This document shows, in pieces, positions 1-64,000 of a stretch of 64,000 bases of DNA. The notes below the pieces were generated by a model that worked only from the letters and a program-made list of their open reading frames with translations, did no database searches and was not told the DNA's origin. Positions within the stretch are counted from its first letter, which is position 1. The number at the start of each line of letters is the position of its first letter. Origin of the DNA: Aspergillus flavus. Taxonomy: Eukaryota; Ascomycota; Eurotiomycetes; Eurotiales; Aspergillaceae. A program made the position numbers and the translations under genes. The DNA lies in assembly GCF_009017415.1 (NCBI RefSeq), contig NC_092406.1:5704001-5768000 (forward strand), written 5' to 3'.

Positions 1-261
1 CTCAGGACCCCCAGAACGTTCCCCATGATGAGCCCCGCGCTGCCTTCAGGGGGTACTACGCAGATGATGCCTACCATGTCGTCACGGAGCCCTGAGTTCA
101 GTACATTCGGACATGGATCGTCAGATCTTCCGCTCCGGGACCATTTCAGCACACCAAACCCTCGTCCGCCAGCACAGCAAGAGTCATCGGAAACCTTGGC
201 ACCGGGGAACCAGCCTCAGATGTACTTTCCGCCGCCCCCTAAGAAGGCAGCGAAGGTGTGA
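1..261 (+). CDS. 3' end of an unidentified protein-coding gene (partial)
   Basis: The frame is open from the first base of the window and ends at the TGA at 259-261, so this is the C-terminal 86 residues of a gene that starts outside. The visible part is rich in Pro, Ser and Thr without a recognisable domain. It ends in a proline run followed by a basic tail (PPPPKKAAKV). Such a disordered tail is common in fungal regulatory or cytoskeletal proteins, but no family can be named. It is convergent with lreB. The call as coding rests on the open frame and the window edge only. Confidence 0.55.
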   Translation, partial: LRTPRTFPMMSPALPSGGTTQMMPTMSSRSPEFSTFGHGSSDLPLRDHFSTPNPRPPAQQESSETLAPGNQPQMYFPPPPKKAAKV

Positions 262-831
262 ATGTACTCGGAAATTTGTAAAAATGTCTTAAAAAAAATC
301 TAATACCCACACGGTCATACGAGGGCCACTTATGTTTCTATTTCACTTCCCCTTTAGCGATCGATTTGCATGAATCGGGTGTTGTTAAAGCCCTCATTGA
401 GGCACTTGCAAGAGGATATCATGAAGACTCACGTATTATGTCTGGGCATTTTCTTTTTGTCGTTTTTCCGACTGTCATTTGTTCATTATACCATTATCGC
501 GAGAAGAGCAGCCGCCACGATTGACTGGCTAGTCGTGCTCAATCCCAATCTGATTGAATACAAAAAAAGATAGTAGACCGGAAGGGAGCCTTATCCATAA
601 ATCTCTTGAGTTTCAAAACTTGCACCATGCATAATTCTCTCACAGCACAACTGCTGGAAAGAATCTGCTGTCACCATCGGACAATGCCAAAATATTAACT
701 GCCCACGAAGAAGAAATAGCAGGACGGAGCAAAATGCAGGGGTATCGCCGCAGGAATATGTTTCGCAATGCAGGAACGAGGAGTACAATGTTACAAGTGT
801 TGCTGAGTACACGTAGTGGTGGTGGTGGTGG
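262..831. other. convergent intergenic region
   Basis: Shared 3' flank of the partial gene and lreB. The short open frames here show no family resemblance. No RNA gene or repeat seen. Confidence 0.6.
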
Positions 832-2081
832 CTAGATTTGATCTTGCCGTTTCTTTTCCTTCTTGGCCCAGCGTACTGGATATGCTATTAGCTTGACATT
901 TCCGACGAATAGGAAAAGAGGGTGTATTGGACTGCTGACTTACATCCGCATGCATTACACAGAGTCTTGGGTCCCTCAGGCCCTTTTCTCCACTCAGGAG
1001 AGTCAGAGGTTCCGCAATCGGTACACATGTATTCACCCTTTTGTCTTTTCTTTCGATCGCTGTCCTGGATGACGCGGGCCTGCTGGTCTAGCTTGGCTGA
1101 CTCCATATCATAGCGGATGAGGCGACCCTGGCGAACACCAGTACTGAGTCCCTGGGAACGTTCACCATCACCGTAGTGTAGTCCCGTCAACATCTCGATT
1201 CCTTCAATATGAGACATGTCCTCCGTCTGGCCCAGTTCATCCGCGGCATTTTCCAGGTACGACCGGGAGTCGGGGTCATCGTTTGTGAGTGTGTCGGATG
1301 ACTCGTTCTCCTCACCAGACCCAGTGGTATCGCGGAACGATGATTGATTGGAATTGGATCGGCCTGAATGAGAATTGTGGCGGAAACCAGAATCTCCCGT
1401 GGAGTCACCGGCATATAACTGTTGTCCTGATGCTAAGTCTTCCTCCTCTTCCTCCCTAAGCTGTGCTATTCTCTGGTTGAGTCGCACGTTCTCGATTTTA
1501 TGCTCCAGGAATGAGTCGAGTAGCTGAGAGCCCCTCGTGGGATAAGGTCGGCACAGAAGGAAAACGCCAATGCAATCTTCGTTGTGATTTTCGGGACTGT
1601 CGTTCGGTTCGGACGTTTTCATATGCGGATGTCCATGTGCTTCCAAAAGGCAAGACGTATTGCTACTGTTGTCTTTCTTGCGAAATCGGAAATGGCAATG
1701 CACTGGACGAGTCGTCGTGATACACTCATTCATCTCCTCGGCAAACGTGGTCTTATCATCGTTGTGTATAAAGCGCTCCAAGGCGTTCTGCTGTAGTTGG
1801 TTTGCATCGTAGCCGGTGATGGATTTGCAAGATGGCGATGCATACAAGATCTTGCCGTCAGAGCTGAGAAGTAGTAGCATATCTTTCATCTCATTCAACA
1901 CACGCTGCGGCCAACCCTGTTCATCCGCCGGGTCAGATGGGTTCTGCCCACCCGTATTGCCGGCCGGCGGTGATGGAAGTTTCTGAATCTCTCCTGCAAA
2001 AGAATCATGATCCTCGGTCTGCATTCTGTGCTGGTGATTCTGCGTTACCCCACTCTCGTGTTCGGCAGCGGTCCAATCCAT
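832..2081 (-). CDS. lreB: White-collar-2-type GATA factor, light response (LreB)
   Basis: Partner of the blue-light receptor LreA/WC-1 in the nuclear white collar complex, which controls light-dependent development and metabolism. Two exons, 2081-944 and 875-832, with a 68-nt intron (branch GCTAAT, acceptor CAG). The join turns the open frame TLCNACG into [14 protein letters not shown], the conserved end of a GATA finger. The predicted protein has 393 residues: a disordered N-terminus, a PAS domain (around residues 60-150, with [13 protein letters not shown]), a helical linker starting [16 protein letters not shown], an acidic Ser-rich spacer, then a single C-terminal C-x2-C-x18-C-x2-C zinc finger. 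PAS plus one GATA finger without a LOV flavin site is the WC-2 arrangement. The start at 2081 (MDWTAAEH) is the first ATG in frame. The frame stays open to 2447 without an ATG, so upstream exons are possible. Divergent from rad50. Confidence 0.85.
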
Positions 2082-2713
2082 CGTTGGCACCAGGGAAACC
2101 AACGATGTTTTTGCGGAGAGGAAATATTCTCTCGGACATGAGGAATGGCCACCCGTGGGAATGCAAGATACACGAGCCACTAAGGCTGCGATAGAGCTGT
2201 CAATTCCGGTGCTGTATAACAACGCCGGAGGGCCCACTCGCCGCGCCAATGAGATATTGTCCACCGTTTGGCAGGACTGGAACTTCTCGTCCAATGCTGG
2301 GCACTCAGGGGGTCCAGGCACTGAGGAGGATTCAATTGGTACCAACCAACTGAAGTCCTTTGGCCATATGTGCGAGAGCCACCATTTCCTATACTGGGTA
2401 AGAGGGTACAGTACCTGAGCACATGACGGGCGGCTATCATCTGTCAAAAGTACTTCCTAAATTCAATTTATTTTCCGACTTTAGTCGCATCGCCGCCACG
2501 TGATCTCGCGCCGCTTCCCCGCGTCGGCTCTAGTGTCCGTGACGCGCAGCACCAATGCCGAACGCCAAAGTGACCTGATTTTCCGGAACGCTGGTCGTGC
2601 AATATCACCAAGGGCACCTAGGAAGAACGAGGTCATTTGAAGGATAACCGAAAGACCTCATACATCTAGCCCAACGTCTATTTCCACACGTGCGGTTGCG
2701 CGTCACTCTCAAG
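2082..2713. promoter_or_regulatory. divergent lreB/rad50 upstream region
   Basis: Shared promoter interval between two divergent genes. The part next to lreB (2082-2447) is open in the lreB frame and may be 5' UTR or an uncalled upstream exon. No specific operator can be assigned. Confidence 0.45.
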
Positions 2714-5700
2714 ATGTGAGTCGGGTGTTGTGGTCCTGTCTCCCGTCTTGCACTGACAAACTGGCAGGTGTAAGTGGTGCGGAGATCGACTGCGGGGCGA
2801 TGAATCTAATATACTGTCCCATACTAGCGAAGATAGATAAGCTTTCAATTCTGGGGTAAGTGTATTTCCCGAAGGATTCCCGTCACCGATCGCTGATTCA
2901 TTGTTTGCGTTGCTTTAGGGTTCGCTCCTTCGACAACACCCGTAGCGAAACCATCCAGTTCCACACCCCTCTTACGTTAATCGTCGGTTACAATGGTTCG
3001 GGAAAGACAGTACGGAATATCTAGACCAACTGAAGCAGTAACATTTCCACTAATCGGGCCTTAGACGATTATCGAATGTCTCAAATACGCCACCACCGGC
3101 GACCTTCCGCCAAACAGCAAGGGCGGCGCCTTCATCCATGACCCGAAATTATGTGGGGAGAAAGAAGTCTTGGCTCAAGTGAAGCTGTCATTCAAGGGCA
3201 CGTCGGGTGCTAAGATGGTATCTACGCGAAGCCTACAACTCTCCGTGAAGAAAACCACCCGGCAGCAGAAGACGCTAGAAGGCCAACTGCTAATGATCAA
3301 AGATGGTGAAAGGACAGCTATCTCTTCAAGAGTTGCGGAGCTGGATCAGATTATGCCTCAGTACCTTGGGGTCTCCAAAGCCATCTTAGATTCTGTAATT
3401 TTCTGCCACCAAGACGAGAGCTTGTGGCCTATGAGTGAACCTTCAGTCTTGAAGAAGAAATTCGACGAAATATTCGAAGCGATGAAGTATACAAAAGCTA
3501 TTGACAATATCAAATCTCTGAGGAAGAAGCAGAACGAGGAACTTGCCAAGTACAAGATCATGGAACAACACGCCAAGGAGGATAAGGAGAAAGCAGACCG
3601 AGCAGAAAAGCGATCGATCAAGCTACAACAAGAGATCGAAACCTTACGTGAGGAGACACAACAGCTTTCTCTGGAGATGCGACGTGTCGCTGAGCTAGCC
3701 GATAAAGCCTGGCGAGAGTCCGAAAGTTACTCCCAAGTCCTTGGTACTCTAGAAGGAAAGCGTATTGAGGCAAAAAGTATCCAATCAACTATCGACAATC
3801 TGAAAAGACACCTGGTCGAGCTTGATGATTCAGACGAATGGTTACAGTCAAACCTGGAACAGTTCGAGTCCAAGCAGCTTCAGTATGAACAGCAAGAGGA
3901 GGCTCGAAAGGAGAACTACATGGAGATCAAAGAGCAAATCGAGCGGACACGGCAAAAGCTAGGTGTTAAACAGGCAGAATACGGCAAGTTTGAGAATGAT
4001 AAAGCCAATTTCGAGAGGCAGGTTGAACGGAGACGAAGGATGACCAAAGAGATCGCACGTAGCAACAATATTCGGGGATTTGACAACATTCAGGACCAGA
4101 ATGATGTCGATGAATTTATGAGGAAGGTCAGGAAGTTGCTGAAAGATCAGAACCAGACCCTAGACCGGGTCAAGCGGGAGGCACAAGGCGAGCTGCGCGA
4201 AGTACAAACTGCTCTGAACGACATTGCACAGCAAAAGTCTGCATTGCAGGAGACCAAGAACGCTGCTAAGCGACAGATAGCCGCGAATGACAAGGAATCA
4301 ACCACGTATCAAGGAAAGCTTAATGAAATAAACGTGGATGAAGGTGTTCAAGCGGCGCTTGAGGCCAACATCGAAGACATCCAGTCGCATCTGGATCAAG
4401 CTAAGGGGCGAGCAAAATCTGCTTCTTGGGACAAAGAGATCCACGACATCAATTCGGAAATTCGAGGCCTTGAAGATGAGAGTTCGCGCTTGAACTCAGA
4501 ACTCATCGATGCCACTAAACGGGCCGGTGACTTGGCACGATTGGATCATCTAAAGAAAGAGTTGAAGGAGCGGGAGCGCAGCCTGGAAACTATGAAGGGC
4601 GCCCACGGCGAACGTCTATCAAAATTCGTCGGTCAAGACTGGAAACCTGATACCCTGGAGCAGGAATTCCAGCATGTGCTGGAAGAGGAATCCAAGCAGG
4701 TGTCCCGCGCTGAAAACGAACGAGATGGCGTCAGTAGGGAACTAGAGCAAGTGGAATTCAGACTCAAGAATACCAAGAAGGTTTTAGGCCAACGACAGAA
4801 GGCTCTAAAAGAATGCATCGAGGAGATTCGTGAAGCTATCAACGATGAACCCGAAGAATTTCCCGAGGTTCTCAAGCAACGACAAGCACAGCTTGATATT
4901 GCAAGAAAAGATGCTGAACAGTATGCTGGGATCGGCGAGTATATGGCAACTTGTCTGGAAACTGTTAAACAGTCGAAGGTGTGTAGGCTGTGCCATCGAG
5001 GCTTCAAGAGTGATGCCGAGCTGCAGACCTTCAGAAACAAATTGGAAAATCTGGTTAAGAAGGCTAAAAGAGATGCCGACGACGAGGATGTGAAGAACTT
5101 AGAAGAGGATCTTGAGGCTGCACGATCAGCCAGCACTTCCTATGATACATGGTCTCGTTTTCAGCAGACGGAAATCCCGGAGTTGGAAAAGGAAGAGGAG
5201 CAATACGTATTGCAGCGTGACGAGCTCCTCAATCAGTTGGAGGACCGCGACAAAATTGTCAGCGAAAAGACTGAAAAGAAAAGAGATGTCGAAGCTCTCG
5301 CCAAAACGGTCAACACGATCGTCCGATATGATGGTGAAATTAAATCCATCCGTTCCCAGATACAAGACCTTTCCTCTAAACAACAGGATACTACCTCAGC
5401 ACGCACGCTCGAGGATATTCAAGAAGAGATAGCAGCTATTGGTGAAAAGTCTAGGGCTTTGAAGAAGAGTTTGTCGAAGCTCACACATGAAAAAGAGCAA
5501 ACACAGACCGAGATTAACAACCTGGAACTACAGTTAAGAGACGTGAAGAGCAACCTCGACAACGCGAAATTTCAATTAGAAAGAAAGTCCGACCTCCTCG
5601 CTCGTATTGAAGAATACAAAAATCTCAACAACCAACAACGAGAAGCAATCGCAAAAGCCGATAGGGATATTGAGGATTTGACTCCTGAGCTTCTCAAGGT

Positions 5701-6898
5701 TCAAGCTAAGTATGACGATATTAGCCAGCGGGCCGAAGCACGCGAAAGAGAAATGCAACAAACAATCTCTCAGATGTCGGAGAGTGTACATCAGCTCGAG
5801 CTGGCAAACGAAGAGATTGATGCATATAATGAGCGGGGAGGTCCGACTCAACTGGAACGCAGTAAGCGCGAACTCGAGAATATCGAGAAGCAGATTGGCC
5901 AGCTCGAAGCCGAACAGGCGAATATAACGAAAGAGATCAACAAGATATCTTCCCAGCTGAAGGATAGCGAGAACACCAAGCGTCAATATGCGGATAATCT
6001 CACATATCGTCAAGCAACTAGGGCGCTTGACGAGGTCACACAAGAGATCGAACAGTTAGCAGCCCAGAACGCAGAGGTTGATCGGAGCCGGTTCAAGGAC
6101 GAGTCAGAACGTCGAACCCGCGAACATAACGCACTGGCTGCAAAGCAAGCTGGCAGGATGGGCGAGATGAAATCTAAAGACGATCAACTGATGCAGCTTC
6201 TAGCAGACTGGAACACAGATTATAAAGATGCGGCGTCCAAATACAAGGAAGCACACATCAAGGTGGAGACCACGAAAGCTGCGGTGGATGACTTGGCTCG
6301 CTACGGAGGAGCCCTGGATAAGGCCATTATGAAATACCATGGCTTAAAGATGGAGGAGATCAATGCCATTGTCGGAGAGCTATGGCAGAAGACCTACCGA
6401 GGCACTGACGTTGATACTATCCTTATCCGCTCCGATAATGAAAATGCCAAGGGTAACCGGTCCTATAACTACCGAGTCTGTATGGTCAAGCAGGGAGCGG
6501 AAATGGATATGCGTGGACGCTGCAGCGCAGGACAAAAGGTACTCGCAAGTATCATCATCCGCTTGGCTCTCGCAGAGTGCTTTGGTGTCAACTGCGGTCT
6601 GATCGCGCTTGACGAGCCGACGACGAATCTTGACCGGGATAATATCCGGTCCTTGGCTGAGTCGCTACATGATATCATTCGCACTCGTCAGGCGCAGAGC
6701 AATTTTCAGCTCATTGTTATCACGCACGATGAGGAATTCCTACGCTACATGCAGTGCGGAGACTTCAGCGACTACTACTACCGGGTGTCTCGGAACGAGA
6801 AGCAGAAGTCCATCATCGAAAGACAGTCAATCGCAGAGGTAGGCAGAATTCCCAATCGTTTTTTCGACTTTCATGCTAACGGATTGCAGGTTATGTGA
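2714..6898 (+). CDS. rad50: DNA double-strand break repair ATPase Rad50
   Basis: SMC-like ATPase of the Mre11-Rad50-Nbs1 complex, acting in nuclear break sensing, end tethering and telomere maintenance (called sldI in A. nidulans). Proposed exons: 2714-2715, 2768-2769, 2828-2855, 2919-3009, 3065-6838, 6890-6898; total 3906 nt, 1301 aa. The N-terminus becomes [11 protein letters not shown], matching the family. Seen: Walker A GYNGSGKT near residue 36; long heptad coiled coils; zinc hook CRLC near residue 680; signature region with [12 protein letters not shown]; Walker [14 protein letters not shown]-loop and ITHDEEFL. The first ATG is split by intron 1 and exon 2 is only 2 nt. A simpler alternative is an unspliced ATG at 2800, in frame, giving an atypical 8-residue-longer N-terminus ([14 protein letters not shown]). 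The last intron (6839-6889) is 51 nt, stopless and in frame; splicing it leaves the C-terminus QSIAEVM. Confidence 0.95.
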
Positions 6899-7313
6899 TT
6901 CTCAGCCGAATGGACCGATGGATTGAATTGCTGTGATGTAAAAAGATCTCTATTGGCAGCATCATAATGAGCGGGAAATGTGGGCAACTAAGGCGCAAAG
7001 TAAACTTCATTTAACTATCTTGCTACTATGTATATCATCCCGGGTATGGAACTTGTATTTACCAATTGATTAATTAAGAGAAAGAGAGAGAGAGAGAGAT
7101 ACCTTTATGCGCCGTGACTTGCCCTGAGTCTGAGCCCTAACTTCCCGATGGAGGTGGGCAACGGAGACGGCGAAACATACCCGATCCAGCGGAATATCAA
7201 AGAAAAACAGAAACGGCAGGAAAGGATCCAATCACAGGCTCGGACCAGAAAATCGAGTTGACTCATGCTTTAGGGATTTAGAACTTGAAGTATTTCCATT
7301 CCAACTGTCTTGG
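6899..7313. other. rad50-hisRS intergenic region with GA microsatellite
   Basis: rad50 3' flank and the promoter of the histidyl-tRNA synthetase gene. Contains an (AG)n microsatellite at 7083-7099. Nothing else recognised. Confidence 0.6.
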
Positions 7314-9237
7314 ATGAAGTCTACTCTCTCATCCGGCCTTCTGCGCTCAGCACGACGAGCAATTGCCGACCCGGTAGTCGTCACCCTCCGTCGTCGGGCC
7401 TTGACAGCGACAGCGGCCGTTCGCCCAACAGCCCTCAAGAATATTATTAGTACTAGTAGTATTCACGACCCCACCATCCCCCACTACCGCCACTCTTCTT
7501 CGTCTTCCTCCTCCTCCAACCTCGATTCGTCGCGCCCGGTAGACACGATGGGTAAGGAAAAGAACAACTTCAACCTCAAGACCCCTAAGGGTACCAAGGA
7601 CTGGTCTGGGTCCGATGCCCTCCTCCGCGATCGCATCTTTACCACCATTGCCGATGTCTTCAAGCGTCACGGCGGCACGGCGCTGGACACCCCCGTCTTC
7701 GAGCTGCGCGAGATTCTCGCCGGAAAATATGGCGAGGACTCCAAGCTCATCTACGACCTGCAGGACCAGGGTGGTGAGATCTGCTCCCTCCGCTACGATT
7801 TGACCGTTCCCTTTGCCCGTTGGCTCGCCATGAACCCCGACGTGCGCAGCATGAAGCGTTATCATATCGCCAAGGTGTATCGACGGGATCAACCCGCCGT
7901 CAGCAAGGGTCGCATGAGGGAGTTCTATCAGTGTGACTTCGATGTTGCTGGTACCTTCGACCCTATGGTCCCCGATGCCGAGGTCTTGAAGATTGTCACC
8001 GAAGTGTTCGAGGAGCTTGGATGGCAAGGTCGTTACAGCATCAAGATCAACCACCGGAAGATCTTGGATGGTGTCTTCGAGGTGTGTGGTGTGCCGGCAG
8101 ACAAGATCCGCCCCATTTCTAGCGCAGTGGACAAGTTGGATAAGATGCCTTGGGCCGATGTCCGGAAGGAGATGGTTGAAGAGAAGGGCCTTGACGGCGC
8201 CGTCGCGGACAAGATTGAAACATATGTCGTCAAGAAGGGTACACGGGACCTTCTTGAGACTCTGTTGAAGGATGAGGCTCTCCTGGCCAATGCCTCCGCT
8301 AAGGCTGGTCTGGAGGATATGGGTCTCCTTATGGACTACTTGGAGGCTTTCGGAGTCCTCGACCGTATCTCTTTCGACATGAGTCTTGCTCGTGGATTGG
8401 ATTACGTCAGTTCCATTTCTATATCTATAATGGTTGCACTTTTACTAATAGGTTTACAGTACACCGGTGTCATCTACGAAGTTGTTACCGAAGGCTCCGC
8501 ACCAGCCGTTTCATCCTCTGCTCCCGAGGCGGAGAAACTGCAGAAGTCAGGAAAGAAGAGCAAGTCTAAGGGCAACGCCGATGACGATGACAGATCCAAT
8601 GACCCCACTCTGGGAGTGGGAAGTGTTGCCGCTGGTGGCCGCTACGACAACTTGGTTGGCATGTTCTTGCCCAAGGCTCAGATCCCCTGTGTTGGTGTCT
8701 CATTCGGTGTCGACCGTATCTTCTCCATCACCAAGGCCCGCCTTGAGCGTGAAAAGAGCGCCGAGGCTCTGCGCAGCAGCGAAGTCGACGCTTTCGTCAT
8801 GGCTTTCGGCGGCAAGGGCTTCACCGGCATGCTAAAGGAGCGCATGAACGTCTGCCAGACTCTGTGGAACGCCGGTGTCAAGGTAAGCCTGGCTCTTGAT
8901 TGCGCTTGTTGAATCTTTTAAACAGAATGTAGACTAACCCTTGAGACAGGCCGAATTTTCCTACAAGGTTAAGCCCAAGCTCCCACAACAGTTCAAGGCC
9001 GCCGAACAAGGCGGTGTCCCCTTCGCCGTCATCCTGGGTGAGGACGAACTCGCTGAAGGCAAAGTCCGCATCAAGGAAATGGGTCTCGAGGACGGCCACC
9101 CCGAGAAGGAAGGTGTGCTGGTGGATCTCGCTAGTCTTCCCGCCGAGGTAAAAGCCCGTGTCGCTAGGAAGAGGGATCAAGCGTCCGCTGTAACACAACA
9201 ACTCGAGGGCCTTAACGTCAATGCCCCGACGAACTAG
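7314..9237 (+). CDS. HTS1: Histidyl-tRNA synthetase, probably dual cytosolic/mitochondrial
   Basis: Class II aminoacyl-tRNA synthetase that charges tRNA-His. Exons 7314-8405, 8460-8882, 8950-9237; 600 aa from the first ATG. The first join restores the histidine motif RGLDYYTGVIYE. Other family marks: [10 protein letters not shown] (motif 1/2 region), [31 protein letters not shown]. Two in-frame starts are visible. The first (7314) gives an Arg/Ser/Ala-rich, acid-poor leader of 78 residues, as expected for mitochondrial import. The second ATG (7548, [19 protein letters not shown]) begins at the catalytic core and would give the cytosolic form. A single gene serving both compartments from alternative starts is known for HTS1 in yeast; here it is inferred. 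Intron 1 (54 nt) is stopless and in frame. A charged Lys/Ser insert ([16 protein letters not shown]) precedes the GGRYD motif. Convergent with coq6. Confidence 0.95.
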
Positions 9238-9519
9238 ATTAACAAAACAACAAGATGAAAAGGAAATGCCAATACCCGATTTAGATTTCACGTTTACTCC
9301 TTGTTTGGGATACGTAGCATGCAAATAACATGTCTTGAGAAGTCTTTCGAAAGTTTTTCATTCGTGATAATGTACATATTGCAGATTTGGCGTCGTATAA
9401 TGGATCTTATACAAGGTCATATTTGATATATAAGTAATACAAGGGGGAAGGAGACGAACGACTTGAAGTGGGCAGTAAAGATGCAGTGGGGAGGGCACAA
9501 TTCAACTTCAACCACTCAA

Positions 9520-11127
9520 TCAACCCTCGGCATTCTTCATCAAGAATCCCTTAACAAAAGGTAACCGATCAATGATCTCCAAACCCAAACTGCGACCCCA
9601 TGCGACCGGCCCATGGCCCGGAACATTGTAAAGCTTATGCAACATATCACAGACACCTCCGATCTTAGCGTTTACAGCCCACCGTTCGGCGGTGTATTTC
9701 TCTAAAGAAAGAATATCACCGATATCCATTCCATGGTCGACTGCGTATTCGATCGTCTTGGAGAGGGACGCCACATCACCCATTCCAAGGTTGAGACCTT
9801 GTCCAGCGAGCGGATGGATTACATGGGCGGCATCGCCGACCAGAGCCACGCGCGGTGAGATGTAGGTTGATGCATGTCGGAAGCGCAGAGGGAAAGAGGC
9901 CACGCTGCCCTCCTGCACGCCGTTGACCATGGGCGGGACTTGGGAGGCTTGCGGGGTATGTTGCAGACGCCAAGTCAGTTCGCTCTCGTGTAAATCCTCG
10001 TAGTCCGATGCAGAGTTTGCTGGGCGCTCCATGCGCATCATATACTTGAGGTCGGTCATAGAAAGGCGGAATGCGGCATTGACCATAGCGATGAACGCTT
10101 TCGGGGAAAGAGACTTGAGATAGGCGGCGTTTTCTACCGTGGTGGACCACACTAGTGTTGCGTGGTTGTTGGGGAGTGGTAGCAAAGCAACTGGGCCGCC
10201 GAGGGAGGGCAGGAAGCGCTGGTAGGCGGTTCTCGTGCCGATAGGAAATGAGACCTGATCAGGGTCGGCAAGGGAAAGAGTCGCAACGACGCCGTGGCGG
10301 TTGTAGTCCCAGCCCTCGGTTGCGATGTCGGCGAACCGGCGGACAGGGCTGTTGATACCGTCCGCACCAACTAGTAGTCTTGCGGCGATCCGAGTGGGGA
10401 GTTGCGACTGTGCTGTGCCGTTTGGAGCGAGGGAGAGAACAGGCCAGGCTGATAGGTCCGGTCCGTCCGGGTGGTCCGTACCGTTTTCGATAGATGAGAC
10501 GGTTGTGTTCGAGAAGATTGAGATGTTCTCGTCTCCAGATGCCGCGATGCGCGACAGAAGTCCGCGGACGAGATTGGCGTTTTCCGTCATTGTCGCGACT
10601 GTGGGGAGATTCTCGAACGGGGAGGTATCCGCGGACCAGTCGAAAGTTATGCGGGAATCTGTTTCGCCGTCCCATACTTGCATCTCCTGGTATTCTTGAG
10701 CTCGGTCTGTGTCAAGATGTTCCCAGGCACCGATCTTCTTCAGGAACGACACGGACGAGGGCGTTAAACTGCTGACTCTGTTTGAGAAGTGCTGTGAATC
10801 GAGGCTCCAGGCGCGAGCTTTTTGGAGGTCCTGGGTCTCGATGAGGGCTACCCTGAGCTTTGAGGTTAAGGGGGAGGCACCTATATAGAACCATTAGTCT
10901 TGCGCAGCGGAGTTGAGTGGATTGGAAAAAGTTCAAGTAGAGAATGCCTTACGCAAAGCTGCTAGTAACCCTAGACCTGCTGGGCCACCTCCGACACACA
11001 CCACATCGTAGACATCGGGGGCTTGATCGGGCTTGGACCCAAATCTTCTACGGCCCACAAGGCGGCCAGACCGACAGGAGGGGCAAACATAAGGCCGGAG
11101 TGCCGACCGAGTAAATGGCCGCATCAT
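9520..11127 (-). CDS. coq6: Ubiquinone biosynthesis flavin monooxygenase Coq6
   Basis: FAD-dependent monooxygenase of the inner mitochondrial membrane that hydroxylates the ubiquinone ring (C5 position in the COQ pathway). Exons 11127-10953 and 10880-9520 with a 72-nt intron, 511 aa. The N-terminus is basic (MRPFTRSALRPYVCPSCRSG), fitting a mitochondrial presequence, followed by the dinucleotide fold YDVVCVGGGPAGLGLLAAL. Further marks: RLLVGADGINSPVR (the DG motif of UbiH/Coq6 proteins) and the second FAD motif VALVGDAAHVIHPLAGQGLN with GLGLGDV-like continuation. An adjacent ATG at 11127/11124 makes the start a Met-Met pair. The length is normal for Coq6. The main alternative is another UbiH-family hydroxylase, but the match to Coq6 is strong. 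Confidence 0.92.
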
Positions 11128-13638
11128 GAGTATGCGTCTGGATTCAGGAAACAATGAAGTTGAATCTTCGGAGAAAGCAGTCGGCGATGGGGTGATGATG
11201 TGCAAACAACGCAAACAGAAATCTTTCTACTGATGGCACATTTTTAATGCGCGGATTACCATCCACTGAGTGGAAAACCATTAATAATGTCTAATCAGTG
11301 TATACAGCGTGCTAAGACCCTATAAGGTATAAGCCTATAGCTAATGGCACATACAAGCTCATCTATGGGTGGCCTCCGAATATAGTGGAACGCAACGAAC
11401 ATATCTAGGGTTCCGGCGTACCGCCTGCCCGAAGTAAAATATTCTGCCTGCCCTGGCTAGGCGGTATTCACGATTCTTATGGCATATTGAACCTGTTATC
11501 ATATTCAAATTCAATGAAGAGAAAAGACGGGGACATTAATATTGGCTTAAAAACAAGTTTAAGAGGCCAAGAGCTCCGGTTCTGTTACAGCTGGACAATA
11601 TATCTTACCCTCATCTTCTGAACCCAAATATATGAAACCGAGCGATGATGCGCGTGCTAAGTCAAACAATAGTACGATTACTTGCAATTTCAGACAGAAT
11701 ACTAGGCTTTTAGCGTCGCTTTATGGACTTGTTAGCATCAGGGCTAAATGTTGATGCTCTTTAGCACCAAAGATGTCAGCTACACAACAATGAGCATGTC
11801 CACGACCGCTTCCTGCTTGTAGAATGAACTCATTGTCGTGGACTGGTCCTATAAAACCTTGTCCTTTGCGATCATACAGTCCGACAACTTCCTAGTTTCA
11901 TTAGTCTTGGTCGCCACTTTCTGGGGTAAGTTTGCAAGTTTTGAGCCATAGCTGGTGGAGATGGCCGGCGTGTATGGCTTCTACTGCAGTTCATCACTGA
12001 AGATGGGTATTTAGAGTACGTAGTACAATTAGTAACTATCTTGGAGTACGGTTATATCTTGATCGTGAAGTGGCTTGACATTTCAGTGCTACTGATCATG
12101 TCACAGTGTAGCATTGCATATCATGAATATTCATCTTTCTATGATATCGGGTAGACAGAGCTGGCATGACTGGCCCTTACGAGTATCATATCTATATCCT
12201 ATATCATCTTATTCTCAGTCAAACTCCATTGTCGATCATACCCCTCAATGACACTCAAAGAAGATCAGCCCCCATCTCTAAAGATGTAATCCCCCCCCAC
12301 CTGGACGAGACCCAATACACATTGACAAACGACGACAACACGGGACAATCGCAACCGTCAGCAACCTGGATATCTTCCCGGAATAACGCCCTATTTCCCA
12401 CCCTATAGGACCATTCCCGAGAGATGCTTCGGAGAATAAGCCAGTCCAAAGACGAATATATTAAAAGGAGCTATAAGGGAACACTGCATGCAGCAAGGAC
12501 CCCAGCCAATGTATCAGAATGGAGTACGTTACATCTATATTTCTTGGCAAACCCCCAATTAAACAGATCATCCATGAGCATGGCCGATTTTAGCGCTAAT
12601 GCATGTATGTACTGTGCCTTTCGAGGCCGAGTTACCTCAATATGCATCACTACTACACATCAACTTTGTCGGAGCCAGCTTACGTTGGATAGTTACCACG
12701 GATATCAATTGGGTTGGGCTGACTGCATATCGCCCGAAACCTAGAGGATGTTGAGGTGCAAAAGTGGTACGAGACTGGTGGATTTTCGTGATAGTAGCTG
12801 TCATTCATTGAATAAGAACATTGTGTATGTCGGTTTTACTGGTGGTTGATACAGATTGTCCACCTGCACTGTCAATAAGGTCTGTAGTTGGGTAGTAGTA
12901 TCCTTATTGTGGAAACAGGGTATGTATGATACATTCTCTAGCTCAAGAATGCAGTCTGCAGAAAGCTGAAACAAACCCCTGTGTCTAACCATGTGCGACT
13001 CAAACCCCTCATTTGAAGAATGTGCCACCGGGATAAAAATAGTACCCATGTTCAATAGTACAGCATAACTAAGTTCTTGGACTTTTAAGTAAGATATCGC
13101 TGAAAACAAGGGCGTGATGCAAATGGGTCTAGTGGATGATGCTATATATAGATTTCAAACCCCGCTAGGGATTTTCTTCAGGGTAGAATACAAAAGTTTC
13201 CCTTGGATTCTCTGACGTTTAGAAGTAGGATCAAAAAGCATAGACTAGTAGTCAGATATTAGTTTAAAATAAAATGGCGTATATTCTGCAAACACCCTGT
13301 TAATCTTCCGATGCATATCCCGAATATCAAACATTGAAAAGAAAATAATAAAATAAAATAAAAAGGATCTCATTCTTCAAATCCATTCTCTTTGCCACGT
13401 AATCGCCCATTCTCCCTCAGGTGATTGATGCCTATTTCCATCTATACACAGCCTCACTTACTTTCCTCCCCAAACATGCATGACCCTCACTGAACTGCTC
13501 TCCCACCACCATTTCGATTAACCAACCAACCAATCTCGCCTTCATAAGCGAAGATCTGACACAACTTACGCAAAACTCAATAAACTCCAGGCAAAAAAGA
13601 AAGAAAGGAAAAAGGAAGGGAGGAGCAGGAAACAAAAA
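11128..13638. other. long intergenic region, no gene supported
   Basis: About 2.5 kb of AT-rich sequence. The open frames are short and compositionally random. 13330-13638 is C/T- and A-rich and probably the 5' leader of the next gene. No tRNA, transposon end or long repeat recognised. Confidence 0.5.
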
Positions 13639-14081
13639 ATGACATCCTCTACTTCCACAACGACAACCAAAACTACAACCCCACCAGCCAAAAAGAGCAA
13701 GAATCTCCCAGCAGAATCAGCCCTGGACCTCAGTGCCAACTTCGCGAACAACCGCAAAGGAGCAGTGGGCTATGACCATGAGGTTTACCTCCAATTAACG
13801 GCGGGGAGGAACGCTGAGAAGACGCCGAATCAGGTGTATCGGGAGGTAGGTTGATTGCTTTTTTTTTCTTGAACCTTTGATTCTTCCTTGAAGGACGGGA
13901 TTTATCATCTACGATATGACGTGTCCCTCATGGATTGAAATTGTGTTTTCTTGAATAGGAACGTGTTCGGCAGAGGACTACGAGGGCTTTGGATCCGGCG
14001 ATTTTGGATCCGCAGGGAGAGCCTGGGCCGGTGGATTTCGAGTGTGCGGAGCACGAGGGAGTTAAGGAGCGGTTGAGGTGA
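13639..14081 (+). CDS. small uncharacterised protein
   Basis: Two-exon model: 13639-13845 and 13959-14081 with a 113-nt intron (GTAGGT donor, TAG acceptor), giving 109 aa. The N-terminal 20 residues are a Thr/Ser/Lys-rich low-complexity segment. The rest is charged and compact (ALDLSANFANNRKGAVGYDH, then EERVRQRTTRALDPAILDPQ across the splice join) with no signal peptide or membrane segment. The codon pattern, good Kozak context (AAAAATGAC) and frame continuity across the intron support a real gene. The family is not recognised and no function is proposed. Confidence 0.6.
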
Positions 14082-14344
14082 CTGGATTTGGGCTTCTGCA
14101 TTGCATTACTGTTGCTTCTTCTAAGGGTGTTAGTGCGATTGGTTTATGATATCTGCAAGGAAGATAAAGCTATCATGCCGGGTTGTAAGCTACGATAACG
14201 TAAACTGCCATGGAGCAGTGGCAGAGTGTTCGTGAAAAAGGAGAACAGGGTAGAGGTAACAAAGCGAAGCGGACAAGAGGCGGCGCAAATAAGAAGAAAC
14301 ATAAATCACTCGTTCATGTCATATCAAAGATATCATCCACACAC

Positions 14345-15914
14345 TCATCGTGTTGTACTACTCTCCTGGGGGGCGGATCCTTCGTGATTCTCATCTAAAT
14401 CACCTTCCATCTCCGCGACAAACCTCTCCCATGTATTCAACACTCCCTGGTAGAAGTCAATATGCTTCTCGGCCAGCGCTCCAAGAGTGTCCCGGAATTC
14501 AACCGCCTTGATTCGCTCGAAATCCGCAACTTCACGGACGACCTCTTCATCGAACATCTCGGACGTGGTCTTAGCAGATTCTACCTCGCGAGTCAGTTCG
14601 TCGATGCGCAGCTCTAATTTCCGGACCCGCTCCCGCCGTGACTGCTCATGGTCGACCCCGCGCATATCTTCCATCTTGGAGCGGATGAAGGACGCAGGCG
14701 ATGAGGTCAGGGGATTAGAGGCATAGTAGGATGATGGGTTGGTGGCGAGCGAGTCGCGCTCGCTCACGGCTTTGTTGCGGTAATCCACTAGGGCTTCAAA
14801 GTCGAGTTGCTTCTGCTCACGGGTTTTTAGAAGCGCCTTGAGGGACAGAATGTAGGCCTCCATATCCCGGAGCGAGCCAAGGTAGTTTTGATCCGTGTGA
14901 TCTTTGAGACCTTTGAGCCCACGTCCCGTCTCCTCCACCGACGCCGCGAATACCTGTAGGGGAACCTCGACGTTTGGCTCCAGAGACACCAACTTGCGGA
15001 ATTGTGTGGCGAGCTCATTATAGTCGGTCTCTAAATCGGACTCACGCCGAGCAACCCTAGCGACGATTTTCTCTACGTGATTGAGATCTTCATCCAATTT
15101 ATCTGCCTTCTCTCGAACCTCAATGAACCGGCGATCAGGCTTGTGGACTTTCGTAAACGCATTTACGAAGGTATCGGTAAAGTTGTCAAAAATTCCGGGG
15201 GCACCGCTGTTGTCCGACGGATTGGTGGATGTGCGAGAAGTGTGAAGCCGCATATGCGCATTCCAGTCGGGAGATTCTAGGAAGATAGCAAGCAAGGGAG
15301 CCCGGCGAAGCACCGGATGTAATGCCAAGCGCTTTAGAAATCGATGTAGCGACCACGCACGCCGTGTAGTGAATTCGGGCCCGAACCGATCCCCCCGTAC
15401 GTATTCCATTTTATGCTTGTCGGGTAGAGGTGGGACCGCGCAAGCAGGATATTCCCGATAGAGTGTCTTGTATAGGAAGAAGAAATCCGTAAATCGTCTG
15501 CGCACTGCAAATTCCGACCTCTGGAAAGACTTGAAATCGGTCTGCGATGTCTCTCCCGTCAGTACAGTGGACTGCCATGAACAAGCCGCAGGTAACTCCC
15601 GGGGAAACGGGGCAACTCACTTGTGTTGTAACCAAATAAGAGATGTATGCGTCTTTAGTACCGTCATTTTCTTTCAGAGGCGAATCCACCCGGCATTCCA
15701 ACACCCCATCCCCGATACCTGCTAGATCGACCGCATCTGCCAGTGGCCCGGCTTGTGGGTTTTCATGAGCTGAGCTCATTCTCCGCTTGCCATTGGCATC
15801 GTGACTAGTCGCAGGCGACTCTTCGGCATCAGTACCCGAAGTGGTAGGACGAGAGATGTCGCTCTCAGGTTCGTGTCTCCATGAGACATTGTCAAAGTCA
15901 TCGTGCTGATCCAT
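14345..15914 (-). CDS. snx4: Sorting nexin Snx4/Atg24 (PX-BAR)
   Basis: Endosomal PX-BAR protein that recycles cargo from endosome to Golgi and takes part in selective autophagy (Atg24). Exons 15914-15621 and 15541-14345 with a 79-nt intron, 495-496 aa. The join gives YLVTTQTDFKSFQRSEFAVR and RRRFTDFFFLYKTL, the PI3P-binding PX-domain core. ARG/LYS-rich RFLKRLALHPVLRR and FLESPDW close the PX domain. The C-terminal 270 residues are helical with heptads (a BAR dimer), starting after FTDTFVNAFTKVHKPDRRFIE. An alternative acceptor 9 nt upstream would insert three residues (TSQ). The acidic, disordered first 65 residues are typical. Same strand as kexB upstream. Confidence 0.93.
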
Positions 15915-16407
15915 CGAGGGGTTGCCGTTAGGGAAGCGGCAACTTCACACAGGTAATTGTACAAGTCAAAAGAAACTCGCACGCAATTTATATCACCGGA
16001 GAGACCAGATATAGCGTAGTTCGGGATATGAGGAGCTATGGTTGCTGGTGGTAGATTGATAAATGGGAGGTTGAGAAGTTGCGGAGGCAGCAGTGGAGCA
16101 GTCAATGGCGGCAGTTGGAGAAGAGGCCGCACCAGCGTCATCGGCCCAAGCGCCAAGACTGGCTTATCCAGCAACTCTATCAACCCCATCCACTTTTTTA
16201 CTTGTAGCGCGCTTTGCAGCTATTTACGATACCCCTATGCATGTCCTTTATGAGTCTATTTGTCAATCAAGTCAGAATTATATACAGCAGCCTTCGTTCA
16301 ACATCAGTAATTCACAATATCCATGTAACACATCTCATCTGATATAGCGGGAACGCGCCGAAGGAGTACCATTATAGGGTAGAAGCAAATGCAAAGCCTA
16401 GTCCAAA
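15915..16407. promoter_or_regulatory. snx4 upstream region
   Basis: Promoter/leader of snx4 and 3' flank of kexB. An overlapping upstream ATG frame on the minus strand (from 16189, Leu/Pro-rich) runs into the snx4 start region. It may be chance. Confidence 0.4.
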
Positions 16408-18975
16408 CTATGACCGAGCATGGTCACCACTTGTGCTCCCTCGCCGTTCCCGATCTTCACTAAGGGCATGATCCCTATAAGGCTCATCCTCATCGTCGCT
16501 AAACAAAGGTTCTTCGTCGCTCTCCCCAGCGAAAGCATTGTAAAGCTCGCCGCCCCGGCGTTGTGTACGACCCGAACGCCCGTTCATAGCCTGCGTTTCA
16601 TCCTCATCTTCTATCATTTCGAAATCGTAGTCATCACGCGGATCATTACGCAGACGCTTTCGTCGCTGTACGTGGAAGTAGACACCAAGGCCAATACAGA
16701 ATACAATGATCGAACTGATCGCAGCGTAAATCCAAGCCTGGGTCCGTTTTGAAGCGCCGAACGTGGGGAAGAAGGACGGCAAAAAGCTATCCGCAGAGGT
16801 GGTGGTAGAAGGTGATTCAGTAGAACTGGGTTTCGTCGGGGTGGGAGCTTCAGATGTCTCTTGAGCAGGAGCCTCTGAAGGCGTCGTTGGCTGCGCAGAT
16901 GGCTTTGCGTTCACAGGACGATCCACGGGATCAGTTGGGACAGGTGGGGCTTCAGTCTTAGTTGGGAGAGGATCAACACTAGTGGTAACAACAATGGCAT
17001 CTTCAATCGAGTGGTCATCGTCATGCTCATCGGGCATAGGATGAAGGGGCTGGCTGAAGCCGTCGATCGAAAGTCCCCAGAGGTTGAGCCGCCAGTCGAT
17101 GAATTCTCCAACATGATCATTGACATTGGTATCCTTCACAATGACCGTCCACTTTCCAACACCGGACTCACCCCTGAATGGAAATGTCAGGACTGACAAC
17201 GAAAACTAAATTACGGGAGCAAATACATACCAATGAGCCACAGTCATAAACGTCCAGTCTTCATAGCCAGCCTTTGCATTATCTGACCGCCGCGCTGTAC
17301 TCAGATGACTGACGATACCTTCGGGGCTGCGCAACTCCACACTGATGTCGCCTCGGCGAGTGTGATTTACATTCATGGTCACAGTGACATGTTCCAGTTT
17401 CTCGATATTGGCCTGATACATCATATCCTTGGTAATTTCGTATGAGCTGGCAAGACCCTGGTCACCTTGTGGGATTTCATGCTTCACCCGCAGCCACGGT
17501 GAGTGGAACCACGCCTGTGGTTTCACCAGCTCCCACGTCTTGGCCAGCTGTACCAGTGAATATGCATCTACTTTCCCAAACCCCCAGTCATGGCTAAACT
17601 TCTTCCCCATTTTGGTAGTCTGCCAGCTCCCGTCGTCTTCGTGGACGGGAACTGCGGTCTCTATCATCAGGTACTGGGCATCTCGCCAAGTTAGTTCCGG
17701 TCGGGCACTAAGAGCGAGGGCAATAGTACCCGCAGCTAGCGGGCCTGCGGCAGAAGTTCCGCCGTGAAGTGAATAACATTTATCAGTTCCAACGTCAGTG
17801 GTATGAATCGCGTCACTCGAGCCACTGCTATAAGCGACAACCAACTGGGCAGAGCATGATTCCGAGTAGCTGGGATGTTTGCCCTCTCGATCAATAGCGC
17901 CGACGGTGATGCTGTAAATGCTGTTTGTGTAGCCGTCGAAATTGCAGTTGTCATCGTACCCTGCACCATTTCCAGCTGCAAAGACGAAAATAGAACCTTT
18001 GCCTCCTCGGCCATTTTGGATACCGTTAACCATAGCTCGTTTGATAAGAATCCCTGGCGCCTCCATCGTGGCGCCATCATCCGGAGGGCCCCAAGAGCAT
18101 GAATATATATCATTGCGCTGAAAGCCATAGTTGATGGCAGCAGCCTCATCTGCGTCGTCAATGGGTGCGGACAAAATCCGAATTCCGGCAACTTGGCTGT
18201 CGTATGCAACGCCTACTCCACAGACATCATTCCTAGCTGCTCCAATTTCACCAGCACATCTTGTGCCGTGTCTATCATCACCAAGCCGCGGTCTGGGCTC
18301 CGGTACATGGTCGTTAAAATCGTAGGAGCCCTCAGCAAAGTAGTTCGGTTTGAGGTCGTTGCTGTACATGTCCAGTCCGTCATCGACCACAGCCGTGATG
18401 ACACCTTTCCCGGTGATACCTTCTAACCAGACGTCCGAAACATTGAGATCATGGCCAACCTGGACAGTGTTGTAAAGATGCCACTGTCCGCCGAAAATGG
18501 GATCTGTAATCCCAAGTGAAGAGGCAATCCGTTTCTGAGCTTGGGCAGCTACGGGGTCCTCTTCTTTCACAGACCCCCTCGACGCCACATTTGTTGGAGG
18601 AGCCCTCTTTACTAGTCGCTGTTTTGGGGCTAACTTTTGAGACCAGAGTATACCACTCAAATCTCTTTCCTTGTCCAACGTCATGCCACGTCCTTCGGCA
18701 CGACTTGACCTTTTTCTGATTCGTGCATGTTCGAGCAGCGCATCGAGGTCTGCACCGTTCTCCTTGGGTATAGAGAAGGTATGGTGTTGTGTGAGTTCAC
18801 CTACTTGACCCTCGTGGCGTGCTCCGAGGCGTTGGGCGATCTCGTCTGGGGAGGTGGAATCGTCAAGATGAAGAGCAAAGAAATCGCGCGTCTCGTAGGA
18901 GCGTCGAGGATGGGCTGATGCCGTCGCGGCACAAAAAAGGCCGAACGCTACCGTTGCACTTTCGGAAAGCCGCAT
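16408..18975 (-). CDS. kexB: Kexin-type proprotein convertase KexB
   Basis: Golgi membrane serine protease that cleaves secreted proproteins after Lys-Arg or Arg-Arg. Exons 18975-17231 and 17173-16408 with a 57-nt intron; 836 aa. Order of parts: signal peptide (residues 1-21, ending ASAHP); propeptide ending at LVKR (124), the likely autoprocessing site; subtilase domain with catalytic Asp198 (VVDDGLD), His236 (RHGTRCAG), oxyanion Asn336 (AAGNGAG) and Ser408 (GGTSAAG). The Asp-His (38) and His-Ser (172) spacings equal those of yeast Kex2. A P/Homo B domain follows (ESGVGKWTVIVKDT is rebuilt across the splice site). Then come a Ser/Thr/Pro-rich stalk, one membrane segment (WIYAAISSIIVFCIGLGVYF), and a basic/acidic cytosolic tail with Tyr-containing sorting candidates (DDYDFEM). 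Confidence 0.97.
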
Positions 18976-20831
18976 TATGGGAGTAGCGTGAATCGAGATA
19001 GGCTCCTATCAGTAGTAAGGCGAGATGAGGACAAATAAGATAGTTGCCATCAATAAGAACAGTACCAGACAGTTCAGTAGATGGCTTGCGATTCAGAAAG
19101 CAACTTCAAGGAAAAGAGTACTATAAAGACAAGAAATATGCAATATAAACAGCAAGGGGGGTATGAAATGGTTATGTATTCAATGAGCACTGCTCGGTGA
19201 AGTTGTTGCGGAGGCGGAGTTCGAGAATGGTGTTCACTTCGGGGAAACAGCGGAACCTTTTGCCTTAGGCGACAAATTCATTGTTTAACTTTAACCTGTT
19301 CTCCACTGACTTAAATCGTAGTGCTCAGGTAGCCTTTTCATTCAGTGCTAAATATTAATTAATTACAGTACATACTCTAGAAGATTTTGGCCCCACGTCT
19401 CAGATTTCGACTAGATGAACATTCTTGCAAAATTCTAATAAGCACTGTACAGAGTACCTTCCTTGACTTATCAGCAGCTAAGCCTCTACTCCTTACAGCC
19501 AAAACCCCTCTGACTTCAAGTGAAGGGATGATATGAAAAGTACTCCGTATACTAAGTAACATGGACGGGAGGCAGTTACTAAGAACCTAAAAAAAAGTAA
19601 AAAGAGTTGAAAGGACTATTCAGCCCTGTTTTGGTGACTTCTTTTCTTATTCTGAGTTTTCCCTTTCTTACTGTATGTACAATAAAATGAGATGACGACT
19701 ACAATAGACGAATCAACATTGTGAAATCGAAGTCGGTATGCAGATCTAGATCGCGGTCCATACAATACCCCCTTCGATGTATGTGCTCCGTAATTTTCAA
19801 AATGCCTCAACAGTCCCCTCGGAATTACTTTTTATATCAACAGCTCGGCCCATTCACAACCGTAACTAATTGCTCTAAGAGGCAGCATTGAATCTACGGT
19901 AGATGTTGAAATAAGATTACTGATCACACCGCCGATTGGAGAATCTAAATGAAACATCCCATGATGGACAGCGGATGGGAAACATGTCTCAAAAACAAGA
20001 ATGCCATTATCTTCTTTACAATGTTACTAAAACCGACTATGCTCAATGCTGACTCGGTGCATTCATGATTTGCTCATTCACCAGCGGATGCATCCAGTCG
20101 GTGAGCTGCTGCAACACGACTACAGTACTACTTATTATTATACACGGATTACTGACACAGCACGATGGATACTTTTCGTCATGTTTTCTATCCAGGTACC
20201 CTTTCATGCTCCTAGTCCGATAATTCCTCTCCTTCGAAAGCTAATAGCTAATTTCTTTTCTTAGAAAAAGGGGAACGTGAGCCAGTCGTGGTGCCTGGCG
20301 GGAGCATGTTTAATGCAGGATGACTGACGAGTCAGCCCCGCATGGAACTGTGCTGGTTCGCCATTGCCAGCCACCGACTTAATTCTCATTAGCCAGCACA
20401 ATGAGATTAATTCGTCACTCCAATATAATCCTGTTAGCCTGTTGATTTTTCTGTCATCTCATTAATTTTTTCCATTCTTTTCCCCCCTGGTTGAAATCGC
20501 GGTATTCGATCATCTTACCTTCCTCTCATACTGTACAAATCCACCCTTGTTACAATCCATATACTACATCGCTTGTATACTACTCCGCAACTTTCAACTC
20601 TGCGAATTAAGCGATGATTTATTCTTCCAGTGCCATCACCATGTACTAACACGAACTGGTCTGGTCAAATCATCTGCTACTATCATAAATTTGGATACGA
20701 ATTGATTTCTTTTACGATCTTTATTGGTGTCGCTAACCTTTCTATTCCCCGCGCAATTGATTTTTACCGGTGATAAAGTACGGAAGCTTTCTGGGTAGTG
20801 TGTGTCGTGAAGAATCCGGGAGCTTTGAAGG
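18976..20831. promoter_or_regulatory. divergent kexB / PhoD-like gene upstream region
   Basis: About 1.9 kb between divergent starts. 20440-20831 is T/C-rich and resembles a long 5' leader for the PhoD-like gene. The remainder is AT-rich. No coding segment or RNA gene supported. Confidence 0.5.
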
Positions 20832-23800
20832 ATGGCTACAGCTAGCTCCCAGAGGCCTACTAATGGAGGCTCAATACCTCCCCAATCCGTCCCTCTGAAT
20901 AGTGTACCACGCGCACCATCGCACCGACGGCAGCAGTCTCACGACATGAAACCTACCGCATTGGATTACGAAACTGATAGCGATCAGACTTACGGATCTG
21001 TCGATGTCCCGCAGACTCGAGCGGTGTCCTACAAGAACAACCCTGCTGCAGCTCGTGGCCATCAAGCTTCTCGCTCGTTCTCCGCGAGGACCAAAGACTT
21101 GTCCCGCGAAGGACATCAAAACTGGATGGAAAAGCCATTACCACCAGAGTCATATGCCTCACCCGATGAGTACGCTACTTCACGGGGCAGCATAACTGAT
21201 TCTAGACTTTCTATCTCAAGTTCGGTGAAGCGAGATGACCCTCATATGGTCCCATCACCTAGAGACAGTCACCAATCACCATTGAGTCGCTCTAACACGG
21301 TACGCTCCACGGCAGAGCAAAAGCATGATTGGGCGGCAGATCGGTCACCTCTTCAAAAGCTTGAAGTGGCACTCACTGGAATCAGCAAAGAGGAGAAACG
21401 AGCACGGGTCATGGAAGCTGAGATGAGGGTGAAAGAACGGATGGCACGCCAGCAAGCTGAAAAAATCAGTCGCGCAGCTGTTCCGGTGCAATCTCGTCAG
21501 GGTACTGTACCGCGAGATACTTCGAGCCCTCTAACAGAAGTTTCTCAGCAGACAGATTTTGAGCAGCCAGCTCTACCGCGTCAAAGGCCGGCTCAAGGTC
21601 CTTCAGACAGAGCAAAACCTCCTCGCGCGCGAACATCATCGGTACAACATCCAGTGCCATTGCCCGCTAATGTACCGCATCATGTAAGAGGCTACCCCCA
21701 GAATACGGGAGTTGTCAGGACTGGCAATGCTCCCAAACGGTCTGTGTCCGTGAGCCACCCAGCAGGAAATAACGCTCTGGGCCCGCAATCAACGAAACCG
21801 AACATGCCGCGAGAAATTAGCGGTCCTTACGCTGCGGATGCTCCCCCGGCCCACCGGTATCCTGTCCCTGCTGCGGGACAAACGCCATATCTAAGCCCTG
21901 CAACGTCGGGGTCCAGACCAGTGCCACAAGCTATAAGAAGAAAAGAGCTCCCCACAGCGGCTATTGTGCCCCAGCAAGTGGACCCGAATGCCTACGCGAC
22001 TGGGAATGGGTCTACTAATAATGCTATGCCTGCACACTCCGATTCAAGTCGAGAGCCAGGTGGGAATGCCACAATGACATCTCAAATTTTTGAGAGCGAG
22101 CCTGCGTCACAGCCTAAACCTAAACGGCAGACTGTTTCGTTCGATGTCCCACCACCAACGCCTCCACCTTTGTCTGAGTGGAAAACAGCACCAGTGGCAA
22201 GACTGGGTGCTTCTGACTTTGACTACCAAAATTTCGATGTCAATAAAAGTAAGGCGTGGTGGGAAGGCGGCGGAAGCAACAACCGCAGAAAGAGTAGGGC
22301 TCTGCCAAACAACTACCAGAAGCCACCAAACACCAAGCCTTCGGGTATGTCCTATCCCTTGATATGTTCACCCAAGATTGCAGATTTCCAGGACTGATAT
22401 TAAGTGTGACATATAGCGAATATGCGCTTCCAGCCACACCTTTTCCTTAAATGTGGTCCTTTACTCCGTTATGGGGGGTTGAAGCGGGTGCGAATCGATG
22501 GGCCCAATGGGCCATTCGATAAGGAGACTTGGAGAGGTAGTGTGTTGATTGTGACAAGGGATTCTCTCTCTTCATATGAGCCACCACCTACTCTAAGGTT
22601 ATTTTCTCAGCCAATGGATCTGCTCCCTCCTCCTCCGACTGAACTAAATGGAGAGGATGCTAAACTAGCCCCTGAGTATGTGGACCCGACAGCTGGACTT
22701 ACGAAATCTGGGCGAGATGGTCGGCCTCTCTATGTTAAACCGGTAGATCATACAGAAGAAGAGCTGGACCTCTCATGCATTGAGAATGACGACGGCATCT
22801 ATGAGATGTCACCCAGCATCATTGACTACAGCAGTGAGGGTATCAAGCAACCCATCCCAGCCAACAGAGTCCATTCTATGGATGGAGAAACCGCTGGATT
22901 CTACAAGGAGGTTGCGGGGGCCCGCCTCTACGCCGATCCAGGAAGAGATGTCACTTTCTGGAGGTTTAATATAGAGATTGAATTAGGAAATACACAGCAG
23001 CGAATCGCATATCGTCTCAACCAAGGGCCGGCTCTGGGATTCTGGGTGCCCGCCAGGGGGCAGACGATGAACATAATGTACCACACATGTAACGGCTTTA
23101 CCCCAGGCGTCGACTCTAATAAGCTCTGTGGTCCAGACCCTCTGTGGCGAGACGTGCTCAATGAGCATCAGACTCGCCCATTCCATGTCATGGTCGGTGG
23201 AGGAGACCAGATATTCAACGACAAGATTACAGCAGAATCACGCTTTTTCCAGGAATGGGTCAAGATGAAAGATATCCATGAGAAGTACGACACGCCGCTA
23301 AACATGGAGTTCAAAGCGGAGTTGGAAAACTCCTTTCTTGAGCACTATTCACGGTGGTTTTCACAGGGGCTTTACTCCCTTGCGAACTCGCAAATTCCCA
23401 TGGTTAACCTCTGGAATGACCATGAAATCATCGAAGGCTTCGGATCTTACCCCGATGAGTTCATGAGCACGCCCGTAATCTCAGGGCTTGGCAACATAGC
23501 ATTCAAATACTACTTGCTATTCCAACACCACAGCGTTCCGGAAGAGACCGAGGCAGATGAGCCTAGTTGGCTGCTTGGGGCTCTTCCTGGACCGTATATC
23601 AGCCACCGAAGCCGCAATTTGTTCATGTCTCTAGGTGGTGGGGTGTCTCTTCTTGGCCTAGATTGCCGGACAGAACGCATGGTGAGACCACAGTACCTGT
23701 TTAGCAGCAGAAAAGCGGTGCTAATAATATATCATAGAATGACGAAGTACTCAGCGAACAGACTTGTGATCTAGTTTGGGACAGATGCCACCGTGAAATT

Positions 23801-25309
23801 GTCCGTGGCGAGACGAAGCACTTGCTAGTGCTGCTGAGCATTCCAGTTGCATATCCTAGGGTGGTATGTCACGGGCGCTATAACCGCAATTCTTTCCCTT
23901 CTAACCTTCTCACAGGCGATGGTGAAAAATATTCTAAACAGCCGGAAATCGCTCGGCAAAGCCGGACTATTTGGCGGTTTTGTGAACAAGAGTGTGAGCA
24001 AAGTTGAAATCTTTGATGACCACTGGACAGCTAAACACCATAAGTCTGAACGCCAATACTTGATTGAAGATCTGCAGGACTTGGCAGCAGACAAATCCGT
24101 CCGTGTGACCATTTTGAGGTATGAGATTGCACTCTGCCATCTTTTAGGGCCGAGTTAACAAGCATCTTTTCCAGCGGCGATGTGCATTTGGCTGCCATTG
24201 GTCAATTCTACTCGAACCCGAGATTGAACTTGCCTAAGGACAAAGACTATCGATACATGCCCAACATCATTTCCTCCGCTATTGCAGACATGCCCGAGAC
24301 GGAGATGGTGTCAGACACGCTCAACAAACGGAACCGAGTTCATCATCTGGATACTAATACGGACGAGGACATGATACCCATCTTTACACAAGATGTGAAT
24401 AATAAGCCACGGAATAACAAGCGATTGCTACCACGCCGAAACTGGTGCTCCATCCGTGCGTATCAGCCAGGTCAGTACTGATATCATTGGCTTATTGGCC
24501 CTTTTGTACGTTGCTAACTAGGCATAGGTTTTACTCCACCGACAACACCGGAATCAGAATCGTCACCGCCAGTGGAGGAGCCTCGACCGGGCAAGTTGCA
24601 AAGGACGCTGTCCTTGACACGCGGGGACAGACCCCAGGGTAGCGGCGGCCTGTTACGCCGACTCTCAGGACGTGGGCGGCCACCGACTAAGGACTTTAAC
24701 CTTGGAGGGAACCCAGTTGGGCGGCGTATGAGTATGGATGGTCCATTTCCGCCTGCGGAGACAGGTGATAGCTACTTTCCACCGCCGCCAGATTCCCGCC
24801 CAGCTCCATTCCTTCGACGGCCTACAAATCTGAGCCAGAAAGCGTCTAAGAAGGCTGCAAAGCAGGGAGACGATGGGGTTGGTGCCTTCGTTAATTTAGA
24901 AGGGGGGTTGGCCATCTCCTTGAACATGGAATTAAACCCGAAGGATCCATCCGGTATTACGACCCCATACAAGTTGCTCGTGCCGATGCTGCGATACGAA
25001 GGAAATGAGTACGACCCCCCTGCGGCGCCAGTTGCGAAGGGCTGGAAGCGATGGTTGAGTGTACGGAGAAGTAGGAGAGAAAAGCAGAATGTGGAGGACA
25101 CCGAAGCCGAAGAAGGATTCAGCGATGAGGAAGACGAGGATGAGCATGATCAATATGAAAATCATGGACGCTCAGCGGGCCGTGAGCATGAATACATTGC
25201 CGGTAGAGACGCGCCTCCGGAGACAATAGTCCCGGTAGCTAATCCAGGCGAACTAGAGTATGATGGTGTTGCCGAAACTTCGAGGAGGAGGAAGTGGTTT
25301 GGCCGATGA
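20832..25309 (+). CDS. Large PhoD-like phosphatase-domain protein
   Basis: Six exons: 20832-22344, 22417-23681, 23738-23863, 23916-24118, 24175-24470, 24528-25309 (introns 52-72 nt), total 4185 nt, 1394 aa. Residues 1-500 are disordered and rich in Pro/Ser/Gln with a short charged helix (EEKRARVMEAEMRVKERMAR). The central 600 residues carry a PhoD-like metallophosphatase domain: FHVMVGGGDQIFND, IPMVNLWNDHEIIEGFGSYP, LLGLDCRTERM, LLSIPVAYPR, and FDDHWTAKHHKSER, ending ILSGDVHLAAIGQFYS. The Asp/His/Asn metal-ligand motifs are present, so it may be catalytic; the natural substrate is unknown. The C-terminal 260 residues are basic, then acidic (EEGFSDEEDEDEHDQYE). All five joins keep the frame and the SGDVH motif is restored only by splicing. 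The exon 3 donor could lie 3 nt earlier. Confidence 0.88.
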
Positions 25310-26155
25310 GCCGATTGATCTGATTTGATCTGATATGATTATGACGACTATTGATGACGACGATGATGATCCTGACGACAAAAATATGATGATAATGAAT
25401 GTAAGATCTATGAGCTACTACTTGTATACAGTGGATACCCTCTGAATGTGAATGTGAATGTGATGAGTCTTTCCTGTGCCTCGATCCTTCTTATCGTATA
25501 CATTATAGGACTGTAGATTCTGGATTTTGCCTGAATGCAAAAGATTCCGGCGATTGATCCGAGATAAAGGATTGATCGATAATCAGCGGCGGTCTCGGCC
25601 CGTGACTGCTTTCTAAGCATGCACGTGATCCGGTCTCGCCGTCGCCCATCCGTAATATTTTTTCCTGTACCTGGTCGGAGAGTGAAAGGAAGTCGCTTCC
25701 GTGGGATTCTTATGCAATTCCATTCTTTGTCACTAAACTGGTTTATTCATCGTCTCCACACGGATTCTACGTAGGGAATTCAATCAATCAATCTCTTGGC
25801 CGTGAACGTTTAGCTAATCTTGAACCATCCAGCCCAATTTTCGTCAGACCGTCCCCACCACCCGGCAATCTGAGCCCCTCTTCGCCTCTTTCTCTGCGCT
25901 CTCCCTGAACGCCATAATTAAAGCCGCCTATTTCCCGACCCGACTTTCTTTCTTTCCCTTCCCAATCTCCCTCCCAACACCGTCAAGCTGTTTTCCTTCG
26001 CCTCTCGACGACTTCCCTTTTCCTCCCTTCGGTCCTCACTCGGATTGACAGCCGCTGCTGCGTCGTCTCTGCACCAGAAATCCTCTCCGTCTGCTTCAGT
26101 CCTAACGAATAATCTTTCGACGCCCTTGCGCGTCAGTCAAAGTTCAGCAACCAGG
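25310..26155. promoter_or_regulatory. upstream region of thioredoxin reductase gene
   Basis: PhoD-like 3' flank (with GAT/GAC-rich low complexity at 25330-25400) and the trxR promoter. 25890-26155 is a C/T-rich leader just before the ATG, typical of strongly expressed fungal genes. The trxR frame stays open upstream to 26045 but has no ATG there. Confidence 0.5.
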
Positions 26156-27352
26156 ATGGTGCACAGCAAAGTCGTTAGTGAGTTTCCTCATTTTTTTTTG
26201 TATACGATGCTGCCGAGGTCAAAGAGAGATACTAACTTGGTCCCCTCCGTAGTCATTGGCTCCGGCCCCGCCGCACACACCGCCGCGATCTATCTCTCGC
26301 GTGCGGAGCTCAAGCCTGTCCTTTATGAGGGTATGCTGGCTAACGGCACCGCTGCTGGCGGTCAGCTCACCACCACCACCGACATCGAGAACTTCCCCGG
26401 CTTCCCTGATGGTATCGGTGGTACAGAGCTGATGGAGAACATGCGCAAGCAGTCCGTCCGGTTCGGAACTGAGGTTATCACTGAGACTATCTCGAGAGTG
26501 GATTTCTCGCAGAGGCCGTTCAAGCTGTGGACGGAGTGGAACGATGGTCCTGACAATGAGCCCGCCCGCACTGCCGATGCCATCATCATCGCCACTGGTG
26601 CCAATGCCCGTCGTCTTGACCTGCCCGGTGAGACCAAGTACTGGCAGAACGGAATCAGCGCCTGTGCCGTCTGTGACGGTGCCGTGCCAATCTTCCGTAA
26701 CAAGCCCCTCTATGTGATCGGTGGTGGTGACTCCGCTGCCGAAGAGGCCATGTTCCTGGCCAAGTACGGCAGCTCGGTTACCGTTTTGGTCCGTCGCGAC
26801 AAGCTTCGTGCCAGCAAGGCCATGGCCAACCGTCTCCTGTCTCACCCCAAGGTGACCGTTCGTTTCAACACCGTTGCGACCCAGGTCCTGGGTGACGAGA
26901 AGCCCATGGGCTTGATGACCCACCTGCGTGTCAAGAACACCGTCACCGGCGAGGAGGAGACCGTCGACGCTAACGGTCTCTTCTACGCTGTTGGCCATGA
27001 CCCCGCCACCGCCTTGGTCAAGGGCAAGATCGACCTCGACGACGAAGGATACATCATCACCAAGCCTGGTACCAGCTACACCAGCCTGGAGGGTGTCTTC
27101 GCCTGCGGTGACGTCCAGGACAAACGCTATCGCCAGGCCATTACCAGTGCCGGTATGTCATGACCCTACCACGTCCCCGTCCAATGTCACATATACTAAC
27201 AGTCTTTTACAGGCTCCGGCTGCATTGCCGCTCTCGAGGCTGAGAAGTTCATCGCTGAATCTGAGTCCTCTGGAGAGGAGGCTCCCGTCAACGAGGTCAA
27301 GCAAGACCCCCAGGGTAACACCGCGGAGTACAAGTCCAACCCTCTCCTCTAA
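26156..27352 (+). CDS. trxR: Thioredoxin reductase
   Basis: NADPH- and FAD-dependent reductase of thioredoxin, low-molecular-weight fungal/bacterial type, cytosolic. Exons 26156-26177, 26253-27152, 27213-27352; 353 aa, normal length. First exon codes MVHSKVV; splicing gives VVIIGSGPAAHTAAIYLSRA (FAD fold). Redox-active CxxC in SACAVCDGAVP; NADPH fold VIGGGDSAAEEAMFLAKYG; C-terminal FAD motif [24 protein letters not shown], which is completed by intron 2 removal. The codon use is strongly C-ending, matching high expression. Convergent with hdmA. Confidence 0.97.
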
Positions 27353-27785
27353 ACGTCCCCGTCCCGCCACACCTGATCTAAGATTCCTCATCACCACCTC
27401 TTCATCACACCTAGATCTGCCCTACACCGGCTGACTATCATGTTTCATGTCCTACGGATATATCCTTTTTGCCTATTTTGATGGTTGTTTATATTAGACT
27501 TCAGCGTTCTGGTCATTTTCCTCGGTTTGTGATGGGAAGTTCAATACATTTTTTTCGGTTCCTTCGATGATACTCGTGGCGCGCATGTTTCATGGGTCGC
27601 TAAACTATGAATTTCATATCAATAGACTAGAATATAGAGTAATTTTCGAGGATCTTGATTGAAGTCTGGTTTCATTTGGTAATACAAGAAATGATCGTTA
27701 AGAGCATATATCTCACATGGTATGCATCAACTCGTGCAATCATGATAGGAGCAAAACATCCAGGTTAGTCTTAATGACTCGACAA
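27353..27785. other. convergent trxR/hdmA 3' region
   Basis: AT-rich 3' flanks of two convergent genes; nothing further seen. Confidence 0.6.
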
Positions 27786-30700
27786 TCAAGAGGTATGCAA
27801 CGAGCCGTTCACTTGTACCCCATTTGTTTGGGGATGGACAGTCGCAGCAATAGTTCCTCCTTGAGTCTGATCGCGCGAGTTGTTTATATGCTGTCCCAAT
27901 GAAGAAATAGACGAAGTAGTACCACCAGCACCAGTGGATAAGTGATTTGTCGGCACAGCAGTATCTGCAGAATGTATTCCCCAACTTGCAAATGGATTAG
28001 CTGCATACCACTTCGTCTTCAATTCGCCAGCCTTCTGCTCCCACTCGGCGATCTGTTGTTTCCATCGACTCCACATTTCCGCATTTGTCTGTCGGTTGAC
28101 CTCTGTCTGTTCGATGTACGGCCGCTTTTCCTCCTCGCTGGCTCGCCGCCACATGAGCCCGAGCTCATGACGGATCTCATCGCGAGCAGCTTTAGCATTG
28201 GGATCGTTCGTTGCCGCCCGGCGAGCTTCATCGCATTGGGCGCGGCATATGCCCCAGTAGTCTTTTTGGTAGAGGAGGAAAGGGTTTAGGCCTGTTCTTG
28301 CTGGTCGGGGCATGGGAGGGCCTATTTCCGATTGGACTGATGTCCACATTGCTTGTTCGTAGGCTTGTTGACGGGCTGATGTGGGTGAGGTTGAGTCTGC
28401 TGGGTTGGTGGGAGTATTGCCAGTGGATGATGCTACAGACATGTGTGGCTCTTTTCGCTTTTGTCCTGCTGTTGTTGGGGTGCTAAGTTCTGCTTTTCCC
28501 TTCTCCGGTACAAGGGGGTTCGGTAGTGCTATGGGTCCTAGTATGGATTCGATCACCTCAGCGCCAGCGCGGAGCCCAGAGAGGTACGCCCCGTGGACAG
28601 TGGCAGGGTGAGTGCCACATGTCGCCTCCCCTGCAAAGTGCAAATTGCCAATCGGCTTGGCCATCAGGTCGTAATCTCCTGGAAGTGCCTGCGCTGCCAC
28701 GTAGGAGTAACTGCCCCTAGTGAATTTATCGGACTTCCATCTGGTGATTATTGTCTCTAATGGATCGGGAACCACCGTATGTTTGAATATATTGCGGAGT
28801 TGGCTAGTTACCTCCCCGATGATTTGGTCATCAGGGGTACATTCCGCCTGAAGAGCGGCATCTCCGGCCATAAGAGCAATGAGGACAGGGAGCCCGGTAG
28901 TCTTCAGACAATTCCAGAAAAGGTAGAATCGACCCCGGTTGGTAGCATAATCCTCTTGAATAGTGCTGTTTCGATTTGTGGGTTCGCGCAGAAGCCCAAA
29001 CATATCTCGTTCAGTGTCCCAGAATGGTTCATCAAACACCAGAATCACCTTATTCATTACTCCAAACCCGAGTCGATTGATGGCTCCACATTTCCATTCG
29101 GGCAGAGGGGGTTCAAACTGTATGGATTGATGCTTGAGAACGCCCAAGGAGCCGGTGAAGACCACTTTGTCTGCCACAAACGATTCGCCGTCTTCACAGT
29201 GAACAACTGTATTTTGTTTGCCCATTCCAGATGGGTCGTATAATATCTTGGACACTATCTTGTTTGTTCGAACATCGAGTTTTGTAGGTAATGAGAATAG
29301 CCCGTACGGGACTTGTTGATACCCACCTACTACCTGCGAATGCTCGCCTTCGAACTCGTTTCCTATATCTTGATCCCACCCGGAAAGACTAAGTCTATTG
29401 ACATTAGTCGCGTTCGCATATTCCAGATTGGCAAAGTGCCAGTTAATCAACCGCATGTCTTTTGGGGATAGAGGGAGCATCCGCTGGTATTGGCGGATGC
29501 CCTCGTCTAGCGCAGCACCTAACGTTTGAGACGACGAAATTTTGGCGACAGGGTCCAGGTTTAAAGTAGCGTTAGCTGGGATACCATCGTTCAATCTCCA
29601 ACCGTTCAATTGACACGTTAAAGCAGCTGGCTGCTCCTCCGAACGTGCAAGATCTGCGCCCGACGCTCCAGGCGCCTTGATGTCTGCGGTTTTATGACCT
29701 ACGCCTCGGCGGACACGCTTTGTGGGAAGCAGTAGGCCGATAGTACCGGAAGCCCTTGCTTCCTCGTATTGTCTTACTGTGACACCATCGCTTGTTGACA
29801 AATCGCGACCTGAATCAATCAATTCCCGCTCGCCTTCCGCGGTAGGAACGACGATGGATTTATGTCGATAGAACCCGGAACGGTCCAAGACATCGTCATA
29901 GAGCCTTTCATCCATCGCGTCCTGAATCTCATCCACCGGTGAACCATCTATGTCATAAATTGTCGAGATGTCGCGTAACAAGTGATATGGAAGAGCCAGC
30001 TGGCTCCGAATAATTGGGTCTAACGGATTACCACGGTCGAAACCAACAACTATATGCGCACCCATCTCGGCCTTAGGGACTAGTCCGGGACCTAACTTAG
30101 ATGTCTGAAGACTTCGCAAAGGATGTGAGTATATACGACCCCCAATTCTGCGTCTTCCTTCTAACAAGATGACCCGAGGGGTTGTGGATGCGTCACGATA
30201 ATGCTGAAACAGACCCTCCAAGTGCCGTGCGCAACCAAGACCTGACATTCCAGCCCCAATCACGACAACCACTGGACCTTCCCTGCGCCGGCCTTTCTTT
30301 GGAGTTACAAAAGGCATAGGAATTTCGACACAGCCGAAGTTGATGTACCCATTTCGTACCAACCATTCATACGCGAAAGAGGCAAGGTTCATCCAACGGT
30401 AGTCCTTCGCACATCCAAGAGCTTCCTCCTTGGTAACGCTCACCATGGGATTTCGAGTCCATAGTCGAAGTATACCATTCCGTATGTTCAGATATACCGT
30501 GACGTGCAGATGACACAAATAATCCTGCAACGCTTCCTGCTCCTTTATGTGCAATGCGTACGGATTGAGTCTAGATGCATAAGCTGCCGAGACGCATTGC
30601 TGAGCGTAAACTGCAGCTGGAAGTCTCGAGGGTATGGAGGATCTAGGGCGATATTTCGGGAGCCCATTCACGCTATCTGCGTTTTTAGTGTCTGTGACCA

Positions 30701-31190
30701 AAGAAGATGAAGAGAGCTTGTTGATGTTTGTTATCGATGGAGTTGGTTTAGTTTGACTCGGTTGAGACAGGAATGAAGTAGTCGTGATCGAATCGCTCGA
30801 TCTACCATGGGCCGTAGTTGCATGAGCATCCTGAGACAGATAATCTGTGCTTCGGGAACTAGAGTCAACCCCCTCTAAAGACGTTCTTCCTACCCGAAGG
30901 CCTGGGTTTGAGTTGCTGTTTGGGACAGAATACAGATTTGTGACACTGGCTTGATTGAAGTTGTTATCCAGATGTGAGGCATGAGCTTTCATCACGCTAG
31001 CGTTCAACTGCAGACTGCTCTTTGGCAAAGTTTGGTTTGACGGCAGTAGGGCAACATGACCGCTACCATTGAAGCTAATGTTTGTTGGGATATATTGGTC
31101 TAAATGAGTGGTAATCTCATAAGATTGGCCATTAAGGCCATGCGTTTTCATCGAAGCTGCGGCTCCCATATTGCTGGCAAGGGGTGCCAT
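27786..31190 (-). CDS. hdmA: LSD1-family histone lysine demethylase with HMG box (HdmA)
   Basis: FAD amine-oxidase-type histone demethylase acting on chromatin. Single exon, 1134 aa. Order: disordered Ser/Asn-rich N-terminus (1-185); SWIRM domain (about 190-295: NIRNGILRLWTRNP, AYEWLVRNGYINFGCVEIP); FAD fold (VVVVIGAGMSGLGCARHLEG, then EGRRRIGGRIYSH); amine oxidase domain with GVLKHQSIQFEPPLPEWK and NRLGFGVMNKVILVFDEPF, which holds the conserved active-site Lys; terminal FAD site NLHFAGEATCGTHPATVHG. The C-terminus adds an HMG box (GLNPFLLYQKDYWGI to ETEVNRQTNAEMWSRWK region). No long antiparallel coiled-coil tower, which in animal LSD1 binds CoREST, is visible between the FAD halves; a basic/low-complexity segment is found there. 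That layout is known for fungal homologues. Confidence 0.93.
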   Translation of the reverse strand: MAPLASNMGAAASMKTHGLNGQSYEITTHLDQYIPTNISFNGSGHVALLPSNQTLPKSSLQLNASVMKAHASHLDNNFNQASVTNLYSVPNSNSNPGLRVGRTSLEGVDSSSRSTDYLSQDAHATTAHGRSSDSITTTSFLSQPSQTKPTPSITNINKLSSSSLVTDTKNADSVNGLPKYRPRSSIPSRLPAAVYAQQCVSAAYASRLNPYALHIKEQEALQDYLCHLHVTVYLNIRNGILRLWTRNPMVSVTKEEALGCAKDYRWMNLASFAYEWLVRNGYINFGCVEIPMPFVTPKKGRRREGPVVVVIGAGMSGLGCARHLEGLFQHYRDASTTPRVILLEGRRRIGGRIYSHPLRSLQTSKLGPGLVPKAEMGAHIVVGFDRGNPLDPIIRSQLALPYHLLRDISTIYDIDGSPVDEIQDAMDERLYDDVLDRSGFYRHKSIVVPTAEGERELIDSGRDLSTSDGVTVRQYEEARASGTIGLLLPTKRVRRGVGHKTADIKAPGASGADLARSEEQPAALTCQLNGWRLNDGIPANATLNLDPVAKISSSQTLGAALDEGIRQYQRMLPLSPKDMRLINWHFANLEYANATNVNRLSLSGWDQDIGNEFEGEHSQVVGGYQQVPYGLFSLPTKLDVRTNKIVSKILYDPSGMGKQNTVVHCEDGESFVADKVVFTGSLGVLKHQSIQFEPPLPEWKCGAINRLGFGVMNKVILVFDEPFWDTERDMFGLLREPTNRNSTIQEDYATNRGRFYLFWNCLKTTGLPVLIALMAGDAALQAECTPDDQIIGEVTSQLRNIFKHTVVPDPLETIITRWKSDKFTRGSYSYVAAQALPGDYDLMAKPIGNLHFAGEATCGTHPATVHGAYLSGLRAGAEVIESILGPIALPNPLVPEKGKAELSTPTTAGQKRKEPHMSVASSTGNTPTNPADSTSPTSARQQAYEQAMWTSVQSEIGPPMPRPARTGLNPFLLYQKDYWGICRAQCDEARRAATNDPNAKAARDEIRHELGLMWRRASEEEKRPYIEQTEVNRQTNAEMWSRWKQQIAEWEQKAGELKTKWYAANPFASWGIHSADTAVPTNHLSTGAGGTTSSISSLGQHINNSRDQTQGGTIAATVHPQTNGVQVNGSLHTS

Positions 31191-33311
31191 TGTGTCAGGG
31201 TATGTGTTGTAGCAATGAGACCGACTTTTGCCCAGCTCAGTAGAAGGTAATTATACTATACTGAGTCTGCCAATAGACATAGCACTTCCATCGTTTGAAA
31301 ATACAGTAATCTCAGATCTCAGCGTTTCTATCCATTGTGGGTCCACTCATCCGGAGCCGTTGGTGGCGGGAAGGAGAGAAGCTTGATATAGGGATATACG
31401 AAATTCCTTCAGATAATGTCAGAAAAATGTTATATGATTGTTTATAAACTTCTAAAGATACGGTTATTGGACATGAGAAAAACCTCGAATCACATGGAGC
31501 AGGAGTCCATTGACTTACCTGAAATGTAGTTCGAGGGGTTATTGAGGGCAAGAAAGATACTGACTACCCGAACCCATCACTTTCCTTCTACAACCGATGC
31601 AGCCCTAGAGAATGACAGTGTACGGTAGCAAGCCAACAGTCAATGGGGGTAATTGCCAATAAAGGCGAGGGAAAGAGTGCCAGGACTCTGGTAAATAGCA
31701 GGGTGATGTGAAACCTGAACTCTGAGGCTATCGATGGTGATTTGGTACTGCCGAAGGGCCCATGCGTATTTTTCAGTCCGAACCGAAAGCATGCCACATT
31801 CTGCAGGCTGCACTTCCTCTCTGCTTCCCCAATCTTCTCTCACTCAGTCCCTGATCCCTTGTCATCGGAAATGTGTCAGGCATACCTGATGACGCTGTAA
31901 CTGACAAAACAGTAATGGTGAACAATCCCTCGCAAAACTAGGGGATTCTGCAGGAATACTTTACTGGCATGCATGCTTGATATTCTGACTTCTTCCCGCT
32001 CCAATGGCGGTTCCCCGAAGTGAAGCGACTCCGGATCCCATATCAGGGTTAAAAGCCAACAAGGTCGATACGTCATTTGCCATGAAATGACCCTTTACTC
32101 ATAGAGATTCCTAAATCAGCGACATGGTGACGATTCATAGCCATAGCTCTGTTTAGCCCTTTCGAGCCTTGTTATATATACTTGATCTGGTCCACATAAG
32201 TCCGCTCGGACGCCAGGGGCGATGGCTACCCTCCGACTTTGGCGTGTGCTCGCTCGCTACTAATTCTATTGTTTCAGTGCGCTGTTATACAAACTTCCCA
32301 CCCACAGCGCGCACCTCCAGTGGAAGTTCTCTATCGCATGTCATGAGGTGGTGGAAAATCTTCAGGCACGGCGAAAGCATGGGTACCTTAAGAGCATAGC
32401 ATTCGCTACTCTAGATTCTTGGTCACAGGGTCTAGGAGATGTAGTCGCTGTGGGAGAGGCTCCGCCAATGTCTCTGACCTTCGGGGCATCGTGATGGATG
32501 CTATGTCGGGGTTTATACATGGCTTTTTACTAGAGATGAAGCTGCTGAGGAACTTGAGGTCGATAGAAGTCTGTCACCACCTCGAGCTCATCCCCATAAG
32601 ATGTGGCCCGTAGGAACTCGCCATGAGTATATGCCCGGTACTTGCAGAACATTACAATATGGGATACGGCAGTTGAATGATCACCAGATGATGTGGTAGC
32701 AAGTATCTGCTGCGACGCAATATGCAGTACAACACCGATGTCACCCCGAGTTTAGAACGTAGATAGTGTGCGTTTCAGGTGGATTGAAAGGATTTTATGC
32801 ACTGGCCCGTCACACTCTATTTCAATTGAACTGTCTTGAGTGTTTCTGAAGACGGCTAGCGCTCGCATGCTTCGACTGTACGGAGACACTCGCATGCATG
32901 ATGCAACTCTGATGACTGCATTTTCTTGATACCAGTTGTAAAAGGCTACTCGGTGAGACACCTAGAGCTTCGTTATTTATGCGATTCGTCTGCTTTCTCG
33001 AAAACCGTGACAAACCGGGATTCGATAATATCGGGCTTGGGATAAAAAAAAAACAACACCACTAGTAATGGAAGGCTGACTAGAACAACCTCTACCTCGC
33101 AATATCGGTGTAAACACAATAACCAATATCAGATCCAGTGATGAACTGGCTCGAGAACAAGACCTTAGGTTACCGTGTCAGCATAGTCGGTTTTCCTGGT
33201 CCAGATCTTGTAAAATATATATTTGCGATTGTGCTAGAAACTGGCAATAAAGTATAAAAAGTCTATAAGACCCGGCAATATCTCAAAACAAGGAAACAAC
33301 TATATAATATT
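31191..33311. other. hdmA upstream and gene-poor region
   Basis: The first few hundred bases are the hdmA promoter. The rest is AT-rich with no convincing gene. A 66-codon open stretch on the plus strand (about 32310-32490, ending at a TGA) has a protein-like composition but no recognised family and may be a gene relic. Confidence 0.4.
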
Positions 33312-33632
33312 CTATAATCCAACAATTCTCGTAGACCTCAATACATAAAAACCAACCAAACCAAGCTCATTATCACTATAAGATTGCGAAAGGCAAGCAG
33401 ATAATTGTCCTTGAGTACTCTCGGTAGCATTGCAGTAGGCGGCACAACTCTCCTCACCAAAGTAGCCGGTGGTACCATTTACTTCAAAGCAGCATTATTG
33501 TAAGGTCGTGTAGGGGTCTTGGGTCGCATTCCAGCGCTGATAGGTTGGTAGACCACAGGTATTGGGGTAGAGGAGCTCCGGGAAGTCTGTGAGGGTTGCA
33601 CAGCGAGCAGAACCGATTGATGCCGTGTTTTG
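33312..33632 (-). pseudogene. broken gene for a small cysteine-rich, probably secreted protein
   Basis: Reading the minus strand from 33632, one frame is open for 45 codons, meets TAA at 33497-33495, then stays open for 60 more codons to TAG at 33314-33312. Both halves look like one protein. Before the stop: ARCATLTDFPELLYPNTCGL and PTYQRWNATQDPYTTLQ. After it: CCFEVNGTTGYFGEESCAAY, CNATESTQGQLSACL. The cysteine spacing, two NxT sites and lack of basic clusters fit a small secreted disulfide-rich protein. A single base change could explain the stop. No start codon or signal peptide was found upstream in frame, so a first exon is missing or decayed. No function assigned. Confidence 0.45.
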
Positions 33633-34703
33633 TTAACGTGTATATATGTACATGTATGTGTTTGTGTAGAAGCGAGCGTAGGTGTAGAACTATATGTTTT
33701 ATTTTTGAATGTAAGTAGGCATATGTATCTAGGATGAGAGAAGAGCCTACCGATGGTCTAGTAGTTGTTAAGTAATTGGGAAGAAGGTATCCAGAGCATA
33801 ATAAGTATTCATCAGCAGATGGAACATACGAGAAAGGATCTGTCAGAAGTCTAACATGAGGTAAACCTAAGGCGATCAGTGATACATCGCGAAACCTTCA
33901 AACGTATGTTCTGGTAGGCGCTAAGCAGAGATAGATCAAGTTCTGAGCCCACAAAATCGATTACTAGTCTTCGGGATGGCTTGTTACCCGTTGACAAGTG
34001 CTTAATTGCTCCATTGCAGCCGAAGAAGTTGCTATAAGATAGTATTTTGTAATGGAAACTGGAACCCTAGAACTGCCAAGTCACTGCCTCCGTGGTCTGT
34101 TATATAGTGATATCAAGCTTGAGCCCTATTACCTAACATTTCAGTACTAGAGTGGCATAATATAGCCTATTAAACATATTTTATAGCTTCGCCGGTGTTC
34201 ATTGTTTGCTTTGATCACTGTTACTCTTGATACTTATATCATTCGAGGTAGACTTAGTCGCTGTTGGTTTTCTATTTACCATTTTACGTAGGTATTAGTA
34301 CAGACTTAGCCAAATTCGAGAGTTACTTATTACATATACCGAATAAAGAGCAGGTAAGCTGCTCAGTAAACAAACCCTGAGTATTGACCCTCACGAAAGC
34401 GGCCGAGCCCCAAATAGGTAGGCTACGAGAACTCCAGAAATTCCAGTCTGTATAGGCGCATATATATATACTTGTTTACCTTCTATGAGTGATCTCGCTT
34501 CTCTTACTGAGTCTTACGCGAACAGAGCTCTTTTCAAATCGATAGGATTACAGACGGGAGATTGGGGTATGGGCTAGACAATCGAGAACGCCAAACTCCC
34601 CAAAAACTTTCAGTATCGCACAAACGATCCTCTTATAGGACATGAACCGTGGCAATTACCTCTATCGCAAGTGGTATATAGAAAGCAAATGCGGCTCCGA
34701 CTT
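33633..34703. other. AT-rich intergenic region
   Basis: No convincing coding sequence, RNA gene or repeat. TG/TA-rich runs at 33640-33720. Confidence 0.5.
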
Positions 34704-36058
34704 TCAGCTCTTCCGCACGTGTGTATGTAGGCCGTAAGTCTCCCCCTCGCCGCCATCTCCATTCTTGAAGACGTCGTCAGAATCATTATCTGTGAATTCA
34801 TCCCGGTAGGGACCCCCGGATTGAAGTCTGGGCGAGTTCTCGCCACCGCTCTCATCGTCAATGGCCAGATCGACATTATCGTCATCGAAATCGTGAAATC
34901 CGAGACGCTCCTCCTCATCACGAGCAAGAGTTGTGGCGGCAGTGTTAACATCTGGGTCCTCAGAGAAGGAATGGTGAGGGCGACGGTCAGCATGATCGGC
35001 CTGAAGTGATCGACGTATATCGGCTCTTTCTTGAGCCTCTAACTCTTTAGCTCGTGCCATGGTCCTGGCAACCACGTCAGCTTTCAAATTTCGCAAAGAG
35101 AATCTGTCAGAGATGCTCACCTTTTATAAATGTACCAACCAGTGAAAATCCCGATCGCAACAGTTACGATGATGCTGATGATATTCACGGCTTTAGAACC
35201 TGCGCTCATCTCCTCTCCTTTCTCGGAAAGTAAACGGATCCGGCTGCCTACAAAGGCCGGGACAAGAAGCTTAGGTGTAACGATAGCCGTGGCAAGTCCA
35301 TACATCAATGGCTGAACGGTCGGGAAGGTCGAAACAGCACCGTTACATACTGAGTACGGTAAAGGACAGAGACGAATCATACACAGTAACTTCAGTCCGT
35401 CATACTTCAATGTCAAAGCAAGAGCTGCGAATCTTTTATCGCGCTCCATCATTCTGTTGACGAACTTAGACAGGATAGTCCGCGAAACAACGAAGGAACA
35501 CGTAGATCCCAGCACAGTCGCAGATGCATACAGAAACCATCTGTTAAGGATGTCAGCGGGCTGGCTAAGATAAGGATAAAGACGCAAATCTTACCCTTTC
35601 CATACCCCAAAGATGTAGCCAGATATGGTACCAAAGGTAGACCACCCCACTAATGGTGGAAAGGAGACGAAGAATACACATAACCAGAGGACAGTGTATG
35701 CCACCACTGATTGCTCCCATTGCTCTGCTACAGGGCCAAGCCATATGAAGACTTTGCCTGTGAAAACCAGGAACCCAATTCCAAGGAGATTGGCAAGCAA
35801 AGCAGCTGCAGCTGCACCTACTTTCTGCCAAAAACTCAATCTCCGCCAAATTGCCATCATTCGTTGCGATGTTTCATTCAACCGATGGGTGACCTGCTTC
35901 CAGAGAGTAGGACGCTCGGAGGGGTGGGCGGGATTGCTCCTGCCAGATGCCAAATGACTCCATGGCGGATACGAATCATTGTCTGCGGGTGATAGCGATT
36001 CTGAAGGCGAGGTGGGGAGAGACAAAGCCCGAGCAGTAGATGTATAGTCGGCAGGCAT
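34704..36058 (-). CDS. tvp38: Golgi membrane protein Tvp38 (VTT/SNARE-associated)
   Basis: Integral membrane protein of late Golgi vesicles, VTT (DedA-like) superfamily. Exons 36058-35595, 35540-35121, 35064-34704 (introns 54 and 56 nt); 414 aa. A disordered N-terminus of about 65 residues is followed by several hydrophobic segments ([40 protein letters not shown]). The VTT core has [20 protein letters not shown] (rebuilt across intron 1), [14 protein letters not shown] and [22 protein letters not shown] final membrane segment [20 protein letters not shown] precedes an acidic cytosolic tail of about 120 residues. The exact molecular activity of Tvp38 is not settled. Divergent from the CUE/SMR gene. 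Confidence 0.92.
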
Positions 36059-37889
36059 CTTGGAGGAGTATAAGAGGGTGTGTTATGATTATTCCAAAGC
36101 CGGAGAGACAGTCCGAGAACAAGGGTTCGCAAGCCAATGGAGTTCGACGACGGTTACGTGGAAGCGTAGCGTAACACCAACGTGTATCTTATTGTTGTGT
36201 TTTAGAATTGGAAAGTAGTCCCCGGTAGATCGCCTCGTTTCTGGCTGTTGATCAATTAGCGAGGGCGTATCTATGCCCCCAGCGTGAGCTGATACATGGG
36301 AAGTTGGAAAGGGTTCGGTGTTTTGCAACAAGTCCAAATGGCAGGAAGGCGTTCCTGAATTGGTGGGGAAAAGGAAGAAAGATTTACCAGGAAAAAGCTA
36401 AATAGCCATGATGAATCTTCAGACGCAACAGCAGGTAGATAAAAGCATACGATGACAGTTGAAACGTGGCATAGAGCCCCTATAAAGACAACGACAGTTT
36501 GTCTGCCTGAGAGTGAAACGGAGGCAGTGCTATTAGTTTGGTGGTTAATTAATGGAATTGGCACAAGCAGTCGCTGACTGTACGGTATGAAGTCACCCCA
36601 TTACCTCATGTGTACCCCCGGTACGGTATTATTTGTACTCAGTATCAGACATGCTTACTATGACCTACCTACTGAAACTCCGTTCATTTTACCTATCAGG
36701 CGGTTATTTAGACTCTATGTTATATATTCATTCGAATAAAGCTCTATTCCTCTTCATTATTGTAGATATAAGGTAAATATAGCTACCGTGCTTTTTGGTA
36801 CTTGCTTGTATGCAGTCTGCACCCAAGATTGATGATCAGTGGTTGTACCCGATAAGGAGTATATGTATGTATCGGCAGATCGACCAGTGATCCTGTTGGG
36901 TTATCGCCCGTGCCAAGAACCCTCTGGGTTGCCATCAGTCTAGATTTCATGGAAAGGCAGCAGCTTGTTCAATTTCCCCCACATTCATGCCCAGCGTCCT
37001 TTTCTGGGACGGGAAAGGGGAGTCAAAAAGGCAAAAGGCTATATTGTACCTGATATATCAAACTCTATGAAACAATCAATCGGGTCAAACAAATAACATA
37101 CTAAAGCAGAGAAAGAAAGAAATAATAAAAGGAGTATGCACAGCTCATTTAAAAATTTATTCAATAAAACAGAAACACCTCTCTTTCTCTGTAACACCTG
37201 ATCTATATCAATCGATTGGATCCAATGATACTGACACCTATTTCCCTTCTAGTTTAGTGCTTCACTTAATCGGGTGGAAAGATCGAGAGGGAGAATTGGT
37301 GGCCGGACTGGAGCCACAGCCTCAGGTTGGAGAACAAATAATCTACAAAGCCAGAGCTCTTGAACAAACATATGTTTCCTCCCCCCAATTAATTCCCACC
37401 TTGACACCCGTAAGCGTACCTTTCCCCCCAACTTACTACTTAGTCTACATCCGACAACTCCCTCCTCCCTCGCCTTCTTTTCTTTTTGCTTGTTTTTTCT
37501 TCGCATGTTGCTTCTTCGTTTCTCCCATTAAGCTACCCTTGTTTTTATATTTCTTTATTCCTTGGATGTTCCCTTATTGATCGTTCCCTGTTCAGATGCG
37601 ATGCGATTACTTGCGGTCTATAACCCGTTTCCTGTCGCATCCTGCTAACATCTCTCATCGAACATCTCGTTCCATCCATGATTATACACTGGATCACCTC
37701 TTCAGACAGGGAACAATGATATCTGAATGTTAAACGCCCTTCTCAGCTTGTGGTGGTGTTGCACAATCTCATTCTTGTCCTCTATTTCAACTCGCTTTCT
37801 TACCCCTCATTTCCCTCCGCCCCTTTTACACCGCGTATATCTCCCCCCCTTATCGACACCCCTCAGTTGCATGACCGCCTCCACTCAAT
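36059..37889. promoter_or_regulatory. divergent tvp38 / CUE-SMR gene upstream region
   Basis: About 1.8 kb. 37380-37889 is pyrimidine-rich and reads like a long 5' leader of the plus-strand gene, with several short upstream ATGs. The rest is AT-rich without recognised features. Confidence 0.5.
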
Positions 37890-40232
37890 ATGATTTCAGA
37901 AGAGCTTCTGGAGGACTGCCTCCAATCCCTTCAAGGCCAAGACTTCGACGAGGAAGAACAGGCCGAGAAAGCTGAGGATTTCCTGCGAGAGAAGACCTCT
38001 TTGTCGGGGTCATCCCTAGAAAATGCCGTGCTTGACGTCCTATGGAGGCATCGAAATCGCACCCTTCCAGGCTCCTCTCCTCCTCCTCCCCGGCATACAG
38101 TCATTCGCCGCTCATCTCCCGCCCCCTGGCAGATGGGCCGTTCGTCGACGCCGTTGTCACCCCATTCAAATCTAGGGACGAGCCCGGGGAGCACCTCTTG
38201 GCTTCCTAACTCACGAGGCGGCTTCTCGCGACCGGCGCTGTCCTCTACAGTATCACCTTTTACTTCCCCGCGCCCGTCACCCAGACTCGCTCTTGCCCAG
38301 CCGATCCCTCACTCCCCGAATTTGAACGCATACGAATTCTCCGACCAGACCCAAGTGTCCGATTTCTATGGTGATTTTGGTAGCGACAGCAATGTGGATT
38401 GGCTGGTAGCCGACGATGCCAACAGTACTACCTCCTCTGTAGGGACACTGAGCGCCATGGGCCTCAGCGCTACGGCCCCTGAATTTGTCCCGGATATGAG
38501 TCCCCATGATATTTTGCGCACAGTGCTCGGAGATAAAAGGACAAACGATGAGATAGAAGCCGCCCTCGAGGCAAACGGTTACGATTTAGGCGCGACAATC
38601 GCATCTTTGTCTCAAGGCCATGATGGGGATGGGTTTGTCCATCACGCTGATGGCACCCGCGTGGTTGTCGGAAAATCTATGGCAATGGAGCAAGCAAAAC
38701 CTGGAAGCTCCCCAGGCCAAATCCGTAGCCCGGTGGTCTGCAAGTATTGGTTGTCAACTGGCCAATGTCTCCGCGCCGATTGCCGCTTTAGCCACGACCT
38801 AACCAATCATCTTTGCAAGTGAGTGACGATGGCTATGTAGACGTGTTCCTACATACAGTGGTACTGACGATGTTACCCTCCGTTTATAGATACTGGGTTA
38901 TGGGTAATTGTTTGGCTGGCGACGGTTGCCCTTTTTCGCACGACCCTTCAGCGCTCGTCGCGAATCTCAGCGTGACAGACGGCAGTCACCAAGGCTCAAC
39001 TGGTCCCCAGTTCCACATAGATAGCGCCTCCGAAGCATTCCCTCCTTTGCAATCCTCGCTAGGAGTGGGCGATCAATGGGCGGGCCAATATATTGGCAAA
39101 TATCCAGCTCATTTATCGGGTTTTCTGGGAGGCAAAGGTGTTCCGCAATCAATGCAACTTGTCACGGGCAAACGAAATGGAAGTTCAACACATGGGTCTC
39201 GCCCTCATTCCCGACCCGGTAGCAGGCATCAGAATCGTGAATTGAATCCAGCCGCTCCGTCTGTGGATGACCCAGATGCATTTCCTACACTTGCTGCTGT
39301 CAGCGCCAAAAATAAGAAACATCATGGTAAACGCGGCGCGCATAATCGTGAAATCAATTCAAATAAAGATAGTGTGCCTACATCATTAGCAGATGTCGTA
39401 CGCATGTCTCCATCTCCCGCAGTTGGGAAGGGCAAGACCACATCCAGAAACAAAGAAGGGGCCAAGGGCCGCGAGAACAGCGCTGCTGCCCAGTCTATCC
39501 CACCGCCGCAAAACATCCCTTGGCTTGAGACAGGCTCACGAGCCAACCAACAATATATCAAGTACCGTACGGAAGCCATCCGTCATGGCACAGTCAGGAA
39601 CAAGTTTCTCCAAAGGTAAGGGTCTCGAGATGTACCTTCGTTCAAGTAAGCTGACCGTCTTTATAAGTGCGGCCCAGGCCTGGAATCGTAATGACGCTAG
39701 AGCGGCAAAAGCTTTATCTCTCCGAGGTCAGGCGGAGAACGAAGCTATGCGTAAGTGCCATCGAGAAGCCGCGCGGCAATTATACGAAGAACGAAATAAA
39801 CACATAGTCAATGCCGGCCTGGATGATTCCTTGGAAGAGCTCTATGTAGATCTGCATGGCCTACACCCCGAGGAAGCAATTGAATACCTGGAGAAGATCC
39901 TCCTCAAGCATGCTAATGAAGGCCGGCGTGTTATCTATGCCATCACAGGCACAGGCCACCATTCTAAGAATGGGAAAGACAAGATAGGAAAGGCAGTCAA
40001 GGCTTGGCTGAACGAGTGGAAATACCTATTTCGTGAATTCAGCGTACCTGGAGAAAGAGGAGGGTATGTGGGTGGGATCTTAGGCATCGATCCCACGAGT
40101 TACGACAGATCTCTAGCTAAGAGTCTAGAAGACAGTGCTGATGCAAATGCGGGTGCAGGGGTAAATACACCCGTGCTGACGATGGGCAAGATCCAGCTGT
40201 TGAAGCGGGAGGATTTGGAGGTGAAACACTAA
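37890..40232 (+). CDS. CUE / CCCH zinc finger / DUF1771 / SMR-domain protein (Cue2-like nuclease)
   Basis: Exons 37890-38818, 38890-39615, 39668-40232 (introns 71 and 52 nt); 739 aa. Order: short acidic helical N-terminus (EELLEDCLQSLQGQDFDEEE); Ser/Pro-rich linker; CUE-like helices near residues 205-245 (ILRTVLGDKRTNDEIEAALE); two CCCH fingers near 285-335 (CKYWLSTGQCLRADCRFSH and CKYWVMGNCLAGDGCPFSH, the second completed by splicing); linker; DUF1771 (QAWNRNDARAAKALSLRG); SMR domain with the DLHG motif (YVDLHGLHPEEAIEYLEKIL) and the GTGHHSKNGKDKIGKAV loop. CUE plus SMR is the layout of yeast Cue2 and animal N4BP2/NONU-1, endonucleases of no-go mRNA decay at collided ribosomes. This role is inferred. 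The CCCH fingers suggest RNA contact. Confidence 0.88.
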
Positions 40233-40681
40233 AATACACTTGAGGAAGGCCTTACAATATATGAATTCAGTGGAAGGAACAGTACTCGTGCTGTGCACTA
40301 CAACTCGCCTTCATGATTTGTTACGGTATCAATGGTGTGCCCACCTCCCACCCTCTATCTAAGAATCGGAATTGCAGGCGGCAGTGGCTTTCCCGCAGTC
40401 TGGACGCAAGTTCCCGGTGGACGTCAATTCCAGCAAGTACATGAATATACGCAGGAATTCAGGGAATGAAATAGATAAATCTCTAATCATCTTTTCCTGT
40501 GCATAGCATCTACTTTCTTCTAGCCAGCTATTTGCCCGTCTCCTTTTACTACTTCACCACGGAGGCTGGCTAGTAATAAAATACTATTTCAATATACGTC
40601 TCCGTGGGTAGTTCTTTTTCCTGACTTTAGTGAGGCTTGCAGCAAAAGATCGTTATATAAAGTAGGAACAGAGATTAATAT
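40233..40681. other. convergent 3' region
   Basis: 3' flanks of the SMR gene and the lyase gene. Nothing else seen. Confidence 0.6.
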
Positions 40682-41832
40682 TTACTCCGGCTCCTGGTCG
40701 CGCCACTTCTCGCGCAATTCTTCAACATTGAAACCGCAGGCCTCGGCTTTCTTCACAATTGCTCTGGCCTTTTCAGCAACTGGGACATCAATCATCTTTC
40801 CATCCAACGTCCAAGCACCTCGACCCACAGCCGCCGCCTTATCATCTGCAATAGTCACCCGCACAGCCCACTGAACCTCATCCGAATCCGGGCCAAAGAT
40901 CTGCTGCACAGTCGGCACCTGAGAAGGATGGATACACTGCTTCCCATTGAATCCCAACTGCCTGCCACCACGACATTCCTCTTCCAAAACAGCAGGCGGG
41001 GATCCATCACCCTTAGTCGATTTATAAGTCGTACAGACAAGATCGATAGTAGAGGGCAGATTCGCTGCCCTCGCAGCAGTAGCAATCATAGACCGGGCGA
41101 AAAGAAATTCAGTCAGATCGGGGGTCCGCGTAAGGCTGAGGTCGAGGGCGAAATCCTCAGCGGCGAAAATCAGGCCCTGAAGGAGTGGAGTGGAGGCGCA
41201 TATCTGGGTCAGGTTGGTCAAAGATTTGGCCGACTCGACAAGAGCCAGGAGAGAGATAGGAGGTCGAGAGGAGGCATCTTGGGACTGGGGCTGCTGGGAA
41301 AGAGTGTGGGTGATGACGTCGTTGACGAATGTTAGGTCGGAAGCTGAGTTTACTTTCGGGATGACGACTGTGCTTAGATTGGGGGATTGAAGCTGTTTCG
41401 TTGTAAGCTGGTGAAATGGAAAGAAACAAGCAAGGTTTGAAAATATGCATACAACTTCTGTTAGGTCTGCTAGGGCTAGACCGCTGTCTACGGAGTTGAT
41501 GCGGACTGCTCGTTCGCGGATGCCTGAGGGTGCGGGCTGGTCGAGAGCTCTCCGCACCAGGGAACGAGCTTCCGCTTTCTTGTGCGGAGTCACGCTGTCT
41601 TCTAGGTCGTAGGCTACGCAGTCGGCTGTTAATGTGCGTGATTTGTCAATGAAGCGCTGCGATGAGCCCGGGACTGGATAGATTAGGGTCAGCGACGGCT
41701 GTCTAGGTGGAAGCAATGTGGTAGTGCGCTTGCAATCATCACGGTTTGTAGGGACCAGGTGAAATGCGGGGAAGAGCTGAGGAGAGATGTACTGTAGAGC
41801 AGTGCACGACGGAGCGCATTCCTGGATGCCAT
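40682..41832 (-). CDS. HpcH/HpaI aldolase (citrate lyase beta-like), probably mitochondrial
   Basis: CitE-like TIM-barrel lyase family. Core marks: [22 protein letters not shown] (acidic metal ligands), [64 protein letters not shown] clear in-frame intron at 41393-41452 (60 nt, stopless) interrupts TEV and [10 protein letters not shown]. The frame upstream lacks any ATG. The best start is the ATG at 41832 in another frame, which codes a textbook mitochondrial presequence ([20 protein letters not shown]). A 44-nt intron (41699-41742) would join it to [19 protein letters not shown], giving about 349 aa. That donor (GTGATG) is weak, so the 5' end is the uncertain part. Relatives act as citramalyl-CoA lyase (CLYBL) or malyl-CoA lyases; the substrate here is not known. 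Confidence 0.8.
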
Positions 41833-42390
41833 TGTCGCTTGGGGGTGAGCGATTCAAAGAGTCTTTGTATGTATCTTGCTTCTCTTTAGTCCGGCAGTGT
41901 CTCAGCGGGGTGAGGAGAGCGAAGACTGGCGGCAGTTGAGAAGTAATTATTTTCCTCCCTCGGCACAGTCCATAAAGGCTTCTCCGGAATCTAGATTTCA
42001 CATTGTGAGATCAGTGGAGACATCCATAAGCTTATTTTTAGGGGAAACATGATGCGTCCCGCTCAATTGAAGCTAACATAACATTTCACACCGCAGGTAA
42101 ACTCTCTTCACACTATCAATCGATTGAATGTCTGTCCGTACATGAGAGATCATCTTATCAGTCCATCAAAGCAGCAGTAGTACGTAAATAACCGCGTATC
42201 AAAAGCTCCACCGCCCCTATTCTGCCATCACTCACCGCCCTGTCATGGAGACACGCAACATCATCGCATTCATTCCGCCCTGTCGACTATTCTTCCTGAG
42301 AAGAGCCAAGTGAGCGTATATGCTCCTGTCTTTGTCGCTAGCTTTCTGGCTTGCCCTGTATTAGATACTAAGGTTTTTTTCTCCGTCGCC
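41833..42390. promoter_or_regulatory. divergent lyase/tvp23 promoter
   Basis: Shared upstream region of two divergent genes. An open minus-strand frame without ATG extends to 42001. No specific sites assigned. Confidence 0.45.
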
Positions 42391-43153
42391 ATGGAGCAAC
42401 AATCCCTTAATCCCGAACCCCAGCAGGGGGATCTCAACTGGCGCCTGAGTGCGCATCCGATTACGTTGCTTTGTTTCCTGGGCTTCCGCACCAGTGCCCT
42501 GCTGATGTACCTATTCGGGGTATTATTTATTAAGAATTTGTATGTGCCTTTATTTTGCACTTGCACAGCTCACTCCTGCAATATAATACCGACCCCTCGT
42601 GGGTAATCTCGGAGATTTCTGCCCCTGAATATATGACCGATCCAGTCTAACCTGAATCTATAGTATCTTGGTCTTCATCATCACGCTGCTTCTCCTCGCA
42701 GCGGACTTCTATTACCTCAAAAACATCGCGGGACGTCGCTTGGTTGGTCTCCGTTGGTGGAACGAAGTGAACGTTGCGAGTGGTGACTCGCATTGGGTAT
42801 TTGAATCCTCGGACCCAACAACTCGTAGGATCGCGGCTACAGATAAGAGATTCTTCTGGCTTAGCTTGTATGTGACGCCTGCGCTCTGGGTTGGCCTGGC
42901 GATATTGGCCATCATTAGACTGAGCAGTGTTATTTGGTTGAGCTTGGTTGGTGAGTAGTGCCTTGTCTTCTGTCACGCTCGGTTTGTGATAATAATTGGT
43001 ATAGCTATTGCCCTCATCTTGACCATCACCAATACCCTTGCTTTCTCACGGTGCGACCGCTTCAGCCAAGCGTCCACCTTCGCCAACCGGGCACTGACTG
43101 GAGGAATTGTGAACAACATCGCGGGGGGTCTGCTGGGCAGACTCTTCAAGTAA
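42391..43153 (+). CDS. tvp23: Golgi membrane protein Tvp23
   Basis: Small four-segment membrane protein of Tlg2-containing late Golgi vesicles (TVP23/FAM18 family). Exons 42391-42539, 42664-42950, 43005-43153 (introns 124 and 54 nt); 194 aa, normal length. Family marks: [20 protein letters not shown], a second membrane segment [20 protein letters not shown], then [21 protein letters not shown], and [21 protein letters not shown]-terminal segment [20 protein letters not shown] precedes a short tail. The frame and membrane topology are continuous only after both introns are removed. A second TVP gene (tvp38) lies 6 kb upstream. Confidence 0.94.
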
Positions 43154-44841
43154 ACAAAGCAAGTCTTGAACTGTGTGCATTGTATGGCTGTCTTTCCTCT
43201 TATACATCTGGATGTATTTTTAAAATCACGTGCGCTTTATGTATGCTTCTAAGATTCAGGTGCCTCTCATTATGAAAACGAATGCAACATGTTTGGTATC
43301 TCACATTTTTTCTCTCTATTCATCTTTATATCACATTTGGTTATTATGAGGGATTTTTCAGGTCTTCGGTTTGGTTTGAAATCACTGGATCATATTCCTT
43401 GCAAGATATTGACTCCTTTCAAGCACTATGACTACAAATATAAGCACAAGCTATGTCAAACATAACATGACTTGTCAACACTACATGAGACACATCCACA
43501 AGAAAGGGTCCTAACTCAGCCCGTTTAACAGGAAGGATTCTTGCTATTAGACTCATGATGTACTAGGACCTCTCCCCAGGCACCCATACATCACAACATC
43601 TACCCCCTGCTATTCGCAATCTGAACTTGTCTCTCCCACTTGAAAACAGACACTTACAGATCAACAAACAGCATATAGATAAACAAATTCTTATCGAGGC
43701 AGACCCCAAAGTCTCTCCCCCTTTACGAGACCAATGCATCCCAACAAAACCCACCTGAAACCAACAATCTCAGCGAAAAGGTCAATGCAACCCACCCCGT
43801 TCATTTACAAAAATAACGAGGGCACTAGCCTGAGAAGATAACGCATGACGCTCAGGGTTCTTATGTCGGGAACCATGGAATAGGGAGTGACTGTGCCGCA
43901 GTACATACATTAGCGGCTTTGGTCGTTATTACTATTACTTAAGTGCTCAGCCTACCGACAAGGATTAGATGTTGGTCAACACACGAGGCTGGGGTTGGTT
44001 CTATCCATCCTAGTATCCATCTTACGTGGCTCTCAATGCAATCAACAAAGACAGACTGGATTCAGTGTAGACAATTTCATTGTGAGTGCTGCATGGAATT
44101 TAGATGAGTAATTATAGCAAAAGAAGACACGATATTGATATTGATATAAATGTATATACATCCATTCCAGCCTCTCAAGCCCTATCATCATCCAACAACC
44201 TCAAATATCTCACAACTAACACCGACCCACAAGAGTAAAAAGACAAAAGGGGAAAGGGAAAAAAGGAGATGATAATCTGACCACAAACTCCCCCAAAAAG
44301 AGCTCACCTGCACAAATCCCAAAACAAACAAAAACACCATACCCATCCCCAGTTCCCCGACCAAGCTAAATCCTAGTCCCACTATCGTCGTATCAGTTCT
44401 CCCCCGACATCCAAGCACAACATGCTTCTATTCGCTGTGGCCCTTTCCACCTCTCTCTCCTGGTTGAATCTTATTTCCGTACTTTTGAACAGGGTTATGA
44501 CTGGTACGAGGCTGCGATGGTGTGTGGATTGTGTACACAAGGCTCCAGGCAACCATTGTCGATTTTCTTTGTTCTTAGGATTGTTTTGGTTCGCAGCCTT
44601 GTACTTTTGAAAAAAGAAAAAAACCAAAAAGAAATTATAGCCGTTCTATGAATTACAAAGTGAGTTTATGAAAAAATACTCGGGGAGGAGCATAAACACA
44701 ATGTTATGATAACGTGATGATAACCAAAAGGAAAGGACAATTTCCTCTCAGAGCACAGATCACAGCCTCACAGTATATAACCCATCTTTTCATCTCGCTG
44801 CCTCAGCCTTGAATTTTGATTGATCTTTCTTTTCTTTCTAG
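43154..44841. other. intergenic region with probable 5' leader
   Basis: tvp23 3' flank and the upstream region of the Myb-like gene. AT-rich, with A-rich low complexity at 44220-44345. No gene supported. Confidence 0.5.
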
Positions 44842-46381
44842 ATGCAGACCAAAACCAAGAGGAAACGATTGAGTCGCGGTGGTCGCTGGACGGAAGAAGA
44901 GCGACTTCAGCTGGTACGACTGCGTGATCGTAATAAGCATCTTGCTTGGGATCAGTTTCAGAAGGTGAGTCTTGTATTCTTCCTTGTTGTTCAGGTACCC
45001 TGGGCTTGTGGATGTTGGGGTTGCTGATTGCTTTACTGCTAGATATACTTTCCACGACGGTCCTATATGGCTTTGACGAAGGCTTATTCGGTGTATTGTT
45101 TCTTTCCCTTTTTATTTTCCCTCTCTTCGTACTACTTCGTTTAGATCTATCCCCTATTGGCATCTCTATGTTCTTCTCTTGTTGATGTTTTTGTTGGGTT
45201 GTGTGGGTCGAAGAGGTTTGCTGACCTGGAATGTGTGCACCTACAAGGATATGAAATTGAAGCATACTAGGGACAACGCAATGGTGTGCACTCCATCCCT
45301 CGACCATAAACAGAAACAGCAGTTGCTTAACCGGGCCCTTGTCCCATGGCAGACCAATAACACTAGCAATGAGACGACACTCCCATCCAAGACCAACAGA
45401 CCTAACAAACGGCCAAACATTGACGAGCGCTCCGTCAACGAACGGGCCAATAAACAGGCTAGGACAGCCGAGAGAGATTCGACCTATGTGCCTGAGGAAG
45501 ACCCAGAATCTCCGGATAACGGAGATATTCATGAGGATGGCTCAGTATGTCCACCCCCGTCTAGCCAGAATCGAATAGAATTGCTAACAAGCATGCAGTC
45601 GAGCCCCATGCATGGTCGAACGAGAAGTTCGGTGAACTCCTTGGCAAAGCTTAGAGCCCAAACAGTCGCAACACAGCCGATATCTCAAAGTTCCAGAAAT
45701 ACCACAAGCTTACAGACAAGTGCATCGGATAAAACAGCTTCGGAGTCCCCTAGCCAGGCTAAACAAACCAGGGGCACTGAGAGGGTCATGGGCTCTGCTC
45801 ACAATAACAAGCCTGTGCCGACCACTACAGCGATGCAGGGTATCAGTCTGCCCAAAGCCAATCCAGGCAATTCCCCTTCTAAAGCTTCGCAGCCGGAGCG
45901 GGCCAGTGCGCAAATAGAATGCATGAGTTTTGGCACGGCGCACGACCTATTTGCCAGCTTGGTGAAAACCATTGCTGATTACCGAAAAGCGTATGAATTA
46001 CTGTCAAAATTTCCTGAGAGACAAGGGAACGAGCTCAATATATGGAGTCATCTCGACTTGATCTCTAATGCTCTTTCTTACCAGTCAGCTCAGTTACTTA
46101 TTGAGAAGCAAACGCGAGAGCTCCAGGAACTCAGATCCGAGAACGACACACATAAAAAGGGCCGAGAATCCCTGGAGGCAGAGCTAGCTAAAAAAGATCA
46201 ACAAATCAAGTCAAGTCAATCTCAGGGTTGCAAAGAATGTCGCCGACTGCAAGAGCGAATTGCGGCTCTGGAGAAGAAGATCAACCATTATCAGCACATA
46301 GGAAGGCAATTTCTCTCTGATTCAGAAGAAAGACAGCCCCTTCTTGGCTCGCCGACGTCCGCCGCAGCGATATCTAGTTAA
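44842..46381 (+). CDS. Myb/SANT-like protein with C-terminal coiled coil
   Basis: Three exons: 44842-44964, 45043-45090 (48 nt) and 45248-46381; 434 aa. The N-terminus is basic (MQTKTKRKRLSRGGRW) and leads into a single Myb/SANT-like repeat spread over all three exons (RWTEEERLQLVRLRDRNKHL, AWDQFQKIYFPRRSYMALTK, AYSDMK). Spaced Trp/Trp/Tyr and the basic third helix suggest DNA binding. The middle (90-280) is disordered and rich in Ser/Thr/Asn/Gln. The last 100 residues form a coiled coil (LLIEKQTRELQELRSEND; CRRLQERIAALEKKINHYQ). It is probably a nuclear fungal-specific regulator; targets unknown. The 157-nt second intron is the least certain boundary, although its branch site (GCTGAC) and acceptor fit. 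Confidence 0.72.
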
Positions 46382-47075
46382 CAGCAAGCTGAACAAGCTT
46401 TTGTCAGCTCGTTTAAAGTTGGCTGAAACTTTGTACGGCTTCTAGAACCAAAAAAAGAAAGGGCTTGATTGTCACGGTGGCAGAGAGAATCGCCAGTTCT
46501 GCCTACCTTACTATATAATCTCGATCTGTTTATTGTTATATCTAACCCCACTTCATTCATGACTCTCTAAGCTATATCTTGTCTGTTTATCTACATACAT
46601 TCTATATAGATACCAAATCTACAAAATAATCTATTTGAGTCTATCTTTCAGCAATATATAGCTTTCAAAGTTGTACTGTCAGAGTCTGAGCTAGACCCCG
46701 TGCATTTCCACACCGTACCCAAGTGCAGACTGCATTGGTGCCTTATTATGCATCCATGCCTTGATTTCTTGGCCATTTGGCCAACTTCACACCAGCCCAG
46801 CTCATCGATCCAAGTTCCCTCAATATCAAAATTGCCCTGATATCTCCTGAATATCATGATGGATGGCACGTACTGAGACGAAGAATATCTCACTGTCTGT
46901 ACTCGCTGCAAAGTCTTGGGCGCGCATTGTGAAGATGTCTCCGTCTTGGGATACATCTTGCCACCCGATCTACGAGATTACAAATGTCATCTTTTGTTCC
47001 ATGGCGAGTGTAGTCAATGTCCAGAACCCTCCAGCGAATTTCTTTAGGAGTATTGCCGACACCTAAGACTTGGCC
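46382..47075. other. possible decayed sequence upstream of the HET pseudogene
   Basis: In the plus-strand frame read from 46857 there is protein-like sequence with two CxxC pairs (VCTRCKVLG; ECSQCPEP) broken by several stops. The minus strand is also open in places (46890-47198). It may be the decayed N-terminus of the following gene or another relic. Confidence 0.3.
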
Positions 47076-48819
47076 ATGTGGTGGATTGCACCCATGTTTG
47101 GAAAGAATCCCCGAGACGAACCGATCACACAAAGATATAATCGTCGTAGGTTGAGGTCTCTCAAATTGAGGATCGGGAAGTTTCAAGAGACGCGGCAATG
47201 TGCCAGAGTCTGTGGGTTCTGTCGCATGTTAGTACAGACACTTGAAAGGGACCACAGATTCGATAAAAGAGAGGATCCCAGCATCATCATTGGAATGAAC
47301 TTGGAGGAAGATGAGGATTTTTTACCTCGAGCGTGGGGTAGACTTTCAAATCCGAGTATGCACCTTATATGGTTAGTGGCAGGGCGTTCGTTTTTGTTTC
47401 TCTACCCAGAATCTCGTCGCTAATGAAGAAATCACAGAAATAGGTTGGATGCAAATTTTATGGGCTGAGAAAGTCTACTTCAAAAAACAGCCGGTTGTTG
47501 CAACCTGAACCTGAACCTGACGTTAACTGGGGTGTTATCCGTGACTGGCTTCAGGACTGCTGTGCCAACCATAAGGGCGATGTTAATAAAGAGGCTGATT
47601 CAACCATAATACCTCAAATGCGCGTATTCGATGTTGAAGAGGGATGCGTTGTGATGGCTCCTCCGCATTGCAAGTATGCTAGTTTGAGCTACGTATGGGG
47701 GAAACCATCAGACCAAGATCTTTCAGCAAGGACAGAAAACATAACTAACCTTGAGAAGAAAGGATATCTATATAAGAATCTCCCAACAGCAACATTCCAC
47801 GATGCAATGGTAGCATGTGCAAAGCTTGGCCTTCGCTATCTCGGGACAGATAGGCTCTGCATCCTTCAAGACGCAATCCAGGATAAACACACCCAGGTTA
47901 ATGCCATGGATGTCATCTATAGTTGCTCTGTTGTCACTCTGGTTGTCCTGGCAGGAGTGAATGCCCACTATGACTTGCCCGGTGTGCACATGAGGAAACG
48001 AACCCCATGGCCAATCTTAGAGACACAGGGTCTATACTTGATTAGGGAGCCAGATACGTATACTAAAGCATGCGATTTTGCAGTGTGGGCCTCCCGAGGT
48101 TGGACATTGCAAGAGGCAGTTCTCTCTCCTCGACTCCTATTCTTCACCAATGATGGGGTTTACTTCGAGTGCTGCCACGACCCCTTTGTTAAAGATGAAA
48201 ATGCATTCGTACATCCAAATTACAAGAGAGATCGGTGCAAAGGACAATCTAATTTGTCCAGTTCAAATGACTTGGTTAAGCAATACACTCAAAGAAGCTT
48301 GCGTAGCAGGAAGGAGGATGGATGCAGTGTCTTTGTGGAAGGTTGTGGACTGGATATGCAATCGTGGTGGAGGATCCGGGAAAGCACCCCTAACATTCAG
48401 ATTGATGTTCTTGCTCTGTCTTTGGAGTTATACCCACATTCTAAAACCGCTTGGCATCATCCACGCAATCTAGGCGAGAAAATATTTGGCGAAGAGCTAT
48501 CATACTGGCGTGATTCCGCAGGCCAGCCCCTATATCTGTGTATGTGGACACATTGAACCAGATCAACAGTGATGATGGCTCTACGCTGACTGATTATACA
48601 ACGAGGGAAAAATGTAACAATCCCTCCGAGGCCGAGGAAACCAATCACGATCCCATTTACGGCAAACTGAGATATGCTCTCTTTGCCAATGTAATGATCG
48701 TGGAAACAAAAGATGGTGAGAGCAGACGGATTGGAATCGGGAAAACCTCTCTAAAATCATGGACCAAGGGAAAGGCCCGAGTTTGGGACCTTTGTATTGA
48801 AGTGATACACTATGGATAA
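47076..48819 (+). pseudogene. decayed HET-domain (heterokaryon incompatibility) gene
   Basis: HET proteins trigger incompatibility-type cell death in filamentous ascomycetes. The pieces occur in order but in different frames. 47076-47424 (RVCGFCRMLVQTLERDHRFD) ends at a stop. About 47425-47485 has EITEIGWMQILWAEKVYFK in a second frame. A six-A run (47482-47487) marks a shift to the third frame, which carries the HET domain to 48556 (CKYASLSYVWGKPSDQD; LGTDRLCILQDAIQDKHTQV; WASRGWTLQEAVLSPRLLFF). The usual HET tail (KLRYALFANVMIVETKDGES, RRIGIG) is in yet another frame, 48538-48819. No intron pair was found that joins these frames. It is probably a recent pseudogene; short introns plus a sequencing error in the A-run is the alternative. 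Confidence 0.72.
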
Positions 48820-50199
48820 TCAATAGACAGTATGTTATCGAAAGCATCCCTATGTATCATTACCATTAGAGCTGTTTGATAACTTAAGATATCTCTTGCA
48901 TAATATCAGCCGGTAGTACACACCTCTATGCACCCTTATAGTCTTCTTGGTGACGAAGTCTTGTTGTAGCTGTCACTAATATTGATTTTGAAACCCTGTG
49001 CACATTCCATAATCGATAGGCCGGTGGCCACAAACTGTAACTGATATCCCCGACCTCTAAAAATGGTCATGTTCTATTTGTATGGTGAAATAGTTTACTT
49101 GCGGGGCCATGATATAAAGAAACCACCTAACCCTCATATAACGGTTATAGTGGCGCAGAAGGCTGTACCTTTCTTCGACTATCACTATAGACACGGCCAT
49201 AGTGCTATACTATAGTATGTACTTCTACAGCTCTGGTTTATATGATCATGAACATGACCCGTCATTATGGTCACTACATGCACAAGCGGTACGTTACTTC
49301 GAAGTGGAGCTTCAGAGTTACTAAATTACAGGAACCAAGGTGATTTATCCACAAACTCCAACTCTCCCTGTCTATGACATTCTCCCACTGACCTTCCGGG
49401 GAGCATTTAACCAATGTATATATTACAGTCTACGTACATATAAAACCCAGGTTCACACGGGAAAAGAGTGCACTGTAAGTGAGTCCGTCCATACGAGTAT
49501 TCTATTATATTTTCCGCAGTTTACTTACAGACTACGCACTAGTAACCTGGACTCTGGTAAGTGCAAACGATTTCCTCGTCACGGCCGGTTCCAGAGCAGC
49601 ACGCAGCCTGATTGCTCAGGCCCCCGTTATTGGCAGGGACAGGCAGGTTGGGGCCTGTTGAGCCCAGATAAGCGCATTTACAAAAGGCAGGAGAAGAAGG
49701 GCAAGCTTCGTAGCCATTTTGTCTATCCACGGCATAATCACTTGCTAGATATCAGTTTTCCCGTCAGGTTAGAAAGATCATGGCAGCCGCTGCGTCCCGG
49801 CGGATGGGAATTGCATCCACACTAAGTTCTATCCTACTCCCTTTTCTGTTATAGTGTAAGGCTTATAGGGTGAGGTACGGAAGCGCTAGTACGACAGTGT
49901 CGCTGCATTGTTACATATAAGCGATGGATATTTGGCTGATCGCCCTCTAGTTAAGTATCTATGTGGATAGCAACCCTGACTTACCACGGATTGACAATTG
50001 GCATACCATGGATACATATATGACACAGATAATTTCATCAAAGAAAGAGCTCTTAGAAGCTCCAGAGCACGGCAAGACCAGATAGAAGGTGAAATGTTCA
50101 GGATGGCAGCAACTTTTGCACTATCATTACCAAAGTATGTAATAAGATAAAAGGAGGGTCTTGCAATTCCCAAGCGTGCCGCGAATAGTGACGAGATAA
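48820..50199. other. gene-poor region with a possible secreted-protein relic
   Basis: Mostly AT-rich. On the minus strand at 49717 an ATG opens a signal-peptide-like stretch (MATKLALLLLPFVNALIWAQ) that stops soon after. The neighbouring frame (49730-49539) carries a cysteine-rich segment (GGLSNQAACCSGTGRDEEIV). Together they could be a frameshifted small secreted protein. No firm gene is called. Confidence 0.35.
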
Positions 50200-51986
50200 C
50201 TACTGCTCCTCGATCTCCTCCTCACCATACTCTCCAATGTCCTCCTCATCATCGATAGAGGCTTCTTGGTATTGCTGGTATTCCGACACCAAATCGTTCA
50301 TGTTGCTTTCCGCTTCCGTGAATTCCATCTCGTCCATACCCTCGCTGGTGTACCAGTGCAAGAATGCCTTGCGACGGAACATGCTAGAGAACTGATTGCC
50401 GATACGCTGGAACAATTCCTGGATGGATGTCGAATTACCGATGAAGGTTGAAGCCATCTTCAGGCCCCTGGGAGGCACGGAGCAGACCGTGGTTTGGATA
50501 TTGTTGGGGATCCATTCAACGAAGTATCCGCTGTTCTTAGTCTGGACGCCACGCATTTGATCTTCGACCTCCTTCGTCGAGACTTTTCCACGGCTGAATC
50601 ATAGTTAGTCTTTGCAATCATGAATTGCGGAGGAAACCTACAAGATCGCGGAGCAAGTCAAAAAGCGGCCGTTGTGGAAATTAGCAGCAGCCATCATGTT
50701 TCTGGGATCGAACATCTGTTGGGTCAATTCAGGCACGGAGACTGCGCGGAATGAATGGGCCCCTCGGCTGGTCAGTGGTGCAAAGCCCACCATGAAGAAA
50801 TGAAGCCGGGGGAAGGGCACCATGTTCACAGCCAGTTTTCGCAGGTCGGAATTGAGTTGACCAGGGAATCGAAGACTGACGGTAACACCAGACATAACTG
50901 CCGAGACCAGGTGGTTAAGGTCACCATAGGAAGGAGAAGCCAGTTTCAGGGTGCGCATGCAGATGTCGTAGAGGGCCTACGTTGATTAGAACACATCTTC
51001 ACTTAGGAAAATAATGGTTTCGCACCTCGTTATCGATGCAGAATGTCTCGTCGGAATGCTCCACCAGCTGATGAACAGACAATGTGGCGTTGTATGGCTC
51101 CACCACTGTATCCGAGACCTTCGGCGAAGGCGCCACAGAGAAAGTGGCCATCATACGATCCGGGAATTCCTCACGTATCTTCGAGATCAAAAGAGTTCCC
51201 ATACCGGAACCCGTACCACCTCCAAGGGAGTGTGTGATCTGGAATCCTTGCAGACAGTCACAGCTTTCGGCTTCACGACGAACGACATCCACAACAGAAT
51301 CAACCAATTCAGCACCTTCCGTATAGTGACCCTTTGCCCAGTTATTTCCCGCGCTTGACTGGCCGAATACGAAGTTGTCCGGTCGGAAAAGCTGTCCAAA
51401 CGGACCAGCACGGACGGCGTCCATCGTGCCGGGCTCCAAGTCCACGAGGACCGCGCGGGGAACATATTTCTGGTTGCCGACCTAGTGGATTGGTGAGCGG
51501 CAGTAGTACACACGATTTAGAGAAGCTTAGCTACCTCATTGAAATAGACATTCATCCGCTCCAGTTCTTGGTCGTTGGAGCCAGTGTACCTGAGAATCAA
51601 TTAGGAGAAGTCCGTCACGTCATAGCTCATGTTACTCACACTCCAGACGCGTCGAGGCCATGTTCGCCGGAGATTATTTGCCTTAAAAACGTCAATATGC
51701 GTTCCATTAAAAACACCCTGCCTGTTAAGCATGTGAAAAGGATGGATCAATATTGGACTTACCAGAAGGCGGTACCAACTTGGTTACCCTATAAAAAGAG
51801 CGCGATGACTCAGTTATCTTCCATCAAATATTGCAAGTGGTTTACTTACACACTGGCCAGTTTGGAGGTGCACCTTGAGGGAGTTAGCATTGTCATGTTG
51901 ATCACGTTGGAGATGGAACGGCGGGGGAGGAGTGGGGAAAAGAAGAGCTCCGTGACTGCCCCAAACAAACTTACGATCTCACGCAT
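50200..51986 (-). CDS. tubC: Beta-tubulin, divergent TubC-type paralogue
   Basis: Beta subunit of microtubules; GTP-binding. Eight exons: 51986-51975, 51873-51850, 51788-51763, 51681-51640, 51589-51535, 51481-51026, 50976-50642, 50593-50200; 447 aa, exactly the usual length. Joins give [34 protein letters not shown] and [21 protein letters not shown] signature [19 protein letters not shown] autoregulation tetrapeptide; acidic tail [15 protein letters not shown]. Compared with the main fungal BenA type it has unusual residues ([43 protein letters not shown]), matching the second beta-tubulin class of Aspergillus (tubC, mainly used in conidial development). The benzimidazole-site residues Glu198 and Phe200 (SDETFC) are the sensitive type. 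The small 5' exons (12, 24 and 26 nt) are characteristic of fungal beta-tubulin genes. Confidence 0.95.
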
Positions 51987-53353
51987 TGTGAAGAAGGATG
52001 AAGTATCGCGATACAAAAAGGTATTAGGGGGTAAGAAAAAGGGATTGTAGGGGAGACGATGGGATTGAGATAGGGGAAACGGGGGTAGAGGTGATGTTGG
52101 GCAACGAAGAAGCGGGAGGATTTATTGGGAGAAGAAAAACAAAACGGTAGGGAAACCGTGATCCGTCAGTCAGGTGTCCGTCAGGCGATTGTATTGCTGT
52201 TTTATGTAAACTCGTAAGCAGTGCATTTGGTGCTAACGGCATTTTGACACCTTCTTTTTGAGCGGATTTGTCTGGGCCTATGGATTCATTCGATTCTTCC
52301 AGCCTTTCGCCCAAAGTACACTAGTCCCAACTTTGCTTCTTGTCCGTGTTTTTTTTTTTTTCCTTTTTTTCCCTTTCCCCCCCCCCTTCTCCTTTTGTTT
52401 TCAATAATAACAATAATATTAACAACTCAACGGCTTAATCCTCTTTAGAATTGAATTGATAGGCGACAAGAGCAAACAAGAACAGAGCGAAATTAATTCG
52501 ATGTTGATCTGCGGGTTCCCGAGACGATATTTATATAATTTATACCCACTTTTCCAAATCTACTCCAAGTACTGTACAAAAGAACAACAACGATTGTATA
52601 CGTATCGTGCTCACCGCTCCAATTTCGCCCTTCTTATCTAAGACCGTCCTTTTGAGAGAGTTCGACCGGATTCGGATTCGGAATCAGACCCGGGATGCAG
52701 CAGTTCAGACACTCAGACAATGGAATCCCTGGAGGACCGTAACCCTAGTCGACAATGGTTCCCTACGCTAACCTATCGTGGCCTAAAGGTCACCACCCCC
52801 AAGACTGCCAGCGATTGTCGCTTAGAAATGTGACCAGGCTGAAATTAGAGGGATCGGCATGCTTTCCTACAGCTTGGATGATCTTGAAGGCTAATTTCAA
52901 GAAGGTCAGACCAAATGATTGGTACCATTAACCTCCTACATTTCACAGGTAAAACACAGAAAAAAGAGCGGTTTCGTGTTTGGAAGGAATGCCCTGAATA
53001 GAGATTTTAATATGGCTTTGAGAAGGTATGTATGTTGGTCATAGTAGATCATAATATTTGACTCACATATAGATGTAATCTCGCGAGCTACATGAAGCAC
53101 ATAGATAGCATTGGATCTTGTGTGCTTAAGACCCTTATCCGGGGGATGAGTATTTACTTCAAGGCTGCTATTATACTGAGGCACAAAACTACGAGTCAGC
53201 TGCGAGTATAGCACCTGTATAGCAAATCACACGACTCTTGCTCTAAGAAGTCGAGTCATTGAGATCAATAAGGATTGAGCTGTCAGTCAAAATGTCTACT
53301 AATCAAAAACAGATTTTTTCCCACGTGCTTTCCATGATGCCCTGGATGAATTC
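51987..53353. promoter_or_regulatory. tubC upstream region with long pyrimidine tract
   Basis: tubC promoter side, then non-coding sequence up to the kinase-like gene 3' end. Contains a striking plus-strand pyrimidine run at 52350-52400 (T11, T8, C10 blocks). No other gene supported. Confidence 0.5.
52350..52400. repeat. homopurine/homopyrimidine tract
   Basis: About 50 nt of almost pure T and C on the plus strand, including 11 T, 8 T and 10 C in a row. It lies about 360 bp upstream of the tubC start on the opposite sense. Possible promoter poly-purine element or simple low-complexity DNA. Confidence 0.7.
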
Positions 53354-54190
53354 CTACTCTATAGGAGGGGGGCCCTTTGCTTCCAGCATCCGATCTTCGA
53401 TTGCCCATATTTCCCGTTGTTCCGCTGTAATAGTTGCCTCGGTGTCCTTGTATTGAGCCTCAAGCCAGGCCTGCCATGGCCAGTCAATCCATTCGTGAAA
53501 GTAAGCTTGGCGACGATAAACGACATTCCATCTGAGTAGAGGGCTAATTGCAACGCCAGGAAGGTATCGCTTCTCCTCTTTGGGGTTAGATGGATTGCGG
53601 GATCGTCCAATAACCGACTTCCCTAGATCAATAATGAATACCCCCAATGTTGTGTTTCGTTGGATGATGATATTTCTTGGGCAGAGATCCTCGTGCAAGA
53701 CATCTTTCGTGTAAAGTGAAGATTCTCCATTGATTATTTGTTTCATGATCTCTTGACGTTCTTCCCTTGGAAACATTTCAGGGTTCAATCTATCCATGGA
53801 GAGACCATCAATATGCTCGATCAAAATCAATCGAACATGGCGAGAATTTTCACCCAAGTTTATTGTCAAGGTGTACGAACCGAAAAATCTAGGAATAACT
53901 GAGCCCTGCAGGTTCGACAGATGCATATAAGCGGCACACTCATGGGTGTAGTCATAATCGACCCCAAGAAAGGGGTCTTCATCGTTGAAAGAGAAGTCAT
54001 GATAGAGTGGATCATATATTTTGGCGACCATGTTTTGATCAGTTGGTATATAAGGAGAGTTGGAGTTATTCAAGCATTTGACAACAAAAATCTGGGATCT
54101 TTTATCACAGCCCACACGAATTTCCTTGGTCAACTTGATAATAATAGAGCGTGACCATCGGAGCCTGCCAGTGGCGGGTTCTGGAGACAT
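53354..54190 (-). CDS. Protein-kinase-like / phosphotransferase-fold protein
   Basis: Single exon, 278 aa. Kinase-fold motifs are visible: a hinge-like segment VRLILIEHIDGLSMDRL, a catalytic-loop-like VLHEDLCPRNIIIQ (His-x-Asp-x4-Asn pattern) and a DFG-equivalent FIIDLGKSV. The N-lobe has VAKIYDPLYHDF (a possible Lys in the VAIK position) and an acidic helix. This pattern is common in a large, poorly studied group of fungal kinase-like/APH-like proteins found in accessory regions. The C-terminal 70 residues are rich in Trp/Tyr and Glu (EWIDWPWQAWLEAQYKD). Activity and substrate unknown. The first ATG is used; there is no signal peptide or membrane segment. Confidence 0.72.
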   Translation of the reverse strand: MSPEPATGRLRWSRSIIIKLTKEIRVGCDKRSQIFVVKCLNNSNSPYIPTDQNMVAKIYDPLYHDFSFNDEDPFLGVDYDYTHECAAYMHLSNLQGSVIPRFFGSYTLTINLGENSRHVRLILIEHIDGLSMDRLNPEMFPREERQEIMKQIINGESSLYTKDVLHEDLCPRNIIIQRNTTLGVFIIDLGKSVIGRSRNPSNPKEEKRYLPGVAISPLLRWNVVYRRQAYFHEWIDWPWQAWLEAQYKDTEATITAEQREIWAIEDRMLEAKGPPPIE

Positions 54191-55428
54191 AACTTCTATG
54201 TACAGTTAGAACTTAAGGCACTTGTTCGGGAAGGATAAATGGACGGACGGGTACGAGTTTAGGGGCTAACAAAACATAAACCCTCCGAAATAAAGGGAAA
54301 ACGGCAAAATGGGATACGCGATATCATTGCAAAAAAGGCAGTGGCTAGGTGTAATAGACTATGTAGCAACTTCGGAGAAATTAGGCTTCATCGCTGGTCT
54401 CAGATCTACTTGGGCGATCCGGTATAGATACTGAGCAAAGTCATAATGACCCAGACACCAAGGGGTCCGTCTCACTAGTGATAATTCTATGCCCATGATA
54501 GAATAACGACTGGTAGACGAGGAATATCTAAATGTGACCAAGCTGCAGTAGAGTGTGAATTAGTTCCTAGTGTATTCTGATATATTTTGTCGCGAGGCTG
54601 GTGACATACTACTACCCAATACTATCCCAAGATTTAAGCGCCGACAAATAGCACATGATTTGACGGGTTGATTATGGGAGCCCTCTATGTGAACTATTGG
54701 TCCTTCAGTAAGTCCACATCATGAGGCTCTGACAATATAACTGGAAACCAAGTTGCTGCATCTCCCCCCAGTCATCAAGAGGTCTGGGGCCACTTGAAAG
54801 ACGGAGTATCAATCTATGTCGACCAAACTAGGGGGTGTAAGTCATCTATTTCCGACTTAGTAGTATCTGTTAACGGACCAGGAACGGCCGTCTGCATAGA
54901 AGGTACGGATGGTTCAGGGTTGACCGTCATCTTCGAACTTAGAGATACACAAATATATACAGAGTGAATGTTTTGCTTGCCCAGATTGAATTTAGGAAGC
55001 AGACTTGTGTAGCCGGCTGGATCTGTACCCTTTTCATGACGTTCGCATCTGGGACTCAGTTCGCTTACATGCATGCTAGCCGGCTTTTGATCAAAACAAC
55101 GACCCTGACAGCTTTCCGAGCCCTCCCCGTCATCCGGAGTGACTCACGATACAAGTCATTGTCAAGTAAAGAGACACCGGCTACAAGTTTGATATACCAA
55201 GACCTGATAATTTGACAAGAATCAACACCCGAGCCGGGAGTCGAGAAGAAGTACTATTTCCCCGCAGTGAATTACGGCCGGGTAACTGCACCCGGGCCAA
55301 GGACTATACACACTCAGCCCGTCGCATATCAAACATATAAAACCCCCCAAGAAGAACAACAAGAAGCCATCCAACAACTAAGATCATTCTCCCATTCCTC
55401 CAAAGCCAAAACCTCAAGATAAACCACC
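54191..55428. promoter_or_regulatory. intergenic region upstream of the HAD gene
   Basis: Divergent upstream region of the kinase-like and HAD genes. Holds the 73-bp duplicate described separately. 55330-55428 is an A/C-rich leader directly before the HAD ATG. No other gene supported. Confidence 0.5.
55012..55084 (+). repeat. 73-bp exact copy of a Zn2Cys6 gene segment, inverted-repeat ends
   Basis: Bases 55012-55084 are identical to the reverse complement of 59953-60025, which lies inside the transcription factor gene. Both ends carry GCCGGCT / AGCCGGC, a 7-bp inverted repeat. Flanking sequences show no similarity, so the match stops exactly at the repeats. Here the segment is in non-coding DNA. 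Confidence 0.9.
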
Positions 55429-56142
55429 ATGTCCAAGCTCACCAACTACCGCCTCCTCTCCTTCGACGTCTACGGTACCCTAATCGACTGGGAAACCGGC
55501 GTCTGGAACGCAATCCAACCAACCCTAGCCTCCAACAACGCGCAAATAACACGATCAGACTTCCTCAAGCTCTATCAAGAGCTCGAAAAATTCCAACAAA
55601 CCAAGACCCCAGACATGCCCTATTCACAACTCCTCTCCACAATCCACCCGCAAATCGCCTCTCGCCTGGCCCTTGACCCTCCTACCGCAGAAGAAAGCAA
55701 CCGCTTCGGTGAATTAGTTGGCGAGTGGCCTGCATTCCCGGATACTGTGGAGGCATTGAAGCGTCTGTCGAAGCGCTACAAACTGGTCGTGCTTTCAAAT
55801 GTGGACCGGGAGTCGTTCCAGAAGACCAATGCTGGAAGCTTGCAGGGGTTTCCGTTTGATTTGGCTATCACGGCGCAGGATGTGGGGTCGTATAAACCTA
55901 ATCTGGCTAACTTTGAGTATATGTTGAAAGCTGTTAAGGAACAGTTTGGGGTCGAGGCGGAACAGGTGCTTCAGACGGCGCAGAGTCAGTTCCATGATCA
56001 TCATCCTGCGAAGAAAGTGGGGCTTAAGTCTTCTTGGATTGAGAGGCCGGGGGCTTTGATGGGGAATTTGGAGGATACGGTTTATGATTGGAAGTTTGAT
56101 ACGCTTGGTGGTATGGCCGATGCTGTTGAGAGGGAGTTGTAG
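55429..56142 (+). CDS. Haloacid dehalogenase type II-like hydrolase
   Basis: HAD superfamily, 2-haloacid dehalogenase-like; a soluble hydrolase. Intronless, 237 aa. Motif I is FDVYGTLIDWE (nucleophile Asp near residue 13), motif II LVVLSNVDRESF, motif III Lys in DVGSYKPNLANFEYML, and a C-terminal variation QFHDHHPAKKVGLKSSWIER, where family members have SNxxD acidic residues. The helical cap (RSDFLKLYQELEKFQ region) fits L-2-haloacid dehalogenases. Motif IV here reads SQFHDH with a single Asp, so activity may differ from true dehalogenases. The cap and core lengths are normal. The gene lies in an accessory neighbourhood and the natural substrate is unknown. Start context (CACCATGTCC) is good. 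Confidence 0.9.
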   Translation: MSKLTNYRLLSFDVYGTLIDWETGVWNAIQPTLASNNAQITRSDFLKLYQELEKFQQTKTPDMPYSQLLSTIHPQIASRLALDPPTAEESNRFGELVGEWPAFPDTVEALKRLSKRYKLVVLSNVDRESFQKTNAGSLQGFPFDLAITAQDVGSYKPNLANFEYMLKAVKEQFGVEAEQVLQTAQSQFHDHHPAKKVGLKSSWIERPGALMGNLEDTVYDWKFDTLGGMADAVEREL

Positions 56143-56583
56143 ACTGGTTTTCTTGATTTTGATATTTCACTAGGGCAAGCTACTTATGTCGATTCACATG
56201 GTACTATCTACAAGACGAGCGTAGTGAATGTCGTAAGTGTAGTCCATTCTCTGCTATATTCTCACATAGTGCGATCTATTACGACATAGCAACTACCGCC
56301 CAAATCCAACGGACGCCGTCTGAAAGGCCACGAAATAGCTAATGTACCTAAGTTGAATTGGAAATTTGGAAGTACTTCCCGGTATACCATACCGGTAATG
56401 TTAAGTCAAGGAGTAAGACCTCGAGTGAGCAGCAAGCTAAAAACCTATAACAAGTGCGGTGTTCCGGGAAAATACATGAGGTTGTTGAGCATACAAAGAT
56501 GTATGTACATACAAAGGTTGTAAACATAGCTCTCCTTTCGGCAGATTGATAACTGTTAAAATTTCAAAAAATTACAACCTGTT
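56143..56583. other. intergenic region 5' of tRNA-Trp
   Basis: HAD gene 3' flank and 5' flank of the tRNA gene. No other feature seen. Confidence 0.5.
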
Positions 56584-56590
56584 GGGGCGC

Positions 56591-56601
56591 TGGCGCAACG
56601 G
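56591..56601 (+). promoter_or_regulatory. tRNA internal promoter, A box
   Basis: TGGCGCAACGG fits the TRGYNNANNNG consensus of the Pol III A box in the D arm of the tRNA-Trp gene. Confidence 0.8.
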
Positions 56602-56610
56602 TAGCGCGTT

Positions 56611-56665
56611 GTAAGTTACCATTACTTTCACACATGAAGAAACCTCATTCTAACAATTATCACAG
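56611..56665 (+). other. spliceosomal-type intron inside tRNA-Trp gene
   Basis: 55 nt starting GTAAGT and ending CACAG, with a branch-point match TCTAAC about 12 nt before the acceptor. Length and all three signals equal those of the mRNA introns elsewhere in the window (48-80 nt). Exact removal rebuilds a five-base-pair anticodon stem. It sits between the A and B boxes. It does not resemble the short introns removed by tRNA endonuclease in position or boundary. Confidence 0.8.
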
Positions 56666-56689
56666 CGACTCCAGATCGAAAGGTTATCC

Positions 56690-56698
56690 GTTCAAATC
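56690..56698 (+). promoter_or_regulatory. tRNA internal promoter, B box
   Basis: GTTCAAATC fits the GWTCRANNC B-box core in the T arm. Confidence 0.8.
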
Positions 56699-56710
56699 GG
56701 GTGCGCCTCA

Positions 56711-56718
56711 TTCTTTTT
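56711..56718 (+). terminator. Pol III terminator
   Basis: TTCTTTTT directly follows the discriminator base; the T5 run is a typical Pol III stop. Confidence 0.75.
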
Positions 56719-57394
56719 ATGACTTTTCTTTTTGTCAGTCCTGTACATTTGTTACTACTATGGTGAAATTCTTGAAGCATGCACAGTTTTCTTTCTATCC
56801 GATATCTTTCTCTTTTGAATTTTCTATCAGAGATATTTTTGTTAGCTATTCATGTACTGGAACGTGGTTATACTCTTGAACCCGGGTACAAGGACCCGAA
56901 CCCTAGTTCACTGCTCTGGTTAAGTACCGAAAAAAAGTATAAGAGAAAAAAAGGAAGATAAAGAGAATTCAATAAGGCAAAAATAGAGACGTAGCGAGGA
57001 AATAAAGAATCAAAGAACAAACAAATCCAAATAGAGTAAAACACAGGGAAGAACAAAGTACTCCCATATAACGACTAGAGATAGCAATCATTATAACAAA
57101 CATAGCAAGATCTAATACCTATTAGCATTTTCCTCCACCGGATCACGTCCACCCATCCAGATACCAGCACACAAGAAGCATTCCTCGAGTACGGCAACAA
57201 ACATCCTAGTAGGGACTACTTACCAATTTCAACTTCGGATACAGACATCCACTTCGAAACTCGGCATGACCCGGTTCCCCTTCCCGGTCCGAGTGGATAG
57301 TAGACAAGGCATAGTAGATTTTGTTGAATATAAGCTATAGCGTCGAATATGGCAGGATATAGGGAATGTCATTTTATTCATAGGTTATAAATCT
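56719..57394. other. intergenic region, no gene recognised
   Basis: A/T-rich near 56930-57060, then mixed sequence. 57120-57310 is more GC-rich and unique-looking, but no protein or RNA family was recognised on either strand. Confidence 0.4.
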
Positions 57395-57846
57395 TACGTT
57401 ACAAGTGCTGGACATCTGGGGGAGAACTGTGTCCAGCCAACTGTGTTAGCGGATATGACGCATGATATGCGACTGGCCTCCGAGAAGACATTTAGACCTG
57501 TTGCAGCGCTTTTTGCGTTCGATGAGGAGGAGGAAGCCATTCGAGAGGAGAACAGGTGTGAGGTTGCTTTGGGGCTTATATCTATACTCGGAGCATAAGA
57601 AGACTGTTCCGTGTCGCCGAGGCGCTTGAGGTTGGCATGGTGGGTGCGAATACGGGCACTGTTAGTAACGTGGCAGCTCCGTAAGTGACCTTTTATGAGG
57701 TTATCCAGGTGAACTTTGTGCTAACCTAGTCAATAAGATTAGGTGGTATCAAGGAGAGCGGGCTTGAACGAGAGGGAAGCAAATATGGAATCGATGAGTT
57801 CGCTCAGGTCAAGATCATTACAATTGGAGGCCTACCCCTAACATAA
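57395..57846 (+). pseudogene. 3' fragment of a succinate-semialdehyde dehydrogenase gene
   Basis: Only the C-terminal third of an NAD(P)-dependent SSADH (GABA shunt type) is present. 57395-57598 reads VTSAGHLGENCVQPTVLADM and THDMRLASEKTFRPVAALFA, then degenerates and stops at TAA 57596-57598. After a frameshift, from 57604 it reads LFRVAEALEVGMVGANTGTV and SNVAAP. An intron with intact signals (57681-57737) is followed by [20 protein letters not shown] and [15 protein letters not shown] to the stop at 57844-57846. The catalytic Cys/Glu part upstream is absent, and substitutions such as FGP to FRP have occurred. The conserved splice site shows descent from a once-functional fungal gene rather than a processed copy. 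Confidence 0.85.
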
Positions 57847-58468
57847 CATAATAGATTCATACACTCATGCTACCAGAACGGTCACTCCAACTAACAAGCA
57901 TCTACGGTAATATAGATCATCCAATCATGAGGCCCTTGTGTATGTTACACTTTGTGCGGGGGCCCAGTTTCAAGCTTCAATCCTGAATAGAAGGATTCAA
58001 ATTTGCCTGTATGGAGGACTAATTGAGACAGTGCCAATGCCCGTTGTTCTGATTTTGTAATTAATCGGTATCCTTTAAGTCGCGTGGAAAAGATGTCCTC
58101 ATTGCCCTTATTTTGCCTCGTATTTGGTAGCTGAAAACCTAGTGAGATTTGTCGCAATTGTTAGTCGTACACTCAAACTTCTACATGATTGAGGATAGAC
58201 TTTGCGGAAGTCGTTGAAACATCCAATGCTAGTCGAATGCAACGATTCCGTTGGTGGTATTGTACACAAGAAAATACCCTCCAATGCTCCTTAGTTTGAC
58301 CTGATGGTAGCCGGCGTCAAATCCTCAGGGCTTTGTTTCCGGACGATAATGAAGGGTCTACTACTCCCAGGAAATCTGTCACCTCCACCCTGAAAGTATC
58401 TCTGTGTCACCAGATCTCAAGAAACCGAGTTCACATATCTGACAGTTGCAGTTTAGTCAGTCACGCCG
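57847..58468. other. intergenic 3' flank of the transcription factor gene
   Basis: No coding or RNA feature supported. Confidence 0.5.
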
Positions 58469-61079
58469 TCAAACGGGAGCATCCGGGTTTGGAGGGAACG
58501 CTGGTAGTGATAAGTCATCAGGCCAAAGCATGGTTGGCAAGCTTTCGCCAAACTGCATCCCTGTTTCTGGGAGAGATGCAAAAGCCCCAAGCTCCTGAGG
58601 AAAGGAAGAGAAGAATCCGTCAAAAGATCCGGTTGGCAACTGCGCATTCTCGAGTCCAATAGGTTCGGGTTCGTCCCCCACATTGGATGGAGTCTCAGAT
58701 TGCCATAGCATAGCCCAGCGCCTAAACTGGTTGTATCCGACGTCTTGTTCGCCAGTGGCTGTGTCTTCATTTTCAGCTCGGCTGTCCAAACGCCGTGCTG
58801 CGCGCTCAAGCGCCTCAATAACTGCTACTTCTGAACGAGCTGACTGAAGGCCAACACACATCCGACGTATCAGACCCATGCCTTGCGTAAGTGCTCCGCG
58901 TAGCCGCTCCGTTCGTGTGTTCAAACTCTGGGCGATAATGGCCAAGAGCGCCGCACGGCAGGAGCTAAATTCGGTATACGAAACTCGTGCTACACCGACC
59001 GTGTCCTGTAATAATTGACATAGCTCGACGATTCGGAGAGCAGCCTGAACGCAGTCAAAGCACAACATTGCACCAGCATCTACGGTTGAGTCGGAGCTGC
59101 CCTCAACAGAGGCCGATGAGCTTGGCGTGCCGGCAAGAATCAAGGGACGACCCATGTACATGATTATCGTAGCGTATGTGAGTTCCAGGTGGACATTATA
59201 GCGGAAAAGCGGCTTAGAAGGATCCAGGTCACGACAGTGTATATCTTCGGGCAGGGTGGTCCACCAGCTCCTGAGTTCATCGCGTACGTGTAGAAGCTGC
59301 TTAAGATAGATCTGATGAAGCTCTCCCGGACAATTTCGCAGCCGGGATCTAGATATCCATTAAAAAAGATCAGCAGATGGAATGACTCGGTTAGAAATTA
59401 GGTTCCTTACATGATGGGTGCAACCTTCGCAAGCTGCTCAGTCAGCTGGAGAGTAGCAGTAAGATTGGGTAGATTTGTGACCCGGCCAGGGGGACGCAAC
59501 TCGGGTATGTCTTTAGGCATGTCACAGTCTATTTCAGTTGGAGACACGGAGACCGGGCGCCCGTGAAGGATGCTGATCCGTCTATGTTTGGTATAACGTT
59601 AGAGATTATAGCAAGCGTTACTGTATTCCCTCTCACCTATCCAGCGCGTACGCGGACCACCAAAGACGGTTCCGCAACTCAATCGTGCGTGCATCTAAAC
59701 CTTCTTCTCCAAACTGACGATGCATACCGTTCTGAATAGCCATCTTTATGGCAAGCCCAAGATAAGTATAGGCAAGGCCGGAGGTATCAATCGGCATTGT
59801 GTAAACCCCGAATAACAAAAACGCCTGGACAGTTTCGACGGATGCGGTGGTAATAAGGTCGGGAATCAGGCGACATGAGAACCTATAGAGCGCCAGCCCA
59901 ATAGTATCATCAGGTAGGTGATCTTCACCGGACATACTCTGCAAGTATGGAGGCCGGCTAGCATGCATGTAAGCGAACTGAGTCCCAGATGCGAACGTCA
60001 TGAAAAGGGTACAGATCCAGCCGGCGTCGTTGATATCTAGGTACCGATCCTCAGCATAATAGTAGTCTAACTTCTGCCGGAATTCTGTTTCATCGAAATA
60101 GTAATAATTCGTCAGGGTGTATTCAAGAAATGTCTCCAACAAAAAATCTGCAATATGTCGCGGCGGAAAATACTTCCTGGCTGAAGCAATAATTGAACTA
60201 GGAGACTGAAGACCAGTTGCACGGAAAGGATCATGAGCTGTGTGGGAGTCTCCCGTCTGAATACGGTCGTCAGCATACGCATGAGGACATGGAGCAAAAG
60301 AACACTACCATGCTGTCGTCGGGGTCGTTTCCCAGGCTTTGTAATTTCCGGCGGATCATGCGTGAGAAGTTCCAGTGAGAGAATTCCCCAGAGTAGACTG
60401 TAGACGGGTTCCAGGTAAGATATTCTGCATCTGGGGAAAGAGCTATGTCCACCATAACTTACTCATCGTATTCGTGGAAAGCGGGTGAATGGAATAGAGC
60501 TCGCTCGACCCCGGCGCTAAAGTCGAAGGCTTCCTTGAGCTTACTTGATCCCTCTCCAGAGCATCCGCAATGAATTGAAGGTTTGACGGCTCAAATGATA
60601 TATCACCCATGAAATGCCGCACTATCCTTTCGAGACATCGTCCCTTATCTGAGTCTCGTTGCGGGGAGGTGCTAGCTCTATGGTAATGTAAGTTGAGACA
60701 AAGAACTTTTTGACAAATTATTGTTTCACCATACCTTGTGGTGCCATTACTGGCTGGCTGCGGAGGGGCCTGGCTGTACTGGCAGTTTCTCTTGTACCGT
60801 TGGCATCGCAAGCAAGGCATTCCGCCCTGACCTGGAGTAATCAGCAAGTGTAGCAAAAAATATGTGATGAACAAAGTCTACACATTTCTCTTTATGGTAC
60901 CTGCATGGGTTGCATCTAATATAGAGGTAAATTGTCAGCTTTCAACATATAGAGCATATGCGTTCGTTAGTCAAAACTTAGATGAATACTTACGCTCGCG
61001 CGGCCCTCTTCCGCAAAGCGTCAGGAACCCTCGGTCGCCTCCGGCGGCCCACCGGCTTGCTATTCTGAGGCTCTGTCAT
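58469..61079 (-). CDS. Zn2Cys6 transcription factor with fungal-specific (MHR) domain
   Basis: Eight exons: 61079-60994, 60915-60884, 60831-60735, 60677-60463, 60397-60309, 60256-59637, 59581-59411, 59348-58469; 2190 nt, 729 aa. The zinc cluster is assembled across two introns as CNPCRYHKEKCQGGMPCLRC and QRYKRNC, i.e. C-x2-C-x6-C-x5-C-x2-C-x6-C, preceded by a basic stretch (VGRRRRPRVPDALRKRAAR). The MHR region (about 130-520) has YSGEFSHWNFSRMIRRKLQS, PPRHIADFLLETFLEYTLTN, LWWSAYALDRRISILHGRP and WWTTLPEDIH. The C-terminus (GSFDGFFSSFPQELGAFASL and DDLSLPAF) is acidic/aromatic and may activate transcription. The exon 4/5 join uses a 65-nt intron; a nearer acceptor would give an implausible 32-nt intron. 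It lies downstream of, and on the same strand as, a sugar transporter gene, suggesting control of sugar use. Target unknown. Confidence 0.87.
59953..60025 (-). repeat. source copy of the 73-bp duplicated segment, within the Zn2Cys6 gene
   Basis: Lies within exon 6 and codes AGWICTLFMTFASGTQFAYM and HASR in the MHR domain, which reads as normal family sequence, so this is probably the original. Exact match (opposite strand) to 55012-55084. Ends are GCCGGCT and AGCCGGC. Confidence 0.9.
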
Positions 61080-61745
61080 CACTTTGATATAGTATTAGCA
61101 GCCTGACCCTAAGATAGGGCATCAATTGGGTCTATAAACATTGCCAAGGGATTAACACTGAGGACGAGTGCGGAAGAGAAGTGACGATAGTGTGGGGAAA
61201 GCGACCAATTAAGGTTCTTTACTACTTCGAGGTTAGCGCCGATATCACCTCTACTCTTGGAAGTACTGAATGCGGACATCAACTACCCGACTGTAACGAC
61301 GGTTTCTTAACTTGAAAGATAATCCCGGCCTTATAACTGGGTTAAGTATATCGATTAATCCAAGATAGGGTTAGTAGTTCCAATTGGGTCTACCTTCTTC
61401 CCGAGTCTTCAGCCCTAACTCCCTTTTGTTGCCTGGCGGATGTTCTAGAAGCTAGTCGTTAGGTAGATTAGAAGCCCGACGAGGCAGGTAGGGCTGCGAG
61501 TTACTTGCAGTGCACCTAGCTTTGTTGACGCAGATTGGACAGAGTGGAACCAGTGGATCCACAGAGAGATCAGTAGATGATCAACAGATCAAAAATGTAT
61601 TACAAGCAGCACCAAAAAGCTAAATACAGAATAAAAGCTGGGTATATTATCGTGCAGGGCATCATTTCTGACCTTCCAGAATTCAGCCCGGCCAGAGACA
61701 AAAAACATGGTTTTGTACCATCAATGTAGAAACGTGGCATTGAGC
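61080..61745. promoter_or_regulatory. upstream region of the transcription factor gene
   Basis: Promoter side of the Zn2Cys6 gene and 3' flank of the transporter gene. No defined operator or coding segment seen. Confidence 0.5.
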
Positions 61746-63542
61746 TCATGCCTTGTTCGTGCTGTCGTTTTCAGAGCTGTCTTTTTCCAACTCCTTGTGA
61801 GCGTGGCTCAGCACACTAGCCCGACGCACAGCCTCATCCTCAACATCATCCAGCGTATGCAGGAGCTCACCATGCTTGCCATACATGTGAGGCTCCTCAT
61901 TCGCAATACGCACGACCGAGAAGATGCTCTTCGTCTTTCGGAAGATGCGGTCCATTTCTTCCAGCGACCGACGGGTTGTCTCCGGATAGAAGAAGAATAC
62001 AACCGGAACGATGAATGCGTTACTGTGATTGGTCAGTACGAAGGGTCTGACTGCAGAGACTGCAAGAAAAACTTACATAACGGCGAAAATAATGTAGGTT
62101 TGGTAGTCAATGTTATCGAAAGCGACAGGGGTGATCATAACCACGAGGAAGTTGAAGATCCAGTTCGACGATGTCGCTAGGGCATTGGCTGGAGCACGAA
62201 TCTTCAAAGGCACAATTTCGGCGGGATACAGCCAGGTCATTCCCAGCCAGCCGATAGCAAAGAACGTATTGAACACAAATAGGAAGACAATGCAGGCGAT
62301 GTTGGCTTCCGAGGTTTTGAGACTAGCTGTGATGGCGAGGATAATCATCGAGATTGACATACCCGCGGCACCGAAAAGCATCAGCGTCCGGCGACCAAAT
62401 TTTTCGATCGTGAACACCGCAATCCAAGAGGCGATGAAGTACTCGGTTCCGTTGCATGCCGCAATCAGTCGAGAGTTGATTAGGGTCATACCCATCTGCT
62501 CTTCCAACACAACCGGGATATAGTACGTGATCAGATTGATGCCGGAAATCTGCTGGAACATCTGGTTGACATAGGCCAACACGGTGCGGTGGAAATGACG
62601 GTCTTCATCCATGGTGAACATATCCTTGAACGAACCCTTAGCCATCTCCAAAACGGTCGCCTTGATAGCCGTGAACTCAGTCTGCAAGAATGTGGGATCG
62701 GTTCCGTCGCCTAACAAAGCCCCCAGCACTTCTTTCGCTTCATCCTCTCTGCCCTTAAGCACAAGCCAGCGGGGAGATTCGGGAAGGAACATGACAAAAG
62801 CCAGGATGATAGCGGCAAAGAAGATCTGGAAAGCCAGTGGGAAACGCCAGGCGACCTCATTGGGGTCGGCAAAGAGCAAACCGAAGTCGATCCAGTAACT
62901 AATAGTAATACCACAAGTGATCATGGCACCCTCGATCATGACCAGTTTACCACGATGATTGGATTTGCAGCACTCAGACTGCCAAGTGGGCACGGTGGAT
63001 GTGTTCATGCCGTTTCCTAGCAATTCAATATTAGCTGAGACTTTTCCCCTGGCGCCTTCCGCTACTTACCGAATCCAGTCACCAGACGTCCAACGATCAG
63101 TTGGGGCAGCTGGTACGCGGTACACTGCAGTAGAGCTCCAATGACCATGATGAAAGAACCGAGAAAGATAGTTTTACGTCGACCAAGCCAATTTCCAACC
63201 CAGATTGTCGGGATAGATCCTGCAAAACATCCTAAGTTGTACGCAGCGACAACAATACCTGCGGTCCAGTTCATTAGCTCCAGCGGTCTCCTACCACGGG
63301 TGGTAAAAAAGGTGCAACTTACCTTGGCGAGTAGATTGGGTACTCTGTTCGGCCTGGGTGAGACTATCATAGTACGCACCACTGGTCGCAATGGTGGGGA
63401 AATATTTGATAAAGGACTGAAGGGTCAAAAGACCACCGGTGACACCCTGATCATAACCGAATAGTAGAAAGTCCATACCAGCAATAACACCGATGGCGAT
63501 TTGCAGGGCGTTGCCCTGAAGGCCCAAATACCTGCGACCCAT
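61746..63542 (-). CDS. MFS sugar transporter (hexose/pentose type)
   Basis: Plasma-membrane proton-coupled or facilitative sugar carrier of the major facilitator superfamily, 12 predicted membrane segments. Exons 63542-63323, 63258-63070, 63016-62077, 62022-61746 (introns 53-64 nt); 541 aa. Family signatures: FLLFGYDQGVTGGLLT in segment 1; NWLGRRKTIFLGS; VGRLVTGFGNGMNTSTVP, completed by splicing; LPESPRWLVLKGREDEA; NQMFQQISGINLITYYIPVV (QQxSGxN sugar site); EKFGRRTLMLFGA; YPAEIVPLKIRAPANALATS; FFYPETTRRSLEEMDRIF. The cytosolic tail is acidic and charged. Substrate specificity cannot be read from motifs alone. The start is the first ATG (MGRRYLGLQ). The same-strand Zn2Cys6 gene downstream may regulate it. 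Confidence 0.94.
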
Positions 63543-64000
63543 CTTGGAAGCTCTTGCGACTGTGCCCTCCTAACTAATTGGACTAGATTCCCAAACGGGA
63601 CGAGACTGCTTCAGGTGAGCGGTGATAGGAAGTGGCAGTCTCATGCGATAGTGAAGGGAGACCTAAGGAGAAAGAAAGAGAGGAGAAAGATGCATTAACG
63701 CAAGAATAAATCGGAATAAAAGGAAAGGAAGATCAGCAGGATGGTGACAGCAGGGGAATGAACGGGGTTTATAAGTGCAAGGTAAAGGACTGGAGAAGGC
63801 ACGGCTACGGGGACTAAATAATCATAATCATAATAATAATAAATTCATTAAAAAAAATAAAAAAAAACGGATGAGGGTGAAATTCATAAATTCTAAATAG
63901 AATTTAAAGTTCCACGCATCAGACGGTACTGCACAGGCAAACATTCAATGATACTTACCAGACTTTGCCCAAAAACAGACAGGGGACTTGGGGGTCTCAT
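63543..64000. promoter_or_regulatory. transporter upstream region, possible 5' UTR intron
   Basis: Contains AAT-repeat and poly-A low complexity at 63820-63870. At the window edge the minus strand reads an ATG (64000-63998) followed by 14 open codons and a perfect donor GTAAGT starting at 63958. This may be a 5' UTR exon of the transporter gene or the first exon of another gene; the data end here. Confidence 0.4.

Follow-up and report, generated by a model that had tools for sequence, protein, structure and literature searches.

Probable spliceosomal introns in two nuclear tRNA genes of Aspergillus flavus

Introduction

U6 snRNA genes have promoters that are upstream or mixed, and mRNA-type introns occur in the U6 genes of other fungi as well as in that of fission yeast. 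In Schizosaccharomyces pombe, the U6 gene contains an mRNA-type intron, and the RNA, a product of RNA polymerase III (Pol III), is spliced by the spliceosome (Tani and Ohshima, cited in an excerpt of PMC8917221). The locus described here resembles S. pombe U6 in that a spliceosomal intron would lie inside a Pol III transcript, and differs from it in that U6 is itself a part of the spliceosome, whereas here a tRNA gene, equipped with A and B boxes, is the host. U6 in the genome studied here gave five matches among the 47 of 2384 candidates that were scored; the two above cut-off are full length and have no intron.

Aspergillus telomerase RNA is a further case of the spliceosome acting on a non-coding RNA, here in 3'-end cleavage (PMC4299874, excerpt). 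It differs from the present locus in that, as that excerpt describes, the first step alone is used, at a non-canonical donor, and the product is a 3' end.

Introns of tRNA and of mRNA are treated as separate: that is, as differing in position, enzymes and chemistry. Canonical Sen introns, which this fungus has in Thr(UGU) and Cys(GCA) genes, resemble the inserts described here in that they interrupt tRNA genes, and differ in that they sit at 37/38, whereas the inserts that we describe in Trp and Thr genes sit at 28/29 and 32/33 and have a donor, a branch motif and an acceptor; both kinds occur together in one gene, the Thr(UGU) gene on contig 4. We know of no spliceosomal intron in nuclear tRNA genes, and a search of open-access titles and abstracts, a scope with most of the subscription literature outside it, found no report of one. 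If the reading is true, a pair of tRNA genes with complete spliceosomal introns, of which one harbors both intron kinds, would cross the border between the two classes and show that Pol III genes besides U6 are open to spliceosomal introns.

Results

A tRNA-Trp(CCA) gene is split within its anticodon stem

The window, a 64,000-nt stretch of A. flavus contig NC_092406.1, contains at 56584-56710 on the plus strand a tRNA-Trp(CCA) gene in two pieces, with a 55-nt insert between positions 28 and 29 (Table 1). The sequence, coordinates and borders given for this gene in the original prediction, which was made from the letters of the window, agree with those letters, and its claim that exact removal of the insert leaves perfect stems is borne out: 21 of 21 stem pairs in the spliced tRNA-Trp are standard, the cloverleaf is complete, and the anticodon is correct. 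The cloverleaf energy of the spliced tRNA is -26.6 kcal/mol, vs. -24.4 kcal/mol for each of four uninterrupted tRNA-Trp genes of the same genome; minimum-free-energy folding of the unspliced RNA gave no discrimination. We take the A box and the B box core to be such from the consensus sequences, and presume, likewise, that the two motifs 5' of the gene are possible TATA-like and start-site motifs.

Automatic tRNA detection fails at this locus. ARAGORN in default mode reports no tRNA there and, with introns allowed, mis-calls the interrupted gene (56583-56711) as tRNA-Val(aac) with a 35-nt intron, and an automatic annotation could therefore list a false tRNA-Val at this site. The comparison with and without the insert that had been proposed as a check gives tRNA-Trp(cca) once 56611-56665 is deleted. 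At gathering scores, Rfam has no match in the window. Since a standard tRNA finder misses or mis-calls such genes, more of them may be hidden in other fungi.

Table 1. Features of the interrupted tRNA-Trp(CCA) gene (window coordinates) and order of elements in the interrupted tRNA-Thr(UGU) gene.
Feature	Position	Strand	Basis
Possible TATA-like and start-site motifs 5' of tRNA-Trp, TTAAAATTT and CAACC	56556..56579	+	read from sequence
tRNA-Trp exon 1, 27 nt: acceptor 5' strand, D arm, anticodon-stem bases 1-2	56584..56610	+	sequence, ARAGORN, sister genes
Presumed A box, TGGCGCAACGG	56591..56601	+	read from sequence
tRNA-Trp insert, 55 nt; U2-type spliceosomal intron by signals	56611..56665	+	sequence; single copy in genome (BLAST)
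Insert donor, GTAAGT	56611..56616	+	sequence; identical hexamer opens three introns of neighbouring transporter gene
Insert branch motif, CTAAC (next base A); presumed branch A at 56653	56650..56654	+	sequence
Insert acceptor, CAG	56663..56665	+	sequence; insert ends in CACAG
tRNA-Trp exon 2, 45 nt: remaining anticodon arm including CCA, T arm, acceptor 3' strand, discriminator A	56666..56710	+	sequence, ARAGORN, sister genes
Presumed B box core, GTTCAAATC	56690..56698	+	read from sequence, pattern search
T5 run 3' of tRNA-Trp, probable Pol III terminator	56714..56718	+	read from sequence
tRNA-Thr(UGU): exon 1 end CTTGAC, 55-nt insert, TTGTA, 10-nt canonical intron, ATCAAG	contig 4	-	

The insert has the signals of an mRNA-type intron at exact borders

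GTAAGT, TCTAAC and CACAG, noted previously as lying at fungal-intron spacing, are present in the insert, and the borders are exact; the distance from CTAAC to the insert end is 11 nt, both here and in the insert of the Thr gene described below. Comparison with the uninterrupted sister genes makes the borders of the Trp insert unique, in that a shift of one base breaks the match, and reveals no target-site duplication at them. ARAGORN also accepts 51-nt and 62-nt excisions at the Trp locus; the 55-nt excision was chosen because no other accepted excision restores the sister sequence. The chance that a 55-mer starts with GTRAGT, ends with AG and has CTRAY 6-20 nt before its end is about 1.5 × 10^-6, as calculated for one insert under an order-1 Markov model of the window with the three signals treated as independent. 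The longest T run is 3 in the Trp insert and 2 in the Thr insert; runs of four T are absent from both, and so there is no internal Pol III stop and Pol III could transcribe through.

Both 55-nt inserts fit the introns of the host in length, in donor (GTRNGT) and acceptor (AG), and in CTRAY spacing, with one exception, the AAG acceptor of the Thr insert. A transporter gene at 61749-63542, 5-7 kb from the tRNA-Trp gene, has three predicted introns (64, 53 and 54 nt), all starting with GTAAGT; once they are removed, the product aligns without gaps to P0122 over 541 residues, at 88.9% identity. The window has 33 GTRNGT...CTRAY...YAG signatures, that of the tRNA insert among them, whereas 30 Markov sequences averaged 14.3 and reached 21 at most. 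Median intron lengths are 61 nt in A. fumigatus and 63 nt in A. nidulans, and among the exact branch hexamers listed for the latter species CTAACA is the most frequent (PMC2483917, excerpt); an excerpt of PMC2467506 places the peak of Aspergillus intron lengths near 65.

The original reading of the Trp insert as an mRNA-type intron is thus strongly supported by its signals, its exact borders, the GTAAGT introns of the neighbouring gene and the second case. As judged from sequence, the inserts in the Trp and Thr genes are nearly certain to be spliceosomal introns.

A tRNA-Thr(UGU) gene carries an insert of the same kind together with a canonical intron

The second interrupted gene is a tRNA-Thr(UGU) gene on the minus strand of contig 4, at about 4171950-4172090 (L130/L145). 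It has a 55-nt insert, GTGAGT...CTAACA...AAG, at 32/33 and a 10-nt canonical intron at 37/38, and it keeps A and B boxes and a downstream T run. The sister genes L143 and L144 share this layout, with a 12-nt canonical intron but without the 55-nt insert; these two genes set the insert borders, and GTGAGT and AG fall exactly there. Alternative excisions accepted by ARAGORN at this locus are called Ile, Phe or Ser, and the 55-nt excision was chosen by its match to the sister genes. The mature bases of the interrupted gene are identical to those of L143 at 72 of 72 positions, whereas the two upstream flanks (100 nt), although still recognisably related (a score of 36 vs. 8 for the best of 300 shuffles), match at no more than 64 of 96 aligned positions. 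L144 (contig 3, 3606890-3607190, minus strand) differs from the mature sequence in its discriminator base (T for A), has an upstream flank that scores no better than shuffles, and is given a wrong anticodon by ARAGORN.

The usual acceptor is YAG, and the AAG of the Thr insert departs from it. Because CTAAC was a search criterion, the CTAAC of the Thr insert is not independent evidence and is not countable again; the search did not select for the donor or for the AG at the exact borders, and the YAG that it matched lies further downstream.

The two inserts have equal length and branch spacing, which could have indicated a common origin, a possibility that we rejected: they match at 7 of their 33 core positions (shuffle p 0.91), and with no kinship in sequence the inserts are not copies of each other. 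A mobile intron of the introner type was rejected as well, BLAST giving self matches only for each insert. The sister genes are exact empty sites, which makes the two loci clean cases for studying intron gain.

Census of the genome

The genome was searched for CTAAC followed by an acceptor and a B box, and GT/GC...AG excisions in the resulting loci were tested with ARAGORN. The main test comprised 100,070 excisions in 164 loci, many of them overlapping, plus the window, with junction hits of up to 110 nt considered; within that length, excisions yielding a junction-spanning tRNA were those of the window Trp gene, which served as positive control, and of the Thr gene. Rows from L029, L030 and L033 were rejected because the excisions merely adjoin intact Gly and Gln genes, and longer excisions in L024, L027 and L034, from a test of 11,613, because they fuse halves of neighbouring Asn genes. 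The pattern CTAAC-YAG-B box gave 124 matches, of which the 100 listed were all tested by excision; CTGAC-YAG-B box gave 149, with 100 of them listed; for two stricter patterns, 12 of 12 and 16 of 17 matches were tested (C2:926763 left out); and the 28 and 42 rows for CTRAC-B box-TTTT were judged by eye for T-stem pairing. The tRNA-like sequences among the census matches are the Trp gene, the Thr gene (L130), an ordinary-looking Glu gene, ordinary Asn genes and a Cys gene with a canonical intron. The census covered CTAAC and CTGAC branch motifs, with 63 of 1246 tRNA candidates scored by Rfam, and all gene counts are lower bounds.

Several further loci came to light. L166 (contig 5, 1499640-1499860) is a tRNA-Cys(GCA) gene with a canonical 37/38 intron of 32 nt; at C7:269619, a row of the CTRAC-B box-TTTT search, the T stem could pair; and near 1500-1560 of the reverse complement of L059 there is a tRNA-like stretch with GGTTCGAATCCCC, rejected by ARAGORN, which is perhaps a tRNA that has decayed or that came from an organelle. 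A search pattern modelled on the split Trp gene had no matches in viral contigs and one bacterial match, judged by eye to be due to chance.

Uninterrupted sister genes and the state of the interrupted copies

BLAST of the genome (37.7 Mb in 8 contigs) detects four other tRNA-Trp genes, a lower bound, all without the insert and mutually identical over 72 nt: three in tandem on contig 1 and one on contig 4. The tandem genes (L006, 1220-2496) lie about 600 nt apart, and their upstream flanks do not align with one another. The count bears on observations named in advance as capable of refuting the original prediction, and these are divided: at least four other intact tRNA-Trp genes exist, which weakens any claim that the interrupted copy is necessary, and the interrupted copy has compensated changes without decay, which speaks in its favor.

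Four bases, at 4, 6, 66 and 68 of the 72-nt sequence, are all that separate the window copy from its sisters. The four differences form acceptor pairs 4:69 and 6:67 in standard numbering, each changed on both sides, from C-G to G-C and from T-G to G-C, respectively. In a million trials of four random substitutions, two compensated pairs with all 21 pairs kept arose at a frequency of 4.1 × 10^-5. Differences limited to two compensated acceptor pairs point to selection for a working tRNA-Trp, yet they give no date for the insert. The same differences provide the window copy with acceptor bases of its own, and its spliced product is therefore distinguishable from the four sisters by tRNA sequencing.

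According to the main alternative, introns or intron-like DNA entered redundant tRNA genes, leaving dead or dispensable copies that yield no useful amount of product while sisters supply the tRNA. We regard this as unlikely, though deserving serious weight. Since uninterrupted sisters are known for both (four Trp, two Thr), neither interrupted gene need work, and a review (PMC4090602, excerpt) gives short insertions into the D or T arm, found mostly in one gene out of many synonymous ones, as a mark of supposed pseudogenes. Dead copies would be expected to decay, however, and pseudogene signs (mismatched stems, drifting exons) were not observed in either gene: the changes in the Trp gene are the two compensated pairs alone, and the Thr exons equal those of L143. 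The splice signals are complete in both inserts, and passive insertion gives no reason for a GTRAGT start and an AG end at exact borders twice. A recent inactivation, or a fresh insertion caught before decay, would give the same picture.

Possible removal of the inserts by other routes

Introns at non-canonical tRNA positions, as in these two genes, are known as ectopic introns from archaea, Cyanidioschyzon and nucleomorphs (PMC4090602 and PMC3978253, excerpts), and the inserts could in principle be ectopic introns of this type, folded as a bulge-helix-bulge and cut by tRNA endonuclease, with coincidental intron-like motifs. The archaeal and Cyanidioschyzon introns, in the accounts of those excerpts, use a bulge-helix-bulge, whereas here there are spliceosomal signals, which the endonuclease route leaves unexplained, and no such fold at the Trp junction, where the insert splits the anticodon stem and a central helix of at least 3 pairs cannot be drawn. 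The Thr junction has no strict motif. A bulge-helix-bulge at the Trp gene, named beforehand as a refuter of the spliceosomal reading, could thus not be drawn; two canonical Thr introns examined as controls also fail the strict motif, and so the test argues weakly. Many nucleomorph ectopic introns, as the same excerpts report, likewise have no defined motif. We consider endonuclease cleavage of the inserts very improbable.

Spliceosomes normally act on RNA made by Pol II, and the dehalogenase-like gene on the same strand ends at 56142, about 440 nt upstream of tRNA-Trp; both facts are in keeping with an alternative in which the introns are spliced within Pol II transcripts that cross the tRNA gene, for example by read-through from that dehalogenase-like gene, with mature tRNA arising indirectly or not at all. 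Such an origin of the spliced RNA seems improbable to us, since A and B boxes and the T run are kept, and since it leaves unexplained both the compensated acceptor pairs and the exact restoration of tRNA by both excisions.

Proposed course of maturation

We judge it fairly probable that both inserts are U2-type spliceosomal introns located in Pol III tRNA genes and that the spliceosome excises them, as it does the U6 intron of fission yeast. Pol III would transcribe exon 1, intron and exon 2 from the intact A and B boxes to the T run; U1 would read GTAAGT in the Trp precursor or GTGAGT in the Thr precursor, and U2 would read CTAACA; and the spliceosome would join the tRNA halves, the Trp anticodon stem being able to form only afterwards. 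In the Thr(UGU) precursor, the 10-nt intron at 37/38 would additionally be cut out by the tRNA endonuclease pathway, and a single pre-tRNA would thus be handled by two splicing machineries. The most likely course, held with moderate confidence, is that the spliceosome removes the inserts and that the transcripts then undergo normal tRNA processing; splicing of the Trp and Thr precursors into working tRNA is likely on the evidence of the genes themselves, and the products would then be used in translation. We lean, with rather less assurance, towards the broader proposal that the spliceosome acts as an enzyme of tRNA maturation on the transcripts of at least two nuclear genes, with Thr(UGU) also maturing via endonuclease and ligase.

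Neighboring genes

The transporter in the window has a 98% match to A. pseudonomiae. A sigma-70-type scan of the window was set aside as of no bearing for fungal DNA. The gene at 55426-56142 encodes a product of the 2-haloacid dehalogenase type, with 95% to A. transmontanensis and A. novoparasiticus, the best among named sources. These two species and A. pseudonomiae belong to Aspergillus section Flavi, and so the matches place the genome in that section. A 73-nt stretch of a transcription-factor-like gene on the minus strand recurs, perfectly and in inverted orientation, upstream of the dehalogenase-like gene (window 55012-55084 and 59953-60025; 1.5 kb from tRNA-Trp); this copy looks like a fresh short templated insertion, perhaps of a kind that could also bring introns.
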